Below the pieces are notes generated by a model. It was not told the origin of the DNA. It did no database searches and worked only from the letters and a program-made list of their open reading frames with translations. A DNA stretch of 64,000 nucleotides from Bosea sp. 29B (GTDB lineage: Bacteria > Pseudomonadota > Alphaproteobacteria > Rhizobiales > Beijerinckiaceae), in NCBI RefSeq assembly GCF_902506165.1, contig NZ_LR733817.1, forward strand, positions 1,100,255 through 1,164,254. The letters are read 5' to 3'. Of this stretch, positions 1 to 64,000 are shown piece by piece; the stretch's first letter is position 1; each line of letters opens with the position of its first letter. The translations under genes were made by a program, and so were the position numbers.

Positions 1-218
1 TTCTTGCGCCAGAAGGCGAGCGGGGTCGCCTCGAGGAGCGCGGCGCGGACCTCTTCGGCGCTAAGCAGCTCCTGCTCGCCGCGCGCGACGGCGGCCATGC
101 TCTCGGCATGGGCAGCTGCGTCGAAGCGGTCCTGCATCGCATCGAAGACGGCGCGGGGCACGAGCACGAGCTCCTCGCCGCCGGGGGTGGTCACGGTCGC
201 ATGCGGGATGGCGTTCAT
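1..218 (-). CDS. Antitoxin of a toxin-first TA pair, partial at window edge
   Basis: The gene starts at 218 with ATG behind a GGAGAG ribosome site and runs off the left edge, so about 72 codons are visible. The visible part begins MNAIPHATVTTPGGEEL and is rich in acidic and alanine residues, with a short segment (LLSAEEVRAALLEATPL) that may lead into a DNA-binding domain outside the window. It lies 12 bases downstream of the toxin gene in the same direction. The toxin-then-antitoxin order is usual for HigBA-like pairs. By family knowledge the antitoxin neutralises the toxin and represses the operon. The helix-turn-helix itself cannot be seen, so the call rests mainly on position. Confidence 0.6.
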   Translation of the reverse strand, partial: MNAIPHATVTTPGGEELVLVPRAVFDAMQDRFDAAAHAESMAAVARGEQELLSAEEVRAALLEATPLAFWRK

Positions 219-230
219 CGCGGTCTCTCC

Positions 231-470
231 TCAGTCATAGATACCGCCGCGCGGGGCGATGCGCGAGACGGTGATGGTGGTGGCGGTCTCCTCGAAGATC
301 ACTCGGAAATCACCGACCCGCAGGCGCTTGGCCGGCGAGCCGGTGAGCTGCTTGACGTTGCCGAGGCCATCAGCCGCGTAGCGCTCGACCTTGTCCATGA
401 TCTTGGCGGCCCGGTTGCGGTGCTTGGCCAGATCGGCAAGGGCGGCAGAGGTGTAGGTGACCGTCTTCAT
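231..470 (-). CDS. RelE/ParE-family toxin
   Basis: A 79-residue basic protein of typical RelE/ParE size. It has the usual N-terminal beta strand (KTVTYTSAALADLAKH), a helical pair around residues 20-40, and a C-terminal sheet with KRLRVGDFRVIFEE followed by TITVSRIAPRGGIY. The R-V-G-D-F-R-V core is the hallmark of the superfamily. Members act as ribosome-dependent mRNA endonucleases or as gyrase inhibitors, and the sequence alone does not tell which. It is the first gene of a two-gene leftward operon, divergent from the primase gene. Its start sits behind an AGAGGG ribosome site that overlaps the proximal operator palindrome. Confidence 0.85.
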   Translation of the reverse strand: MKTVTYTSAALADLAKHRNRAAKIMDKVERYAADGLGNVKQLTGSPAKRLRVGDFRVIFEETATTITVSRIAPRGGIYD

Positions 471-473
471 GCC

Positions 474-529
474 CTCTATATCTCATATAGAGATAATTCA
501 GTCAAGGCTGAATATCTCATTTCGAGATA
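474..529. promoter_or_regulatory. Paired palindromic operator of the toxin-antitoxin operon
   Basis: Two copies of TATCTC-N5-GAGATA lie at 479-495 and 513-529, 34 bp apart centre to centre. The proximal copy also belongs to a perfect 8-bp inverted repeat with a 3-base centre (474-492). The first copy overlaps the toxin ribosome site, and both lie between the toxin start (470) and the divergent primase start (548). Repeated palindromes at this place are typical of TA autoregulation. The same sites could also affect primase transcription. Confidence 0.7.
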
Positions 530-547
530 CTAAGGCAGCTAACCGGA

Positions 548-3373
548 ATGGCCTTCGAACAGAGATTCCTCGACGAGATCAAAGCGCGCCTGCCTGTCTC
601 TCAGGTGGTCGGCGACAAGGTCAAGCTCGCCAAGGCGGGCAAGGAATATAAGGGCCTGTCGCCCTTCTCAGCCGAGAAAACGCCGTCCTTCTTCGTCAAC
701 GACAGCAAGGAGCGCTGGTTCGACTTCTCCTCCGGCCGCAATGGCGACGTCTTCGCCTTCGTGATGGAGACGAAGGGCGTCAGCTTCGTCGAATCCGTCG
801 ACATCCTCGCCGAACGCGCGGGCTTGCAGCTGCCGGAGCTGACACCGGAGGCGAAGGCCAAGGCGGAGCAACGGCGCGATATCGCCGCGACGCTCGCCGC
901 CGCGCAGGCGTTCTACCAGCGCGCCCTCAGCGAGAGCGAACAGGCGCGGCAGTTCCTGGCCGGACGTGTGGTCGCGCCGCTTTCCATCGAGCGCTTTGGC
1001 CTCGGCTATGCGCCGGCCGACGGCAGCGCCTTCCTGAAGGCGATGCGCGCCAAAGGCTTCGACGACGCCGCCATGCTTGCCGCCGGCGTGCTGGCGCAGC
1101 CTGATGAGCCCGGCCGCAGCGCTTATGCTCGTTTCCGCGACCGGATCATGTTCCCGATCCATGACGGTTCGGGCCGGCTCGTCTCCTTTGGCGGCCGGGC
1201 TCTCGCGCCCGACGACAAGGCGGCGAAGTACCTCAACGGGCCGGAGACGGCCGCCTTCGACAAGGGCGCGACGCTCTACAACCTGCATCGCGCCCGGCCG
1301 GAGGCGCTCGGCTCCGGCCGGCTCGCCATCGTCGAGGGCTATCTCGACGTCGTCCTGATGGATCAGGCCGGATGGACCGAGGCGGTCGCGCCGCTCGGTA
1401 CCGCGATCACCGAGGCGCATCTCGAAACCGCCTGGCGGGTCGCGCCGGCGCCGATCGTCATGCTCGACGGCGACACCGCCGGCCAGCGCGCCGCCGGCAA
1501 GGTAGTGGACCTGGCATGGCCGCGCCTTGGGGCACTGTCCTCCCTCGCCTTCGCGCAGCTCGATGGCGGGCGCGACCCGGCCGATATCGTGGCGCGGGCG
1601 CTGCGGCTGGCGGCGGGCTGGGTGGCCCGGCCGGGCTATGCCAGAGAAGAGGATGCCGCCACGCTGGGCGCAGGCTGGGCGCTGGCGGCGCTGCAACGGA
1701 TCGCCGCAGCGGCCGTTCCCTTCATCGATATGGCATGGGAGCGCATGCTGGCGGAGGCCGGCCCGCTCGACCGGCCGGAGCGCAAGGCCGCGCTGGTCAA
1801 GGCGGTGCGCGGACGTGTCGACGCGATCGGCGATATCGACGTCGCCGACGCCTATCGCAATGAACTGAATCAGCGGCTGAAGGCGGCGAAGCTGCCGGTG
1901 CTGAAGCTGCTCGATGGCGGCAAGGGCAAGGCTCCCGACAAGGGCGCGAAAGCGAAGCGCGGGAGAGACCGGGATGAATCGGGTGAAGAGGCCGCCGGCA
2001 CGGTGCAGGCCGCCGCATGGGGGTATGACACCGAGAAGCTGAACCGCGAATGGGCGCTCGTCCTGATGGGCTCCAAGGCGGTCATCGTGCGCGAGCAGGC
2101 GAAAGCGCCGGTCGAGGACCGCGTCCGCGTGCTCGGCCTCGACGCTTTTCGCGCGCTCTATCTCAACCGCGTGACGCAGGTCCTGAGCGGTGACGGCAAG
2201 CTCAAGACCGTGACCTATGCCGATCGCTGGCTGCGCGACAGGAACCGCCGCAGCTTCGACGGCATCGAGTTCCATCCCGATCCGGAGAACGCGCCGGGCA
2301 CGCCGGGCTATCTCAATCTCTGGCGGGGCTTTGCCGTCGAGCCGAAGGCCGGCGCCGGCTCCTACGCGATCTTCAAGGATCATCTGCTCGCCAATGTCTG
2401 CGGCAGCAACAAGGAGCGCTTCACCTGGCTCTGGGCGTGGTTCGCCCATCTGGTGCAGCGCCCGCGCGAGCGCGTCGGGACGGCCGTGGTGCTGCGTGGC
2501 AAGATGGGCACCGGCAAGACCAAGCCCGGCGAGGTCATCGGCTCGCTGATCGAAGACCATCACTTTCAGGTCGACGATCCCCGTTACATCACCGGCCAGT
2601 TCAACGCCCATATGGCGGCCTGCCTGCTGCTGCAGGCCGAAGAAGCCGTCTGGGCCGGCGACAAGGCGGCAGAGGGCCGGCTGAAGGGACTGATCACCTC
2701 GCGCTGGCAGATGATCGAGGCCAAGGGCATCGATCCGATCCGGCTGGTCAACTATGTGCGGATCCTGATGACTTCGAATGAGGATTGGGTGGTGCCGGCC
2801 GGCATGGACGAGCGCCGCTTCGCCGTCTTCGACGTCGGCGACACCGTCAAAGAGAACTTCGACTATTTCCGAGAGATGGACGAGCAGCTCGACCAAGGCG
2901 GGCGCCAGGCCCTGCTGGCCGATCTCCTCGCCTTCGACCTCTCATCCGTCGAACTGCGCTCGATCCCGCGCACCGACGCGCTGCTCGAACAGAAGATCCG
3001 CTCGCTGTCATCGGTCGAAAGCTGGTGGTTCGGCCGGCTCATGTCGGGCACAACGACGACGAAATGCGATAACTGGTTGCCGGCGATCCCAAAGAGCTGG
3101 CTCGCCGATGACTATATCGCCACAGCCGACCGGATCGGTATCAAACGCAAGGCCGCCGATACCGAGCTAGGGATGAAGCTGCAGAAGCTCGTCCCGGGTA
3201 TCGCCGACAAACGCCAGTGCACTGACGAAACCCCCAGCGAAACGAAACGCGTCTGGCACTGGCTGATGCCGCCGCTCGACGACTGCCGCGCCGCTTTCGA
3301 AGCCGCGCTGCAACAGCCCGTGTCGTGGCCGCAAGAACCCGAGACGCGAGAGGGAGCGGGATGGAAGGGGTGA
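548..3373 (+). CDS. Phage primase-helicase (DnaG-type N-terminus, TOPRIM, SF3-like helicase)
   Basis: This 941-residue protein should prime and unwind phage DNA. Residues 5-95 follow the DnaG zinc-finger fold (YKGLSPFSAEKTPSF, then WFDFSSGRNGDVFAF). All four positions that normally bind zinc (38, 41, 59, 62) are Ser, Ser, Asp and Ser. The catalytic core is intact: FRDRIMFPI near 196-204, the TOPRIM glutamate in EGYLDV (E263), and DGDTAG (307-312). The C-terminal part has a Walker A, GKMGTGKT, near 651-658, then LLLQAEEAVWA as Walker B, and RILMTSNEDWVVPAGMDERR, as in DUF5906/D5-type helicases. The start has no strong ribosome site, but no other start fits the N-terminal fold. Enzyme type is confident; loss of zinc binding is inferred from the missing ligands. 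Confidence 0.88.
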   Translation: MAFEQRFLDEIKARLPVSQVVGDKVKLAKAGKEYKGLSPFSAEKTPSFFVNDSKERWFDFSSGRNGDVFAFVMETKGVSFVESVDILAERAGLQLPELTPEAKAKAEQRRDIAATLAAAQAFYQRALSESEQARQFLAGRVVAPLSIERFGLGYAPADGSAFLKAMRAKGFDDAAMLAAGVLAQPDEPGRSAYARFRDRIMFPIHDGSGRLVSFGGRALAPDDKAAKYLNGPETAAFDKGATLYNLHRARPEALGSGRLAIVEGYLDVVLMDQAGWTEAVAPLGTAITEAHLETAWRVAPAPIVMLDGDTAGQRAAGKVVDLAWPRLGALSSLAFAQLDGGRDPADIVARALRLAAGWVARPGYAREEDAATLGAGWALAALQRIAAAAVPFIDMAWERMLAEAGPLDRPERKAALVKAVRGRVDAIGDIDVADAYRNELNQRLKAAKLPVLKLLDGGKGKAPDKGAKAKRGRDRDESGEEAAGTVQAAAWGYDTEKLNREWALVLMGSKAVIVREQAKAPVEDRVRVLGLDAFRALYLNRVTQVLSGDGKLKTVTYADRWLRDRNRRSFDGIEFHPDPENAPGTPGYLNLWRGFAVEPKAGAGSYAIFKDHLLANVCGSNKERFTWLWAWFAHLVQRPRERVGTAVVLRGKMGTGKTKPGEVIGSLIEDHHFQVDDPRYITGQFNAHMAACLLLQAEEAVWAGDKAAEGRLKGLITSRWQMIEAKGIDPIRLVNYVRILMTSNEDWVVPAGMDERRFAVFDVGDTVKENFDYFREMDEQLDQGGRQALLADLLAFDLSSVELRSIPRTDALLEQKIRSLSSVESWWFGRLMSGTTTTKCDNWLPAIPKSWLADDYIATADRIGIKRKAADTELGMKLQKLVPGIADKRQCTDETPSETKRVWHWLMPPLDDCRAAFEAALQQPVSWPQEPETREGAGWKG

Positions 3374-3460
3374 ATCGCCTTTTCCGCGCCTCTTGGCAGA
3401 CCTTGAGGTTTGCCAGCGCGATAAGGTTGGCCACGCCAAGCTCTTGAAAACAAAGGCTCT

Positions 3461-3706
3461 GGCAGACCTGTCAAACCTGTCAGACCTTTTTGAGGGGTCC
3501 GCGCGCATGCGCGGCGTGTGTGTCAGCGGCAGCGCAACCGGGGCGTAAAAATCGCTTCGTTCCCGCTCTCGCGGGCCAAGTAGTCAGCCGGCGGGGCCGG
3601 AAATGGTTTTGTCAGGTCTGGCAGGTTTACCAAATCCAGCATTTTCAAGGGCTTGGCCTGTCAAACCTTCCTTCCTCTTCTCTTCAAAGGTTTGACAGGT
3701 TTGCCA
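3461..3706. repeat. Cluster of GGTTTGACAGGT-type direct and inverted repeats
   Basis: The 347 bases between the primase stop and the next start carry no convincing gene. They hold several copies of one motif in both orientations: 3461-3487 (two tandem inverted copies), 3611-3632, 3655-3669 and 3687-3706. Variants follow GTCAGGTYTGGCAGGTTT or its complement. A weaker copy lies around 3394-3416. Iterons of a phage origin and binding sites of a phage regulator are both possible. Confidence 0.65.
3657..3699 (+). promoter_or_regulatory. 13-bp perfect hairpin just upstream of the gene at 3721
   Basis: CCTGTCAAACCTT at 3657-3669 is the exact complement of AAGGTTTGACAGG at 3687-3699, with a 17-base pyrimidine-rich loop. 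It is built from two copies of the repeat described for 3461-3706. No T-run follows, so a terminator is unlikely. It ends 21 bases before the start codon at 3721, where it could be an operator or influence translation. Confidence 0.5.
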
Positions 3707-3720
3707 ATGGAGCGGCGCAA

Positions 3721-4527
3721 ATGAAAATCATCGGGATCGAGGCCTTCCTGTCCTGGGCCTATGTCGAGGAGCTACCGAAGGCGGGGCGTGAGCCGGTCAT
3801 GCTCGGCGGGCGCAGCGGCGGCGGGGCGAGCGGCTATGCCGGCGGCTGGGATGCCGTCTCGCAACAGGGCGAGCTGCTGGCCGAGATGGTCAGCGACGGC
3901 CGCCCGAACCAATATGGCGTGCTGCCCATCGCGATCGACTGCGGCCCGCCCGATCCGGATGCTCTCGCCGCCCATGATGCGATCTCGGCCCTCGACCATT
4001 GGGAAGTCGGCTTTCCCGATGACTGGAATCCACTCGCCGACATGAACCTGTCCGCTGCCGATATCGCCGACTGCGTCGGGCGGGCGCGCGGGCGCATCCT
4101 GCTGACCGACGGCAAGGGCCGCGTGCGCTTTCGCCAGCGCCCGGCCGAGCTGGTGCGCCATCATGCGATCATGCGCAGCGCCCCGGACTGGCAGGCGAAG
4201 GCGCCGGTCGGCAGCTTCGTGCTCGGCACCAACGGCAAGCCGGCTTGGTTCCGCAAGGTGGTGGTGACCGAGGGGGTGACATCGTTCGAACGCGAGGTCG
4301 ACGGCTTCAATCCTAAGTCGCGCCGGCCCTGGCATGATGCCTACAAGAAAATGACGCTGACACCCGATCCGATGCTCGCGGCCGTCGACCGGGCCGAATA
4401 CGAGGTATGGTTTGCGGCGCTCGACGAGGTCCGCCGGACGCTCGGCGCGCCGGGCGTGTTGACCGGCCATGTCGTGGAGCCGGCGCAGCGGCTGGCGCGG
4501 CCTTGGGAAAATCGTGTTGCGTCGTGA
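3721..4527 (+). CDS. Phage protein of unknown function in the replication module
   Basis: A 268-residue protein not matched to a known family. ATG 3721 is chosen because the frame upstream of it runs through the repeat cluster and reads as low-quality sequence. The protein begins MKIIGIEAFLSWAYVEELPK and has a glycine-rich stretch (GGRSGGGASGYAGG, about residues 28-41). Later segments include IAIDCGPPDPDALAAHDAI and many charged residues. The first 20 residues resemble starts seen in small phage DNA-metabolism proteins, but no catalytic motif is evident. It is the last gene before a strong intrinsic terminator, so it belongs to the replication transcript rather than the late operon. Confidence 0.6.
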   Translation: MKIIGIEAFLSWAYVEELPKAGREPVMLGGRSGGGASGYAGGWDAVSQQGELLAEMVSDGRPNQYGVLPIAIDCGPPDPDALAAHDAISALDHWEVGFPDDWNPLADMNLSAADIADCVGRARGRILLTDGKGRVRFRQRPAELVRHHAIMRSAPDWQAKAPVGSFVLGTNGKPAWFRKVVVTEGVTSFEREVDGFNPKSRRPWHDAYKKMTLTPDPMLAAVDRAEYEVWFAALDEVRRTLGAPGVLTGHVVEPAQRLARPWENRVAS

Positions 4528-4593
4528 TGCGTCCCCGATTGCGCTGCGACTGGAATTTGACATAGACCAGTGACGGTTCATCAGATCGCAAGA

Positions 4594-4625
4594 CGCCGCC
4601 CGGTTCGCACCGAGGCGGCGTTTTT
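4594..4625 (+). terminator. Intrinsic terminator between replication and late modules
   Basis: CGCCGCC-CGGT (4594-4604), a TCGC loop and ACCG-A-GGCGGCG (4609-4620) form an 11-bp GC-rich stem with one bulged A, followed by TTTTT. It sits between the stop at 4527 and the start at 4627. Transcripts from the primase side should end here. The packaging and structural genes would then need their own promoter or antitermination. Confidence 0.8.
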
Positions 4626-4626
4626 C

Positions 4627-5307
4627 ATGGAGGCGCGCTTGATCGGTCCGGTGCTGTTGCGGTGCGACGGGCGGCAGTTCGGCGACCTCGGCAACCTCTA
4701 TGCCGCCGCCGGACAGCGGGCCCCGATCGCGATCCGTCGCGCCGTCAAGCGCAAGGGCGAAAAGGCCCGTGGCCTGATGACCCGCGCCGTGCGCGACATG
4801 CTCGGCGTCAAGCTTCGCGAGGTGCGCCGCAAGATCAGGGGGGGGATGGAAGGCCCGGCGAGCTACGGCATCGTGGCGCGCGGCACCATCAACCTCAAGG
4901 AATTCCCGACGTTCCAGACCTACAAGGGGATCAAAGTCGGTGTCGTGCCGAACGATTGGGTCCAGGGCGAAGAGCATCTGCCCATCGCATTCCAGGGCAA
5001 GACAGGCAGGCCCAGCTCTCAGCCCGGAAACGCGGCGAAGCGCCGGGGTACCTTGAATGGCAGGATCGTCTACGGCGTCGGCAAAGGCAGGCGTCAGGGC
5101 TTCCGGTCGGTGGCCGGGGTGATGGTACCGATGGCGTTCATTGATCGCCGCTCGCAAGCCGAGTTCAACCGGGTGGCTGCCGAGCTTCCCGCAGAGATGG
5201 CGCACCAGCTCTGGGTTGTCGTCGAGGGGCTGGACGTGAAGTCCATGGCGCAGCGCGCGGCGCGTGGCCACTACATGCGGGCGCTGCGCGCGGGCCGATC
5301 GCGCTGA
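4627..5307 (+). CDS. Lambda gpZ-like minor tail protein (tail completion)
   Basis: Proteins of this family finish the top of the phage tail so that it can join the head. The 226-residue product has the pattern of lambda gpZ: an N-terminal helix with AIRRAVKRKGEKARGLMTRAVRD, then LREVRRKIRG, a central strand region with LPIAFQGKTGR, and the C-terminal run VPMAFIDRRSQAEFNRVAAELP, which parallels the gpZ end. GTG 4570 would extend the frame through the terminator hairpin, so ATG 4627 is preferred. The gene lies before the terminase, whereas in lambda gpZ sits after the head-joining gene. Family assignment is by pattern memory and is moderately sure. Confidence 0.6.
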   Translation: MEARLIGPVLLRCDGRQFGDLGNLYAAAGQRAPIAIRRAVKRKGEKARGLMTRAVRDMLGVKLREVRRKIRGGMEGPASYGIVARGTINLKEFPTFQTYKGIKVGVVPNDWVQGEEHLPIAFQGKTGRPSSQPGNAAKRRGTLNGRIVYGVGKGRRQGFRSVAGVMVPMAFIDRRSQAEFNRVAAELPAEMAHQLWVVVEGLDVKSMAQRAARGHYMRALRAGRSR

Positions 5308-5481
5308 CCTGATGCGCCCTCGCCTCGCCTGCCTCGCGACCCGCACGCTCGGAATGTTTCACGCAACCCGAAAAGTGTTTCACGGGTCCTTCCCCGGCAT
5401 CCCCCCGGCAGCGGGTTCATTGACCCGCGGGATTTCGCTAGTTGCCGGGACGCGTGAAGCGATGCACGGGAATGCACAGGC

Positions 5482-6051
5482 GTGAGCACGGGTGCACGCT
5501 TCGTTTCCGTATCGAAGGCGGCGGAAATCGTCTCGACAGCGGAGCGCCAGAAGGTCGACCGCTCGACCCTGTCCCGGTACGTCACGCGCTATGCGTCGGA
5601 GTTCAAGCCGCGCCGCGAGGGGCGCGAAACTCTGATCGATGTCGATGCTCTGCTGGAGCATCGCCAGATCAATATTCGCGTCGAGCGCGGCAGCGACGAA
5701 CCTTACAAGGCTGCGGTCAAGGTCTCCTCCCATAAGGAGCGCCGCGGTGAAGTTCAGCTCCGGCTCGACGAGATCGAGCTGGAGCGCGAGGAAGAGAAGC
5801 GCGCCTTAGAGCGCGGCGAGGTTGTTCCCGTCGCCGACGTGGTGAAGGCTGCCGAGGCGGCCATCGCCGCCTTCTCTGCGGCGCTCGACAAGGGCGAGAG
5901 CGATGCGGTCGACGATATCGCCCGGCGCACCAGGTCGGAAGCCCGCTACATCCGCCCCGGCCTGCGCGAGCTGAAGCGCAGCACGCTGGCGGCGTTCCGC
6001 AGGTCACTCGAGGACGTCCTGCCGCCGGAGGTCGGCCCGTCCGCCACATGA
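5482..6051 (+). CDS. Terminase small subunit, Nu1-like DNA packaging protein
   Basis: This subunit recognises the phage packaging site and recruits the large subunit. The 189-residue product starts with a winged-helix-like segment (residues 6-50, SVSKAAEIVSTAERQKVDRSTLSRYV), as in lambda Nu1. A charged, probably coiled-coil region follows (DEIELEREEEKRALERGEVV), where Nu1 proteins dimerise and contact the large subunit. The start is GTG and the large subunit begins 6 bases after the stop, which supports the call. The 174 bases upstream (5308-5481) contain no gene that I can support and are a plausible place for a late promoter or packaging site. Confidence 0.82.
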   Translation: MSTGARFVSVSKAAEIVSTAERQKVDRSTLSRYVTRYASEFKPRREGRETLIDVDALLEHRQINIRVERGSDEPYKAAVKVSSHKERRGEVQLRLDEIELEREEEKRALERGEVVPVADVVKAAEAAIAAFSAALDKGESDAVDDIARRTRSEARYIRPGLRELKRSTLAAFRRSLEDVLPPEVGPSAT

Positions 6052-6057
6052 GGTCAC

Positions 6058-8154
6058 ATGCTGGCTGAAGCCGTCGCGACGCGCGCCGGCCGCCTGCTCC
6101 TGACCGCGCTCTTCCGCAAAGCGGAGCCGGTCGAGGATCTGACGGTCTCGGAATACGTCGATCGCTATCGCAAGGTCTCGCCGGAATCCGGCTCGCCCTG
6201 GCCGGGAGACTGGCGCACCGACCGGATGCCGCATGTCCGCGAGCCGCAGGACTGCCTGCATCCGGATCACCCAGCGCGCCAAGTCACGCTGAAATGGGCG
6301 GCGCAGACCGCGAAGACCGAGGTCGGCGTCAACTGGTTCGCCTTCATCGTCGACCGCGCAGCCGGCCCGATGCTGACCATGCTTCCGTCGATGGACGAAG
6401 CGATCAAGTATAACCGGGTCAAGCTGCAGCCGACCATTGACGCCAGCCCGGAGCTGCGACTGCGGGTCAAGAAGGAAAATCAGCGCGACGAAGCGGCGTC
6501 GACCAGCGCCTTCAAACGCTTCGCCGGCGGGTTCAACCAAATCGTCACGGCCTCTTCGTCGAAGGGCCTGCAGATGATCTCGGTCAAGTACCTGATTGCC
6601 GAAGAGGTCACCGGCTATCCCTATGATACGGATGGCCGAGGCGATCCGCTGGAGCAGGGCAAGGCCCGCCAGAAAGCCTATACGCAAAACCTCAAGCGCC
6701 TCGTCTCCGGGACGCCCGGCCACAAGGCGACCTGCCGGATCACGGCAGCCTATGAAGAGGGCGACCGCCGACGGCGCTATGTGCCGTGCCCGCATCCGGA
6801 ATGCGGCGCCTATCAGATCCTGACGGAGGATGCGCTACAGCCCCCGTCGGAATCGACCGCCTTTCTGTCGCACTTCGCCTGCCTCTCCTGCGGAGGCATG
6901 ATCGAGGAGCGTCACAAGGCCGAGATGCTGGCGAAAGGCGAGTGGATATCGACCCGGCAGATTCCCTCGATTGACGATCCTGAGGCCGAGCCGGCTGCGG
7001 TGCCCGACGTTATCGAACCGGCCCAGATGGACCGCTATCGCTGCGCCCCGAAAGAGGGCCGCTGCCGCGAGTTCGAACCGAGCTATGAGCTCTGGACGGC
7101 CTATTCGCCGGCGGAGACTTGGCAATCGATCTGGGAAGGCTGGGAGAAGGCCAAGGCCTCGCCGGTCCTGCTCAAGGTCTTCACGCAGCAGACGCTCGGC
7201 CGCGCATGGGAAGATGGCGCCGGCGAAGTCGAGCATGAGAAGCTGCATGCCGCCCGCGAGGAGATCAGGGCGCGGATCGCTACCGCAGATCATCCGCTGG
7301 CGACTGGCATGATCGACCTGCAGGGCGACCGCCTCGAATGGGGCGTCTGGACCTGGGGTCCGCTGGCGCAGGGCGTGCTGCTAGACCGCGGCATCATTCC
7401 GTTCGCGCCGGAGACGGTCGAAGCCCTCGCCGGCATAGACGAACTGCTCGCCAGGACCTGGCCGGCGATGACCGGCGGCATACTCGAGGTCGCGCGCTGG
7501 GGCATCGACGGGTCGAACTGGTCGAATTGGGTTCGTTCGATCGCAGCAGGCCGCGGCCACAGGCTCTTGGTTCTTGAGGGTGCGGAGAAGAAGACCGCGC
7601 CGATCGTCGGCACGCCAAAGCGGCTGCCGATCAAGGACAAATACGGCCGCGTTCTGTCGAAGGCGATCGTCTATCCGACAGGCGTCTTCGACCTGAAGCA
7701 CACGGTCTATCGGGGCCTGCGCCAGTTCGTGGCGGGGCCGCTGGAAGGCGGAGCCTGGCTCCCCGGCACGCTGCGGCTGCCAAAGGAGATCGTCGACGAG
7801 GCTTACTGCCGCCAACTCACTGCCGAGGTCTGCATCGACCCAGCGCAGGAGGCCAAGGGCAATGCCCGGCGCAAGCTTCATGAGAAGCCGGGCGATCACC
7901 GGATCTGGGTGAAGCGGGCCGGCTGGGCAAACGAAGCGCTCGACATCGTCGTCGGCTGCCGCGCCCTCGCCTGGCAGCTCGGCCTCGACACCATGGGCCC
8001 GGTTCAATGGGCGAAATGGCGCGAGCGCCTGGCGCCGCCGGAAGGCGTCGCCGATCTCTTCGACGGGGTTCCGCCACCGGCATCGGCCGCGCCGGCGAAG
8101 CCTCAGAACGACATGTTCGCGCGGCTCGCCGCGCTCAACAACGCACAGGACTGA
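6058..8154 (+). CDS. Terminase large subunit, lambda gpA family
   Basis: The packaging motor and nuclease that fills proheads with DNA. The 698-residue length fits the gpA family. The N-terminal ATPase carries a Walker A-like WAAQTAKTE near residues 80-90, where gpA proteins have the same non-classical pattern, and a Walker B, KYLIAEEVTGYP, near 178. A zinc-ribbon-like insertion with CPHPEC and CLSCGG lies near residues 244-282. The C-terminal nuclease starts with TGMIDLQGDRLEWGVWTWG near 415. It follows the small subunit by 6 bases and its stop overlaps the gpW start, so the two are translated together. Confidence 0.95.
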   Translation: MLAEAVATRAGRLLLTALFRKAEPVEDLTVSEYVDRYRKVSPESGSPWPGDWRTDRMPHVREPQDCLHPDHPARQVTLKWAAQTAKTEVGVNWFAFIVDRAAGPMLTMLPSMDEAIKYNRVKLQPTIDASPELRLRVKKENQRDEAASTSAFKRFAGGFNQIVTASSSKGLQMISVKYLIAEEVTGYPYDTDGRGDPLEQGKARQKAYTQNLKRLVSGTPGHKATCRITAAYEEGDRRRRYVPCPHPECGAYQILTEDALQPPSESTAFLSHFACLSCGGMIEERHKAEMLAKGEWISTRQIPSIDDPEAEPAAVPDVIEPAQMDRYRCAPKEGRCREFEPSYELWTAYSPAETWQSIWEGWEKAKASPVLLKVFTQQTLGRAWEDGAGEVEHEKLHAAREEIRARIATADHPLATGMIDLQGDRLEWGVWTWGPLAQGVLLDRGIIPFAPETVEALAGIDELLARTWPAMTGGILEVARWGIDGSNWSNWVRSIAAGRGHRLLVLEGAEKKTAPIVGTPKRLPIKDKYGRVLSKAIVYPTGVFDLKHTVYRGLRQFVAGPLEGGAWLPGTLRLPKEIVDEAYCRQLTAEVCIDPAQEAKGNARRKLHEKPGDHRIWVKRAGWANEALDIVVGCRALAWQLGLDTMGPVQWAKWRERLAPPEGVADLFDGVPPPASAAPAKPQNDMFARLAALNNAQD

Positions 8155-8369
8155 TGATGGCAACCGATGCTGAAATGCTTGCGGAGCTCGAGGCGGCCCG
8201 CGACCGCATTCTGCGCGGCGATCAGGCGACCTCTGTCATGGTCACGCCGAACGCGCACCGCGTCGAATTCGCTCCGCCGAACCTCGCGCGGCTGGATGAT
8301 CGGATCGACGATCTGAAGGCGAAGGAAGAGGGGCGCCCGCGCCGCGGGGCGATCGGCTTCGCCTTCTGA
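8154..8369 (+). CDS. gpW-like head completion protein
   Basis: A 71-residue protein. In lambda, gpW closes the filled head below the portal before the tail attaches. The order A, W, B is as in lambda. The sequence fits the family: an N-terminal helix (DAEMLAELEAARDRILRGDQATSV), then HRVEFAPPNLARLDDRIDDLKAK, which resembles the gpW strand-helix unit. ATGATG at 8154 overlaps the terminase TGA, and its own stop overlaps the portal start at 8369. It is shown from the first ATG. Confidence 0.85.
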   Translation: MMATDAEMLAELEAARDRILRGDQATSVMVTPNAHRVEFAPPNLARLDDRIDDLKAKEEGRPRRGAIGFAF

Positions 8370-9964
8370 TGCAGCCGCTCGCGCTGCCCGCGCTGGTCGG
8401 GCCGGACGGACAGACGCCATTGCGCGCCGCGGCGGCGGCGTCAGCCTATCGCGCTGCCGATCTGCGGTCGCAGGACCTGGCGAACTGGCGCCCGCCGACC
8501 CTCTCCGGCGATGGCGCCGTGCTGCGCGACCGTCGGCTGGTTGCTGACCGTGCCGAAGATCTAGGTCGCAACAACCCGATCGCGGTCGCAGCGCTCACCC
8601 GCATGGTCGACATGATCGTCGGCGCAGGCCTGCGCTTTTCGTCGAAACCCCATGCCGACACGCTCGGCATCACCCGCGAGCAGGCGCAGGATCTCGGCAA
8701 ACAGATCGAGCGCGAGCTCGCCCGCCACTACAACGACCCGCGCAAGCGCGCCGATGCGCAGCGCAAGGTCTCGACCAATGGCCTCTATCGGCTGCTGGCG
8801 CGCAGCGTCTGCAAGCTCAATGAAGCTTGCGTCGTCTCGACCTGGCGCGAAGGCCAAGGCCCCTACGAGACGGCCTTCCTCGCGGTCGACCCCGAACGCT
8901 TAAGCAATCCGGTCGGGCGGCGCGACGATCACACCCTCCGCGGCGGCGTCGCGATCGACCGTTATGGCGCGCCAACCGGTTACTACATCCGCAATCGCCA
9001 CCCCGGCGACGGCTTCGGCTATTCGCCGGCGAGCTGGGAACTGGTGCCCCGCGAAATGGCCCATGGCCGCCCGGTGTTCATGCACGTTTTCGAGCCGGAG
9101 CGCGAAGATCAGAACCGCCCGATCTCCCCCTTCGCGCCGATGATTTCGCGCCTCCGCATGGTCGATCGCTGGTCTGAGCTGGAGATCGCCGCCGCGGCGG
9201 TCAACGCGTTGCACGCCGCCTTCATCGAGTCGAACATGCCTTTCGCCGAAGTCGCGGCGTCGATGGATCCGCAGTCGGTGGTCGATGCCGGCAACACCTA
9301 TAACGACCGGCGGATCGACTACTACTTGGGAAACCCGGTCAAGATCGGCGGAACCCGGATCCCGGTACTGCCGGTCGGCGACAAGATCACGATGAATGGC
9401 ACGCCGCGACAGACGGCGGCGATGCGCGACTTTCACGACGTGTTCGTCGACCATATCGGCGCCGCCTCTGGCATGTCGCGCCAGCAGATCCTGCTGAATT
9501 TCGAGCGGATGAACTACTCGAATTCACGCAGCCTGATGAATGAGACCTGGCGCGGGGTCCGCCGCAAGGTCGCACAGTTCATCGAGCAGGGACCGATTCC
9601 GATGGCGCTCTGCGTGATCGAGGAAGGCGTCGACAAGGGTTACATCCGCCAGCCTAAGGGCTGCCGGCTGCTTTGGGACGAGCCGGCCGCCTGGCTCTCC
9701 GGCCGCTGGATTGGGCCGGGGCGCGGCTATGTCGATCCGGTCAAGGAAGCGGAATCCGCCGCGCTCCGCATGGAGACGATGGTCTCGACGCTCGAGATGG
9801 AATGCGCCGAGCAGGGCCTCGATTACGAGGAGGTGCTCGACCAGATCGCCCGCGAAGAGCAGGAGCTTGTCGACCGCAAGCTCACCCGCGCCACGGTGAT
9901 CCAGCGTGTCGCGGCACGCTCCGCCCAGCCGCAGCCGGATCTTGCCGAGAGCGAGGCGCCATGA
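8369..9964 (+). CDS. Portal protein, lambda gpB family
   Basis: The dodecameric portal through which DNA enters and leaves the head. At 531 residues the length is right. Family-typical segments are AYRAADLRSQDLANWRPP at the N-terminus, NNPIAVAALTRMVDMIVGAG near residues 68-87, and a C-terminal SGMSRQQILLNFERMNYSNS where lambda-like portals have the same SY/NYS motif. The last 60 residues are charged and probably form the crown. It is translationally coupled on both sides: its start overlaps the gpW stop and its stop overlaps the protease start (ATGA). Confidence 0.93.
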   Translation: MQPLALPALVGPDGQTPLRAAAAASAYRAADLRSQDLANWRPPTLSGDGAVLRDRRLVADRAEDLGRNNPIAVAALTRMVDMIVGAGLRFSSKPHADTLGITREQAQDLGKQIERELARHYNDPRKRADAQRKVSTNGLYRLLARSVCKLNEACVVSTWREGQGPYETAFLAVDPERLSNPVGRRDDHTLRGGVAIDRYGAPTGYYIRNRHPGDGFGYSPASWELVPREMAHGRPVFMHVFEPEREDQNRPISPFAPMISRLRMVDRWSELEIAAAAVNALHAAFIESNMPFAEVAASMDPQSVVDAGNTYNDRRIDYYLGNPVKIGGTRIPVLPVGDKITMNGTPRQTAAMRDFHDVFVDHIGAASGMSRQQILLNFERMNYSNSRSLMNETWRGVRRKVAQFIEQGPIPMALCVIEEGVDKGYIRQPKGCRLLWDEPAAWLSGRWIGPGRGYVDPVKEAESAALRMETMVSTLEMECAEQGLDYEEVLDQIAREEQELVDRKLTRATVIQRVAARSAQPQPDLAESEAP

Positions 9965-10854
9965 GCCTGTTCCTGTCCCGCGTCGCCGCCGAGCTGCTGA
10001 ACACGCCGCTCGCGATCGACGGTGCCCGCGCGCACATCATGTTGCAGTCGCTCGGCCCGCGCCTGTTCGGGAAGCCCGTCGTCATCGCGGGCCAGGCCGA
10101 TCTGGAACAGCGCGCCGGCCTATTGCCGCAGCGGCTCGACGTCCGCCTGCAGCGCGAGGGGCGCAACGCTTTCCCAGCGGTCGACGGCGTCGCCGTCATC
10201 GAGATCGAGGGCGCGCTCGTCCATAAGGGCAGCTGGATTGGCATGGATTGCGGCGAAACCTCCTATGAAGGGTTGCGCACGCAGATCGCCCGCGCCCGTC
10301 GCGACCACTCGGTCAAGGCCGCCGTACTCGAGGTCGATTCCCCCGGCGGCGCCGTCTCCGGCGTCTTCGAGACGGCGGCAGATATCGCCCGCCTGTCGGC
10401 GGAGAAGCCGACCATGGCAATCCTGACCAGCAGCGCCTGCTCGGCGGCCTATCTGCTGGCGAGCCAAGCGCGCCGCATTGTCATGCCCGAATTCGGCTTT
10501 GCCGGCTCGATCGGCGCCGTCGTGATGCATGTCGACTATTCGGCGATGCTGGATGAGGCCGGCGTGAAGGTCACGCTGATCTCGTCGGGTGCGCACAAGG
10601 TCGATGGCAACCCGTTCGCGGCGCTCTCGACCGATGTCGCCGACAGGATCCGCGCCGATCTCGACCAGGTCCGCACGCGTTTTGCGGAAGTCGTCGCCGG
10701 CGGGCGCCGCAAGGCCCTGACCGCCAAGGCCGCCATGGCGACCGAGGCGCAGGTCTTCTCCGGCCGCGAGGCCGTCACGCTCGGGCTCGCCGACGCGATC
10801 GGCGATCCGCTCGAGGCCTTCGCCGCCTTCCGGGCGGAAGTCAGCCGGCTCTGA
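9961..10854 (+). CDS. Head maturation protease, S49/SppA family (gpC-like)
   Basis: This serine protease clears the scaffold and trims the portal during head assembly. The 297-residue protein has the S49 core GVAVIEIEGALVHKGSW, DSPGGAVSG, then the catalytic serine in SSACSAAYLLAS (S161), and the lysine in GAHKVDGNPF (K213), which together make the Ser-Lys dyad. ATG 9961 overlaps the portal TGA. In lambda the C-terminal part of gpC is the scaffold Nu3; here the protease ends soon after the catalytic domain and the scaffold is a separate gene 25 bases downstream. Confidence 0.93.
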   Translation: MSLFLSRVAAELLNTPLAIDGARAHIMLQSLGPRLFGKPVVIAGQADLEQRAGLLPQRLDVRLQREGRNAFPAVDGVAVIEIEGALVHKGSWIGMDCGETSYEGLRTQIARARRDHSVKAAVLEVDSPGGAVSGVFETAADIARLSAEKPTMAILTSSACSAAYLLASQARRIVMPEFGFAGSIGAVVMHVDYSAMLDEAGVKVTLISSGAHKVDGNPFAALSTDVADRIRADLDQVRTRFAEVVAGGRRKALTAKAAMATEAQVFSGREAVTLGLADAIGDPLEAFAAFRAEVSRL

Positions 10855-10879
10855 ACCGGCTTCAAACAGGAGAACAGGA

Positions 10880-11362
10880 ATGTCCCTTCTCACGAACGCT
10901 GCCGTCACGGCGGCGGGTTCCGTCTCGCCCGCAGCTCTCGCGGCGGCGGCGGCCGTGGCCGAGGGCGGCGCTGCCCCGGCCGCGGCGCCTGCTGCTGCAG
11001 CGCCTGCGCCGGCTGCTCCGGCTTCCACCGCTCAGCAGCCGGTCGATCTGAGCGCCGTCCGCGCGGAAGCCCGCGCCGCCGAGCGCGACCGGATCAAGGC
11101 GATCGTCACCCATCCGGAGGCCGAAGGCCGCGCCGCGATGGCGCAACACCTCGCCTTCAGCACTGACCTTGCCGCCGACACCGCCGGCGGCCTGCTGGCC
11201 ACCGCCCCCAAAGCGGAGGCCGCCCCTGTTCGCACCCTGACCGGCGCGAACGTGCCGCAGCCGAACATCGCGCCGCAGGGCGGCGGCAATGAGCATGGTG
11301 ACGCTAAGGCCGGCTTGTCCGCAGCGGTGCAGGCGCAGGTCAAAGCCAACAAGCGCACCTGA
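10880..11362 (+). CDS. Probable scaffold protein (Nu3-like), separate from the protease
   Basis: A 160-residue protein with a low-complexity Ala/Pro linker (residues 27-52) and a helical segment, RAEARAAERDRIKAIVTHPE, continuing to AAMAQHLAFSTDLAADTA. The same helical segment is often found at the C-terminus of phage S49 proteases, where it forms the internal scaffold. Its place between the protease and the decoration protein equals that of nu3. A good AGGAG ribosome site precedes ATG 10880. The role is inferred from position and the helical segment. Confidence 0.7.
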   Translation: MSLLTNAAVTAAGSVSPAALAAAAAVAEGGAAPAAAPAAAAPAPAAPASTAQQPVDLSAVRAEARAAERDRIKAIVTHPEAEGRAAMAQHLAFSTDLAADTAGGLLATAPKAEAAPVRTLTGANVPQPNIAPQGGGNEHGDAKAGLSAAVQAQVKANKRT

Positions 11363-11399
11363 CAACCAGTTCACCCATCCCTGAATCAGGAGCCCGACC

Positions 11400-12077
11400 A
11401 TGTACATTCCCGGCAGCACCGTCGAGAGGCCGCTGACCTTCGGCGAAGTCTTCTATCAGGAGCTCGACCCCGGCTTCTCGCGTGAGACCGCCGTCATTTC
11501 GTCGGGCTCCGGCATCTGCAAGATCGGCCTAGTGCTGGGCCAGATCATGCGCGGCGCCCTTGCGGCGGCAAAGACCGATGTCGCCGGAGCCGGCAAGGGC
11601 GTCCTCACCCTCGCGAACCCGGCCTTCGCGCCTGGCGCGGAGGTCGGAAAGTATCCGATCGTTTTCATCGAGCCGGCCGCCAATGCCGGTACCTTCGAGG
11701 TGCTCCGCCCTGACGGTACCCTCGATGGAACCGGCAATGTCGGCGTCGCCTATGACGGCTCGGTCAAGTTCACCTTCGCGGACGGTGCAACGGACTTCGT
11801 CGCGGGCGATACCGGCGCGATCACGCTGACCGCCTCTGACGGCAGCTTCGAGTATGTGCCGCACGACCCTGCGGCGGTCGATGGCTCGCAGTATGCCATC
11901 GCCGTCCTCGGCGACACCGTCGATGCTACCAGCGTCGACCGGAAGGCGCTGATCGTGCGCCGCATGGCGCTGGTTCGCTCCTCGCGGCTGATCTTCAAGG
12001 CTGGCATCTCGGCCGCCGACAAGGCCCGCGCCCTGGCGACGCTCTCCAGTCAGCTGATCCTCGCCCGCGACGTCTGA
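11400..12077 (+). CDS. Head decoration protein, gpD-like
   Basis: This protein trimerises on the expanded capsid and stabilises it. The 225-residue protein starts with RPLTFGEVFYQELDPGFSRE and has GICKIGLVLGQIMRG near residues 39-53, both typical of the family. The C-terminus carries RKALIVRRMALVRSSRLIF. It is twice the length of lambda gpD because residues 75-150 form an added beta-rich region (PDGTLDGTGNVGVAYDGSVK), probably surface exposed. It lies directly before the major capsid gene, as in lambda. Confidence 0.85.
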   Translation: MYIPGSTVERPLTFGEVFYQELDPGFSRETAVISSGSGICKIGLVLGQIMRGALAAAKTDVAGAGKGVLTLANPAFAPGAEVGKYPIVFIEPAANAGTFEVLRPDGTLDGTGNVGVAYDGSVKFTFADGATDFVAGDTGAITLTASDGSFEYVPHDPAAVDGSQYAIAVLGDTVDATSVDRKALIVRRMALVRSSRLIFKAGISAADKARALATLSSQLILARDV

Positions 12078-12096
12078 CCCGTTTCATCCCGCAACA

Positions 12097-12112
12097 GCCC
12101 GCGGTCGCGGGC
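12097..12112 (+). other. Short perfect hairpin before the major capsid gene
   Basis: GCCCGCG (12097-12103) and CGCGGGC (12106-12112) form a 7-bp stem in the 52-base gap before the capsid start at 12130. No T-run follows, so it is not a standard terminator. It could protect or process the highly expressed capsid message. Confidence 0.35.
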
Positions 12113-12129
12113 CTTCTAGGACGCCCGCC

Positions 12130-13152
12130 ATGGAATTCGTCTTTCCGTACGACAGCATCACACTGACCAACGAGGTCAACACCATCCCGAACCAGTACGG
12201 GCTGATGGAGGCGCTGAACCTCTTTCCGTCCGAGCCGATCTCGACCACGACGGTTCTGGTGACTTTCGCCGACAACAAGCTGCGCGTGCTGCCGGAGAAG
12301 GCGCGCGGCGACAAGGGCACGCCCGGCCAGACCGGAGAGAACAAGGGTATCCCGCTGCAGATCCCACACTTTCCGGCGATCGACAACATCGGCCCCGCCG
12401 ATATCCAGAACAAGGCGATGATCGTCGATGGCCGCCCCGTGCCGATGACCATGGCTGCGGCGACGGCGAAGCTCCTGATGCTGATCCGCCGCAAGCACGC
12501 CATCACGCGCGAATATTTGCGGGTGAACGCCTTGAAGGGCATCGTCAAGGACGGTGACGGCACGACGCTCGCCGACTTCTTTCAGCTCTTCAATATCGTT
12601 CCTCAGCAGGTCGATCTGGTGCTCGGCACTGCGGGCACGAATATCATCGACAAGGTCGAGGAGATCTATGACAAGGTTCACGCTGGCGTCGTTGGCGATA
12701 CCGTGTCGAGCGTCGAGGTTGTGATCGGTTCGACCCTGTTCAGTAAGTTCGTCCAGCATGCCAAGGTCGAAAAGTACTGGCTCAACTATCAGGCGGCGCA
12801 GGGTCTCGCCAACATGCAGCGCCATGGCCAGGGCAATGACCATGGCCGGACGTTCGAATTCGGCAACGTCTTCTTCCGCGAATACAAGGGGCAGGTGCCC
12901 CTGAAGGCTGGCAACGAATATCTTGTCGACCCGGTCAAAGGCCACGCCTATCCGGCCGGTACCAGTGAGACCTTCGCGACCTATGACGGCCCGCCCCACC
13001 ACATGGATCGCGTCAACACGCCCGGCGAAGAGATCTTCATCAGCGAGAAGATCCTCGACCATGGCGAGGGCGTCGAGACCAAGAGCCAGAGCAACCCGCT
13101 GCCGGTCTGCAAGCGGCCGAAGGCGCTGGTCGAGGTGATCAGCTCGAACTGA
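12130..13152 (+). CDS. Major capsid protein, gpE family
   Basis: The main shell protein. The 340-residue length and the order after gpD match lambda gpE. The N-terminus (MEFVFPYDSITLTNEVNTIP, then YGLMEALNLFPSEPISTTTV) is the usual start of the family, followed by KGTPGQ and PHFPAIDNIGPADIQNK. The C-terminus has GEEIFISEKILDHGEGVE, near where HK97-fold proteins of this type form the A domain. No N-terminal delta domain is evident, which agrees with a separate scaffold gene. Confidence 0.95.
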   Translation: MEFVFPYDSITLTNEVNTIPNQYGLMEALNLFPSEPISTTTVLVTFADNKLRVLPEKARGDKGTPGQTGENKGIPLQIPHFPAIDNIGPADIQNKAMIVDGRPVPMTMAAATAKLLMLIRRKHAITREYLRVNALKGIVKDGDGTTLADFFQLFNIVPQQVDLVLGTAGTNIIDKVEEIYDKVHAGVVGDTVSSVEVVIGSTLFSKFVQHAKVEKYWLNYQAAQGLANMQRHGQGNDHGRTFEFGNVFFREYKGQVPLKAGNEYLVDPVKGHAYPAGTSETFATYDGPPHHMDRVNTPGEEIFISEKILDHGEGVETKSQSNPLPVCKRPKALVEVISSN

Positions 13153-13162
13153 TCGCTGAACC

Positions 13163-13576
13163 GTGACGGCTTTTTCCGATGCCATCGGGCGGTCGCGCGC
13201 TGCGGCCGCCCGCGCCACCGGCGCTACCTGGCGCGTGCTGCCGCGCAAGGTGAAGCGCGCCGGCGACCGACCGGAGCCGGATCCATCGCGGCCGGAATTC
13301 GAGGTGCAGGCGCATTTGTTCGCGCCCGACAAGCTCGACGGCAAGGTCTCGGACACCACCGCTTTCGAGACGGCGCGCTCGCCCGGCATCGTCGGCGACG
13401 CTCTCGCCCTTGTCGTCTGGTCGGTGCCGACGGGCTGCCGAATCCAGCAGGACGACGTCGTGCAGGAAACGCTGCCGGCGCCCGCCGTGGGTCGAAAATT
13501 CCGCATCGAGAAGCCGCCGGGCGGCGACGCGACCGGACATATCCGGCTCGACCTGAAAGCCCTCGGCGAAGGCTAG
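13163..13576 (+). CDS. Probable head-tail connector, gpFII-like
   Basis: A 137-residue protein starting with GTG 10 bases after the capsid gene. The layout, a helical N-terminus (FSDAIGRSRAAAARATG) followed by beta strands with IVGDALALVVWSVPTGCRIQQDD and a final GRKFRIEKPPGGDATGHIRLDL, resembles lambda gpFII, which joins head and tail. Similarity in detail is low, so the call depends on order and fold pattern. A neck protein of another family is the main alternative. Confidence 0.5.
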   Translation: MTAFSDAIGRSRAAAARATGATWRVLPRKVKRAGDRPEPDPSRPEFEVQAHLFAPDKLDGKVSDTTAFETARSPGIVGDALALVVWSVPTGCRIQQDDVVQETLPAPAVGRKFRIEKPPGGDATGHIRLDLKALGEG

Positions 13577-13582
13577 GCGCAG

Positions 13583-14389
13583 ATGCATCTGTCCATCATG
13601 GCACTCCGCCTTGCGGTCAAGGCGGCGCTCGCCCCGTATTGGCCGGACGGCGCCACCGTAAGCTGGCCGACCATCGCGGCCGACCGCTTCTTCGATTCCC
13701 GCTTCGACCAGATCGACGGCCGCGGCGGCGAGCGCACGCCGCTCGTCGTCTTCGCTGCCGAGGCGACCGAGGGCGATGCCTTTTCTGGCCAGAACGGCGC
13801 CCATGCCGAGCGCGGGTTCGACCTGACGGCCCGGCTGGTGATCTCGGCGCAGATCACCTCGCGCCAGAAGTTCACGGATCCTGAGACCGAGCAGGAGTTC
13901 GACGCCGAAGCCGCTGACCTGCTCGACCAGGAAATGGCCGACCATCTCGCCCTGCTGCAGGATCAGATCTGGCTGGTGATCGAAGCCGACCCTCTGGTGC
14001 GCAAGTTGCGGCGCCGGATCGTCAAGCTCGATGCCGAGCCCTACCCGTCGACCGAGACCGGCGAGAAACTCGCGGTGCTCGCGACCTCTTACTTCGTCGC
14101 GCCGCTCGACGATGGCGAGAAGGCGCTGCAGCTCGTCGTCGACGGCCTGCCGGCGGCATCTCCCGAGCGCAAGCGCGCCGAGTTCGCCCTGGGGGGCCTC
14201 GCATCGACCCGCGCCTTCCTCGCTGCGGCCGTGCAGCGCCGCAGCGGCTTTGCGCCCGGGCCCTTCTCCGCCGGCCTGGTCGCTCAGGGCGTCTCGCAGG
14301 TCACCCCAGCACCTGGCCCATCGACCCCGCCGGAGCCGCCGGCGGATCGCCTTTCCGTCACGCTCGATCCGAAGGAGCCCTTGCCATGA
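13583..14389 (+). CDS. Phage neck or tail protein of uncertain role
   Basis: A 268-residue protein between the connector and the DUF2635 gene, where contractile phages place the tail terminator or neck proteins. N-terminal residues 1-140 look like a compact alpha/beta domain (IMALRLAVKAALAPYWPDGATVSWP, and a strand RGFDLTARLVISAQITSRQKF). The last 60 residues are low complexity and Pro-rich (TPAPGPSTPPEPPADRL). Its stop overlaps the next start (ATGA). No family is recognised with confidence; a tail terminator is plausible from position. Confidence 0.5.
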   Translation: MHLSIMALRLAVKAALAPYWPDGATVSWPTIAADRFFDSRFDQIDGRGGERTPLVVFAAEATEGDAFSGQNGAHAERGFDLTARLVISAQITSRQKFTDPETEQEFDAEAADLLDQEMADHLALLQDQIWLVIEADPLVRKLRRRIVKLDAEPYPSTETGEKLAVLATSYFVAPLDDGEKALQLVVDGLPAASPERKRAEFALGGLASTRAFLAAAVQRRSGFAPGPFSAGLVAQGVSQVTPAPGPSTPPEPPADRLSVTLDPKEPLP

Positions 14390-14679
14390 CCGAGCAGACC
14401 CCGGCCACCCCGCCGGAATTCGTCGACGTCTACCCCACCGAGGGCCGCCGCGTGCGCATCGAGACCGGCGAGCTGCTGCCGTTCGGCCATGTGCTGCGCG
14501 GCGTCAGGCGCTCGATCCATCTGTTGCGCCTGGAGCGCGACGGTGACGTCGCGCTGAAGCCGCATCAGCCGGAGCCGGCCGATGTCTTCGCGCCGTCCGG
14601 CGCGCCGGCGAGCGACCTGCCGGCAGCCGATCCGCAGCCGACCGCCGACGCGGGCGGATCGAAGCCCCGCAAGAGCTGA
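14386..14679 (+). CDS. DUF2635 protein, Mu gp38-like
   Basis: A 97-residue protein with the DUF2635 pattern: VYPTEGRRVRIETGELLPFG, then a hydrophobic segment and RLERDGDVALKP. In Mu-like phages this small gene always lies just before the sheath gene, as here. Its function is unknown. The C-terminal 40 residues are Pro/Ala-rich. ATG 14386 overlaps the previous stop. Confidence 0.8.
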   Translation: MTEQTPATPPEFVDVYPTEGRRVRIETGELLPFGHVLRGVRRSIHLLRLERDGDVALKPHQPEPADVFAPSGAPASDLPAADPQPTADAGGSKPRKS

Positions 14680-14726
14680 ACCGCCTTCCCGCAATCGGCC
14701 CCGCGCCGTTCTGAGGCTGACCACCC

Positions 14727-16238
14727 ATGACCATTTCCTTCGACCAGATCGGCCCCGTCCGCACCCCGGGCTATCGCAATGAGTTCTCGCTGGGCCGGCC
14801 GCCCTTCGCGCAGGGCATGCAGGTCCTGATCCCGGGCCCGGTCGCTGCCGGATCGACCGTCCCGCTCGGCGTTTCGCAGCGCATTCGTGACGACCTCGAA
14901 ACCGCCTATGGCCCGGGCTCCCTGCTCGGCACCATGCTGAACTATGCTCGGCTGGCGCGGCCTTATCTCGACTTTCGGGTGCTGCCGCTCGCCGATACCG
15001 GCACCAAGGCGAAGCTCGACGTTAAGGTCGACACCCTGCCGCCTCCGGGCACCTGGCCGTTCTGGCTGTTCAGCAACAACCGGCGGCGCCAGATCACCGT
15101 GACCGCGGCGGATACCGTCAACACGGTCGCTGCCAAGATCGCCGCGGCGGTCAACCAGCGCGTCACCATCCCCGGCGATTCGAAGTCGCTGGTCGATATG
15201 GCGATCGGCACCGCCGCGACCGATACCGCGACGATCACCGCCCGCAATGGCGGCGCGATGCTGAACAACACGACATGGCTCAGCTTCAAGAGCCGCGGCG
15301 AGACCTCGCCGCTGGCCGCCTGCTGCACCCTGACCTTCACGGCCGGCACCGGCGGGCCCGACATGGCTGCCGCTCTCGCCGGCGTCGGCACCGGCTACTT
15401 CGCCTGGGTGATCTCGGCCTATCGCGATGCGACCTCGCTCACCGCGATCGACGCCTGGCTCGAAGAGCAATGGGGGCCGCTCGCCATGCGCTATGGCTGG
15501 GCTAGCGCCGGCATCATCGGCTCGCAGGCGAGTGTCGCGGCGATCGGCGACGCGATGAACGATCGCAAGCGCGTATTGCCGGCGTTGAAGAGCTCGTCGG
15601 AGCCGGAGCCGATCATGGCCGCCTGCGTCGGGGCGGAACTGGCCTTCGTCTTCGACTTCGCCCGGTCGATCACCGAGGTCCAGATCTTCGCCCGCGGGCT
15701 CACCGGCCGCGAGGTCAAGGGCCTGACCGGACCTTGGGAGAGCGACGACGTCTATTCGGAGCCGCAGCGCAACCTGCTTTATTTCGACGGTATCTCGCCG
15801 CTCGATGCCAAGGAGGGCAAGGTCTATCTGGAGCGCGTCATCACGACGTTCCAGCGCCGCGCCTCGACCGGTCTCGAGGATATCAGCTATCTCGATATCA
15901 ACGGGCCCTGTATCGACGCCTATACGGTGCAGTATCAGCGGCACTATGTCTGGAATACCCATCAGAACACGACGCTGGTCGGCGATCAGGAAGACTTCGC
16001 CGAAGGCCAGACCCGGCCGCAGGATCTGCACAAGACGATCGTCGCCTCCTACACCGATCTGAACCGCCGCGGCCGGATCGTGCAGGACGTGCAGTCCTTC
16101 GAGCAGAACCTGCGCGTCGAGCTGTCGGATGATCCGGTTCGGGCCAATGCCGAGCAGCGCATCTACCGGGCGAACCCCTTCTACATCATGGCGACGAAGT
16201 CGATCGTCGGCGAGCTCGCCCCCGGCGCGCAGGCCTGA
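14727..16238 (+). CDS. Contractile tail sheath protein, Mu gpL-like
   Basis: This protein makes the sheath that contracts to drive the tube into the cell. The 503-residue protein has the sheath layout: an N-terminal tube-contact part (DQIGPVRTPGYRNEF), inserted variable domains around residues 90-200, and the conserved C-terminal part (GLEDISYLDINGPCIDAYTV, later LNRRGRIVQDVQSFEQNLRV) that links subunits. The start follows the DUF2635 stop by 47 bases. It shows that the virion is a myophage. Confidence 0.93.
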   Translation: MTISFDQIGPVRTPGYRNEFSLGRPPFAQGMQVLIPGPVAAGSTVPLGVSQRIRDDLETAYGPGSLLGTMLNYARLARPYLDFRVLPLADTGTKAKLDVKVDTLPPPGTWPFWLFSNNRRRQITVTAADTVNTVAAKIAAAVNQRVTIPGDSKSLVDMAIGTAATDTATITARNGGAMLNNTTWLSFKSRGETSPLAACCTLTFTAGTGGPDMAAALAGVGTGYFAWVISAYRDATSLTAIDAWLEEQWGPLAMRYGWASAGIIGSQASVAAIGDAMNDRKRVLPALKSSSEPEPIMAACVGAELAFVFDFARSITEVQIFARGLTGREVKGLTGPWESDDVYSEPQRNLLYFDGISPLDAKEGKVYLERVITTFQRRASTGLEDISYLDINGPCIDAYTVQYQRHYVWNTHQNTTLVGDQEDFAEGQTRPQDLHKTIVASYTDLNRRGRIVQDVQSFEQNLRVELSDDPVRANAEQRIYRANPFYIMATKSIVGELAPGAQA

Positions 16239-16254
16239 TCCGGCGCGCCACCAC

Positions 16255-16277
16255 GCCCCGGCCGTCGGCCGGGGCGC
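16255..16277 (+). terminator. Hairpin between sheath and tube genes
   Basis: CGCCCCGGCCG (16255-16265) and CGGCCGGGGCG (16267-16277) are perfect complements around a single T, so the effective loop is larger than drawn. CCTCTTATTC follows, a weak T-rich tail. It may partly terminate or set the ratio of sheath to tube messages. Confidence 0.5.
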
Positions 16278-16308
16278 CTCTTATTCAATCTAGCATCAGG
16301 AGCGCACC

Positions 16309-16698
16309 ATGGCCGGCAAGGACTATGGCGACGTCGTGATTTCCGTCCTCTCCGGCCCGCTGGCCGGGCGGACGCTCTCCGCCATGGGCGAGATCAAGAT
16401 CAAGTCCACCGGCTACAAGGTTTCGGCCGAGGTCAGCAGCGACCACCAGGTCATGAACCGCGGCTTCGAGCCGCAGCCGGTGATCGTCTCCTGCGATTTC
16501 GACCGCGGCAGCATCAACTGGAATGCGCTGATCACCGCGCGGTTCGATATGACGTGGACCGAGGTCCTGGCGGGCATGACGCATTTCATGACGCAGGCCG
16601 GCTTCACCGGCGAAGCGCAGGGCTCGATGAAGGACGGCAAGATGACCGGCCTCGAGGTCTCCTGCGCCAAGGCGAATTATCGCCTGCGGAATCAGTGA
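16309..16698 (+). CDS. Tail tube protein, Mu gpM-like
   Basis: The tube is the rigid channel inside the sheath. The 129-residue protein has the short Mu-type tube length, with GYKVSAEVSSDHQVMNRGFE and FDRGSINWNALITARFD in the middle. A strong AGGAG ribosome site lies before ATG 16309. Order (sheath, tube, chaperone, tape measure) is invariant in Mu-like tails and supports the assignment. Confidence 0.88.
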   Translation: MAGKDYGDVVISVLSGPLAGRTLSAMGEIKIKSTGYKVSAEVSSDHQVMNRGFEPQPVIVSCDFDRGSINWNALITARFDMTWTEVLAGMTHFMTQAGFTGEAQGSMKDGKMTGLEVSCAKANYRLRNQ

Positions 16699-16708
16699 GG
16701 GCTAACCG

Positions 16709-17077
16709 ATGGGCTGGACCCTCAAGCTCGACCGCCAGCGCGAATGGCCGGCGAAGACCTTTGTCGACGAGATCGGCTTCAAGGATCCGACACTCTTCCT
16801 GCTGCGGCAGCTGCCGGAGATCGAGCGCATCCGCAACCTGCCGGATCGGTCGAGCCTCTACGAGACGAACTGGCAGGCGGTCTATGACTGGCTGAAGGCG
16901 CTGGTTGAAGTCGAGGCCAATTCCGGCCTGGTCGACATGCTGACCCCGGCGGAGGCCGAGCGCGCCAAGGCGGCGCTTCTCGGTTTTTTCACATCGCCGG
17001 CGGCCGAGACGGCGCCGGCGCCGCCGCCGACGACCTCCTCTTCGGCGCCAGAATCCGCGAAGACCCGGATCGAATGA
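16709..17077 (+). CDS. Tail assembly chaperone, short form (Mu gp41-like)
   Basis: The 122-residue zero-frame product. Such proteins coat the tape measure while the tube assembles and are absent from the finished tail. The helical core is WTLKLDRQREWPAKTFVDEIGF, then RIRNLPDRSSLYETNWQAVYDWLKALVE. The C-terminal 30 residues are low complexity (Ala, Pro, Ser), as in the short forms of other phages. A TTTTTTC run at 16984-16990 allows a -1 shift to a longer form, listed separately. Confidence 0.85.
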   Translation: MGWTLKLDRQREWPAKTFVDEIGFKDPTLFLLRQLPEIERIRNLPDRSSLYETNWQAVYDWLKALVEVEANSGLVDMLTPAEAERAKAALLGFFTSPAAETAPAPPPTTSSSAPESAKTRIE

Positions 17078-17148
17078 GCCTGATCGACATGACGGCGCTG
17101 CATCGACGCTGGCAGGCCTGGGCCCTGCGTCAGAACCTCGGCATCTAG
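16709..17148 (+). CDS. Tail assembly chaperone, -1 frameshift long form
   Basis: Ribosomes that slip back one base at T-TTT-TTC (16984-16990) leave the zero frame after 94 codons and continue in the -1 frame to TAG at 17146-17148, giving about 146 residues. The -1 frame is open from the slip site onwards and encodes DDLLFGARIREDPD and then LIDMTALHRRWQAWALRQN. An internal ATG at 17074 overlaps the zero-frame stop, so the tail could also be made separately as a 24-residue peptide. In many long-tailed phages the chaperone pair is made exactly this way, just before the tape measure gene. The conservation of the open -1 frame is seen here; the efficiency is not known. Confidence 0.75.
16984..16990 (+). 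promoter_or_regulatory. Canonical -1 slippery heptamer T TTT TTC
   Basis: The heptamer is in the right phase: zero-frame codons are GGT TTT TTC, so both tRNAs can re-pair after a one-base backward slip. GC-rich sequence starts about 6-8 bases downstream (16995-17030) with several GGCGGC/GCCGCC complements that can form a stimulatory stem. Confidence 0.75.
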
Positions 17149-17160
17149 GCGGAGCTTTCC

Positions 17161-19554
17161 ATGACCGTCGTCAACGAAGCCCGCGCGATCCTCACGGCCG
17201 AGGATCGCGCCTCGGCCGTGCTCGCCATGGTCGCGCGCAATTTCGATCGGCTCGACCGCGCCGCGACCCGGCTTAACGCCCAGTCGAACAATGGCCGCGC
17301 GCAGGAGCGGACGCAGGCCGGCTTGGCGCGCACCACCGCCCTGCTCGGCGGCGTGGGCTCCGCAGCCCTGCGTGCGGCCGGCCCGCTCGCCGGCGTGATC
17401 TCGGTCTATGGCGCGGGCGCGGCGCTTAGCGGCGCAAACCGGGCATTTGCGCAGAATGAGCGGGCGATGACGCGCATCGCCGTCACCGCCGATGCCTCGC
17501 GCGCCGCGCAGCAGGCGTCATGGACCGAACTGCAGCGGCTCGCCGACGACACGGCCCAGCCGGTCGACAAGGTTCGCGAGGGCTTGGATGCGCTCGTCGC
17601 CTCCGGTCGCTCGCTGCCGGAAGCGATGGCCTTCCTGCCGGCCGTGGCGAAGACGGCGCAGGCGTCCGGATCGGAAGTACAGGACATCGCCAAGACGGCG
17701 GATTCTGTCGGCGAGAGCTTCAAGCTCGCCGGCGGCGACATGCAGGCTGCCTTCGACATCATGGCGGCAGGCGGCAAGGCCGGCAAATTCGAGCTGAAGG
17801 ACATGGCCCGCTATCTGCCCAGCCTTGGCCCGGCCGCTTCGGCGATCGGCTTCGAAGGCAAGAAGGGCCTCTCCGATCTCGTCGCCATGCTGCAGGTGAT
17901 GCGCAAAGGCTCCGGCACTGCCGAAGAGGCGGTGGCGTCGATGAACAACATCCTCGCCAAGATGGAGAGCGACAAGACGACGAAGGCCTTGAAGGGGCTC
18001 GGCGTCGATGCCGAGGCGGCATTCAAGAAGGCGCGGGCCGAGGGCAAGAACTTGGTCGAGGTCTTCGAGCAGCTCGTCGACAAGGCTCTGAAGGGCGATC
18101 GATCCCGCCTCGGCGAGATTATCGACGACATGGAGTTCAAGCGCGGCGTCCAGGCGCTGATGATGTTCAAGGGCGAGTGGCAAGATCTCTCCCGCACCAT
18201 GCAGACGAGTTCGGCCGGCACGGTCGCGACGGATCTCGCCCGTGTGCTCGCTGACCGTCAGACCTCATTCGATCGGCTGTCGAATTCGGCCTCGCGTTTC
18301 GCGGACATCGTCGGTAACCGCGTCGGGCCGGCATTCAAGCGCATGGCCGATGCTGCGACGCAGGCGCTGGACGCGGCGAGCGAGGCGCTGAAGCCAGGCG
18401 AAACGGATGACGAGCGGCTCAACCGGATCGGCAATCGTCAGAAGACCCGGGCGGAGCAGGCGGTGGAGAACGCCGAACGGGCGCGCGAACGCCAGCGCAA
18501 GCTGGATGATCCGAAGTCCGAATACTACGATATCCGCGATGGTGGCTTCGCCGGGCGGGCCGCCAAGACTGCCGCTGCCCGCGAGGCCGCCCTGCGCAAG
18601 AAGTCGAGCCGGACGATCGCGGAACAGGCCGAGCTCGATCAGCTCGACGGCGGTGGCATCCGGGCCGAAGCCGGCAAGATGACCAAGAAGGTGCTCGACG
18701 ATCGCAGCAAGCCGGTCGCGGAGCGGGTCAGTTCGCATATGCACGCGCTGACCCAGCATAGGCGAGCGCGGGACGAATATGCCGAGGAGCAGGGTCTCAA
18801 GGACTATCGCGAGCGCCAGAGCCGCCGCGCCGACTTCCTTCGGCAGGAGCGGGAGCAGAACGCGAACGACAACGCTGCGCCATCCCGCAGTGCCGACGTC
18901 TATCGGGATGTCGAAGCGCTGAACCGTGAAAAGCAGCGGATCGAGCGTGCGGACGATACCGTCACGGCCGGCGATGCGCTGACTGGTACCGGCGAGGCCG
19001 GCACCCGCTTGCAGAGCGCCTTCGCCGATATGATGAAGGTCGAGCGCAGCCGCTCTCTGACGCGCCGCGGCCTCCCGACCGATGCCGACGGCGGGCGGAC
19101 GCAAACCGGCTATGACCCAACGGCTGGCCGCTCGACCGATAGCGCTGCGCGCGAACTGAAGGCGGCCGTCGAGGTCTTGCTCCGCCAGCAGACCGGCTCG
19201 GCAAAGCCCGAGCAGGTCGGCGCATTGTTTCAGCAGTTGCAGCAGGCGGCGAAGACGCTTGCGGACAAGCCGGCCTCCGGTCTCGGCGCGGACCCATTGC
19301 AGGGCAGCGGTGGCGGCGACGCGATCAAGCAGGCGCTCGATGGCATCAAGGCCGAAGTCAAGCCTGACCAGATCACGGCGAAAGCTGATGTGGACGTTAC
19401 GTCGAAGGTCGAGGTCAAAGTGGAACAGTCGCCCGACTTCTGGGCCAAGGTCGATGCGCGGATCGAGGCCAAGGCTCCCAAGAGCATGGGCGGCGTCTCG
19501 CTGCCCGGCAAGGAAGGCGGCGGCGGCGCCTCCTCGGCCGCGAGCCGCTTCTGA
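17161..19554 (+). CDS. Tail tape measure protein
   Basis: It sets tail length and is expelled ahead of the DNA. At 797 residues and about 0.15 nm per residue (a known rule), the tail would be near 120 nm. The N-terminus is helical (VNEARAILTAEDRASAVLAM). A hydrophobic stretch follows near residues 60-95 (GPLAGVISVYGAGAALSGAN), and the TMP core has PVDKVREGLDALVASGRSLP and GAASAIGFEGKKGLSDL-like repeats. Residues 420-600 are strongly charged and coiled-coil-like (RAVENAERARERQRKLDDPK type). It overlaps the next start by the usual TGATG. Confidence 0.92.
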   Translation: MTVVNEARAILTAEDRASAVLAMVARNFDRLDRAATRLNAQSNNGRAQERTQAGLARTTALLGGVGSAALRAAGPLAGVISVYGAGAALSGANRAFAQNERAMTRIAVTADASRAAQQASWTELQRLADDTAQPVDKVREGLDALVASGRSLPEAMAFLPAVAKTAQASGSEVQDIAKTADSVGESFKLAGGDMQAAFDIMAAGGKAGKFELKDMARYLPSLGPAASAIGFEGKKGLSDLVAMLQVMRKGSGTAEEAVASMNNILAKMESDKTTKALKGLGVDAEAAFKKARAEGKNLVEVFEQLVDKALKGDRSRLGEIIDDMEFKRGVQALMMFKGEWQDLSRTMQTSSAGTVATDLARVLADRQTSFDRLSNSASRFADIVGNRVGPAFKRMADAATQALDAASEALKPGETDDERLNRIGNRQKTRAEQAVENAERARERQRKLDDPKSEYYDIRDGGFAGRAAKTAAAREAALRKKSSRTIAEQAELDQLDGGGIRAEAGKMTKKVLDDRSKPVAERVSSHMHALTQHRRARDEYAEEQGLKDYRERQSRRADFLRQEREQNANDNAAPSRSADVYRDVEALNREKQRIERADDTVTAGDALTGTGEAGTRLQSAFADMMKVERSRSLTRRGLPTDADGGRTQTGYDPTAGRSTDSAARELKAAVEVLLRQQTGSAKPEQVGALFQQLQQAAKTLADKPASGLGADPLQGSGGGDAIKQALDGIKAEVKPDQITAKADVDVTSKVEVKVEQSPDFWAKVDARIEAKAPKSMGGVSLPGKEGGGGASSAASRF

Positions 19555-20276
19555 TGGCGACGCCTGGCGGCAATCTGCGCCGCGCCTCCTTCCGGGGCGT
19601 GCCTTTCGAGGTGCGCCGCGACGCCCGCACCGGCTCCCGCTCGCTGCAGATCGACCGCTACCCGCTGTCGAGCCGCCACCGCGTCATCAATCTCGGTCGG
19701 AACGAGGATGGCTTCCGCGAGGAGATGTATGTCGCCGATGAGGCGAATGCACAGGCGCGGATGATGGCGCTCAATGCGGCGCTGGAGGTGGAAGCCCCCG
19801 GCCTGCTGATCCTGCCGGCGCGCCCGCCGGTCATGGTTTGGGCCCGCAGCTGGGAAGACAGCTGGGAATCGCGGCAGCTTGGCTACTTCAACTGCCGCGT
19901 CGAGTTCGTCGAGGACGGAACGGACGATGTCGGGGCGCCCTCTCTCGGTCTGGCTGAGAGCATCGTCGGCGGCGCGATCGGCGCCGTCGCCGGCATCGCC
20001 GGCGCCTTCGGCGAGGCGCTTGGCGGCCTGATCGATTCCCTTGGCTCATTCGTCTCCGAAGCCGCCGCCTTCATCAGCGAGGGCCTCGCCATGTTCGACA
20101 TGGTCGCTTCGATCGCGACCGGCATCGGCGATCTTGCGGACGTCGTCGCCGGCGTCGGCTCGGTCGCGGGCTGGGCCGGCCTTGGCGATATCTTCGACGG
20201 GCTGTCGCTCGCTGGCGATATCGGCCTCTCGGCCCTGGAGACGATCGCGCTCGGCGAGGAGTGGCTGGGCCTATGA
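19554..20276 (+). CDS. DNA circularisation protein N-terminal half, Mu gpN-like
   Basis: In Mu, gpN is a baseplate/tail-tip protein whose N-terminal domain carries this family name. The 240-residue product has the typical start RRASFRGVPFEVRRDARTGS, then RYPLSSRHRVINLGRNEDGFREE, and GLLILPARPPVMVWARSWEDSW. The second half is glycine/alanine-rich with membrane-like stretches (ESIVGGAIGAVAGIAGAFGE). Mu gpN is one longer protein; here the frame ends at 20276, and the next frame, coupled by ATGA, looks like the missing C-terminal half. Confidence 0.8.
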   Translation: MATPGGNLRRASFRGVPFEVRRDARTGSRSLQIDRYPLSSRHRVINLGRNEDGFREEMYVADEANAQARMMALNAALEVEAPGLLILPARPPVMVWARSWEDSWESRQLGYFNCRVEFVEDGTDDVGAPSLGLAESIVGGAIGAVAGIAGAFGEALGGLIDSLGSFVSEAAAFISEGLAMFDMVASIATGIGDLADVVAGVGSVAGWAGLGDIFDGLSLAGDIGLSALETIALGEEWLGL

Positions 20277-20737
20277 GCGAGTATCCGCGCGCGAAATCCC
20301 GCATCGCCGAAGAGCGCGGGCGCGAGATGGCGCGCGCCTTCGCCCGGCTCATGGCGGCGCTCGCCTTCGCCCGCGGCGTGCTGCGCGTCTCGTACTCTTC
20401 GCGCCAGCAGGCCGAGGCCTATCGCGAACGGCTGGTCACGATGATGGAACCGCTCCTCGAGCTTGCGGCCCGCGACCAGAATTTGCTCACCACGGTCGGC
20501 GAGGCCTACGGCGCGGCGCTGCAGGCGCTCGACGCGCGCATCCTGTCGCTGAAGCCGATCGCGCGTGTGACTACCGGCGAAAGCCAGCCGGCTTGCCTGG
20601 TCGCGTGGCAGCTCTATGGCGACACCGAGCGCGCTGCCGAGCTGGTGCGCCTCAACGGCGCGCGCTGTCCAGAGTTCCTGCCTGAGACGCTCCTGGCCCA
20701 GATGCCGGACGATGCGCCGGCCGGGGCCGGCCGCTGA
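20273..20737 (+). CDS. Probable C-terminal half of the gpN-like protein
   Basis: A 154-residue helical protein. In single-chain gpN proteins the C-terminal half contains a helical region like EAYRERLVTMMEPLLELAA and a final segment like SQPACLVAWQLYGDTERAAELVRLN, which is seen here and recalls the DNA-circularisation family end (a region of repeated Y-x-D/E-A-x-x-L-N units). ATG 20273 lies inside the stop of the upstream frame. I read it as a natural split of gpN into two coupled genes and not as a recent frameshift, since both frames end in clean coupled junctions. Confidence 0.6.
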   Translation: MSEYPRAKSRIAEERGREMARAFARLMAALAFARGVLRVSYSSRQQAEAYRERLVTMMEPLLELAARDQNLLTTVGEAYGAALQALDARILSLKPIARVTTGESQPACLVAWQLYGDTERAAELVRLNGARCPEFLPETLLAQMPDDAPAGAGR

Positions 20738-21858
20738 TGGCCGAAGACCTCTATCTCCTGATCGACGGCGTCCGCCATGCCGGGCTGTTCTCGATCGAAT
20801 GGGAGGTCGACGCCAACAACGCCCTATTCAAGGTCACCGCCGGCGTCACCGAGCGCGCCGCCAATGCCAGCGTCAGCGAGGTGCCTTTCCCGCCACTGAC
20901 GCCGCGGGGCGCTGAGGCCCAGCTCCTGGCCAAGGGCGAAGAGGAAGACGAGCTGCTCGTCACCGGCTGGGTCCGGCGCACCTATGGTGATGTTGGCAAG
21001 CCGGCGATGCGGCGCTTTCTATACATTGAGAGCAAGGCTTGCGACGTCGTCGAGAGCGCCGCCGATGGCCGCAAGCATGGCTACCGCCTGAAGCAGAAGA
21101 AGATCGGCGAGCACGCCAAGACGCTCTATCGCCCGTTCAAGGTGCCGGTGACGATCGAGGCGGACAGCCGCACCATGGATATCGCCTGGCAGCCCGGCCA
21201 GCGCGCCTTCAGCGTGATCGAGGAGCGAGCCCGCAAGGCCGGCCTGTCGCAGACAGGCTCCGGCGATGGCGGCGTCGTCTTCTACAAGGGGGTGCGCGGT
21301 CGCCACGCCGGCGAGTTCATCACCGGCGGCGAGGACGCCAATTGCGAGACGCTGCAATACGAAGACAGCGAGATCGGCCAGTTCTCGGAAACCCACTATT
21401 ACGGCCAGCGCTACAAGCCGAGTTCCGGCAAGGATCAGACCGACGGCTACGCCACTGTCGAGAATGAGGCGGTTCGTCGTCATCGGATCGATATCCAGCG
21501 CATGGAGCATGACTTCGACCAGGCGGACATGCGCGAGCGGGCCGAATGGGATGGCCGCCGCGCCGCCGGCGGCGACGCCGGGAACGGCACGCAGGTGGTG
21601 ATCGGCACGCCCGACTGGCGCGACCCCGATGGCAAGCTCTGGATGCCGGCCTATGCCCGCCATGTGCTCGCGCCCGACGTCGCGATCGACCAGCTGATGG
21701 CGATCAAGACCGGGCGCTTCACCTGGTCGAAGGATGCCCAGATCGCACGGCTGACAATGGTCGACCCGCGCACGATCGGCGGCAAGGATCCCAAGGGCAA
21801 GTCGGGCAAGGCCTGGAATGTTCCAACCAAGAAAGCGAAGTATGAGGAGCTGGAATGA
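20737..21858 (+). CDS. Baseplate hub protein, Mu gpP/gp44-like
   Basis: The hub joins tube and spike in the baseplate. The 373-residue protein begins LYLLIDGVRHAGLFSIEWEVD and has TGWVRRTYGDVGKPAMRRF, where the gp27-like fold has strands. Later come YKGVRGRHAGEFITGGEDANCETLQYEDS and YGQRYKPSSGKDQTDG, as in gpD-type late control proteins. The C-terminus is lysine-rich. It is coupled to its neighbours by TGATG overlaps on both sides. Confidence 0.85.
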   Translation: MAEDLYLLIDGVRHAGLFSIEWEVDANNALFKVTAGVTERAANASVSEVPFPPLTPRGAEAQLLAKGEEEDELLVTGWVRRTYGDVGKPAMRRFLYIESKACDVVESAADGRKHGYRLKQKKIGEHAKTLYRPFKVPVTIEADSRTMDIAWQPGQRAFSVIEERARKAGLSQTGSGDGGVVFYKGVRGRHAGEFITGGEDANCETLQYEDSEIGQFSETHYYGQRYKPSSGKDQTDGYATVENEAVRRHRIDIQRMEHDFDQADMRERAEWDGRRAAGGDAGNGTQVVIGTPDWRDPDGKLWMPAYARHVLAPDVAIDQLMAIKTGRFTWSKDAQIARLTMVDPRTIGGKDPKGKSGKAWNVPTKKAKYEELE

Positions 21859-22310
21859 GCGTCGAGATGGTGCGCTTTCGCGCCGACGGCTTCGACGATA
21901 GCGGCGAGTTCGGCAAGGTCACCGGCCGAGGCGCCGGCGGCGAGCAGCTCGACCTTTACAGGCCGCAGCAGGACGGCATTTCGACGGCGCCCAAGAAGGG
22001 CGCGATGGGTGTCGCCCTGTTCGATCGCTCGCGCGAGAACGGTGTGGTCATCGCCTTGGAATCGCCGGGCGACCGTCCAAAAAGCCAAGAGGAAGGCGGC
22101 AAGACCGTCTATGGCCCGAACGGGCAGGCCTATGTGATGAAGCCGGATGGCTCGATCCTGATGAAGGCGGCTCAGGGCGACCAGATCATCGCGCCGAAGG
22201 CCGGCGGCGGCAAAGTCTATCTCGGTGGCGACCCGGCCGAAGGCGGCTCCTTCGCCAAGGTGATGACGGAATCGGGCCCATCGCCCTTCGTCTGGGCCCG
22301 CTTCGCCTGA
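21855..22310 (+). CDS. Baseplate spike/assembly protein V, Mu gp45-like
   Basis: A 151-residue protein. Mu gp45 forms the trimeric needle that pierces the outer membrane. The N-terminus has the OB-fold-like VRFRADGFDDSGEFGKVTGRG, followed by GVALFDRSRENGVVIALESP and a beta-helix-like C-terminus (YVMKPDGSILMKAAQGDQII, then GGGKVYLGGDP). The length is shorter than Mu gp45, mainly in the needle. It lies directly after the hub gene, as in Mu. Confidence 0.85.
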   Translation: MSVEMVRFRADGFDDSGEFGKVTGRGAGGEQLDLYRPQQDGISTAPKKGAMGVALFDRSRENGVVIALESPGDRPKSQEEGGKTVYGPNGQAYVMKPDGSILMKAAQGDQIIAPKAGGGKVYLGGDPAEGGSFAKVMTESGPSPFVWARFA

Positions 22311-22834
22311 TGGCCCGCCTGATCGTCGACCCGCTGGCGCCGCAGGCCGCCGGCCCCGATACCGTATGGGATGGCGAGCGCGGCGACATGGTTGTGGCGC
22401 ACCTCTCTGAGCCGGGAAACCCCGGCGGGCTGCTGGCGCGCAACCCGTTGCTGACCGCGATCGTGCTGGCGCTCGAGACCGACGCCCGCGGCGAGCGCGA
22501 CCCGCTCGACCCTTACGCCTATGACGTGCGCGGCTGGCCGGGCGACGGCTTCGACGTCGATCGCGCCCGCGGCGAAGCCCCGCTCGGCTCGACCACATGG
22601 ACCGCCTGGCGCTACGCGGTCGACGACGAAAATGCTCAGCGCGTCATCGACTCCACGCTTGTCGCGCTGAAGCCGCTGCAGGATCAGGGCGCGATCGGCG
22701 AGGTCGACGTCTCCGCAGAGCCGGATCCGGCAAACAACCTGATCCGGCGCATCATCCATATCCGCCGCCCCGACGGGACGGTGCTCTATTCCGGGCCCTA
22801 TGCGGGGCTCTGGGACGCCCTTCGCGCCGGCTGA
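22310..22834 (+). CDS. Baseplate wedge protein, Mu gp46-like
   Basis: A 174-residue GP46-family protein, equivalent to the gp25-type wedge subunit that starts sheath assembly. The N-terminal half has GERGDMVVAHLSEPGNPGGLLARNPLLTAIVLAL, a pattern typical of the family, then LDPYAYDVRGWPGDGFDVD and RAPLGSTTWTAWRYAVDDE. The C-terminus ends with ADPTGTVLYSGPYAGLWDAL-like residues. Start and stop overlap or abut neighbours. Confidence 0.85.
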   Translation: MARLIVDPLAPQAAGPDTVWDGERGDMVVAHLSEPGNPGGLLARNPLLTAIVLALETDARGERDPLDPYAYDVRGWPGDGFDVDRARGEAPLGSTTWTAWRYAVDDENAQRVIDSTLVALKPLQDQGAIGEVDVSAEPDPANNLIRRIIHIRRPDGTVLYSGPYAGLWDALRAG

Positions 22835-22856
22835 CGGCGAGCATCCGCAGGATATC

Positions 22857-23930
22857 ATGGCATTCTCCATCCCGACGCTGACGGCGACGTCGCGCTGGCT
22901 GCGCGGCCTTGTCGCCTCCGCCATCAAGGGCGCGCGCGCCGATCTCTGGCCGAACAACCTGCCGATCTTCATCAAGGTCGTAGCGATGGCGGCCGGCCAG
23001 GGCAACCTGCGGGCCGAATGGATCTTCAAGCAGGTCTTCGTCTCGACGGCAGACGCCGACATGCTCGATCTGCACGGTTACGAGATCGGGCTCGGGCGCA
23101 AGCCCGCGGCGGCGGCGACCGGGCTGATGATCTTTGCCGCGATCGATGGCGCGACGCTGCCGGCCGGCGCGATCATCGACGCCGGTGGCTTGTCCTTCTC
23201 GATCCGCGCCGGGTCCGTCGCTGCTGGCAACAGCATCAGCGTTCTGGTCGATGCGCTGGAGACCGGCGCGCTCGGCAACCTGCCGGCCGGTGCCGAGGTC
23301 CGCCTGCGCGAGCCTTGGGATGGCATCACGCAAGCCGGCGAGGTCGGGCCCCTCGGTCTGTCGGGCGGTATCGTCAAGGAACAGGATGAGCCGTATCGCC
23401 GCCGCCTGATCTTCCGCAAGCGCAACAAGCCCCGCGGTGGCGCCAAGAGCGATTACGAAGGCTGGGTCGGCGAGGTCGCCGGCTTCTCGACCACCGGCAC
23501 GCGCGCCTTCGCCTCGACGCCGGAGCCCGGCACGGTCAGGGTCTATCCGCTCCTCGAGGGTTCCGGCGCGGGGCGCATCCCCGGCCCGGCAGATGTCGTG
23601 CGCTGCGCCGACTATCTGGAGACAAAGCGCCCGCTGGCCGCGACCGTCGTCGTGGTCCAGCCGGTCGCCAGGCTGATCCCCGTCACCATTTCCCAGCTCG
23701 CGACCGACAGCGCCGAAACGCGGGCCGAGATCGTCGCCGAGATGCTCGACCTGTTCGACGAGCGTGGTTTCGTCGCGCGTGGCGGCGAGACCTTCCCGCT
23801 CTCCTGGCTGTCGGAAGCCGCGAGCCGCGCGGTCGGCGAGACGCGCCATCGCCTCACCGTGCCGCCCGCCGACGTCGGTCTGCTACCCGGCGAATATCCG
23901 GTTTTCGGCGGCCTGACGGTGGTCGCCTGA
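22857..23930 (+). CDS. Baseplate wedge protein J, Mu gp47-like
   Basis: A 357-residue protein of the baseplate J family. It starts MAFSIPTLTATSRWLRGLVAS and has the conserved LDLHGYEIGLGRKPAAAATG, then GGLSFSIRAGSVAAGNSISVLV, and RRRLIFRKRNKPRGGAKSDYEGW with RVYPLLEGSGAGRIPGPADV. Wedge proteins of this family bridge spike and fibres. ATG 22857 is chosen because upstream codons overlap the gp46 gene and lack family similarity. Confidence 0.9.
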   Translation: MAFSIPTLTATSRWLRGLVASAIKGARADLWPNNLPIFIKVVAMAAGQGNLRAEWIFKQVFVSTADADMLDLHGYEIGLGRKPAAAATGLMIFAAIDGATLPAGAIIDAGGLSFSIRAGSVAAGNSISVLVDALETGALGNLPAGAEVRLREPWDGITQAGEVGPLGLSGGIVKEQDEPYRRRLIFRKRNKPRGGAKSDYEGWVGEVAGFSTTGTRAFASTPEPGTVRVYPLLEGSGAGRIPGPADVVRCADYLETKRPLAATVVVVQPVARLIPVTISQLATDSAETRAEIVAEMLDLFDERGFVARGGETFPLSWLSEAASRAVGETRHRLTVPPADVGLLPGEYPVFGGLTVVA

Positions 23931-24664
23931 TGTCGCGCACCATCATCGTCATTCAGGGACAACCGCCCAACTGGGTGGCCGATCCGCCGCCGCTGGCCAT
24001 GCCGCCCGGGCTCGGCGAGCCGCCGATCACAACCGATCGGCTCACCGGCGTGACGGCGGACGATCTCTGGCGCCCCAGCCTGCGGCTGTTCCCGCGCGGG
24101 CGCGCCTGGCCGGACGAGACGGTTCGCGGCATCGGCGAATTTGTCTGGCACGGCCTTGCCAGGATGGTCGCCGAGACCATGGCGCAAATTCATGACTGGC
24201 TGAACCGGGCGCGCTACGGGGCCTTCATCACGCAATGCCGACCGGAATTCGTCGAGGACCATGAGCGCGAACACGGCTTGCCGGACGAGTGCCTGGCCGC
24301 CGTCACCGGACTAGCCGAGCGTCGTGGTCTCGTGCTCGACGCCAAGACGCCGCTGGAGACGGCGAATGGCCGCGAGATCCTGTTCCAGCTGCGGCGTGCC
24401 GGCTTCACCGTCGATTTCGAAGAGCCGAACGCCTTCGAATTTGGATTGTCGGAGTTCGGCGGCGACGAGGGCTTCGGCTCGGTCGGACTGCCGCACATCT
24501 TCCTCTACCGCGGCGCCGATCTCGCGCTCGACTGGCTCGCCTTCGGCGAGAACGGCTTTGGCGAGATCGGCTTCGGCGAGCTCAGCGACACCGGCCTCAC
24601 CTGCCTGATCGAGCGCCTGCGTCCGGCTCACACCCTTGGCATCCTTGATTTGGAGACCCCCTGA
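23930..24664 (+). CDS. Tail protein, DUF2313/Mu gp48-like
   Basis: A 244-residue protein of the YmfQ/DUF2313 group. It has LRLFPRGRAWPDETVRGIGEFV, LARMVAETMAQIHDWLNRAR and, in the second half, PEFVEDHEREHGLPDECLAA, where the family has the same acidic motif. The C-terminal region is rich in FGE and FGS units (EFGLSEFGGDEGFGSVGLPH), which is unusual and may bind the fibre. It is coupled to both neighbours by ATGA overlaps, the same order as in Mu. Confidence 0.82.
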   Translation: MSRTIIVIQGQPPNWVADPPPLAMPPGLGEPPITTDRLTGVTADDLWRPSLRLFPRGRAWPDETVRGIGEFVWHGLARMVAETMAQIHDWLNRARYGAFITQCRPEFVEDHEREHGLPDECLAAVTGLAERRGLVLDAKTPLETANGREILFQLRRAGFTVDFEEPNAFEFGLSEFGGDEGFGSVGLPHIFLYRGADLALDWLAFGENGFGEIGFGELSDTGLTCLIERLRPAHTLGILDLETP

Positions 24665-25572
24665 TGAAGCGCTGGCAGCCTATCCTCTATCCCGGCCCGG
24701 GCGGGATTCACGTCAATTTCGACCAGGGCACCGGCGCGCGAGGCTCGCGGCCGGATGCAGATGGCTATCAGAATATCCTCGATGAGCTGAGCAATGTCGT
24801 CGAGAAGAGCGGCGTGGCGCTTTCGACCGGCAGCCTGGATGTCGCCAAGGGCATCCGGTCGGGGCGGCTGAACTACATCGCGGTAGGCGGTACAGCGAAC
24901 GCCCTGACGGGGGCGCTTGATCCCGCGATCGCGTCCTATGACGATCTCGCTATCGGAACGCCCCTGCGGCTGAAAATATTGCTTGCGAACACTGGGCCCG
25001 CCGCGATTGCCCTCAACGGGCTTGCCCCGATCGCGATCGTGCGCCAGGACGGCGCTGCATTGCGGAAGGGCGATCTGCAGCCCGGCATCCGCGAAGCCTT
25101 CTTCGACGGCGTAAATCTGCGGCTCTTCTCGCTCGTTCTCCAGACCGAGCGGACGGTGACGCTAACCGGCCGCGTGACGGCCCAATACCTCCCAAACGGT
25201 GTCGAAACTGCTGTCGAGTGGGCACCGCCGGCGGCCGGCACCGATCCGCTCGGCTGGTATAATCCAGCTCAGCCGACGCGCCTGACCTGCCCGGTTGGCA
25301 TCGAACGCGCCGTCTTTTCGTTCGCCATCGGATTTGAGAACAGTAGCGTCGGCTACCGCAAGGGCCGAGTGGTGCACAACGGCGTCAATGAAGGCTCGGG
25401 TCTGCCGGTGGATGTTGTTCTCCCGACAGCCGCGGACATAGGTATCCCGAACGGCACCGGCTCGCCTTATCCGTTGGCGGCGGGCGATTATGTCCAGGTC
25501 CTCGGGTACACGAACCCCGGCGGACCGCACTTGCTGCGGCGCGCCAACACCTCCTTTTCCGTCTCCTACTGA
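24664..25572 (+). CDS. Probable tail fibre protein
   Basis: A 302-residue protein placed where Mu-like phages encode the fibre. Residues 1-60 (RWQPILYPGPGGIHVNFDQG, DADGYQNILDELSNVVEKSG) likely attach to the baseplate. Residues 70-170 are a beta-rich repeat-like part (VAVGGTANALTGALDPAIAS, then RLKILLANTGPAAIALNGLA), a pattern common in phage fibre shafts. The C-terminal part is beta-rich with few charges and is the likely receptor-binding end. No assembly domain of the classic Mu gpS type is visible. The host receptor cannot be deduced. Confidence 0.65.
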   Translation: MKRWQPILYPGPGGIHVNFDQGTGARGSRPDADGYQNILDELSNVVEKSGVALSTGSLDVAKGIRSGRLNYIAVGGTANALTGALDPAIASYDDLAIGTPLRLKILLANTGPAAIALNGLAPIAIVRQDGAALRKGDLQPGIREAFFDGVNLRLFSLVLQTERTVTLTGRVTAQYLPNGVETAVEWAPPAAGTDPLGWYNPAQPTRLTCPVGIERAVFSFAIGFENSSVGYRKGRVVHNGVNEGSGLPVDVVLPTAADIGIPNGTGSPYPLAAGDYVQVLGYTNPGGPHLLRRANTSFSVSY

Positions 25573-25583
25573 GCGAGGCCGCC

Positions 25584-26189
25584 GTGAACGAAATTGCCAC
25601 CGCCCCCCCCGACAATGTTGCTGTCGTTGAAGAAGTTGTACCGGTGGTATCTCCAGCGCCCCCTTGGGCCGATTGGGCGTCGATCGCTGTCGTCGACATC
25701 GAAGATCCGCGGGCCTTGGCTCTAGCCGCCGGGAGCGCGGCAGGACCGTCCGACCTGATCATCGACGACGGCCGCTTCTACGTCCGAGACGTCTCGCAGG
25801 CGACGCTCGATGCGGCGCTGGCGGCCGGGCCTGTTATCGATCTCATCGCCTATCTGAAGGATCTTCGCTGGCGGCGAGAGACATCCGGCGTCACGGTCGA
25901 GATCAGCGGCGAACCCGTCCTCGTCGCGACGGCGCGCGGCGATGAGCGCGCGACGCTGCATGCCACGCTGACTGCGATCACGCTGGGCCTGCGGGCAGAC
26001 GGCGCAACCTACAATTTCGTCGATGGGCGCCCGCGCGCAGTCAGCAATGCGGACATGCAGGTGGCGATCCTTGCAGCCCTCTCGCATGTCCAGGCCACCT
26101 TCGACCTCGAGATGGCGCTGACCGGCGAGATCGAAGTGGGAAGCATCACGACAACGGCCGAGCTCGACGCGGCATTCAGTGCCGCCTGA
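25584..26189 (+). CDS. DUF4376 tail fibre accessory or chaperone protein
   Basis: A 201-residue protein starting at GTG 25584, 11 bases after the fibre stop. The C-terminal half matches the DUF4376 pattern: IDLIAYLKDLRWRRETSGVTVE with a following strand, FVDGRPRAVSNADMQVAILA, and LSHVQATFDLEMALTGEIE. DUF4376 proteins commonly accompany fibre genes and are thought to help folding. The N-terminus is Val/Pro-rich and has no known fold. Confidence 0.7.
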   Translation: MNEIATAPPDNVAVVEEVVPVVSPAPPWADWASIAVVDIEDPRALALAAGSAAGPSDLIIDDGRFYVRDVSQATLDAALAAGPVIDLIAYLKDLRWRRETSGVTVEISGEPVLVATARGDERATLHATLTAITLGLRADGATYNFVDGRPRAVSNADMQVAILAALSHVQATFDLEMALTGEIEVGSITTTAELDAAFSAA

Positions 26190-26246
26190 CGCAGCCGCGT
26201 CCGCCACGTCGCCTTTGAGCGGCTTTCTCATATCCGGAGTGATCTG

Positions 26247-27098
26247 ATGACTGCGCAGAACTATGCGCGGGCGCTGTCGCGCGTCCTGGTCCACGAAGGC
26301 GGCTATGCGGACCATCCCAAGGATCCGGGCGGCGCCACGATGAAGGGCGTGACGCAGGGCGTCTACGACGCCTATCGCAAGCGCCGCGACGAGGCCAAGC
26401 GCTCAGTTCGCCAGATCACCGATGCCGAGCTGCAGGCCATCTATCGCCGGCAGTATTGGGACGTAGTGAAGGGCGACAGCCTGCCGGAGGGTGTCGATTA
26501 TGCCGTCTTCGACGGGGCGGTGAACTCCGGCCCGTCGCAGGCGGTGAAGTGGCTGCAGCGTGCGCTCGGATCGGTCAAGGTCGACGGCGTCATCGGCGAG
26601 GCGACCCTGGCGGCGGTCGAGGCCTATCCCGATCACGACCGACTGATCGCCCTGATGCTCGGCCGGCGCCTCGCCTTTCTTCAGGCGTTGAGGACCTGGT
26701 CGACCTTCGGGCGCGGCTGGAGCGCGCGCGTCGCGCAGGTGAAGCAGATCGGCCAGGCCTGGGCCACCGGCTCGGTCGGGCCGGATCCTGCCTTCGTCTC
26801 CGGCGGCAACGCCAAGGCGACGATCGACCAGGCGAAGCCCCTGCCGACCAAGGCCCCGGCTGATGCGACGACGGGCGCTGGCATCGGCTCAGGGGGGCTC
26901 GGCGGCGTGCTCGAGCAAGCGCGCCAGCAGCTCGATCCGCTGGCCGCGAGCTCGCAGTTCATCGGCAACATCGTCGCGGCACTGGTGATCACCGGCGTCG
27001 TGCTCACGGCGGGCGGTTTCGCCTATCGCTGGTGGGCTGCGCGCAAGGGCCAGGCTCTGGCCGACGCACTCGACCTGCCTGACGGTGTCACGGCATGA
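26247..27098 (+). CDS. Endolysin, GH108 N-acetylmuramidase with C-terminal membrane segment
   Basis: It cuts glycan strands of peptidoglycan at lysis. Residues 8-90 are the GH108 catalytic domain with the glutamate in HEGGYADHP (E17), then DPGGATMKGVTQGVYDAYRK and AIYRRQYWDVVKGDSLPEG. Residues 90-170 are a peptidoglycan-binding part (DGAVNSGPSQAVKWLQRALG, DGVIGEATLAAVEAY). Near residues 235-258 lies a hydrophobic segment (IVAALVITGVVLTAGGFAYRWW) followed by a basic end, so the protein may be held in the membrane. No signal peptide is seen at the N-terminus, so release must depend on a holin. The stop overlaps the Rz-like gene. Confidence 0.85.
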   Translation: MTAQNYARALSRVLVHEGGYADHPKDPGGATMKGVTQGVYDAYRKRRDEAKRSVRQITDAELQAIYRRQYWDVVKGDSLPEGVDYAVFDGAVNSGPSQAVKWLQRALGSVKVDGVIGEATLAAVEAYPDHDRLIALMLGRRLAFLQALRTWSTFGRGWSARVAQVKQIGQAWATGSVGPDPAFVSGGNAKATIDQAKPLPTKAPADATTGAGIGSGGLGGVLEQARQQLDPLAASSQFIGNIVAALVITGVVLTAGGFAYRWWAARKGQALADALDLPDGVTA

Positions 27099-27343
27099 GC
27101 GCGCTCTGGGCAGGCGCGCGCCTCGTCGCCGGCGCGCTGCCATGGCAGGCCTGGGCCGTCGTCGTCCTGGTGCTCGGGATCGGCGACTATGGCTGCCAGC
27201 AATACCGCCGCGGCGAGCGAGCAGCCTCGAACACACAGGAACGCAAGCTGCAGGAGGCGGCCGATGCGGCGCGCAAGGAAGTGGATCGCCTGCACGGTGG
27301 TGCTGACCGCAGCCGGGTGCAGCAGTTCGACCGCCGTGATTGA
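27095..27343 (+). CDS. Rz-like inner-membrane spanin
   Basis: An 82-residue protein with one N-terminal membrane segment (about residues 15-32, LPWQAWAVVVLVLGIGDYG) and a basic, coiled-coil-like periplasmic tail (RAASNTQERKLQEAADAARK). This is the layout of phage i-spanins, which join with an outer-membrane lipoprotein to fuse the two membranes. ATG overlaps the endolysin stop. A second frame (27264-27467) coding for a lipoprotein begins inside it, the classic Rz/Rz1 arrangement. Confidence 0.75.
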   Translation: MSALWAGARLVAGALPWQAWAVVVLVLGIGDYGCQQYRRGERAASNTQERKLQEAADAARKEVDRLHGGADRSRVQQFDRRD

Positions 27344-27467
27344 CGGCTGCCGGATTTTCGCGCCGATCGCCGGCGCGCCATCGAAGGACACGCCTCAGAC
27401 AATGGCGCAGATCGACCAGCACAACGCCAAGGGCGTCGGCGCCTGCGGCTGGAGGGCCGGTCGGTGA
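27264..27467 (+). CDS. Rz1-like outer-membrane spanin lipoprotein, nested in Rz
   Basis: A 67-residue protein in another frame than Rz, starting 80 bases before the Rz stop. ATG 27264 has an excellent AGGAGG ribosome site six bases upstream. The start MRRARKWIACTVVLTAAGC is a lipoprotein signal with the cleavage cysteine at 19; the mature part is short. An ATG or longer frame upstream exists, but it lacks such a ribosome site and would put the lipobox too deep. Together with 27095-27343 it completes a spanin pair. Confidence 0.78.
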   Translation: MRRARKWIACTVVLTAAGCSSSTAVIDGCRIFAPIAGAPSKDTPQTMAQIDQHNAKGVGACGWRAGR

Positions 27468-27808
27468 CGATCACTGCCGAACTGGTTGGCTTTATCCTCA
27501 CCGTCTGCGGCGCCGGCGGGGCGCTCTGGTTCCGGATCGAATCCGCGATCCGGTCGGCGCGCGCCGACGCGATGCTTGCAGCCGCGACCGCGACCGCCAA
27601 GGCTGATGTGCTGGCGACGGCGCTCGGCGAATTCAGGGTCCATGTCGCCGAAACCTATGTCAGCAAGCAGGGCCTGCGCGAGCAGGTCGGCCAGGTCATG
27701 GACCTGCTGCGCGACGTCCAGAACGATGTCGGAAGCGTCAATGAGCGCCTCGATCGCGTCATTGAAGGCCGCACGGCACGAGGAGCGGCCCGACCGAAGG
27801 CATCCTAA
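27464..27808 (+). CDS. Small membrane protein of the lysis cassette
   Basis: A 114-residue protein with one N-terminal hydrophobic segment (LVGFILTVCGAGGALWFRIE, about residues 7-26). A charged helical tail with coiled-coil features follows (ALGEFRVHVAETYVSKQGLREQ and DLLRDVQNDVGSVNERLDRVIEG). GTG 27464 overlaps the Rz1 stop by four bases. It could be a holin, an antiholin or a protein unrelated to lysis; no holin family is matched. It ends the late operon. Confidence 0.55.
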   Translation: MTITAELVGFILTVCGAGGALWFRIESAIRSARADAMLAAATATAKADVLATALGEFRVHVAETYVSKQGLREQVGQVMDLLRDVQNDVGSVNERLDRVIEGRTARGAARPKAS

Positions 27809-27989
27809 TCGGAATTGCTGGGCGGGCCGGCGATCGCCTCACCGAAACTGCCGACCACCCTCGTTGGGCGGCTTTTCCTTATACTGGCCGCGTCAGCATT
27901 CAGGGGCGCGCAACCATTTTTTGTCCGTGGCCTCTCAGCATCGGCCAGGCTAAGACGCTGTACTCGAGCGTTCACAGGGGCCATCAGCG

Positions 27990-28675
27990 ATGCAGATCGA
28001 ATACGGGCTGCCACGATCGGATTTAAAGTCCGAGGCGAACTACTCGCCATGGTTGGCCGATGTGGCCTTCAAACCGTCTTCGCTGAGGTGAGCCAGTACA
28101 CCGCGGTCGACATGTTCCGACACTATGAGCTATGGCGACTAGCACTTCAGATGGGGCATATCGACGGGGACTTTCTGGAAGTTGGGGTCTGGACCGGAGG
28201 GACTGGAGTGCTTCTCGCTCACGCAGCGGCTCGCTGCAACGCCTCTCGTATCGTCCATCTGTGCGACACGTTTGAGGGGATCGTAAAAGCCGGTGAGCAT
28301 GACCCCTTTTACAAGGGAGGCGAGTTTTCCGACACCAGCCTAGAGGCGGTGCAGGCGCGGGTTGATCGAAACAATCTCCCTAATGTCCGCATTCACCGAG
28401 GAATGTTTCCAGACGATACGGCAAGTAAACTCGAAAGCCTGTGCTTCAGCTTGATCCACATCGACGTCGACGTTTATCAATCTGCGCGCCAGACTTTTGA
28501 ATGGGCTTGGCCAAAAGTCAGTGTCGGCGGTGCCGTTGTGTTCGATGATTACGGCTGGGTCGACTGTGCAGGTGTCATCAAGTTCGTCAACGAGGATGTC
28601 TACGGCTTATCAGACGGTGTGGTGCTGCATAATCTCAATGGGCATGCCGTCGTTATCAAGACGGGCCGAATTTGA
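27990..28675 (+). pseudogene. TylF/MycF-family methyltransferase broken by a one-base frameshift
   Basis: The family transfers a methyl group from SAM to a sugar or related hydroxyl. ATG 27990 reads MQIEYGLPRSDLKSEANYSP and on to WLADVAFK, then hits a stop at about 28092. The downstream frame resumes with TVFAEVSQYTAVDMFRHYELW and runs to 28675 with the intact SAM-binding core (DFLEVGVWTGGTGVLL, then HLCDTFEGIVKAG, FSLIHIDVDVYQSARQTFEW, VFDDYGW). The junction is the AAA at 28071-28073: one more A restores a 228-residue protein with the usual family start. Another start, ATG 28049 in the downstream frame, would give a shorter protein lacking the NYSPW segment. A sequencing error in the A run is the main alternative. 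Confidence 0.65.
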
Positions 28676-28688
28676 CATTATGTTAGGC

Positions 28689-28720
28689 AAGGCCGCAGCG
28701 TCGCGCCGCCGGCCTTTTTA
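28689..28720 (+). terminator. Intrinsic terminator after the TylF gene
   Basis: AAGGCCG (28689-28695) pairs with CGGCCTT (28710-28716) around a 14-base loop, followed by TTTTTACTTTT. It lies just after the stop at 28675 on the same strand. A second small hairpin, ACGCTGA/TCAGCGT (28732-28749), follows it. The rest of 28676-28879 holds nothing else that I can name. Confidence 0.65.
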
Positions 28721-28879
28721 CTTTTAACAGAACGCTGACATCTCAGCGTCTTCTCGCAAGCTCGGTGCTGCGCCCGAGCTCTTGTGTAAGTGGCACCGTC
28801 GGCTTGTGTCGGGAGCTATTCTTTGGAAATAGCGTCGTAGCTTCACGGTGCCGCGACCTGAACGTCCGTTACCAGTTGC

Positions 28880-30688
28880 TCATTCTCGTGAGCTGTTGCC
28901 GCCCTCTGCTGCAGGCGAAGAGCTCCTCAGGCGAGTGACCATATGAAACCCCAGTTCAGGGTTCTTGGCGGCGTCCCAATCATGCGCGCGCGGATTACCG
29001 GAGCCGCGTACGAAGTCTCGGTGGCCGAAAATGCCTTCGCAGACCTCTAGCCCATTGTGCCTGAAAACCGGTTCCCACCAGTCGCGAGGCTTGACTGTGA
29101 CATGCCAAACGGCACCGGTTGACGGATCTTCGTCGGAGAAGGTGGCGATGGAACAGACAAACACTCCGTCTGGCGCCAAGTGTTCACAGATGTTCTGCAA
29201 GAATCCAGGAATCGACGTCTCGGGGATATGCTCGAGTACCTCCCATGCCGTGATGACGTCGAACTTGGCGGGCGCTCCGTCGCTATCCTGGAAGCGATAC
29301 GGCTTCGTCGCGTCGGCAGTGAACAGATTATCGGGAATGACCCGCCAGTAGGCCTTCTGGTTGACGAGCGGAAAGTCGCTGCCCTCCAGGCCAACTGATC
29401 GATGGCCGGAGAGCAGAAAGTCCCACACCAGCCCGCCGCCAGCGCATCCAATGTCGAGGTGCCGGATCGGCGCCTTAAAGTGCTTCTCGCAGGCACGAAC
29501 AAAGCGGGGATGCCGCGTGTCATCATTGGCCGCACCTCTCGGGTGCAAATGATCCGCACTCGCGCCAGCGAGCGGGCTGTCAGTTGCAAGCCTGTACCGG
29601 CTGTCTTTCCCTACCGACATTGTTCGAGCCTGCAGAGCCGCTGCGTCCAGCAACAAATCCAGTACGCGCTGCTGGTGCAGCGCTTCGCTAACGACTGAAG
29701 CTGTCGGGGTCGGAACAGAGGGTTCTGCATCTGCCGCCGCTTTCGGCATAGATGGCCTAGATAAGACGCTCTGTATGGCGGTTACGACGTCAGCATGGCA
29801 TGCTGTCAAAGCGGCAGCGCCGTCAGGCCTCAAAGTCGCGTAGATGGCAGAATTCTCCCCAAAGAAATAAGGAAAATTACTGAGCGCTCCGCGAGCCTCT
29901 TCTCCCTTCCCTTGGCACCAATCCGCAAGTGTATTCGCCATATCGACATCGAATGCGGTCCTGAATTTCGCCTCGGTTTTTTCGGCATTGGCGATTGTGA
30001 AAAACCTCAAAAGGTCGAGCCCACAGAGTTCAAGCAATGCTCGCGCTGACGCCGGGCTGAAATAATGGAGGTGGTTCGGCCAAACTTGGTCCATGATATC
30101 CTGCCCAAAAAACTGTGCTTTGAGCACTGGGAAATTGGGCTGGGTTATATAGACGAGTCCTCCCGGCTTGAGCTTCTGGAGATGTTGTTTCAATGCGCCA
30201 GCAGGGTCGATCATATGTTCAAGTGTGTGCGCGTAACGTAGCACGTCGAGCGAAGCATCAGGGATCAGCTCGATGAACTCTTCCGGGGTAACGACTGGGA
30301 CTCCCACGCTGCGACCATACTCTGCAGCTTCTCTTGACCAGTCGACCGCGATTGCGGAGCGACAGCCTTGAGCAACCGCCTGTTCCACAAAAACTGGGTA
30401 TGAGCTGCCAATATCGGCGATGGCCAGTTCAGCAACGTCGCAACGTGCGAGATTAGCTAATTCGGCAACATGGCCGCGATAGTAGGAGGCATTATTCTTC
30501 TGGATCTCAAGCTGCTGATGGTGATCGGTGTATTCCTGGCGATAAAAGCCGGCGAGCTCTGTCTCGGAGGGTAGCTTCTCCCAGGAGAGGTGTCGGCAAT
30601 CCCTGCAGATGAGGAGGGCTCGGCCGCCCTTTTCGTTGAAGCGTGCGCGGTCTGTAGACGCGCAAATAGGGCAGGCTGTTGGGCTCAT
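28880..30688 (-). CDS. Two-domain SAM methyltransferase with N-terminal zinc ribbon
   Basis: A 602-residue protein from ATG 30688; a TTG seven codons upstream is also possible. It opens with a zinc ribbon (CPIC, then CRDC) like that in sugar C-methyltransferases. The first methyltransferase domain (about 60-270) has VAELAIADIGSSYPVFVEQA, SREAAEYGRSVGVP, DVLRYAHTLEHMIDPAGAL and LKPGGLVYITQPN. A linker follows (300-400). The second domain (about 410-600) has HLDIGCAGGGLVWDFL, FDVITAWEVLEHIPE, LAPDGVFVCSIATF. Both SAM motifs look intact, so it likely methylates two sites of a glycan. The gene directly upstream in its operon is a glycosyltransferase. GC and codon use differ from the phage genes. 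Confidence 0.8.
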   Translation of the reverse strand: MSPTACPICASTDRARFNEKGGRALLICRDCRHLSWEKLPSETELAGFYRQEYTDHHQQLEIQKNNASYYRGHVAELANLARCDVAELAIADIGSSYPVFVEQAVAQGCRSAIAVDWSREAAEYGRSVGVPVVTPEEFIELIPDASLDVLRYAHTLEHMIDPAGALKQHLQKLKPGGLVYITQPNFPVLKAQFFGQDIMDQVWPNHLHYFSPASARALLELCGLDLLRFFTIANAEKTEAKFRTAFDVDMANTLADWCQGKGEEARGALSNFPYFFGENSAIYATLRPDGAAALTACHADVVTAIQSVLSRPSMPKAAADAEPSVPTPTASVVSEALHQQRVLDLLLDAAALQARTMSVGKDSRYRLATDSPLAGASADHLHPRGAANDDTRHPRFVRACEKHFKAPIRHLDIGCAGGGLVWDFLLSGHRSVGLEGSDFPLVNQKAYWRVIPDNLFTADATKPYRFQDSDGAPAKFDVITAWEVLEHIPETSIPGFLQNICEHLAPDGVFVCSIATFSDEDPSTGAVWHVTVKPRDWWEPVFRHNGLEVCEGIFGHRDFVRGSGNPRAHDWDAAKNPELGFHMVTRLRSSSPAAEGGNSSRE

Positions 30689-30716
30689 GTGGGACACACC
30701 GTCTTTCAAATGCCGT

Positions 30717-33700
30717 TCAATCGAACCGATTGCGCCAGTTATTGTAATGGTGGAATCTAGTCACGACGCCACGTAGTGCAACGTGCTTCAGGTCAGACCT
30801 GCTTAGAACCTTTTTTGCGGCAGAGCTGGCTTCTCCGCCTTTCCGGACTGCCTTTTTAAGCTCGGTCACCCCATCCGGGAGAGCACCCATCAGCCACAAG
30901 TGACCTCGGTGGTAATGCGCCCAACCGTCATCGTAGCCATTAGCGATCGCGTCTCCATAGTGTTTCAGTACGCGTGAGCCTCCGCCGAGAACCCGATGGA
31001 GGGCCTGTGCGGCGATGTAGCTGATCTCGGCATCCTGAAGTTTCGGAACGCTTTGCAAGAGCGCCTCCGCCAGAATGGCGGCCAGGTCGTTGTTCTCGGA
31101 GTTAAGTAGGTTCCAGAGTTCGGCCCGGGCGTCCGGTTTGAAGCTCGGGCCCTCAATTTCATAGGCCTGTTCGAAAAAATCGCCGGCCTCTCGCCAAATT
31201 TGGGTGAGATGACCAACTTTGTACAGCTCCTGCCAATGTCGGAACTTGTTCGAGATGGCAGATCCTTCCTCGGGCAGGTCGTCTAGCTCGGCCCGGGGTA
31301 TCCCAAGTCTTTTGGCCAGAAAGGACTTAACTTCATCGGTCCCGCTGGTACTGACGCGGGGCACTAGGTCACGAAAATGCACGCTGGCGGGAATCTCCTC
31401 GGCCTTTAACCTGGTTGCCGAAGCTCTGTCTGCATCATAGGCCTGAAAGACTCTGCGGTAGTCATTGTTTTTGCCGAACTCACGAGCTTCCCTACGAAGC
31501 ACCGCTACGTCAATATCGCCGGCCATCAGTTGCTTCAGGCGCAGCGGGAAGCGCTCGACGTTATCCTCGATGATGCAGTGCCTCCCTCCCTCGACCGCCA
31601 GCCCGCGCATCCCGACCGTGGTCGAAATGATCGGACATCCGGCGGCCAGAGCTTCGATGCTCTTGATGCTCGACCCCGTCCCTTCATTGATTGGAATCAG
31701 CACGATCGGCTCGACCCGATAGAGTGCGGACAGTGCAGTGCTTTCAATCTTCCCGAGCGCTACGAAATTCTCGGCGTGTTGCGGCTCCATGCAGGCTCCA
31801 GCCACGACAAATAGGACCCGGTTGAGATCGGGATCGTTGGCGGCTGTTTCGGCCATCGAGCGTACGAGTGCAGCTGCGGACTTGTTTGGGCCGTAGCTGC
31901 CGCCGACGAACAGACAGACGGTCCGGCCTTCCGCCGGGAGTTCGAGAATTCGCTCGACAATGAAGCTTGCGTCCTCACGTGACAGATAATCGTGAGCGTG
32001 GGCATCGATGGGATGAGGTATAACATCTGCCTTTATGCCGACATCCGAACAGAGCTTGCGTTCATATTCCGTGGCAACCACAACGCGCGAGGCGGCGCGA
32101 AGGCCGCGAAACTCAAAGACGCGCGTGAGGTCGTGAATAACGGGAATGCCGGACGATATTTCCGAAAGGATGTCGTGCTGCGTCAGAACAACAGGCTTAC
32201 CCTGCGCCTTGAAGATTTTGCTGACCACGGGAGAAAAATAGCTGTATTCGAGATAGGCATCGTCCGCCCAGCGCGCGAGTTCTTCGCTCCGACGCTTTAT
32301 TATGGGGTCGAATAACGGCCAGATATGGTTCCATAAATGGAACACTTTGCCTGGGTGGGCCTTCCACAGCCACCGAGATAGTTGCTCAAGCCTACGGCGA
32401 AGCCAATGGTTGTCCCAGCGACCGTTCTCGAATGCTTCAAAAAGTGCTTTTTTCGAAACTTGCTTCCGGCCTTTCCCAGGAAACGCAACGCGAATCTCAT
32501 CGTAATGCTGTTCGAGGTATCGAACCAGCAGATGCAGCCGTGTAGCAGCCCCGGCGCCGCCATCGATCGCGTCACCCCATGGATAGATAACTGCGGCGCG
32601 CCGACCTGGTTTAACAGCAACGGGGAATGCTGGAGAGCCCTTGAGATGCGAGATCAGGTTTTCAGGCGTGTGGATGGTTTTCCAGTGTGCTCTGGCGACT
32701 TGCGCCTTGACGTGCAACTCGTCGTACGTATTCAACACGTCGGAGATCGCGATAGCGAGGGACGCAGCGGATCGGTCGTCCACTGCAATCCCGCCGCCAT
32801 GGAGATCGAGCTGATCGCTCATCCACGTGTCGCGTGTACAGATTGCGATCTTACCGGCCGTCATGGCTTCGAGAAAGACGCCTGATGTGCGGGAGGCATA
32901 GATGTCCACGTGGTAAGGAACCAGCACGACATCGGCATTGCCGAGCAGTTCGTAATAGGCCTCCGTGCCCATGGCCTGCTCGATCAGCGTTACGCGCTTG
33001 TCCGGTTTCTCCTTATACCGTGCGATCCGACCACGAACGTCTTCTGATGGATCATTGCATTGAAGGGTGAAGCGAAGCTGATCTGCCCAGGGCTTGCTGG
33101 CCGTTATTTCGATCGCGTCGAATATCTCGGCAAGCCCCTTTTCGCCGCGAGCATTACCCAAGCTGACGAAATGCAATCCGTCACCGGTTATTCCACTTAG
33201 CGGCGTAGCAAACTTGTCCGTGTGCGGGATCGGATAGACGGCAATCTCCAGCGCGGTCAGCATGCCGAGTTCGGAGCTGAGCCTGTGACTATCCGTGCTC
33301 AAGCGGATGCGGGTGGTTTTGGACAATCTCTCCAGCGAGCGAAATGCCTTCGTCGCGACCGTCCCATCGTAGAGGCCAGGCTGATATCGCAGCATGATTT
33401 CGAATGCTGCGCCGGACTGGCCAAAACGCTGCACCAGCGCTGCGACTCCTGCGATTTGCGCTTTTGTCAGAGTTGGAATGAAGATGATATCTTCCGGTCC
33501 CAGCGGTTGGTCCTTTAGGAACAGGATGGTCTCTGCTGCAAACTGAGAATTGGCAAATTCGAGGCTTTTAACTGAATGAAAGTCGTGATCGGGCAGCCTG
33601 TTCCAAATGTCGGCCGAGTAAATCGGACGTACGTCAATCAAGCCGTCGAATGAAGGTGTAAATGACCGGTGTCCGAGAATGACACATGACAGGCCGGCCA

Positions 33701-33785
33701 ACTTGGCGGCTTCGGATACGGAGCGATCATATTCGAGGTAGTGACCTACAAAATCCCTCAAGTTTGGGTCGAGGATGTACAGCAT
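30717..33785 (-). CDS. Large protein with two GT-B glycosyltransferase domains
   Basis: A 1022-residue protein. Domain one (about 1-385) has the GT4-like donor site RTSGVFLEAMTAGKIAICTR. Domain two (about 390-775) has YPWGDAIDGGAGAATRLHLL at its start, the CLFVGGSYGPNKSAAALVRS strand, and the donor-site EGTGSSIKSIEALAAGCPII. Residues 780-1020 are helical and may bind partners. Such proteins build surface polysaccharides or teichoate-like chains and act at the cytoplasmic face. The stop is 8 bases from the next gene's TTG, so the pair is an operon. The specificity cannot be read from the sequence. Confidence 0.8.
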   Translation of the reverse strand: MLYILDPNLRDFVGHYLEYDRSVSEAAKLAGLSCVILGHRSFTPSFDGLIDVRPIYSADIWNRLPDHDFHSVKSLEFANSQFAAETILFLKDQPLGPEDIIFIPTLTKAQIAGVAALVQRFGQSGAAFEIMLRYQPGLYDGTVATKAFRSLERLSKTTRIRLSTDSHRLSSELGMLTALEIAVYPIPHTDKFATPLSGITGDGLHFVSLGNARGEKGLAEIFDAIEITASKPWADQLRFTLQCNDPSEDVRGRIARYKEKPDKRVTLIEQAMGTEAYYELLGNADVVLVPYHVDIYASRTSGVFLEAMTAGKIAICTRDTWMSDQLDLHGGGIAVDDRSAASLAIAISDVLNTYDELHVKAQVARAHWKTIHTPENLISHLKGSPAFPVAVKPGRRAAVIYPWGDAIDGGAGAATRLHLLVRYLEQHYDEIRVAFPGKGRKQVSKKALFEAFENGRWDNHWLRRRLEQLSRWLWKAHPGKVFHLWNHIWPLFDPIIKRRSEELARWADDAYLEYSYFSPVVSKIFKAQGKPVVLTQHDILSEISSGIPVIHDLTRVFEFRGLRAASRVVVATEYERKLCSDVGIKADVIPHPIDAHAHDYLSREDASFIVERILELPAEGRTVCLFVGGSYGPNKSAAALVRSMAETAANDPDLNRVLFVVAGACMEPQHAENFVALGKIESTALSALYRVEPIVLIPINEGTGSSIKSIEALAAGCPIISTTVGMRGLAVEGGRHCIIEDNVERFPLRLKQLMAGDIDVAVLRREAREFGKNNDYRRVFQAYDADRASATRLKAEEIPASVHFRDLVPRVSTSGTDEVKSFLAKRLGIPRAELDDLPEEGSAISNKFRHWQELYKVGHLTQIWREAGDFFEQAYEIEGPSFKPDARAELWNLLNSENNDLAAILAEALLQSVPKLQDAEISYIAAQALHRVLGGGSRVLKHYGDAIANGYDDGWAHYHRGHLWLMGALPDGVTELKKAVRKGGEASSAAKKVLSRSDLKHVALRGVVTRFHHYNNWRNRFD

Positions 33786-34225
33786 TGTATCAAACGCCTA
33801 GCCAGATTGCCTGCCCGTTGCAAAAGCATTAATACGGCATTTAACACACTCTTAGGTTGGCACAAGTGGCGCGCTGACGTCTCTAGGTGCTTGGCTCATA
33901 TCGCCGAGCGGGGTTACGCGGTCGCGCGAGCTGCATTGCGGTTGATAGCAACCAAAACTCGCTGTCTGAATGAAGGAAGCGGCAGGTGAACCCCGCGACT
34001 AGGCTTTTTTAGCAAGCCGCCATCGTTCGCAGACTGAAGCTCGAGTTGCGGGGGCGCCACGGAATGGGCGCTGCCACGACGCCGTCGTGGCAGGGACCTT
34101 CTGTCGATCTAGTCAAGCGCAAGCAAGCCCGACACGGCATCTCCCTGCCGCGCGAGTACGAAAGGCAAGAGCGTTATTTCGGGCTAGCACCCAAGAAAAA
34201 TATACAATTCCGCATAAACCAAGTT
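33786..34225. other. 440-bp region without a supported gene
   Basis: It separates the glycosyltransferase start from the FkbM gene stop. Short open frames occur on the + strand but they lack ribosome sites and family resemblance. No repeats, terminator or tRNA are seen. It probably holds the promoter of the leftward operon. Confidence 0.5.
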
Positions 34226-34951
34226 TTATCGAAGGGGCAGACACAGTATATCGTCGATGCCTTCATACTGACCTCCATCGTAGAACGGAATAGCAGCTTC
34301 GCCATTCGACAATTTTACCAGATGATACTCCTTCTGGAGCTGAGAGATCATCGTTTGAAACCTATTCCAATGAGATTCCCATAATTCAAATATTATAATA
34401 GGTCTATATTCCCTGATGACCCATTCGGCCCCGGCAATAACGTTAGGCTCAAATCCTTCCACGTCGATTTTTATCAGGTTTGGCACCGTCGCGGACTGAC
34501 GGGAAAATAGATCTATCGTCGTCGTCTCCACTCTGACGGGAAGTGTTTTTCCCTCCATGCCAATCAAAGGCATCAAGGAAGATGCCACCGCTCCGACGCC
34601 CTCTCTATTATCAACGTAGAACGTAGCGAAGCCCGGCACATCAGAAACTGCCTTTTCAATTATAGTTACGTTGGGGATTCTATCGTCTGCCAATGGCTTT
34701 ATAACCGATTTGTTCGGCTCAAACGCGAAAACATGTTTCGCAACGGTCGCTAATATCCTGGTCACGTGTCCATTGTTAGCCCCAACATCATAGACGATGT
34801 CACCCGGCCTGATATGAAGGCGTGCGGCGTAATCTGCTGAATTGGCGTGCACAGGCTGGCTCCGATTGGTAGCGGGCTGACAATACCGAGATTTGGTCGA
34901 GGCGCCACTCGCTCTTTCTCTTCCGAACCAATGGCTGCTTCGGGCCAGCAT
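34226..34951 (-). CDS. FkbM-family methyltransferase
   Basis: A 241-residue protein with the full FkbM fold: SAM motif IVYDVGANNGHVTRILATVA, KHVFAFEPN, IPNVTIIEKAVSDVPGFATF, then the family signature PNLIKIDVEGFEPNVIAGAEWV and IFELW. Members O-methylate sugars or peptidyl groups. The first 30 residues are not conserved and the true start may be later. Codon use and lower GC resemble the other accessory-block genes rather than the phage late genes. Confidence 0.85.
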   Translation of the reverse strand: MLARSSHWFGRERASGASTKSRYCQPATNRSQPVHANSADYAARLHIRPGDIVYDVGANNGHVTRILATVAKHVFAFEPNKSVIKPLADDRIPNVTIIEKAVSDVPGFATFYVDNREGVGAVASSLMPLIGMEGKTLPVRVETTTIDLFSRQSATVPNLIKIDVEGFEPNVIAGAEWVIREYRPIIIFELWESHWNRFQTMISQLQKEYHLVKLSNGEAAIPFYDGGQYEGIDDILCLPLR

Positions 34952-35131
34952 TCCTTGACGCGGCGATGCAGGCCATTATGACCTCATGGCGCCCCCCGCC
35001 AGCGGCTGAGACGCTAAGGTTAAGGACCGCCTCATGTTGAAGATTTACGCTAGATCAGGCCGTGCAGCCCTTGAGGACAACTCGATAAGGTAAGAAAATT
35101 TCGCAGTTTCTCTCATGCTATTTGCTGGTCC

Positions 35132-35404
35132 ATGTTCACTGCGGACTGCTTTTTGCAGATGGATAAGTGCGCCAAATTAGGAGATGTGCGCTTGAATTGG
35201 AAAGAGTCGGATCTTGAGCTTTATAGAAGCTCTATTTTAGAGGGGTATGCAAACGCCATGTCCGAGGCACTTCTTATCGCACACGCTCATGCAGTTGTAG
35301 AAAGTGACGATATTGATTTTGGTAAAGGTTATCAGGCGGCGGCAAGAGATATAGCCTCTGCGATAGAAGCTATATTACTACAAAGGCAAAATCGTAATTC
35401 ATAG
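35132..35404 (+). CDS. Small hypothetical protein of the accessory block
   Basis: A 90-residue AT-rich frame, or 81 residues if ATG 35159 (MDKCAKLGDVRLNW) is the start. It is acidic and mainly helical (LELYRSSILEGYANAMSEAL, then GKGYQAAARDIASAIEAILL). It matches no family that I know. Neither start has a good ribosome site. The lower GC fits foreign DNA. The 249 bases between it and the oxyR stop (35405-35653) show no gene; the prophage or island end may lie there. Confidence 0.4.
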   Translation: MFTADCFLQMDKCAKLGDVRLNWKESDLELYRSSILEGYANAMSEALLIAHAHAVVESDDIDFGKGYQAAARDIASAIEAILLQRQNRNS

Positions 35405-35653
35405 ATAATCGCCATTACATGGCTGACGATAGCCGCCTCGGCTTTAGCCAGAGGCGGAGCGCGCTGCAGGTTGCTGCTGATCAATTCCGCGCTGCTCAGC
35501 ATTCTGATCAGGCCACTGATGAAGTGTAAGGGGACGGGGTTCCCACGGTGCTCGCCCGCAATCGGAAGGCGATGGGAATGCGGGGGGGCGGTATGAGTCC
35601 CTCTCCCGCTACCATCTCATCGTACAGCCCCAATCTATTCCGGGCACTTGCCG

Positions 35654-36586
35654 CTACGGCTTCGCAAGGCCGTTGCCGTGCGTCCCGCGCAGCGCGCCGG
35701 CCGATTGCCGCACCACCTCCGCGATCTCCAATAACTGCTTCGCCAGCGGGCTGGTCTTGCGCCAGACCATACCGATGGTCCGGGACGGCTCCGGCGCCTT
35801 GAAATGCGAGATCGCGACCGAGGCCGAGCGTGTCTCGACCGCTACCGCCATTTCCGGGATCAGCGTCACCCCGAGGCCCGCATCGACCATCTGCACCAGC
35901 GTCGACAACGAGCTGGCGTCGAGCAGGTCGCGCGATTGCACCGTCCGCGGCTTGGTGCTGCAGAACGACAGGGCCTGCTCGCGGAAGCAATGCCCCTCTT
36001 CCAGCAGCAGCAGCCGCATCTCGCGCAGCGCCTCGCGATCCGGCGCCGGCTTGCCCTCGTCCGCACGCGGCCGCACCAGGACGAAGCGCTCGGTGAACAG
36101 CGCCACCTCGGTCAGCGACGGCTCCGACACCGGCAGAGCGACGACCGCCATGTCGAGCCGCCCCTCGCTCAGCTCCTGCACCAGCTTCGGCGTCAGCGTC
36201 TCGCGCACATTGAGGTCGAGCTCGCCATGCAGGCGGGTGAGATCGCCGATCAGGCCGGGCAGCAGGTACGGCGCGACAGTCGGGATCACGCCGATGCGCA
36301 GCCGCGTGACCATTCCCTCCCGGGAGGCGTGCGCATAGCCTTCCAGCTCGTCGAGCGAGCGCAGGACGTCCCGGGCCCGCGCCGCGATCTCGTCGCCGAA
36401 GCGCGTCAGCCGGACCTGGCGCCTGTCCCTCTCGAACAGCCCGGCGCCGAGTTCCTCCTCCAGCGCCTTGATCTGCTGCGACAAAGCCGGCTGCGAGATC
36501 GAGCAGGCTTCGGCCGCACGGCCGAAATGGCCGTGCCGTGCCAGCGCCTCGAAATAGCGCAGCTGCTTGAAGGTCAGGTTCGTCAT
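35654..36586 (-). CDS. oxyR: OxyR-type peroxide sensor (LysR family)
   Basis: The 310-residue LysR regulator has the N-terminal helix-turn-helix (FGRAAEACSISQPALSQQIK, residues 21-40) and the redox pair in LLEEGHCFREQALSFC, where C200 and C209 correspond to the two OxyR cysteines that form a disulfide on peroxide. It is divergent from katG with 99 bases between starts, the usual arrangement, so it should activate katG and control itself. The last 20 residues are variable. Confidence 0.95.
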   Translation of the reverse strand: MTNLTFKQLRYFEALARHGHFGRAAEACSISQPALSQQIKALEEELGAGLFERDRRQVRLTRFGDEIAARARDVLRSLDELEGYAHASREGMVTRLRIGVIPTVAPYLLPGLIGDLTRLHGELDLNVRETLTPKLVQELSEGRLDMAVVALPVSEPSLTEVALFTERFVLVRPRADEGKPAPDREALREMRLLLLEEGHCFREQALSFCSTKPRTVQSRDLLDASSLSTLVQMVDAGLGVTLIPEMAVAVETRSASVAISHFKAPEPSRTIGMVWRKTSPLAKQLLEIAEVVRQSAGALRGTHGNGLAKP

Positions 36587-38863
<2,277 letters not shown>

Positions 38864-38871
38864 GAATAGCG

Positions 38872-38901
38872 AGGCGCGGCCGCCCGGTGGCGGCCGCGCC
38901 T
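38872..38901 (+). terminator. katG terminator, probably two-way
   Basis: AGGCGCGGCCGCC (38872-38884) and GGCGGCCGCGCCT (38889-38901) form a perfect 13-bp stem with a CGGT loop, followed by TTGATC. It lies 8 bases after the katG stop and just before the convergent histidine kinase stop at 38919, so it may serve both strands. Confidence 0.65.
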
Positions 38902-38918
38902 TGATCAAGGCAGCACAA

Positions 38919-40244
38919 TCATGGCGCCGGACGCGTGACCGTCGCCTTCAGCCCTGTGCCCAGGGGACGATTCTCCAATGTCAGCACCGCGCCCAGGCGC
39001 GCGAGTGCTACTTCGACGATCGAAAGACCCAGGCCGGTTCCAGCCGTCCTGCTGCTGCGCCCTCGATAGAAACGCTGCGTCACCAACGATATCTCCTCGT
39101 CCGGAATGCCCGGGCCATCATCCTCGACCGCGAACGCATTGTCCGCGACGCGCAGCCAGCGCACCTGCCCGCCTGGAAGGCTCTGCCCGCAGGCATTCTC
39201 ATGCAGGTTGCGCAAGGCCAGCCGCAGACTGTCAGGCTCCCCCAGCACGACGAAGTCATCGAGACGCGGGTCGATCTCGACGGTCTGCCCCGGCCATTTC
39301 CGCTCGCCATCGATCTCGCGCAGCAATGGACCGACGAGGATGCGCTGCCGGTCGGAGCCGGTGGCGTCCGCATCCAGCCTGGCCAGGACGAGCAATTGGC
39401 TGATCAGCCGGGCGGTCCGGTCCACGCCCTCGATGATCCTGTCGAGCGCCGAGAGGCGCATCGCGTCGCTATCGGCTGCCCGCGCGATCTGCGCCTGCGT
39501 GCGGATGCCGGCGAGCGGTGTTCGCAGCTCGTGCGCGGCGAAGGCGGTGATCTCGCGGTCATGCCGCCTGGCCAGGTCGAGACGCCGGAACAGCCCGTTC
39601 AATGCATCGGTTAGCGGGCGGATTTCCCTGACCGCATTGGCGCCGACAGGGCTCAGATCATCCGCCGGGCGGCTCTGCAGGTCACGGGCGATCTGACGGA
39701 GAGGAGCCAGCCCCCTGCCGACGCTGAGCCAGATCAGCCCGGCGAAGAGTGGCAGCATCAGCAAGGTCGGCGCCACCAGCCCGAGCACGAGATCCTGGAC
39801 GAGCCGCTCGCGCAGGCCGAGGCGGTCACCGACCAGCACCCGCACGCCTTTGGCGGCGTCCTCGATGGCATAGACGCGCCACGCCTCGCCGTTGATCACA
39901 CTGTCATGGAAACCGCTGGGATGTGCCGAAAGCCGTTCGGCCGGCGCCGTCGTCGAGGCAGCGACGAGACGCCCGCCCAGCGACCAGATCTGGCAGGAGA
40001 GCTGGCGCTCGTAGCCAGCCGCTTCCGTGGGGTTGAATTGCGGAGTGCCGGCGATTGCTGCCTGTGAGGAGCTATCGTCATGCACCAGCGAGGCGACCAT
40101 GCGCGCCGCTTCCTGCAGGCGCGTGTCGAGCACGCGCTCGAGCTCGTTCTTGGTCCCGAGATAGATCCAGGCCGTCGCGGCAAGCCAGATCAGGCTCGTG
40201 GTGACGACCAGGATCGCAAACAGCCGGCCACGCAGCGAGCTCAT
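38919..40244 (-). CDS. Sensor histidine kinase, QseC/PmrB/TctE type
   Basis: A 441-residue membrane kinase: first membrane segment about residues 7-29, a periplasmic sensor part to about 150, second segment about 150-175, HAMP, then HELRTPL with the phospho-acceptor H238. The ATPase part has the N-box NLHENACGQS, VEDDGPGIPDEE, and the G2 box GTGLGLSIVE. It overlaps the response regulator gene by four bases and signals to it. The ligand is unknown; QseC/PmrB relatives sense cations, metals or small molecules. Confidence 0.88.
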   Translation of the reverse strand: MSSLRGRLFAILVVTTSLIWLAATAWIYLGTKNELERVLDTRLQEAARMVASLVHDDSSSQAAIAGTPQFNPTEAAGYERQLSCQIWSLGGRLVAASTTAPAERLSAHPSGFHDSVINGEAWRVYAIEDAAKGVRVLVGDRLGLRERLVQDLVLGLVAPTLLMLPLFAGLIWLSVGRGLAPLRQIARDLQSRPADDLSPVGANAVREIRPLTDALNGLFRRLDLARRHDREITAFAAHELRTPLAGIRTQAQIARAADSDAMRLSALDRIIEGVDRTARLISQLLVLARLDADATGSDRQRILVGPLLREIDGERKWPGQTVEIDPRLDDFVVLGEPDSLRLALRNLHENACGQSLPGGQVRWLRVADNAFAVEDDGPGIPDEEISLVTQRFYRGRSSRTAGTGLGLSIVEVALARLGAVLTLENRPLGTGLKATVTRPAP

Positions 40245-40903
40245 GACACGTCCTTGAGGCGGTAGCCGAGGCCACGCACCGTCTCGATCAGCTCGCGCCC
40301 GAGCTTCTGCCTGAGATTGTGGATATGGACCTCGATCGCGTTGCTCTCGACATCCTCCTGCCAGCCATAGAGCCGCTCCTCCAGTTGCGCGCGCGAGCGG
40401 ATGACGCCCGGCCGCTCAGCCAGCGCGCGCAGAACGGCGAACTCCCGTCGCGTCACATCAATCGTCGTGCCGTCTCGCGCCACCGCGTGGCGCGCCGGAT
40501 CAAGCATGAGGCCGGCAGCCTCGATCGCGGGCGCTGCCCGGCCTTCGCCACGTCGCCCGATCGCGCGCAGCCTTGCCGCGAGCTCATCGAGGTCGAAGGG
40601 CTTGCCGAGATAGTCGTCGGCGCCACGGTCGAGCCCGGCGATGCGGTCGCGGGTCTCGTCGAGCGCGGTCAGCAGCAGGATCGGGCAGCGCTCGCCCTGT
40701 GTCCGCAGATCCCGGAGCAGATCGAGGCCAGATCCGTCCGGCAGCATGATGTCGAGCACCATCGCATCGAAGACGCCGGCCGCCAGCGCATGCCGCGCAT
40801 CGGCACAACTGCCGACCAGCTCGGCATTCATGCCGTGCAGCCTCAGCCCGACGGCGAGACCGTCGGCGAGAAGCGGGTCGTCTTCGACGATGAGCACGCG
40901 CAT
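40241..40903 (-). CDS. OmpR-family response regulator, QseB/PmrA type
   Basis: A 220-residue regulator. The receiver (1-115) has the acidic pair VEDD, the phosphorylation site D51 in LDIMLPDGSG, and the lysine in LGKPFD. The C-terminal winged helix (125-220) has VTRREFAVLRALAERPGVIR and NAIEVHIHNLRQKL. The start is ATG 40903 because the frame upstream lacks the family pattern and this ATG has a GGAGGT ribosome site. A CTTAAG-N5-CTTAAG box lies 32 bases upstream. It is cotranscribed with the kinase. Confidence 0.92.
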   Translation of the reverse strand: MRVLIVEDDPLLADGLAVGLRLHGMNAELVGSCADARHALAAGVFDAMVLDIMLPDGSGLDLLRDLRTQGERCPILLLTALDETRDRIAGLDRGADDYLGKPFDLDELAARLRAIGRRGEGRAAPAIEAAGLMLDPARHAVARDGTTIDVTRREFAVLRALAERPGVIRSRAQLEERLYGWQEDVESNAIEVHIHNLRQKLGRELIETVRGLGYRLKDVS

Positions 40904-40934
40904 GTGACCTCCACGGCCCAGCATCACCGCCGAG

Positions 40935-40951
40935 CTTAAGGCTGGCTTAAG
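40935..40951. promoter_or_regulatory. CTTAAG-N5-CTTAAG direct-repeat box
   Basis: Two perfect CTTAAG hexamers separated by GCTGG (11-bp period) lie between the response regulator start (40903) and the divergent DsbA-like gene (41080). This is the architecture of the PmrA/QseB box, so the regulator probably controls itself and may control the DsbA-like gene. Confidence 0.75.
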
Positions 40952-41079
40952 CTGGGTAGCGCCGATGGCCCGCATCCGTCCACCGCCGGGGACGTGACGA
41001 TGCGACCGCCGCGAGCCGCGCCTGGCTCCCGGATCGGCAGGCGCAGCGCGGTCCCGGCAGCCGAGAAAGCCGCAAGCCC

Positions 41080-41700
41080 ATGCACCACGACCGTCGCACC
41101 ATCCTCCTCGGCCTTTCGCTTCTGGCTGCGGCCTTGCCGGAGGCCGTCTTGGCCGAGGGGAACAAGATCGACGTCGAGGCCATCCTGAACGACCCAGAAG
41201 CGCCCATCTCGGGCAACCGCAATGGCGATGTCACGATCGTCGCCTTCCTCGACTACAACTGCCCCTACTGCAAGACATCGGCTCCGGACCTCGCCCGCAT
41301 CGTCAAGGAGGACGGCAAGATCCGGCTCGTCTACAAGGACTGGCCGGTCATCGCCGAGACCTCGGTCTATGCCGCGCAGCTCGCGCTCGCCGCGACCTAT
41401 CAGGGAGCCTATGAGCGCGCGCACCATGCGCTGATGGCGACCAAGGGGCGGCTGAGCAAGGCGCAGATCTCGGCGGCGATCCAGGGCGCCGGCATCGACA
41501 TGGCGCGTCTCCAGGCCGATCTCGACACCAATGGCGACAAGATCACCGCGCTGCTGCGCCGGAACATGGCCCAGGCCGACTCGCTCGGGCTGCAGGGCAC
41601 GCCGACCTACCTGGTCGGCCCGTTCCGGACCTCGACTCTCGACTACAAGGGCTTCAAGCAGGTCGTCGCTGATGCCCGCGCCAAGCCGGCATCCCAGTGA
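41080..41700 (+). CDS. DsbA-family periplasmic thiol oxidoreductase (Com1-like)
   Basis: A 206-residue exported protein with a signal peptide (residues 1-25, RRTILLGLSLLAAALPEAVLA) and the thioredoxin-fold active site in FLDYNCPYCK (C61, C64). The cis-proline loop is GTPTYLVG near the C-terminus. Family members introduce or isomerise disulfides in the periplasm. Its 3' end overlaps the convergent tetA gene by 47 bases. The CTTAAG box upstream suggests control by the neighbouring response regulator. Confidence 0.88.
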   Translation: MHHDRRTILLGLSLLAAALPEAVLAEGNKIDVEAILNDPEAPISGNRNGDVTIVAFLDYNCPYCKTSAPDLARIVKEDGKIRLVYKDWPVIAETSVYAAQLALAATYQGAYERAHHALMATKGRLSKAQISAAIQGAGIDMARLQADLDTNGDKITALLRRNMAQADSLGLQGTPTYLVGPFRTSTLDYKGFKQVVADARAKPASQ

Positions 41701-42880
41701 GGCCGGGCGCACGGATCATGGCCGACCTGCGCAAGGCCGGCAGGCACGCCAGATAGAGCATCGCGCCGACAATCCAGACGCAGCCATTCCAGATTCCCGA
41801 CGTCGCGGCATAGAGCATCGTGAAGCCGAGTGGGCCGACGACCGAGGTCAGGTTGGTCAGACTCGCGAGGAGTCCCTGCAATCTTCCTTGCTGATCATTA
41901 CCAGCCGCCCGCGACAGCATCGACTGCAGCGCCGGCATGCCGACCCCACCGCTGGCTAGCAGGGCAAGAATCGGCCAGACCATCCATCCCTGCGTCACAA
42001 AAGCCAGCAGGAGAAAGCCTGCGGCATCCGATGCCATGCCGACAAGCAGGGTTAGGCGCTCTCCGAGCCGGCTCGAAAGCCGTCCGGTGAGGAAGGCCTG
42101 GACCAGCGCATGCATCGCGCCAAAGGCTGCTAGCGACAGGCCGACCATGGCTGTATCCCATTGGAAGCGATCTTCGCCATAGATCACCCATAGGGCTCCC
42201 GGCACCTGGCCGATCAACTGGACGAGGAAGAAGACGTAGAAGAGCGGCGCGACACTCCTCAGTACGCCTCTCTGCCGAAGCCCTGCGAGTGGCCCGGGAC
42301 ACCCCGGCCTTTCCCCGTCACTCGCATTGCGCCCGGTCTCGGCCAGGGCAAAACAGGCGAACACGCACGCCGCACCGTTGAGGAGCGCCGCCGCGATGAA
42401 GGGGGCATGGGCTACCTGCTCGCCCAACATGCCCCCGATCGCAGGTCCGGCGATGATGCCGACGCCGAAGCAGGCGCTCATATAGCCGAACCAGCGTGCG
42501 CGCTCGCTTTCTTTCGTCGTGTCGGCAATGGCGGCGGCTGCGACCGATCCGGTCGCTCCGGTGATCCCGGAAACGAGTCGGCCGATATAGAGCACCCAGA
42601 GTTCCGGCGCCGCTGCCATGATCGCGTAGTCGATGGCAGAACCGGCGAGCGAGACCAGCAGCACGGGGCGGCGGCCATAGCGGTCCGATAGTCGCCCGAG
42701 CAGTGGCGCGAAGCAGACCTGCATCAGCGCATAGAGCGACAGCAGGGCGCCGTAATGCGCAGCCACCTCTCCGGGCTGCACATGCTCACGCAGCAGAGCC
42801 GGCAGTACAGGCATCACCAGGCCAACGCCCATGGCATCGAGAATGGTGACGATCAGAGCAACGGCGAGCGACTTGTTCAT
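41654..42880 (-). CDS. tetA: Tetracycline efflux pump of the TetA major facilitator family
   Basis: A 408-residue 12-helix antiporter that exports tetracycline-Mg in exchange for protons. It follows the TetA(A)/TetA(C) pattern closely: LDAMGVGLVMPVLPALLRE, the MFS motif GRLSDRYGRRPVLL, GRLVSGITGATGSVAAAAIA, QLIGQVPGALWVIYGEDRF and GGVGMPALQSMLSR. ATG 42880 with a GGGAGC ribosome site is preferred over the longer frame at 42901, because the latter would cover an operator. The C-terminal 25 residues go beyond the normal LPALRR end and overlap the DsbA-like gene. It is divergent from tetR with two operators between. Confidence 0.9.
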   Translation of the reverse strand: MNKSLAVALIVTILDAMGVGLVMPVLPALLREHVQPGEVAAHYGALLSLYALMQVCFAPLLGRLSDRYGRRPVLLVSLAGSAIDYAIMAAAPELWVLYIGRLVSGITGATGSVAAAAIADTTKESERARWFGYMSACFGVGIIAGPAIGGMLGEQVAHAPFIAAALLNGAACVFACFALAETGRNASDGERPGCPGPLAGLRQRGVLRSVAPLFYVFFLVQLIGQVPGALWVIYGEDRFQWDTAMVGLSLAAFGAMHALVQAFLTGRLSSRLGERLTLLVGMASDAAGFLLLAFVTQGWMVWPILALLASGGVGMPALQSMLSRAAGNDQQGRLQGLLASLTNLTSVVGPLGFTMLYAATSGIWNGCVWIVGAMLYLACLPALRRSAMIRAPGLTGMPAWRGHQRRPA

Positions 42881-42901
42881 GCTGGCTCCCGGTCGAGTCA
42901 A

Positions 42902-42920
42902 AATTTATCGACGATAAGTT
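42902..42920. promoter_or_regulatory. tet operator 1 (tetA-proximal)
   Basis: AATTTATC-GAC-GATAAGTT is a 19-bp near-perfect palindrome (7 of 8 pairs) with the TATC-N3-GATA core of Tn10 tetO. It lies 22 bases from the tetA start and 55 from tetR. Confidence 0.8.
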
Positions 42921-42931
42921 CGTGGACAAAA

Positions 42932-42950
42932 AATTTATCATCGATAAATT
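42932..42950. promoter_or_regulatory. tet operator 2 (tetR-proximal)
   Basis: AATTTATC-ATC-GATAAATT is a perfect 19-bp palindrome with the TATC-N3-GATA core. An 11-bp spacer separates it from the first operator, giving 30 bp centre to centre, the same as tetO1/tetO2 of Tn10. Confidence 0.85.
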
Positions 42951-42974
42951 GTCAAGAGGTGAGATCGAGCGGCA

Positions 42975-43592
42975 ATGGCAAAACTAGATCGAGATATCGT
43001 CGTTCGCGCAGCGCTCGGCCTGCTGAACGAGGTCGGGGCCGACGGCCTCACCACACGTAGGCTCGCGGAACGCCTGAAGGTCCAGCAGCCGGCCCTCTAC
43101 TGGCATTTCCCCAACAAGCGCGCTTTGCTGGATACGTTGGCTGAGGCCATGCTGACCGAGAACCATACTCGCGCCATGCCGAGGCTCGGCGAGGACTGGC
43201 GCGTGTTTCTGAGTGAAAACGCCCGTAGCTTCCGCAAGGCGCTGCTCGCCTATCGCGATGGCGCGCGCATCCATGCCGGCACTCGGCCGAGTGCCCCGCA
43301 ATCCGGCGCAATCGAAGCGCAGATTCGTCTTCTCTGCGCGGGCGGCTTCGCCCCGAGGGACGCCGCCCGCGCTCTGGCTGCAATCAGCCACTATGTGGTC
43401 GGCGCCGTTATCGAAGAGCAGGCCTCGCCGACGGACATGACAGAGCGGGAAGGTGCAGAACCGGGCTCATCCGAACTGTCCATATTCCTGCAGACCCTCT
43501 TCCACGAGGTCGAGCAGGATGGGGCGGACACTGCCTTCGACTACGGCCTGGAGAATTTCATTGCCGGCCTCGAACGCCGGCTCTCAACCTAG
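42975..43592 (+). CDS. tetR: Tetracycline repressor
   Basis: The 205-residue protein is a classic TetR. Counting from the start, H64, N82, F86, H100, T103, R104, Q116 and E147 are all at the positions that bind tetracycline-Mg in TetR(B)/(D). The reading head is GLTTRRLAERLKVQQPALYWH (residues 24-44) with R28, Q38, P39, Y42 and H44 kept and residue 40 Ala rather than Thr. It represses tetA and itself through the two operators. Its stop shares CTAG with the convergent ccoS stop. Confidence 0.95.
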   Translation: MAKLDRDIVVRAALGLLNEVGADGLTTRRLAERLKVQQPALYWHFPNKRALLDTLAEAMLTENHTRAMPRLGEDWRVFLSENARSFRKALLAYRDGARIHAGTRPSAPQSGAIEAQIRLLCAGGFAPRDAARALAAISHYVVGAVIEEQASPTDMTEREGAEPGSSELSIFLQTLFHEVEQDGADTAFDYGLENFIAGLERRLST

Positions 43593-43759
43593 ACTTCATC
43601 GCTCCCGGAGGGCTTGCCCGCATCATCATCCTGCAGAATCCGCCAGGCCGCGCCGTCGAGATCGGCATACTGGCCGCTGCGCATGCACCAGAAAAAGGCT
43701 CCAAGCCCCAACAGCCCTAGGCCGAGCGCCAAGGGGAACAGGATCACGATGATGTTCAT
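43589..43759 (-). CDS. ccoS: cbb3 oxidase maturation protein CcoS/FixS
   Basis: A 56-residue protein that runs leftward from ATG 43759. One membrane segment with the family start MNIIVILFPLALGLGLLG, then FFWCMRSGQYADLDGAAWRI, where the GQ(Y/F)xDL element defines CcoS. It is needed for copper and haem insertion into CcoN. ATGA overlaps the end of ccoI and the stop overlaps tetR. Confidence 0.9.
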   Translation of the reverse strand: MNIIVILFPLALGLGLLGLGAFFWCMRSGQYADLDGAAWRILQDDDAGKPSGSDEV

Positions 43760-45945
43760 GACCGAGCCTCCGACGCGCCCCGGGCACGCAGTGCATTGAG
43801 CGTCACCACCAGCGAGGAGCCGGACATGGCGACGGCGGCGACCAGCGGCGTCGCCAACCCGGCAATGGCGATCGGCACCGCAACCGCATTGTAGAGCACC
43901 GCGAAGAAGAGGTTCTGCAGCATCAGCCGACGCGCCTTGCGGGCGATTTCGAGCGCCCCCGCGACCGGTGCCAGGCTCTCGCCAAGGAAGACGATGTCGG
44001 CCGCCGCCTGCGCCAGATGGGTGGCGCTGACCGGCGAGAGCGAGACATGCGCCCCTGCCAGCGCCGGTGCGTCATTGAGCCCGTCACCGACCATCAGCAC
44101 CTTGCGGCCGCCAGCCGCCATCTTTTCGAGCAAAGCGAGCTTGTCGCCCGGCATCAGGCCGGCATGCAATTCGGTGACGCCGAGCTCGGCGGCGATCGGC
44201 GCCACCGCCTCGAACCGGTCGCCTGAGAGGATCGCGACCTCTAGCCCAGCCTTGCGCAGCGCCGCGACCGTCTCGCAGGCCTGCGGCCGCAGCGCCTGCC
44301 CCAGCGCCAGCACCGTGCGGAAGGAGCCATGGCGATAGGCGATCAGCGAGGCGCCGGGATGCAGCGCCGCGACCATGGTCGCCTGCGCCTGCGCACCGCA
44401 GAAGGCGACGCTGCCGAGACGGCGCTCGTCGTTCCCGTTGCCGACCGAGAGGCCCTGCCCGCGCTCCTCGTGCACGTCTTCCGCGGCGCGCGAAACGCCG
44501 AGCGCCCTTGCGAGGGCCTGCGCCAGCGGATGCCCGCTCGCCGCCGCGAGCGCCCCGATCTCGGCCCGCCGTTCCACCGGCAATGCTTCGGGATTGAGAA
44601 TGTCCGGCTCCGGCAGGGTCAGCGTGCCGGTCTTGTCGAAGACGGCGATGTCGGCCTCGGCCAGGCGTTCCAGCGCATCGCCCTCCTTCAGCATGATCTT
44701 GCGCTTGAACAGTGCGGAGGCCGCGACGACCTGCACGGCGGGAATGGCGAGACCGAGCGCGCAGGGACAGGTGATGATCAGCACGGTGACGGCGATCATC
44801 AGCGCCTCCGGCCAGGACAGGCCGAAGGCCAGCCAGCCGAGGAAGGTCGAGGCCGCCAGCGTATGCACCACCGGGGCGTAGAGCCGCGCGGCACGGTCGG
44901 AGAGGCGGACATAGCGCGAGCGGTTGCCGACGGCCTGATCCATCAGCCGGTCGATCTCGTCGAGCAGCGTGCCCTGCCCGGCCGCCTCAACCCGCACGGT
45001 CAAGGCGCCGGTCAGGTTCAGCGTGCCGGCATGGACGCGCTCGCCCTGCCCGATCACGACTGGGGCGGTCTCACCGGTGACGAGGCTCTGGTCGAGCTCG
45101 GAGCGGCCGGTCTCGACGATGCCGTCGACGGAGACGCGCTCGCCCGGTCGCACCAGCACGAGATCATCAGGAGCGATCGCGGCGATCGGCATCACCGTCG
45201 CGCTACCATCGGCGGCGAGCCTCGTCGCGGTCTCGGCCTTAAGCGCGGCGAGATTGCCGGCAAGGTCGCGGGTGCGCCGCCGCATCAGTTGGTCGAGATA
45301 GCGCCCGATCAAGAGAAAAAAGAGCAGCATGACCACGCCGTCGAAATAGGCGTGGCGGCCATGGTTCCAGGTCTCGGCGACCGACATCACCAGCGCCAGC
45401 ACGACGCCGATGGTGATCGGCACGTCCATGTTGACCGCGCCGGCCTTCAAAGCCCGAAGCGCGCTCTCGAAGAAGGGGCGGCCGGCATAGGCGGCGGTCG
45501 GCAGCGCGATCAGGGCCGAGAGCCAGTGGAAGAAGTCGCGCGTCGTCGGGTCGATCTCGCCGCTGTTGCCGGACCAGACCGCGACCGAGAGCAGCATGAT
45601 GTTCATCGAGGCGAAGCCGGCGACGCCGAGCGCACGCAGCAGATAACGCTCCTCGGCAGCCGCCCCGTCCACCTGGCGCTCGGGCGCGAAGGGATAGGCC
45701 TTGAAGCCGAGCGCGGCCAGCTTCTCGACCACCGCCTCCGGCCGCAGCAGCGCCTCGCGCCACTCGACCGAGATGCGCTTCAGCGCGAGGTTGACGCGGG
45801 CGCCCAAAATGGCCGGCTCGCGGGCGAGCCCACCCTCGATCGCCTGCATGCAGCCGGCGCAGCGTATCCCGTCGACCGCCAGCTCCATGCTGGCGATGCC
45901 ATCGTCGCGATGGCGGACGAAGACAGAGAGGTCCTGCGCCGCCAT
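43756..45945 (-). CDS. ccoI: Copper-exporting P-type ATPase CcoI/FixI
   Basis: It moves copper across the inner membrane for the cbb3 oxidase. The 729-residue protein has an N-terminal metal domain with CAGC (in DGIRCAGCMQAIEGGL), the membrane CPC in ITCPCALGLAIPA, phosphorylation site DKTGTLTLPEP, and hinge GDGLNDAPALAG. It is the FixI type, in the conserved order G-H-I-S. One base separates it from ccoH. Confidence 0.95.
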   Translation of the reverse strand: MAAQDLSVFVRHRDDGIASMELAVDGIRCAGCMQAIEGGLAREPAILGARVNLALKRISVEWREALLRPEAVVEKLAALGFKAYPFAPERQVDGAAAEERYLLRALGVAGFASMNIMLLSVAVWSGNSGEIDPTTRDFFHWLSALIALPTAAYAGRPFFESALRALKAGAVNMDVPITIGVVLALVMSVAETWNHGRHAYFDGVVMLLFFLLIGRYLDQLMRRRTRDLAGNLAALKAETATRLAADGSATVMPIAAIAPDDLVLVRPGERVSVDGIVETGRSELDQSLVTGETAPVVIGQGERVHAGTLNLTGALTVRVEAAGQGTLLDEIDRLMDQAVGNRSRYVRLSDRAARLYAPVVHTLAASTFLGWLAFGLSWPEALMIAVTVLIITCPCALGLAIPAVQVVAASALFKRKIMLKEGDALERLAEADIAVFDKTGTLTLPEPDILNPEALPVERRAEIGALAAASGHPLAQALARALGVSRAAEDVHEERGQGLSVGNGNDERRLGSVAFCGAQAQATMVAALHPGASLIAYRHGSFRTVLALGQALRPQACETVAALRKAGLEVAILSGDRFEAVAPIAAELGVTELHAGLMPGDKLALLEKMAAGGRKVLMVGDGLNDAPALAGAHVSLSPVSATHLAQAAADIVFLGESLAPVAGALEIARKARRLMLQNLFFAVLYNAVAVPIAIAGLATPLVAAVAMSGSSLVVTLNALRARGASEARS

Positions 45946-45946
45946 C

Positions 45947-46468
45947 TCAGCGCTCCGCCAAGGTGACGCGGCTGCGCGAGACGAAGACGACCTCCTCGCC
46001 GCGCTTCGCCTGCAATTCGAGGATCCAGGAGCCGGCTTCGATCGTCTCGAAGCGGGCCTCGTAGCGCCCCGGCCGGCTTTCGCTCAGCACGAGGTCATGG
46101 TCGCGGGCGGAGGTCGCGGGGTGGCGCAGGCGGGCGCTGGCCGCGAGGCCGGCGAGCGGCCCGCCACTGCGATCGGCCAGGCTGACTGCGAGCGTCGCGC
46201 CCTCGCCTTGCCGGACCAGCGTCGTGGTGGCGGCCCACCCGCGTGCATCGCGCTCGTGCTGGCGGGCGATCTCCTCGTTGAAGCGCTGGCTGTCCTCATA
46301 GGCGCTGCGGGTCTCGACGCCCGGCATGGTCCGCAGCGCCATCGTCAGGATCGTCGCGTTGACCGAGACGATCACGCCGAAGAACAGGATCAGCATGGCC
46401 GCGACCATGCCGCCGGTCAGCCCGAAGGGGCGGCGCGGGGCGATCGGCCTTGGATTCTCATAGGGCAT
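45947..46468 (-). CDS. ccoH: cbb3 oxidase assembly protein CcoH/FixH
   Basis: A 173-residue membrane protein with one N-terminal segment (GGMVAAMLILFFGVIVSVNA) and a periplasmic FixH domain (RYEARFETIEAGSWILELQA near the end). It works with CcoI in copper delivery. ATG 46468 has GGAG 8 bases upstream. A frame from 46492 (eight codons longer, overlapping the ccoG stop by ATGA) is the alternative. Confidence 0.88.
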   Translation of the reverse strand: MPYENPRPIAPRRPFGLTGGMVAAMLILFFGVIVSVNATILTMALRTMPGVETRSAYEDSQRFNEEIARQHERDARGWAATTTLVRQGEGATLAVSLADRSGGPLAGLAASARLRHPATSARDHDLVLSESRPGRYEARFETIEAGSWILELQAKRGEEVVFVSRSRVTLAER

Positions 46469-46488
46469 GAGGATGACTCCGCAGCAGC

Positions 46489-47943
46489 TCATCGATGGGT
46501 CTCCGGCGCCATGAAATGGTCGTCGGCGCGCACCGTCTCGCCGGCGAAGAGATCGGAGGCGGTGATGGTGATCGCCTGCGAGGGCGCAAGCGGCACGCCG
46601 GCCGGGACGGTGACGAGGACGCGCACCTCGCGCGTCGAATCGGGATCGACGCTGACGACGGGGCGCAGATCGGCACTCGGCGTGATCCCGACCGCCTCGA
46701 TCCTGATGCCCGGCAGGCCAGAGACCGTTAGGGCGAAAGGCCGATGCTCCGGGCGCTTGTTGAGCAGGCGCACCGCATAGGCGTTGCGGATCGAGCCGTC
46801 GCTCAGCGTGACGAACAATGGGGCGCGCTCATGCAGCACCGAGATGCCGGCGGTGCTGCGGGTCGCGAGCTGCCAGAGCATGGCGCCGCCGACGATCGCG
46901 ATCAGCGCCGCATAGGCCAAGGTGCGCAGGCGCACCGGCCGGTAGATCGCGGCGAGCCCGGCGAGGCGGCGCTGGACATTGCCGTCGGTGTCATAGGCGA
47001 TCAGCCGGGTCGGGCGGCCGATCTTGGTCATCACGGTGTCGCAGGCGTCGATGCACAGCCCGCACTGGATGCAGTCGACCTGCGCGCCGTCGCGGATGTC
47101 GATCCCGGTCGGGCAGACCGCGACGCATTGGAAGCAGTCGATGCAGTCGCCTGCCGGCGCGCCCTGCGCCTTCAGCTTCACCGCCTGCTTGACCGAGACG
47201 CGCGGCTCGCCGCGATCATAGCGATAGGTGACGTTGAGCGCTTCGTCGTCGGTCAGAGCCGCCTGGATGCGCGGCCAGGGGCACATATACTTGCACACCT
47301 GCTCGCGCATGATGCCGGCGAGCGCATAGGTGGTGAAGGTCAGGATCGCGATCCAGACATAGGCCGAGAGCGGCGCGGTGAAGGTCGCAAGCTCGCGCAC
47401 CAGCGTCGGCGCATCGGCGAAGTAGAGCACCCAGGCGCCGCCGGTCCACCAGGCGATGACCAGCCAGACCGCATGCTTGGCGGTCTTGCGCCAGAGCGTG
47501 TCCAAGCCCCAGGGCTCGGCATCGCGGCGCATGCGCTCGCGCCGGTCCCCCTCGAAGAAGCGCTCGACCGCGAGGAAAAGGTCGGTCCAGACCGTCTGCG
47601 GGCAGAGATAGCCGCACCAGACCCGGCCTGCGACCGCGTTCATCAGGAAGAGGACGAAGGAGGCCAGGATCAGCAGGCCGGTGAAGTAGTAGACCTCCTG
47701 CGGCCAGATCTCGATGAAGAAGAAGTAGAAGCGGTTATTGGCGATATCGGCCAGCACCGCCTGGTTGGGGAGATAGGGGCCGCGATCCCAGCGCAGGAAG
47801 GGCAGCAGGTAGTAGATGCCCAGGCACAGGAAGAGGATGAGCCACTTGGCGCGCCGGAACGGACCCGACACGCTCTGCGGATAGACCTTCCGCGACGCCG
47901 CGAAGAGCGGGATGTCGTCCTGGTCGGTCCCGGTGCTGCTCAC
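46489..47943 (-). CDS. ccoG: cbb3 oxidase accessory iron-sulfur protein CcoG/FixG
   Basis: A 484-residue membrane ferredoxin. Five membrane segments lie between residues about 35 and 225 and again near 345. The cluster-binding part has CIDCFQCVAVCPTGIDIRDG and VDCIQCGLCIDACD, then a C-terminal IgD-like domain. It reduces copper for oxidase assembly. GTG 47943 is chosen: GGAGG lies 8 bases upstream and it follows the ccoP stop at once. An ATG at 47973 would overlap ccoP by 29 bases. Confidence 0.93.
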   Translation of the reverse strand: MSSTGTDQDDIPLFAASRKVYPQSVSGPFRRAKWLILFLCLGIYYLLPFLRWDRGPYLPNQAVLADIANNRFYFFFIEIWPQEVYYFTGLLILASFVLFLMNAVAGRVWCGYLCPQTVWTDLFLAVERFFEGDRRERMRRDAEPWGLDTLWRKTAKHAVWLVIAWWTGGAWVLYFADAPTLVRELATFTAPLSAYVWIAILTFTTYALAGIMREQVCKYMCPWPRIQAALTDDEALNVTYRYDRGEPRVSVKQAVKLKAQGAPAGDCIDCFQCVAVCPTGIDIRDGAQVDCIQCGLCIDACDTVMTKIGRPTRLIAYDTDGNVQRRLAGLAAIYRPVRLRTLAYAALIAIVGGAMLWQLATRSTAGISVLHERAPLFVTLSDGSIRNAYAVRLLNKRPEHRPFALTVSGLPGIRIEAVGITPSADLRPVVSVDPDSTREVRVLVTVPAGVPLAPSQAITITASDLFAGETVRADDHFMAPETHR

Positions 47944-47944
47944 G

Positions 47945-48829
47945 CTACTGTCCTCCCCCCAGCGAGTGGACATAGACGGTCAGCGCCTTGATCGTGGTCT
48001 CGTCGAGACGCCCGGCCCAAGCCGGCATCACGCCGTTGCGGCTGTTGCTGATGGTCTCGGTCAGCGAGGCCATGTCCATGCCGTAGAGGCTGATCGAGTC
48101 GGTGAGGTTGGGGGCGCCGAGTTCCTGGTTGCCCTTTCCGGCAGGGCCATGGCAGGCGGCACAGTTGTCGGCAAAGACCTTGCGCCCGAGCGGCAGGTCC
48201 GCCTTCGGCTCGGTCGGCAGGCCGGCGAGTTCACGGACATGGCTGGCGACGGCTGCGATCTCCTCGCGCTTCAGCACGCCGTCGCGCCCGAAGGCCGGCA
48301 TCTGGCTGACGCGGGTGTCGTTGTCGCCGGCGACGCGGATGCCATGGCGGATCGTCTGCTGGATCGCCGGAAGCGAGCCGCCCCAGAGCCAGTCGTCGTC
48401 GTTGAGGTTGGGATAGCCCTTGGCACCGGCGCCGCCGACACCATGGCATGCCGCGCAATTGTCGCCGAAGGCGGCCTTGCCCTGCGCCATCGCGATCTGG
48501 AACAGGGTCGAGTCGGCCTTGATTTGCGCCGGCGTTGCGTCCGCCATGCCGGCCGCCTGCGCCGCGCGCTGCGCCTTGAGCTTGGCCATGTCCGCGCTGA
48601 TGTCGGCGCGGCTGGCATAGCCGATCACGCCCCTGGTCGCGTCGGTCAGCAGCGGCCAGGCCGGGTAGACGATCCAGTAGCCGATCGACCAGACGATCGT
48701 GGCGTAGAAGATGCCGAGCCACCAGCGCGGCAGCGGCGTGTTGAGCTCGCGGATGCCGTCCCATTCATGGCCGGTCGTGCTGTAGCCTGTGGCGGCATCG
48801 ACATGGGGATCGTCGTGCTTCTGGTCCAT
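47945..48829 (-). CDS. ccoP: cbb3 oxidase dihaem subunit CcoP
   Basis: A 294-residue cytochrome c subunit. The N-terminus has a DUF4405-like membrane helix (PRWWLGIFYATIVWSIGYWI). Two haem sites follow: NCAACHGVGGAGAKG and NCAACHGPAGKGN. It takes electrons from the bc1 complex or soluble cytochrome and passes them to CcoO. It is in operon order N-O-Q-P. Confidence 0.95.
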   Translation of the reverse strand: MDQKHDDPHVDAATGYSTTGHEWDGIRELNTPLPRWWLGIFYATIVWSIGYWIVYPAWPLLTDATRGVIGYASRADISADMAKLKAQRAAQAAGMADATPAQIKADSTLFQIAMAQGKAAFGDNCAACHGVGGAGAKGYPNLNDDDWLWGGSLPAIQQTIRHGIRVAGDNDTRVSQMPAFGRDGVLKREEIAAVASHVRELAGLPTEPKADLPLGRKVFADNCAACHGPAGKGNQELGAPNLTDSISLYGMDMASLTETISNSRNGVMPAWAGRLDETTIKALTVYVHSLGGGQ

Positions 48830-48832
48830 CGG

Positions 48833-48988
48833 TCAGTCCTCGCGCAGCGGGTTGAGCGCGGCTTCTTCGAAGCGGGCGCGGTTCTTCGGCCAGAAGGCGT
48901 AGACACAGACCCCGAGGAAGACGGCGACGAAGTAGAGGAGCCCGGCGGACTGGGCGAAGCCGGCGAGCCAGTGATAGGTCGTTTGCAT
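48833..48988 (-). CDS. ccoQ: cbb3 oxidase small subunit CcoQ
   Basis: A 51-residue protein from ATG 48988. It has one membrane helix (HWLAGFAQSAGLLYFVAVFL, then GVCVYAFWPKNRARFEEAAL), matching CcoQ with its KxxF end. It stabilises the core complex. The ccoP start at 48829 is 3 bases past the stop. It lies exactly between ccoO and ccoP. Confidence 0.88.
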   Translation of the reverse strand: MQTTYHWLAGFAQSAGLLYFVAVFLGVCVYAFWPKNRARFEEAALNPLRED

Positions 48989-48996
48989 GGGTTGGC

Positions 48997-49761
48997 TCAG
49001 CGGATGTTGGCTTTGTCGTCGTAGAGCTTGAAGTCGACCATCGTGCCGAGCGCCTGCAGATAGGCGATCAGGGCGTCGGCTTCGGTGATGCGCTGCGGAT
49101 TGCCGTCGAAATCGCGCGACTGCGCCTTGGGATAGCGCTTCTCCAGATCGGCCTGGCCGGGATGGTCCGGCGTCGCCTGCGCCTTCAGATCAGCCTCAGC
49201 CTGCGCGATCATCTCGTCGCTATAGGGCACGCCGCCGGCGCGGTTGGCGCGGAGCTCGTCGGCGATGTCCCCGAACTTCAGCTCAGTCTTCTCCAGGAAG
49301 GAATAGCCCGGCATGATCGACTGCGGCACGATCGCGCGCGGCTCGGCCAAGTGCGCCCGCTGCCATTCGTCGGAATACTTGCCGCCGACGCGGGCGAGGT
49401 CCGGCCCGGTCCGCTTCGAGCCCCACTGGAACGGCTTGTCGTACATGCTCTCGGCCGCGAGCGAGTAGTGTCCGTAGCGCTCGACCTCGTCGCGCAGCGG
49501 CCGGATCATCTGGCTGTGGCAGTTGTAGCAGCCCTCGCGCACATAGATGCCGCGCCCGGCCAGCTCGAGCGGCGTATAGGGCCGCATGCCCTGCACCGTC
49601 TCGATCGTGTTCCGGAGATAGAACAGCGGCGCGATCTCGACGAGGCCGCCGATCGAGATCACCAGCAGCGTGCCGAGGGCGAGGATGATCGAGTTTGTCT
49701 CGAAGATCTTGTGCTTGGCCCAGAGCGAGCGGCGCGGCGGCTTGTGGTCTATGCTCGTCAT
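48997..49761 (-). CDS. ccoO: cbb3 oxidase monohaem subunit CcoO
   Basis: A 254-residue membrane-bound cytochrome c. ATG 49761 has a GAGGACC ribosome site and starts the family pattern ([20 protein letters not shown], then a membrane helix). The haem site is [10 protein letters not shown], near residue 68, with the axial methionine in [12 protein letters not shown] longer open frame upstream runs in antisense-like sequence over ccoN and is not real. Confidence 0.93.
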
Positions 49762-49769
49762 GATGGTCC

Positions 49770-51458
49770 TCAGGCGGTGGCGAGCTGGCGCGGCGGCAGC
49801 GCATGGGCCTGCGGCGTGTCTGCAGCCTCCTCGCAGCGCACGGTCATCCAGAGATTGAAGGCCATGATCAGCGCGCCGATCAGGAAGAGCGCGCCGCCGA
49901 GCGCCCGGATCACGTAGAACGGGTGCATCGCCGCGACGGTCTCGATGAAGGCGTATTCGAGGAAGCCGAGCGAGGTATAGGCCCGCCACATCAAGCCCTG
50001 CAGGATCCCAGAGACCCACATCGCCGTGATGTAGAAGACGATGCCGAGGGTCGAGACCCAGAAGTGCCAGCTCACCAGCTTGAGCGAGTAGAGCCCCTTG
50101 CGATTCCACAGCCAGGGCACCAGGCAATAGATCGCGCCGAAGGAGATGTAGGCGACCCAGCCGAGCGCGCCGGAATGGACGTGGCCGATGGTCCAGTCGG
50201 TGTAGTGCGAGAGCCCGTTCACCGCCTTGATCGACATCAGCGGCCCCTCGAAGGTCGACATGCCGTAGAAGGCGAGCGAGACCACCATCATCCGCAACAC
50301 CGGGTCGGTGCGTAGCCGGTCCCAGGCGCCCGACAGGGTCATGATGCCGTTGATCATGCCGCCCCAGGAGGGCATCCACAGCATGATCGAGAAGGTCATG
50401 CCGAGCGTCTGCGCCCAGTCGGGCAGCGCGGTGTAGTGGAGATGGTGCGGGCCGGCCCAGATATAGATGAAGATCAGAGCCCAGAAATGGATGATCGAGA
50501 GCCGGTAGCTGTAGATCGGCCGCTCCGCGCGCTTGGGCACGAAGTAGTACATGATCGCGAGGAAACCGGCGGTCAGGAAGAAGCCGACCGCGTTGTGGCC
50601 GTACCACCACTGGAACATCGCATCCTGCACGCCCGACCACAGCCCGTAGGACTTCGGCGACAGGATCGAGACCGGCACGGCGACGTTGTTGCCGACATGC
50701 AGGACCGCGATGGTCAGGATGAAGCCGAGATAGAACCAGTTCGCCACATAGATATGCGGCTCGCGGCGCTTCTTCAGCGTGAACAGGAAGACCAGGAGAT
50801 AGGCGACCCAGACCAGGGTCAGCCAGAGATCGGCATACCATTCCGGCTCGGCGTATTCCTTGCTCTGGGTGATCCCGAGCAGGTAGCCGGTGCCGGCGAT
50901 GACGATGAACAGGTTGTAGCCGAGCACGACGAACCAGGGCGAAAGGTCGCCGGCGAGGCGGGCCCGGCAGGTGCGCTGGACGACATAGAACGAGCTGCCG
51001 ATCAGCACATTGCCGCCAAAGGCAAAGACCACCGCCGAGGTGTGCAGCGGCCGCATCCGGCCGAAATTGGTCCAGGGCAGGTCGAAGTTCAGCCCGGGAA
51101 AGGCGAGCTGGAGCGCGATGATCAGCCCGACGGCAAAGCCGGCGATGCCCCAGACCATCGAGGCGACGGTCGCGAACTTGACCGGCCCCATATTGTAATT
51201 GGGCTTGCCATCGATCTCCTGCGGCGGGACCGCGGGCGAGCCGTCGAAGCAGCGATTGCCGATCAGGATCATGCTGGCCGCGGCTGCGGCTGCGCCGAGC
51301 ATGGCGTGGAAGGCGTAGCCGGAGTTTTCGGTCAGTGCGCCGATCAGGATCAGCGGCAGCACGCTGGCGCCCGCGATCAGCATCCCGATCATCTCGCCGA
51401 CCGTCATTGCCCGGACAGGGCTCGTCGTCGCCGTCACCGCTGACTCCCGCTTCGTCAC
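49770..51458 (-). CDS. ccoN: cbb3 oxidase catalytic subunit CcoN
   Basis: A 562-residue, 12-helix subunit that reduces oxygen to water and pumps protons. Haem and copper ligands are visible: [50 protein letters not shown] and [20 protein letters not shown]. An FNR box lies 56-69 bases upstream of ATG 51458, so the operon should be induced at low oxygen. It is the first gene of the operon NOQPGHIS. Confidence 0.96.
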
Positions 51459-51513
51459 AGGCGCTGGGATGCGCCCTCAGCGGGAGGCTTAGCGGCCGGT
51501 TGAGCGGGGGGCT

Positions 51514-51527
51514 TTGATCCAGGTCAA
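51514..51527 (-). promoter_or_regulatory. FNR/FixK box upstream of ccoN
   Basis: TTGAT-CCAG-GTCAA matches TTGAT-N4-ATCAA at 9 of 10 positions. It lies about 56-69 bases upstream of the ccoN start and about 40 bases past the fnrN stop, a normal place for activation by the nearby FnrN. Confidence 0.8.
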
Positions 51528-51564
51528 GGGCAGGACGGAACGGGCTGCGGCGCGAAGGCGCAGC

Positions 51565-52284
51565 TCACGCCGCGACGGCGTGCATCCGCTCCGCGTTCAT
51601 CACGCGCACGCCGCCGGGCACGATCAGGATCGTCTTCTCCTTGGCGAGACGGGTGAAGGTGCGGCTGACCGTCTCGATCGTCAGGCCGAGGAAATCGGCG
51701 ATGTCCTGCCGCGTCATCGGCAGCGGCACCGTCACCGACGGCTTGCCGAGCCGGGCCCAGCGCTGCTGCATGCCGAGCAGGAAGCAGATCAGCTTCTCCT
51801 CGGCGGTGCGCCGGCCGAGCAGCATCATCTGTTCATGGGCGAGCGTCAGCTCATGCGTCGCGAACTCGTGCAGGCGCTTGAGCAGATGCGGCTTGGCGTC
51901 GACCAGAGCCGTATAGGCGCCACGCGAGAAGGCACAGACCGCAACGTCGCCGATCGCATCGGCCGAGAAGCCATAGGCATCGCGCATGGCGAGCCCGAGG
52001 AAATCGCCTGGCAACGCGAAGCCGACGACCTGGCGGCGCCCGTCGGACAAAAGCTTGTAGAGCCGGATGACACCGCCGGTGACGTTGTAGACGCAGTGCG
52101 CCTCGGCGCCTTGCGAGAACAGCGTGTCGCCGGAGGCAAAATGCGTCGGCATCGCCAGCTGCTCCAGCAAGGCGAGCTCGTCATCGTTCAGGGAGGCGCA
52201 GACGCTGACCAGGCGGACCATGCAGTTGCGGCATCCGCTCTCGCCGCGAGCGGCGCCGCTACACACCGAGGGCTGACAGTTCAC
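51565..52284 (-). CDS. fnrN: FnrN-type oxygen-sensing CRP/FNR regulator
   Basis: It is a 239-residue regulator with a cAMP-type fold and a C-terminal helix-turn-helix (MTRQDIADFLGLTIETVSRTF). The N-terminus carries C18-x2-C21-x7-C29 (SGCRNCMVRLVSVC), the pattern of rhizobial FnrN, and a central cysteine in VAVCAFSR equals the fourth ligand of FNR. GTG 52284 is chosen since AGGAAGGT lies 6-13 bases upstream. It should bind a 4Fe-4S cluster without oxygen, and activate ccoN. A perfect FNR box at 52368-52381 suggests autoregulation. Confidence 0.92.
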   Translation of the reverse strand: MNCQPSVCSGAARGESGCRNCMVRLVSVCASLNDDELALLEQLAMPTHFASGDTLFSQGAEAHCVYNVTGGVIRLYKLLSDGRRQVVGFALPGDFLGLAMRDAYGFSADAIGDVAVCAFSRGAYTALVDAKPHLLKRLHEFATHELTLAHEQMMLLGRRTAEEKLICFLLGMQQRWARLGKPSVTVPLPMTRQDIADFLGLTIETVSRTFTRLAKEKTILIVPGGVRVMNAERMHAVAA

Positions 52285-52367
52285 AATCGCACCTTCCTGT
52301 TCATCACAGGACCCTACCCCATGGCCGCAGGCTGACAAAGCACACGCCCTGCCTCGGCGCTGCGGAT

Positions 52368-52381
52368 TTGATCCAGATCAA
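52368..52381. promoter_or_regulatory. Perfect FNR box between fnrN and the divergent gene
   Basis: TTGAT-CCAG-ATCAA is a perfect box, 84-97 bases upstream of the fnrN start and 60-73 upstream of the divergent start at 52442. It can serve both genes, with the regulator controlling its own expression. Confidence 0.85.
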
Positions 52382-52441
52382 TGCGGCAATAGGCCCTGCG
52401 AAACGAGGTTGCTGCCTGGAAACTCGGGAGAGCCGCACCTG

Positions 52442-52906
52442 ATGGGCGATGACATCTTCGAAGTCGCGCGCATCCTGCCGGACAGCGCCGACACGGTCTA
52501 CGGGCTCGTCACCCTGCTGCATCCCGAGCTCACCCCGGATGGCTGGGCCGCCTTTGTGCGCGACCATTCGCAGGACGGGACTCAGCCATCAGGTGTCTTC
52601 GCCCTGCGTGACGCACGTGGCATGCCGCATGCCCTGTTCGGCTTTCGCATTGCGCGCACAATCACGGGCGGCACGACGCTGGAGATCTCCGAGATCGCGA
52701 TGATGCGGCTGCCTGGAACCTGTCTCGTCGATGCCTTGCTGCGCTTTGCCAACCAGCTCGCCGCCCAGCTTGACCTGCCACGCATCGCGATCTCGCTGGA
52801 GCGCTCGGCCGCCTGGCCGCAGGATCACGACGCCCTGCAGCGCTGCGGCTTCCAGATCGACCGTGTCATGGTCCTCGGCCGCGCCAGGCTCGAGCCGGCG
52901 GCGTGA
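52442..52906 (+). CDS. GNAT-like acetyltransferase, FNR-controlled candidate
   Basis: A 154-residue protein with ATG 52442 preferred over a TTG start at 52409. It looks like a GNAT fold: strand GVFALRDARGMPHALFGFRI, then TLEISEIAMMRLPGTCLVDALLRF where GNAT proteins have the acetyl-CoA helix, and LERSAAWPQDHDALQRCGFQ near the C-terminus. The classical R/Q-x-x-G-x-G/A loop is not clear, so activity is unsure. The FNR box just upstream makes it a possible low-oxygen gene. Confidence 0.5.
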   Translation: MGDDIFEVARILPDSADTVYGLVTLLHPELTPDGWAAFVRDHSQDGTQPSGVFALRDARGMPHALFGFRIARTITGGTTLEISEIAMMRLPGTCLVDALLRFANQLAAQLDLPRIAISLERSAAWPQDHDALQRCGFQIDRVMVLGRARLEPAA

Positions 52907-52978
52907 TCGTCCAAGGCCGTTGCAGCGAAAGTGCGCAGCGGTTTGGCGTCCGGAACTGCGCAAAACAAAAAGCCGAGG

Positions 52979-53009
52979 CATATCCGGCAAACCGGCTTCG
53001 CCGGATATG
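52979..53009. other. 10-bp perfect hairpin in the intergenic region
   Basis: CATATCCGGC (52979-52988) and GCCGGATATG (53000-53009) are exact complements around an 11-base loop. It follows the stop at 52906 by about 70 bases, with an A-rich stretch before it. On the minus strand it would have a T-rich tail (TTGTTTTTG-like) after the hairpin, so it could end leftward transcripts. Confidence 0.5.
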
Positions 53010-53027
53010 GTCGAGCGGCGGCCGCGT

Positions 53028-53189
53028 CTAGAGCCGCCACCGGGTCGTCGCCCACCACGCTCCCACCGCAATGGCGACCATGGCGAGCGCTACTAGAATC
53101 GCCTCGCCTATCGGGTCGGCTCCTTCCGTGCGCCCATGAAACTCGCGAACCAGGCGCCGTCGGCGACCTCCGTGCTGCCCTCTCGCCAC
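53028..53189 (-). CDS. Possible small membrane protein
   Basis: A 53-residue frame from GTG 53189, not obvious because it overlaps the frame 53108-53308. It has one clear membrane segment (AILVALAMVAIAVGAWWATT, about residues 29-48) and a basic end. The first half is rich in Arg and may not be translated. No ribosome site is strong. It matches no family that I know. Confidence 0.25.
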   Translation of the reverse strand: MARGQHGGRRRRLVREFHGRTEGADPIGEAILVALAMVAIAVGAWWATTRWRL

Positions 53190-53308
53190 ACCGCCGTCAC
53201 CCGGCACAGCAGCTCGATTTCCTCGAAGGACAGATCATAGAACGGCAGCAGCATCGGATTGCCGACGATAGAGCGATCGCTCTCGGCCACAGCCTCGCCG
53301 TCCATCAA
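53108..53308 (-). CDS. Small hypothetical protein
   Basis: A 66-residue frame (NPMLLPFYDLSFEEIELLCRV in the middle) with mixed acidic and hydrophobic residues, and no membrane segment. It has no known family and no clear ribosome site. The segment before it, 53309-53552, holds no supported gene and probably the promoter of the LLM gene (AT-rich around 53408-53450). Confidence 0.35.
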   Translation of the reverse strand: MMDGEAVAESDRSIVGNPMLLPFYDLSFEEIELLCRVTAVWREGSTEVADGAWFASFMGARKEPTR

Positions 53309-53552
53309 CCTCTCCCCCCTTTGCGACTGCGCGCGAATCCGTTTCCCGGAGCTTGCCGAAGCAACAGCAATCGTCAGCGCCCCGCCACACCCAAATGGGG
53401 GGTGAGGCGGATATTATTGTTCCTCATGGTACCGATTTTGGCGAATTCGCATAGACCCCTCGGCGCCGGCGCATCTTGAACGGCGGCAATGCCAGCGCCA
53501 GATGGCGCGGGCGCCGGCAAAACGGCGTGCTGCACCAGCTTCGGACCCGACC

Positions 53553-54587
53553 ATGCCCGCCTCTCTCCAACTCGGCCTCGACACCTTTGGCGACGTCACC
53601 GCCGGCCCGGACGGGGTCCTCCTCCCGCATGCACAGGTGATCCGCGACCTCGTCGAGCAGGCCGTGCTCGCCGACGAGATCGGCATCGACTTCTTCGGTA
53701 TCGGCGAGCATCACCGCGGCGATTTCGCGGTGTCCTCGCCCGAGACCGTGCTTGCCGGCATCGCGACGCGCACCAGCCGCATCCGCTTGGGATCGGCCGT
53801 GACGGTGCTGAGCTCGGACGATCCGATCCGCGTCTTCCAGCGCTTTTCGACGGTCGATGCACTTTCGAACGGCCGCGCCGAGGTCATCCTCGGCCGCGGC
53901 TCCTTCACCGAATCCTTCCCACTCTTCGGCTTCGACCTCCGCCAGTACGAGGTGCTGTTCGAGGAGAAGCTCGACCTTTTCGTCGAGCTTCTCCGCAAGA
54001 AGAGCGTGACCTGGGAAGGTTCCTTGCGCCCGCCGCTGCGCGACCAGCAGGTCTTCCCGCCGATCGAAAAAGGCGAGCTGACGACCTGGATCGGTGTTGG
54101 CGGCAGCCCGGAATCGGTGGTGCGGGCCGCGCGCTACGACCTGCCGCTGATGCTCGCCATCATCGGCGGTCCGGCCCAGCGCTTCGTCCCTTACGCCCAG
54201 CTCTACCGCGACGCGATGGGGCGCCTTGGCCAGGCCGAGCGGCCGATCGGCGTGCATTCGCCCGGCTATGTCGCGGCGAGCGATGAGCAGGCGGCCGAGG
54301 AGTTCTTCCCCGCCTTCAAGACGATGCGCGACCGTATCGGTGCCGAGCGCGGCTGGGGTCCGCTGTCGCGCGAGGAGTTCGAGCGTGAGGTTTCGGGCGG
54401 AGCCCTCTATCTCGGCTCGCCCGAGACCGTCGCGCGCAAGATCGCCGCGACGGTCAAGGCGCTCGGCCTGCAGCGCTTCCAGCTCAAGATCAGCGCCGGC
54501 CCCTTGACGCAGGACAAGCTGCTGCGCTGCATCGAGCTCTATGGCCGCGAGGTCATCCCGATGGTGCGGGAGTTGCTGGCGGCCTGA
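53553..54587 (+). CDS. LLM-class flavin-dependent oxidoreductase
   Basis: A luciferase-like monooxygenase or F420/FMN reductase of 344 residues. Start ATG 53553 fits the family start (PASLQLGLDTFGDVTAGPDG). Typical elements are DFFGIGEHHRGDFAVSSPET, AGIATRTSRIRLGSAVTVLS, RAEVILGRGSFTESFPLFGF and GVGGSPESVVRAARYDLPLM. The substrate is unknown; relatives oxidise alkanesulfonates, long alkanes or antibiotics. It has no obvious partner in the window. Confidence 0.85.
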   Translation: MPASLQLGLDTFGDVTAGPDGVLLPHAQVIRDLVEQAVLADEIGIDFFGIGEHHRGDFAVSSPETVLAGIATRTSRIRLGSAVTVLSSDDPIRVFQRFSTVDALSNGRAEVILGRGSFTESFPLFGFDLRQYEVLFEEKLDLFVELLRKKSVTWEGSLRPPLRDQQVFPPIEKGELTTWIGVGGSPESVVRAARYDLPLMLAIIGGPAQRFVPYAQLYRDAMGRLGQAERPIGVHSPGYVAASDEQAAEEFFPAFKTMRDRIGAERGWGPLSREEFEREVSGGALYLGSPETVARKIAATVKALGLQRFQLKISAGPLTQDKLLRCIELYGREVIPMVRELLAA

Positions 54588-54608
54588 ATCCGCCGCCAGC
54601 TCGCCAAC

Positions 54609-55322
54609 CTACTTCCAGTCCGGCCGCCATCTGGCGAACTCGGCCTTGGTCTCGGCATTGGCCGGGTAGAGGCCAAAAATGCCGCGCCCTTCCCGCACCT
54701 TCATCTCGACGAAATCCTCATAGGCGGTCTGCTCATAGGCTTCGGCCGCTACCTCGTTGGCGAGATGGGCCGGGATCACGCAGACGCCCTCGCCGTCGCC
54801 GACGACGATGTCGCCGGGATAGACCGGCACGTCGCCGCAGCCGATCGGCGCGTTGATGTCGAGCGCATGGTGGTGGATCAGGTTGGTCGGCGCACTCGGC
54901 CGGCTGTGATAGGCGGCAAAGCCCAGCGCGGCGATGTCCGGGCTGTCGCGGAAGCCGCCATCCGTGACGATGCCGGCGGCGCCGCGCTGCATCAGGCGCG
55001 TCACCAGGATGCAGCCGGCGGAGGCCGCGCGCGCATCCTTGCGGCTGTCGATCACCATGACATGGCCGGGCGGGCAGGTTTCGACCGCGACGCGCTGCGG
55101 ATGCTGCGTGCCCTCGAACACGCTGAGATGGTCGAGATCCTCGCGCGCCGGAATGTAGCGCAGCGTGAAGGCCTCGCCGACCATGCGCGGCGCGTTGGCT
55201 GAGAGCGGGCGCACGTCCTGGATGAACTGGTTGCGCAGGCCGCGCTTGAACAGCGCCGTGGTCAGCGTCGCTGTCGAGACGCGCTTCAGCTTCTCGCGGT
55301 TCTCGGAGGTCAGGGCGGTCAT
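54609..55322 (-). CDS. RraA-family protein, possible 4-carboxy/4-hydroxy-oxo-acid aldolase
   Basis: A 237-residue protein of the RraA fold. The active-site region GAAGIVTDGGFRDSPDIAAL carries the Arg-Asp pair of RraA-type aldolases, and PVYPGDIVVGDGEGVCVIPA is the other family signature. True RraA inhibits RNase E, but members in sugar-acid clusters are usually aldolases or decarboxylases for oxo-acids. Here it is 111 bases downstream of a TctC-type binding-protein gene on the same strand, which fits a catabolic role. A palindromic repeat lies between. Confidence 0.75.
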   Translation of the reverse strand: MTALTSENREKLKRVSTATLTTALFKRGLRNQFIQDVRPLSANAPRMVGEAFTLRYIPAREDLDHLSVFEGTQHPQRVAVETCPPGHVMVIDSRKDARAASAGCILVTRLMQRGAAGIVTDGGFRDSPDIAALGFAAYHSRPSAPTNLIHHHALDINAPIGCGDVPVYPGDIVVGDGEGVCVIPAHLANEVAAEAYEQTAYEDFVEMKVREGRGIFGLYPANAETKAEFARWRPDWK

Positions 55323-55382
55323 GCGGCTTTGTCCTGTTGATCTGTCGCTTGCAGTGATGGTCCCGGCGCCGTGCTGGCCGTC

Positions 55383-55405
55383 ATTCTCGGGCTTGACCCG
55401 AGAAT
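55383..55405. repeat. Dispersed palindromic repeat, copy 1
   Basis: ATTCTCGGG-CTTGA-CCCGAGAAT: 9-bp arms with a 5-base loop, between the tctC-like and RraA-like genes. The same arms recur at 58251-58284. Confidence 0.8.
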
Positions 55406-55433
55406 CTCATGACTAGACGCCAACCAGCCTCGC

Positions 55434-56420
55434 TCACTCGATCTTCACATTCGCCTTCTGCGCAACGTCCGCCCAGCGCTTGGTCTCGCTGGCGATATGG
55501 GCGGTAAACTCGGCCTGGCTTGAGCCGACCGGGTCGACGCCGAGCTTCTTGAGCTGCTCGATCACCGCCGGCTCGCGCATGATCGCCTGCGTCTCGGTCG
55601 AGAGCTTGGCGACGATCTCCGGCGGCACTTTCGACGGCGCGAAGAAACCGTGCCAGGAGCTGGCATCATAGCCCGGGATGAACTCCGACAGCGCCGGCAG
55701 GTCGGGCGCGACCGCCAGCCGCTTCGGCGTCGCCGTCGCCAGCGCCCGGATCTTGCCGGCTTCGACATGCGGCCAGGCGATGGTGATGTTGTCGAAGGTC
55801 AACTGGATCTGGCCGGAGAGCAGGTCCTGCGTCACCTGTGCACTCGACCGATAGGGCACGTGGACCATGTCGGTGCCGGTCGAGACCTTGAACAGCTCGG
55901 CCGCCATATGGGTCGAGGTTCCGGCGCCCGAGGAGCCGAAGGAGTATTTGCCGGGGTTCTTCTTCAGGAGCTCGATCAGTTCCGGCACCGTCTTGGCCGG
56001 CAGGTCGACATTGACCATCAGCAGGTTGGGCACGCTCGCCACCTGCGAGATCGGCGCGAAGTCCTTGATGTGGTCATAGGGCATCTTGGTGTAGACGCCG
56101 GGATTGATGGCATGGCTGGAAACCGTGCCCATGGTCAGCATGTAGCCGTCCGGTTCCGCCTTAGCGACCGCCGCCGCGCCCGTATTGCCGCCTGCCCCGA
56201 CCCGGTTCTCGACGATGAACTTGCCACCGAGGCGTGCGCCCAGCCGATCGGCCAGGATGCGCCCGAGCAGGTCGGTCGTGCCGCCCGCGGCGAAGGGCAC
56301 CACGATGGTGACGACCCTCCCTCCGGGATAGCCGCTCTGCGCCCAAGCAGGCGTCAAGGCCGGTGCGGCCAGCATGGCGCCGGCTCCGGCGAGCAGGCCG
56401 CGGCGTGTGATCGATGTCAT
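55434..56420 (-). CDS. Tripartite tricarboxylate-type substrate-binding protein (TctC/Bug)
   Basis: A 328-residue periplasmic binding protein. ATG 56420 has a GGAGG ribosome site. The signal is a twin-arginine-like TSITRRGLLAGAGAMLAAPA ending near AWAQ. The mature start PGGRVVTIVVPFAAGGTTDLL and ENRVGAGGNTGAAAVAKAEPDG are Bug signatures. No TctA/TctB membrane genes are in the window, a common state for these proteins. It is divergent from the GntR regulator and likely takes up a carboxylated substrate used by the neighbouring enzymes. Confidence 0.85.
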   Translation of the reverse strand: MTSITRRGLLAGAGAMLAAPALTPAWAQSGYPGGRVVTIVVPFAAGGTTDLLGRILADRLGARLGGKFIVENRVGAGGNTGAAAVAKAEPDGYMLTMGTVSSHAINPGVYTKMPYDHIKDFAPISQVASVPNLLMVNVDLPAKTVPELIELLKKNPGKYSFGSSGAGTSTHMAAELFKVSTGTDMVHVPYRSSAQVTQDLLSGQIQLTFDNITIAWPHVEAGKIRALATATPKRLAVAPDLPALSEFIPGYDASSWHGFFAPSKVPPEIVAKLSTETQAIMREPAVIEQLKKLGVDPVGSSQAEFTAHIASETKRWADVAQKANVKIE

Positions 56421-56505
56421 CCAATCCTCCCTCGTCGTTATCTCGTCCAGCCTTGCCGTTCCGGCGTCTTGCGGCCGTCTTGCTCGACTCCATAGCACGC
56501 AATTC

Positions 56506-56530
56506 CAGATTTGAAATCTGAAATTTCAGA
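56506..56530. promoter_or_regulatory. Overlapping AT-rich palindromes, likely GntR operator
   Basis: CAGATTT-G-AAATCTG (56506-56520) and TCTGAAATTTCAGA (56517-56530) are both perfect palindromes that share TCTG. They lie in the divergent tctC/gntR intergenic region, about 87 and 97 bases from the two starts. Confidence 0.65.
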
Positions 56531-56626
56531 CTTGATGTCGCTTGCACTTTGTGGTGTCTGGTGAGGCAATGGCGAGAGAGCTGCGGCCGAGACGAATCGT
56601 GCCGCTGTCTCGCCAGAGGACTCGGG

Positions 56627-57331
56627 ATGTCAAACGCGCTCGCCATCGAACCCGTCTCGCCGCACCTGCTGCGCTCGCTACGCGAGCATGTGCACGAGCG
56701 CCTGCGCCGGGCGATCGTCGCGGGAAAGTTCCGCGAGGGCGAACGGCTGAACGAGCGCCAGCTCGCCGACATGCTGGGGGTCTCGACCACGCCGGTGAAG
56801 GACGCGATCCGCATGCTGGAGAGCGAGGGCCTGGTCCGGACCGAAGCCCGCCGCGGCGTCTTCGTCGAGTTCTCGGCCCGTCAGGCGCTGGAGATGGCGC
56901 TCGGCCGCGCCGCGCTCGAAAGCGTCATGACCCACATCGCCGCCAACCGCATCAGCGCCGGCGAGATCGCCGAGATGGCCCGCCTGATCGACGAGATGGC
57001 GCAGGCGACCGCGCATGGAGATCTCGAGGACCTCGTCAATCTGAACGAGACCTATCACGGCATGATCCACCGCATCTCCGGCTGCGCCTATCTGGAGCGC
57101 CGACTCGACGGCCAGCGCATGTACGACCATGCCCAGCGCATTGCTCTGCTCGGCGAGCCGAGCGAACGCGCCCGCGGCTTCGAGGAGCATCGCGGCATCT
57201 TCGAGGCGCTGCGCGCACACGAGCCGGCAAGGGCCGAGCAGCGCATGCGCAGCCATATCGTGCGCTCCGCCAAGAGCCATGTGCGCCAGGTCTTCGGCGC
57301 CGATGCGGAAGGATTGGATTACGATGAGTGA
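56627..57331 (+). CDS. GntR-family regulator, FadR subgroup
   Basis: A 234-residue regulator. The N-terminal winged helix has LRRAIVAGKFREGERLNERQ, ADMLGVSTTPVKDAIRMLES and EGLVRTEARRGVFV. The C-terminal FCD domain is helical with ligand-site residues in LNETYHGMIHRISGCAYLER and HRGIFEALRAHEPARAEQRM, the latter with the conserved His. ATG 56627 follows AGAGGA by 6 bases. It overlaps the DHDPS-like start by 8 bases, so it belongs to the operon it likely represses. Confidence 0.9.
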   Translation: MSNALAIEPVSPHLLRSLREHVHERLRRAIVAGKFREGERLNERQLADMLGVSTTPVKDAIRMLESEGLVRTEARRGVFVEFSARQALEMALGRAALESVMTHIAANRISAGEIAEMARLIDEMAQATAHGDLEDLVNLNETYHGMIHRISGCAYLERRLDGQRMYDHAQRIALLGEPSERARGFEEHRGIFEALRAHEPARAEQRMRSHIVRSAKSHVRQVFGADAEGLDYDE

Positions 57332-58238
57332 CAAGGTTCGCGCCGCGCTGCGCGGCATTTCCGGCGTGCACGTCACCGCCTGGAAAGGCGATGGCGAGGC
57401 CGACTGGACGCTGACCGGCAAGATCGTCGCGGGCATTGCGCAGGCCGGGATCCACAACATCGTCTCGGCCGGCAACACCGGCGAATTCTACCCGATGACG
57501 ACCGACGAGGTGGTGCGCAGCCACGCCGTCGCCGCCGAGGCCGCAGCCGGCAAGGCGCTGGTCACCGCCGGCATCGGAAGGTCTTTGCGCGAGGCAATCG
57601 CGACCGGCAAGCTCGCCGCCAAAGCCGGCTGCGACGCGGTGATGGTGCATCACCCGCTCGACCCCTTCGCCGCCCCGCAAAGCCAGGCCGACTACATCCT
57701 CACCATCGCCGAGGCGCTGACGATCCCGCTCGTCGCCTATATCCGCTCCGACGCGATCGGCGTGAAGGACCTCGCCTGCGTCGCGACCCATCCCAACGTC
57801 GCCGGCGTCAAGTTCGCATCGCCCAATATGATGCTGCTCGCCGAATGCGTCCGCGCCACGCAAGGCTCGAGCGCCAACTGGATCTGCGGCCTCGCCGAGG
57901 GCTGGGCCGCGCCCTTCCATGCGCTCGGCGCCCGCGGCTTCACCTCGGGGCTGGTCAATGTCGCGCCCGAGCGCTCGCTGGCGATCTGGCAGGCACTGGA
58001 GGCCAATAATTACGAGCTCGCCCGCCGCCTCGTTGACGAGATCGCCGGCTTCGAGACGTTGCGGACCAAATACGGCAACGGCGCCAACGTCACCGTGGTC
58101 AAGGAAGCGCTCGGCCTGCTCGGCACCAATGTCGGCCCGGTCCGCCTGCCCGGCCTGCCCGAGCTGAACGAGAGCGAGCGCGCCGAGCTGCGCAAGATCG
58201 TCGGCAGCTGGGGAAGCCAGCGCGCGGCAGCGGAGTAA
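57324..58238 (+). CDS. DHDPS/N-acetylneuraminate-lyase family enzyme
   Basis: A 304-residue TIM-barrel enzyme. Start ATG 57324 fits the family start (GISGVHVTAWKGDGEADWTL). The catalytic region has SAGNTGEFYPMTTDE, VAYIRSDAIGVKDL and the Schiff-base lysine in GVKFASPNMML. Members in sugar-acid gene clusters cleave or dehydrate 2-keto-3-deoxy acids. Being next to an L-arabinonate-dehydratase-like enzyme, it may be an L-2-keto-3-deoxyarabonate dehydratase or an aldolase. The specificity is an inference. Confidence 0.8.
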   Translation: MSDKVRAALRGISGVHVTAWKGDGEADWTLTGKIVAGIAQAGIHNIVSAGNTGEFYPMTTDEVVRSHAVAAEAAAGKALVTAGIGRSLREAIATGKLAAKAGCDAVMVHHPLDPFAAPQSQADYILTIAEALTIPLVAYIRSDAIGVKDLACVATHPNVAGVKFASPNMMLLAECVRATQGSSANWICGLAEGWAAPFHALGARGFTSGLVNVAPERSLAIWQALEANNYELARRLVDEIAGFETLRTKYGNGANVTVVKEALGLLGTNVGPVRLPGLPELNESERAELRKIVGSWGSQRAAAE

Positions 58239-58250
58239 ATTTCTGCCGTC

Positions 58251-58284
58251 ATTCTCGGGCGAAGCGTAGCGAAGACCCGAGAAT
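58251..58284. repeat. Dispersed palindromic repeat, copy 2
   Basis: ATTCTCGGG (58251-58259) and CCCGAGAAT (58276-58284) with a 16-base loop that contains GAAGCGTAGCGAAG. Same arms as copy 1 at 55383-55405. Confidence 0.8.
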
Positions 58285-58313
58285 CTCAGGACCAGAACGC
58301 ACTGGTTTCCGAG

Positions 58314-58336
58314 ATGGTCGGGTCAAGCCCGACCAT
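58314..58336. repeat. Dispersed palindromic repeat, variant copy
   Basis: ATGGTCGGG-TCAAG-CCCGACCAT: 9-bp arms with a 5-base loop. It differs in the arms from copies 1 and 2, but keeps CGGG/CCCG and the TCAAG/CTTGA loop. It lies just before the dehydratase gene. Confidence 0.75.
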
Positions 58337-58392
58337 GACGTTTCTCCAGCCCGATCACCAAGTTAGAACACCAAAAATTCGAGGAAACGCCG

Positions 58393-60123
58393 ATGTCCCA
58401 TCCCCGCAAGACGCCCGACACATTGCGCTCGAAGCGCTGGTTCGGCGCCAGCGACCTGCGCTCCTTCGGGCACCGCTCGCGGGCGCTGCAGATGGGCCTC
58501 AACCATGACGAGTTCATGGGCAAGCCGGTGATCGGCATCCTCAACACCTGGTCCGAGATCAACCCCTGCCACACCCATCTGCGCGACCGCGCCGAGGCGG
58601 TGAAACGCGCCGTCTGGGCCGCCGGCGGTTTCCCGGTCGAGATCCCGGTGATGTCGGCTTCCGAGCAGTACCAGAAGCCGACTACCATGCTCTATCGCAA
58701 CTTCCTGGCGATGGAGGCGGAGGAATCGATCCGCTCGCACCCGCTCGACGGCGCCGTGCTGCTCGGCGGTTGCGACAAGTCCACGCCGGCTTTGATCATG
58801 GGCGCCTGCAGCGCCGGGCTCCCCTTCATCTTCGTGCCGGCCGGTCCGATGCTGCGCGGTAACTGGGCCGGCAAGACGCTCGGCTCCGGCGCCGATGTCT
58901 GGAAGTACTGGGCCGAGAAGGAAGCCGGCAATATTTCCGACGCGCAATGGCGCGACATGGAGAGCGGCATCGCCCGCTCTTACGGCACCTGCATGGTGAT
59001 GGGCACGGCCGCGACCATGATGAGCCATGCCGAGGTCCTTGGCCTCACCCTGCCGGGCGCCTCCGCCATTCCCGCCGCCGACGCCGCCCATCCGCGCATG
59101 GCCGCAGCCTCCGGCAAGCGCATCGTCGAGATGGTCTGGGAGGATCTGACGCCCGACCGCATCCTGACCCGCAAGAGCTTCGAGAACGCGCTCACCGTCC
59201 ATATGGCGGTCGCCGGCTCGACCAATGCGATCATCCATCTCGTCGCCATGGCCGGCCGCGCCGGCGTGCCGCTGACGCCCGATGATTTCGACGCCTTCTC
59301 GCGCAAGGTCCCGGTGATCGCCAACCTGCGTCCGTCCGGGGACTTTCTGATGGAGGATTTCTTCTATGCCGGCGGGCTCCCTGCCCTGCTGAAGCAGCTC
59401 GAATGCAAGCTCCACACCGGCGCCATGACGGTGACCGGCAAGCCGATCTCCGAGACGATCGCCCTCGCCCAGGTCTATGACGACAACGTCATCCGCCCGC
59501 TCGACAAGCCGGTCTCGACCGCCAACGGCCTCGCGGTATTGAAGGGCAACCTCGCTCCGGGCGGCTGCGTCATCAAGCCTTCCGCGGCCGAGGAGCGCCT
59601 GCTCAGGCATTCCGGCCCGGCCCTCGTCTTCGAGGACTATGATGCGATGATGAAGGCAGTGAACGACGAGAGCCTCGACGTCACCGCCGACCATGTCATG
59701 GTGCTGAAGAATTGCGGCCCGGTCGGCGGCCCCGGCATGCCGGAATGGGGCATGCTGCCGATCCCGAAGAAGCTGCTGAAGCAGGGCGTGCGTGACATGC
59801 TCAGGCTCTCCGACGCCCGCATGTCCGGCACCAGCTACGGCGCTTGCGTGCTCCACATCGCGCCGGAGGCCTATATCAAGGGCCCGCTCGCAGCGGTGAA
59901 GACCGGCGACATCATCAGCGTCGATGTCGAAGCGCGCAGCATCTCTGTCAACCTGTCGGATGTCGAGATCGCCGAGCGCTTGAAGAGCTGGTCGCCCCCC
60001 GACCGTGACTATCCTCGCGGCTGGGGCAAGATGTCCGCCGCCCATATCCAGCAGGCCGACAAGGGCTGCGATTTCGACTATCTCGTGGGCACGGCGAAGG
60101 TGGCCGAGCCGGAGATTCACTGA
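58393..60123 (+). CDS. IlvD/Edd-family dehydratase, L-arabinonate-dehydratase-like
   Basis: A 576-residue 2Fe-2S dehydratase that turns an aldonic acid into a 2-keto-3-deoxy acid. Cysteines in EINPCHTH (C59), LLGGCDKSTPA (C127) and SYGTCMVMG (C200) are at the same positions reported for Rhizobium L-arabinonate dehydratase. The serine of DARMSGTSYG (near 478) is the likely catalytic base. L-arabonate, D-fuconate or related acids are candidates. Neighbours (DHDPS-type enzyme, GntR, binding proteins) fit such a pathway. Confidence 0.88.
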   Translation: MSHPRKTPDTLRSKRWFGASDLRSFGHRSRALQMGLNHDEFMGKPVIGILNTWSEINPCHTHLRDRAEAVKRAVWAAGGFPVEIPVMSASEQYQKPTTMLYRNFLAMEAEESIRSHPLDGAVLLGGCDKSTPALIMGACSAGLPFIFVPAGPMLRGNWAGKTLGSGADVWKYWAEKEAGNISDAQWRDMESGIARSYGTCMVMGTAATMMSHAEVLGLTLPGASAIPAADAAHPRMAAASGKRIVEMVWEDLTPDRILTRKSFENALTVHMAVAGSTNAIIHLVAMAGRAGVPLTPDDFDAFSRKVPVIANLRPSGDFLMEDFFYAGGLPALLKQLECKLHTGAMTVTGKPISETIALAQVYDDNVIRPLDKPVSTANGLAVLKGNLAPGGCVIKPSAAEERLLRHSGPALVFEDYDAMMKAVNDESLDVTADHVMVLKNCGPVGGPGMPEWGMLPIPKKLLKQGVRDMLRLSDARMSGTSYGACVLHIAPEAYIKGPLAAVKTGDIISVDVEARSISVNLSDVEIAERLKSWSPPDRDYPRGWGKMSAAHIQQADKGCDFDYLVGTAKVAEPEIH

Positions 60124-60183
60124 CCGCCGTCACATCGCTGTAACTGCAGGCGACCAGCTTCGCGGCTCCCAACGGAGCGCGCC

Positions 60184-61734
60184 ATGGTCACCCGCCGCAA
60201 CCTTCTCGCAGCCGGTCTCGCCGCGCCCGCTTTCCTGCCCAGATTGGTGCGGGCGCAGGCCGATACGCGCCCGGTGCTGCGCGTCGCCGTGCAGGCGCTG
60301 CCGCCGACACTTGAGCCGTTCGAGGCGATCTCGAATGTCGGGTTGCGGTCGACCTACAATGTCTTCGACACGCTCTGGCGCCGAGACTTCAACCGCGAGG
60401 CTGCCGAAGGCGGCCAGCATTTGCTGCCGCATCTTGCGACCTCGCTGCGGCAGCGCGATCCGCTGACCTGGGAGGCGAAGCTGCGCGACGGCGTGCGCAT
60501 GCATGATGGCAGCGTACTCTCGGCCGAGGACGTGCTCTCGACCTTCTCGCCCGAGCGCATGTACGGCAAGGAGGTCCAGCACCATGAGGGCCGCGTCAAT
60601 TTCGGCCACCTCACTGCGGTGGAGGCAGAGGGACGCGATACGGTCGTATTCAGGACCGCAACGCCCGACGTGGCGATGCCGCAGCGCCTGGCCTCCTATG
60701 GCGGCTGGATCCATTCGGCGAAATTCTACAAGGAGCAGGGCCTCGCCGGCATGCGCCAGAAGCCGGTCGGCAGCGGCCCCTATCGCATCGGCTCATTCCA
60801 GCGCAACCAGCGCCTCGTGCTCGAAAGCCATGACGAATACTGGATGGGTCGCCCTGCCGCGCGCCAGATCATCCTGATCGCCGTGCCCGAAGCTGCGACA
60901 CGCCTCGCCGGCCTGCACGCGGGCGATTTTGACCTCGTCACCAACCTGCTCCCCGAGCAGGCCGAGACATTCAGGGGCAGCCCGACGCTGGAGGGCATCG
61001 AGGTCGTGCTCGATCTCGCCCATATCCTCTATTACGACACGCGCAACCCGGTAGTCAGGGATGCCCGCGTCCGGCGCGGGCTCAACCATGCCGTCGACAT
61101 GGAGACGCTCGGCAAGTCGCTCTGGGGGCCGAACTTCCAGCGCATGGCAGCGCTGCAGACGCCGGCGTTCGGCGACTATTACGACACCGGCCGCCGCGGC
61201 CACGCCTATGACCCCGACCTCTCTCGCAAGCTCCTCAAGGAAGGCGGCTACAAGGGCGAGGAGGTCGTGATCCGGATCGCGCCGGGCTACTATCTGCAGA
61301 TGGACCTTGCCGTGCAGGTGGTCCAGCAGATGTGGGAGGCGGTCGGCGTCAGGAGCCGCCTCGAGACCGTCGAGAATGTCGCCCAGGTCATTCGCCCGGG
61401 CGCCGATGTGCGGCCGATCTCGGTCTCGTTCCGCTTTCCCGATCCGCTCGGCGGCGGCCTGATGGTCAATCTGTCGAAGGACTATTCGACCCAGAAGAGC
61501 GGCTTCTGGCAGCCGGTGAAATTCAACGCGATCAGCGACGAGCTGAAGCTCGCGACCGATCCGGCCGAGCGCAAGCGGCTCTGGCTGGCGCTGATGGACG
61601 AATACGAGGCCGAGGCCCCGGCGCTGACCCTCTACCAGGTGCGGGAATACTTCGCGAAGCGCCGCGATGTCAGGTGGAACCACTACCCGCTCTACTACAT
61701 GGATTTCCGCCCCTTAAACCTGAGCTTCGCATGA
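60184..61734 (+). CDS. ABC transporter substrate-binding protein, family 5
   Basis: A 516-residue exported protein of the DppA/OppA fold. The signal is TRRNLLAAGLAAPAFLPRLV, with a twin-arginine look. Typical elements are WEAKLRDGVRMHDGSVLSAEDV and YDTRNPVVRDARVRRGLNHAVD. No permease or ATPase gene follows in the window, so its transporter is elsewhere. The stop overlaps the metallophosphoesterase start (ATGA). Substrates of this family are peptides, opines, sugars or glycosides; the cluster suggests a sugar-acid or glycoside. Confidence 0.87.
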   Translation: MVTRRNLLAAGLAAPAFLPRLVRAQADTRPVLRVAVQALPPTLEPFEAISNVGLRSTYNVFDTLWRRDFNREAAEGGQHLLPHLATSLRQRDPLTWEAKLRDGVRMHDGSVLSAEDVLSTFSPERMYGKEVQHHEGRVNFGHLTAVEAEGRDTVVFRTATPDVAMPQRLASYGGWIHSAKFYKEQGLAGMRQKPVGSGPYRIGSFQRNQRLVLESHDEYWMGRPAARQIILIAVPEAATRLAGLHAGDFDLVTNLLPEQAETFRGSPTLEGIEVVLDLAHILYYDTRNPVVRDARVRRGLNHAVDMETLGKSLWGPNFQRMAALQTPAFGDYYDTGRRGHAYDPDLSRKLLKEGGYKGEEVVIRIAPGYYLQMDLAVQVVQQMWEAVGVRSRLETVENVAQVIRPGADVRPISVSFRFPDPLGGGLMVNLSKDYSTQKSGFWQPVKFNAISDELKLATDPAERKRLWLALMDEYEAEAPALTLYQVREYFAKRRDVRWNHYPLYYMDFRPLNLSFA

Positions 61735-62582
61735 CCCGCGTCATTGTCCTCTCCGACCCGCATCTCTCGCCCACGCACGGCTTCTTCTGGCCAAACTGGC
61801 AGCTCGCCTGCGACGCCGCCAGCCGGATCGAGGCGGCCTGCACCATTGTCAACGGCGACCTCTGCATCGACGGGCCCGACAGCGACGCCGAGATGGAATT
61901 CGCCGCCAAGGCGCTGGCCACGCTGCCCGGCACCGTGCTGCCGCTGCCCGGCAATCACGACATCGGCGACGAACCACCGGGCCAAGATCCGAACCAGATC
62001 GTCGACGAGCCGCGCCTCACCCGCTGGGACAACGCCATCGGCGTTGACCGTTGGCGCTTCCAGCTCGACGGCTGGACCCTGCTCGGCGTCAACGCACAGC
62101 TCTTCGGCTCGGGGCTTGCCCGTGAAGCCGAGCAGAACGACTGGCTCGATGCGATGCTCGCGGAGAGTAAGGGTGACCGCGTCGCACTCGTGCTGCACAA
62201 GCCGCTCTTCGTCGAGAGTCCGGATGAGGCCGAGCCCAGCCCCGCCTCGCTCTGCCCAGCTCCGCGTGGCGAGCTGATACAGCGTCTCTGCAAGGCCGAT
62301 ATCCGGCTGATCGTCAGCGGCCACCTGCACGCGCATCGCGACCGCCGGATCGACGGCCTGCGCCATCTCTGGGTACCCTCGCTCGCCTTCTCCGGCAATC
62401 ACGGGCAGGGCGGCGACCGGCGCTGTGGCTTTGCGGTGCTCGACTTCGATGGCGATGATGTCGGCGTCGAGATTGTCCGGCCTGAGGGCCTCGTCTCGCA
62501 TGACCTCGCCGCCATCAAGCAGCATGGCCGCTACCGCTTCCTGCGCGAGATGCCACCCTCCCCGCCGCGGATCGCTGCCTGA
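61731..62582 (+). CDS. Metallophosphoesterase, calcineurin-like (CpdA type)
   Basis: A 283-residue enzyme with the full metal-binding set: LSDPHLSP, NGDLCIDGPD, LPGNHDIG, VLHKPLF and GHLHAHRDRR. Relatives of this layout hydrolyse cyclic AMP or phosphodiesters. It is coupled to the binding-protein gene by ATGA, so a role in processing the imported substrate (for example a phosphodiester) is possible. Confidence 0.85.
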   Translation: MTRVIVLSDPHLSPTHGFFWPNWQLACDAASRIEAACTIVNGDLCIDGPDSDAEMEFAAKALATLPGTVLPLPGNHDIGDEPPGQDPNQIVDEPRLTRWDNAIGVDRWRFQLDGWTLLGVNAQLFGSGLAREAEQNDWLDAMLAESKGDRVALVLHKPLFVESPDEAEPSPASLCPAPRGELIQRLCKADIRLIVSGHLHAHRDRRIDGLRHLWVPSLAFSGNHGQGGDRRCGFAVLDFDGDDVGVEIVRPEGLVSHDLAAIKQHGRYRFLREMPPSPPRIAA

Positions 62583-62648
62583 GTGCCAGCTGGCGCTTCT
62601 GAAGAGGCCCGGCTAGCCTTGTTCCGGGCAGCAGGCGCAAGGGCGGCA

Positions 62649-63398
62649 ATGACGAAATCCGAACTGGACGAGCGCCGTTTCGATCCCGCGATCGCCTATG
62701 AGATGCCAACCAATTCGCAGATCGAGCAGGAGCGCTGGGTCTTCGCCATGTGCAATGGCCGCCGCGACGGCCGCTTCGCCGAGATCGGCGCCTTCGACGG
62801 CGTCCTGCACAGCAACAGCTACTTCCTCGAAAGCGAACATGGCTGGCAGGGTGTCTGCGTCGAGCCGAACCCCGGCCTCTTCGCTCGCTTGCGCGAAAGC
62901 CGCAGCGCGATCTGCCTGGAACGGGCGGTCTATCGCGAGACCGGCCAGGTCCTGTCCTTCATCCCCTCCCAGGAAATCGGGACACTGGCCGAATTCGCCG
63001 GCAATGACCGCTATGCCGACGACCGTGCTCGCGCCGCCGCAACGCATGGGCTCATCCAGGTCGAGACGATCAGCTTCGCCGCGATCGCCGCGATGGCAGA
63101 CTTCGCCGAAACCGGCTTCGACTATGTCTCGCTCGACACTGAAGGATCGGAACTGGAGATTCTGCGCACGATCGACTTCGCCCGCCACCGTATCGCGCTC
63201 TTCACCATCGAGCACAATTTCGTCGAGCCTCGGCGCGAGGAGATGCGAATTCTGCTGGCCGAGGCCGGCTACGACCGCCTCAATGTCGGCTTCGACGATT
63301 GGTACTGGCACCCCGCGTTCCTGATCGAGCGGAACCGCGGCGTCGTGGTCGACGATGGCGCGATCAACCGACATTTCAAAAGCATTTTCAAAGACTAA
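62649..63398 (+). CDS. FkbM-family methyltransferase
   Basis: A 249-residue protein. ATG 62649 has AAGGGCGG upstream; a GTG at 62583 would add 22 codons of doubtful sequence. The SAM motif is RFAEIGAFDGVLHSNSYFLE, followed by GWQGVCVEPNPGLFARL and the family signature DYVSLDTEGSELEILRTIDF. It ends with a hydrophobic C-terminus. It belongs to the start of a polysaccharide region with the next gene, but the 156-bp gap makes an operon uncertain. Confidence 0.85.
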   Translation: MTKSELDERRFDPAIAYEMPTNSQIEQERWVFAMCNGRRDGRFAEIGAFDGVLHSNSYFLESEHGWQGVCVEPNPGLFARLRESRSAICLERAVYRETGQVLSFIPSQEIGTLAEFAGNDRYADDRARAAATHGLIQVETISFAAIAAMADFAETGFDYVSLDTEGSELEILRTIDFARHRIALFTIEHNFVEPRREEMRILLAEAGYDRLNVGFDDWYWHPAFLIERNRGVVVDDGAINRHFKSIFKD

Positions 63399-63554
63399 AG
63401 CCAAGCGCAGGTAAACGCCTGCCACAACGGATGCACACAGGGCCAGACCGCATCACGAAGGCCTCAGCGGATGTTGACGCAGTTTGGTAACTCTGGAAAA
63501 GCTCGACCGATAAATGAGCCGCTGGCCGATGCTGCCGCAATTTCAGGATGCACC

Positions 63555-64000
63555 GTGACGTCGCCAGCAGCCCAGCAATTCATTGAACGCGTCAACGACC
63601 GCTCGCTCGTCGTCGGCATCATCGGCCTCGGCTATGTCGGCATTCCGCTCGCGCTCGCGACCTTGCGGCAAGGTTTTCGCGTCGTCGGCTTCGACATCGA
63701 CGCCAGGCGCGTCGACGACATCAATGCCGGTCGCAGTGCGATCAAGCACATCCCGATGGAGTCGATCGCGCAGGCCGTGGCCGCCGACCGTTTCGTTGCG
63801 ACCGCGGATTTCGACCGTCTGGGCGAGCCGGATGCGCTCTTGATCGCCGTGCCGACGCCGCTGACCAGGCATCGCGAACCGGATCTGTCCTATGTCGTCA
63901 GGACGACCGAGGCGATCGGCCGGCGCCTGCGCCGCGGCCAGCTCGTCGTGCTGGAATCGACCACCTATCCCGGTACCACCGACGAGATCATGCGCCCACT
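63555..64000 (+). CDS. Nucleotide-sugar dehydrogenase (WbpA/WecC-like), partial at window edge
   Basis: The first 148 codons of a UDP-sugar 6-dehydrogenase run off the right edge. GTG 63555 starts the frame. The NAD site is VGIIGLGYVGIPLALATLRQ, followed by VVGFDIDARRVDDINAGRSA, and the family signature VPTPLTRHREPDLSYVVR. TYPGTTDE is the next conserved element. It makes uronate-type sugars for lipopolysaccharide or capsule. The pattern is nearer UDP-N-acetylglucosamine or -galactosamine dehydrogenases than UDP-glucose dehydrogenase. Confidence 0.88.
   Translation, partial: MTSPAAQQFIERVNDRSLVVGIIGLGYVGIPLALATLRQGFRVVGFDIDARRVDDINAGRSAIKHIPMESIAQAVAADRFVATADFDRLGEPDALLIAVPTPLTRHREPDLSYVVRTTEAIGRRLRRGQLVVLESTTYPGTTDEIMRP

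Follow-up and report, generated by a model that had tools for sequence, protein, structure and literature searches.

The window analysed here is a stretch of 64,000 nucleotides from Bosea sp. 29B (contig NZ_LR733817.1, positions 1,100,255 to 1,164,254), and all coordinates below are counted from its first letter. Judged by eye and by partial scans, the region 548-27808 looks like a prophage, which contains genes for a DnaG-type primase, a sheath, a tube (weak match) and a tape measure protein, a gene at 19554 for a GpU-like or hub tail protein (PHROG match) and a muramidase-like gene at 26247 whose match lies below the cut-off, while three other ORFs found no match in NCBIfam. The gene order around the putative tail assembly chaperone is sheath, tube, chaperone and tape measure. 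The flanking sheath and tape measure genes were assigned by PHROG or NCBIfam, whereas the tube gene was assigned by a match below the Pfam cut-off only and matched nothing in PHROG or NCBIfam. The features relevant to this study are the following.

14727..16238, + strand, tail sheath protein gene (PHROG 165 tail sheath, E 4.2e-69; Pfam Phage_sheath_1 below cut-off)
16309..16698, + strand, tail tube protein gene (PF10618 Tail_tube, E 0.0034, 17.7 bits, cut-off 23; flanked by sheath and chaperone genes, as in Mu)
16709..17077, + strand, short tail assembly chaperone, zero frame, 122 aa (homologues; AlphaFold2 folded domain to residue 94)
16984..16990, + strand, candidate slippery heptamer T TTT TTC (same in L002, L003, L004 and L008)
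16990..17148, + strand, putative -1 extension of 52 codons plus TAG, giving a long form of 146 aa (-1 conservation against simulation)
17074..17077, + strand, ATGA overlap (zero-frame TGA at 17075-17077, -1 frame ATG at 17074)
17161..19554, + strand, tape measure protein gene (TIGR01760 tape_meas_TP901, 61.1 bits, cut-off 28.8; PHROG 34270, E 2.5e-83)

Beyond the prophage, two further observations were made in the window. Between the lysis end of the prophage and katG lie 8 kb (28001-36000) with a GC content of 54-57%, compared with 64-70% in the rest of the window; the long ORFs of this segment resemble methyl- and glycosyltransferases by eye, and it is possibly an acquired surface-modification island. 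A divergent gene pair consists of 41654-42901 (- strand), which matches the Tet(A)/Tet(B)/Tet(C) family efflux model with 570 bits (cut-off 475), and 42975-43592 (+ strand), which matches a TetR repressor model with 283 bits (cut-off 265); among the matches listed (25 of 60), the pair does not reach the cut-off of any individually named Tet class.

The heptamer T TTT TTC on the + strand is in phase with the 122-codon ORF 16709-17077, its zero-frame codons being TTT (16985-16987) and TTC (16988-16990). The open stretch of the -1 frame spans 16909-17148 and extends for 52 codons past the heptamer to the TAG at 17146-17148, which 12 bases separate from the ATG of the tape measure gene (17161). 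The original prediction had placed a perfectly phased heptamer and an open -1 frame ending just ahead of the tape measure gene at these positions, and the sequence confirms all of its coordinates. The run of six T's at the heptamer is the only one on the + strand before position 27917. Among 20 in-phase heptamers of the form XXXYYYZ in 26 phage genes (8261 codons), the chaperone site is the sole T TTT TTN, and TTT encodes only 31 of 259 phenylalanines in the 25 phage genes other than the chaperone and 7 of 94 in seven host genes. Given a GC content of 65.5% and a +1 frame that is likewise open in the window (94 codons), the open -1 frame alone means little. One could therefore ascribe the open frame to the high GC content and the heptamer to chance, particularly as only 29% of simulated overlap sequences acquired a -1 stop. 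We consider this explanation to have a negligible probability, since the heptamer, the length of the extension and the -1 sequence are all conserved in relatives, and it is this conservation that, by sequence comparison, carries the site and the -1 frame beyond chance.

The DNA of four distinct close relatives was available for this comparison, three of them viral contigs (L002, L003 and L008) and one a Bosea contig (L004). All four carry TTTTTTC in phase; after it, the zero frame continues for 28 codons and the -1 frame for exactly 52, and no earlier -1 stop, which the original prediction had named as evidence against it, occurs in any of them. The +1 frame, by contrast, is of variable length in the window, L002, L003 and L004 (37 to 94 codons). 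Across the five loci, the 28 codons of overlap show a mean identity of 0.693 for the -1 peptide and 0.589 for the zero-frame peptide. When the zero-frame amino acids were held and their codons redrawn from phage usage, a procedure that ignores shared ancestry, the expected -1 identity was 0.329 (sd 0.033, maximum 0.454), and none of 5000 simulations reached the observed value. Because the redraw ignores shared ancestry, three upstream blocks were used as controls, and these gave z values of 2.4, 1.6 and 2.9 for -1 conservation versus 11.0 in the overlap. Changes in the overlap fall on positions 1, 2 and 3 of the -1 codons in 49, 59 and 83 of 280 cases, and a weak codon periodicity is seen from the zero-frame stop onward (74/230, 66/240 and 86/240). 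The conservation of the overlap thus indicates coding in the -1 frame. Conversely, the conservation of the zero-frame peptide exceeds what follows from the -1 peptide (0.589 vs 0.384, z 5.8), suggesting that both frames may matter. With the heptamer and the 52-codon frame the same in all four close relatives and the overlap conserved in the -1 frame, the proposed frameshifted chaperone is supported.

The same alignment bears on a second explanation, in which the -1 frame encodes a separate small protein that starts at ATG 17074 and is coupled through the ATGA overlap to the preceding 122-aa gene at its end. Besides this overlap in the window, a GTG two codons further in the -1 frame of L002, L003 and L004 would suit such a start, as would the predicted 44-aa protein P0032, the sole protein found for the -1 part in the protein database searched, which covers the C-terminal part with another N-terminus. 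However, all four close relatives have CTG in place of ATG 17074, and this position is downstream of the conserved ADDLLFG..REDPDR segment, which a start there cannot produce. No earlier ATG, GTG or TTG exists in the open -1 frame of the window, L002, L003 and L004, and -1 coding constrains the overlap as well. A separate start is hence very improbable in our estimation. In L008, a GTG and a TTG are found far upstream in the open -1 frame. P0032 is encoded on a contig of 599 bases; the protein begins with nine differing residues and lacks the ADDL part, and it may stem from a rearranged phage, a chimeric contig or an alternative start, which look alike in these data.

At the protein level, the zero-frame product has 30 homologues besides itself, all of 121-123 aa with one exception of 110, and Phe93-Phe94, encoded by the heptamer codons, are invariant in 31 of 31 sequences. 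Neither Pfam, PHROG nor NCBIfam yielded a family match for the chaperone of the window; for its -1 extension, no match was obtained in Pfam and NCBIfam and a single one, with an E value of 0.26, in PHROGs. The short form was predicted by AlphaFold2 with a mean pLDDT of 83.7 and a last helix spanning residues 80-94. Past residue 100, the block averages are 57 or less, and the zero-frame tail is modelled without secondary structure. In this model the end of the folded domain coincides with the slippery site, so that a frameshift would trade a probably disordered tail for a conserved module of 52 residues. An RNA structure downstream of the site that is common to the relatives was not found, and single-sequence folds differ between them. 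The fused long form is absent from the protein database searched, in which 31 short forms were present and none of the 21 hits to the fused form exceeded 122 aa, in searches limited by length and shared words; within that database, the expectation that ordinary gene finding misses the long form holds.

To more distant relatives the survey was extended by scans with an alignment of the homologues, which covered 397 genomes of the order of the window, with matches in 2, and 397 genomes of its family, with matches in 12 (its own genome counted in), and by a scan of 397 genomes of the order with an alignment of ten distant hits (matches in 24). The identity among these ten hits is low, at 27-35% to the first. 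In total, 40 distinct loci were counted, namely the window, the four close relatives and 35 further ones; L001 and L032 (the window itself), L006 and L007 (contigs of L003 and L002, respectively), L009 (whose gene sequence equals that of L004) and L020 (place of L005) were left out as duplicates. Distinct loci are not independent ones, as L015 and L017, for example, are plainly related. T TTT TTC/T was found in phase at the corresponding place in 32 of the 40 loci (TTTTTTC in 19, TTTTTTT in 13), while the same strands, 207.8 kb in all, contain only 8 other runs of six T's, of which the window accounts for 5. At the eight remaining loci, the heptamer was chosen from the in-phase XXXYYYZ sequences within the C-terminal part, which gave GGGAAAC five times and GGGAAAT, CCCTTTG and CCCTTTA once each; those of L037 and L042 may be chance. 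L040 has two overlapping candidate sites, and the slippery site was located by eye in L041 and L019. Across the 40 loci the -1 extension measures 42-66 codons (median 52), and many extensions, not all, carry the motif (D/E)L(V/I)F. The sequence and phase of the site and its conservation were observed among the close relatives and the 40 distinct loci, as was the conservation of both frames, which the original prediction had proposed to check in homologues. L019 has an early TGA in the zero frame upstream of the site, with the slippery site and the -1 extension intact, and may reflect a decaying prophage or a sequence error.

In five loci (L031, L033, L034, L035 and L039), GGGAAAC stands immediately before the zero-frame TGA and is followed by the -1 module. 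These loci are relevant to a further explanation, namely that RNA polymerase loses or gains a base in the run of six T's and that the resulting mixed mRNA gives both proteins. A homopolymer run is indeed present at the site, and L010 and L012 possess eight T's, a length that suffices for transcriptional slippage. In the window and its four close relatives, however, the run comprises only six T's, GGGAAAC occurs at the corresponding place in the five distant loci without any long run, and the phase fits tandem slippage of tRNAs. We therefore regard slippage of the polymerase as improbable. For programmed -1 frameshifting by the ribosome, we think it moderately probable that the prophages of this order share one homologous chaperone family in which the -1 module was kept and the signal changed between T TTT TTY within the gene and G GGA AAC abutting the stop, a reading that leaves the order of the signal changes aside.

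Profile comparison joins the family of the window to the ten distant relatives at 99.3%. In 8 of these 10, PF10109 (Phage_TAC_7) was the top match at E values of 8.5e-5 to 0.087, below its cut-off of 25. A result pointing the other way came from the comparison of P2 gpE with the distant family, which gave a probability of only 6% and an E value of 0.006. It is likely, albeit not proved, from these sequence comparisons that the chaperone of the window is a member of PF10109. Regarding the extensions, one of the seven scanned among the relatives (L015) matched PF06528 (Phage_P2_GpE) with E 6.7e-5 and 22.7 bits against a cut-off of 23; in profile comparison, window-type and distant-type extensions were linked at 92.8%, and distant-type extensions and P2 E' at 79%.

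The closest known counterpart is gpE / gpE+E' of phage P2 (PF10109 and PF06528), with which the window shares the order of sheath, tube, chaperone and tape measure. The P2 record (AF063097) annotates a -1 frameshift at T TTT TTG after CGG, at the end of the chaperone domain, with an extension of 57 codons. The last base of the heptamer is G in P2 and C in the window, and the PF10109 and PF06528 models miss the protein of the window. The same gene order is found for gp41 / FS-gp41 of Mu (record AF083977), whose frameshift is noted in the record as verified; it is a -2 shift, unlike the -1 shift proposed here. The Mu fold was a weak structural match to the chaperone of the window (rank 10, E 0.49), and PF23746 (Gp41_Mu) matches the Mu chaperone but not that of the window. 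The heptamer of lambda, GGGAAAG, differs from that of the window, and we know of no evident sequence relation between the two chaperones. Lambda gpG / gpGT resembles our reading in that two chaperone products arise through a -1 frameshift; according to a review, the tape measure protein is bound by the G part and the major tail protein by the T part, which may also recruit it, and the frameshift efficiency of P2 and related phages is 2-3 fold above that of lambda (PMC5009743). In an HK97-like chaperone cluster, another study measured efficiencies of 6% and 7% for two genes (PMC3711429). For gp18/gp19 of Burkholderia phage KL1, a GGGAAAC immediately ahead of TGA is predicted, as in the five distant relatives, a site type that differs from T TTT TTC of the window (PMC3483164). 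Such sites are not universal in long-tailed phages, as Rhodobacter phage RcZahn is reported to lack clear evidence of one (PMC8601537).

Taken together, the chaperone gene of the window very probably uses a -1 programmed ribosomal frameshift to make a short and a long product, and a function like that of P2 E / E+E' is well supported by the comparisons made here. Most ribosomes would read 16709-17077 through to the 122-aa chaperone, while a minority would pause at T TTT TTC, where both phenylalanine tRNAs would move back in tandem by one base and pair anew with TTT TTT. Translation of the -1 frame up to the TAG at 17148 would then yield a fusion of 146 aa, whose first 94 residues are common to both forms. 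By analogy with lambda gpG/gpGT and P2 gpE/E+E', the tape measure protein may be a binding partner of both forms, and the tail tube subunit may be recruited by the -1 module; the slippage, its rate and these binding roles are all inferred.

The system is of a known kind, of which the gene of the window is a new and previously unlabelled example, and the understanding of tail assembly is unchanged by it. A report on frameshifting in this chaperone family was not found in the literature searched, in which subscription papers were thinly covered. Annotations of these prophages should include the 146-aa product, and the 40 natural sites form a set for relating the type of heptamer to the ratio of the two products. 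If the signal did change within one family, the shifting signal would be exchangeable while the outcome of two products persists. For the biology of these phages, the finding would extend a standard strategy of tail assembly to a lineage of prophages in which the chaperone fits none of the three family libraries scanned.
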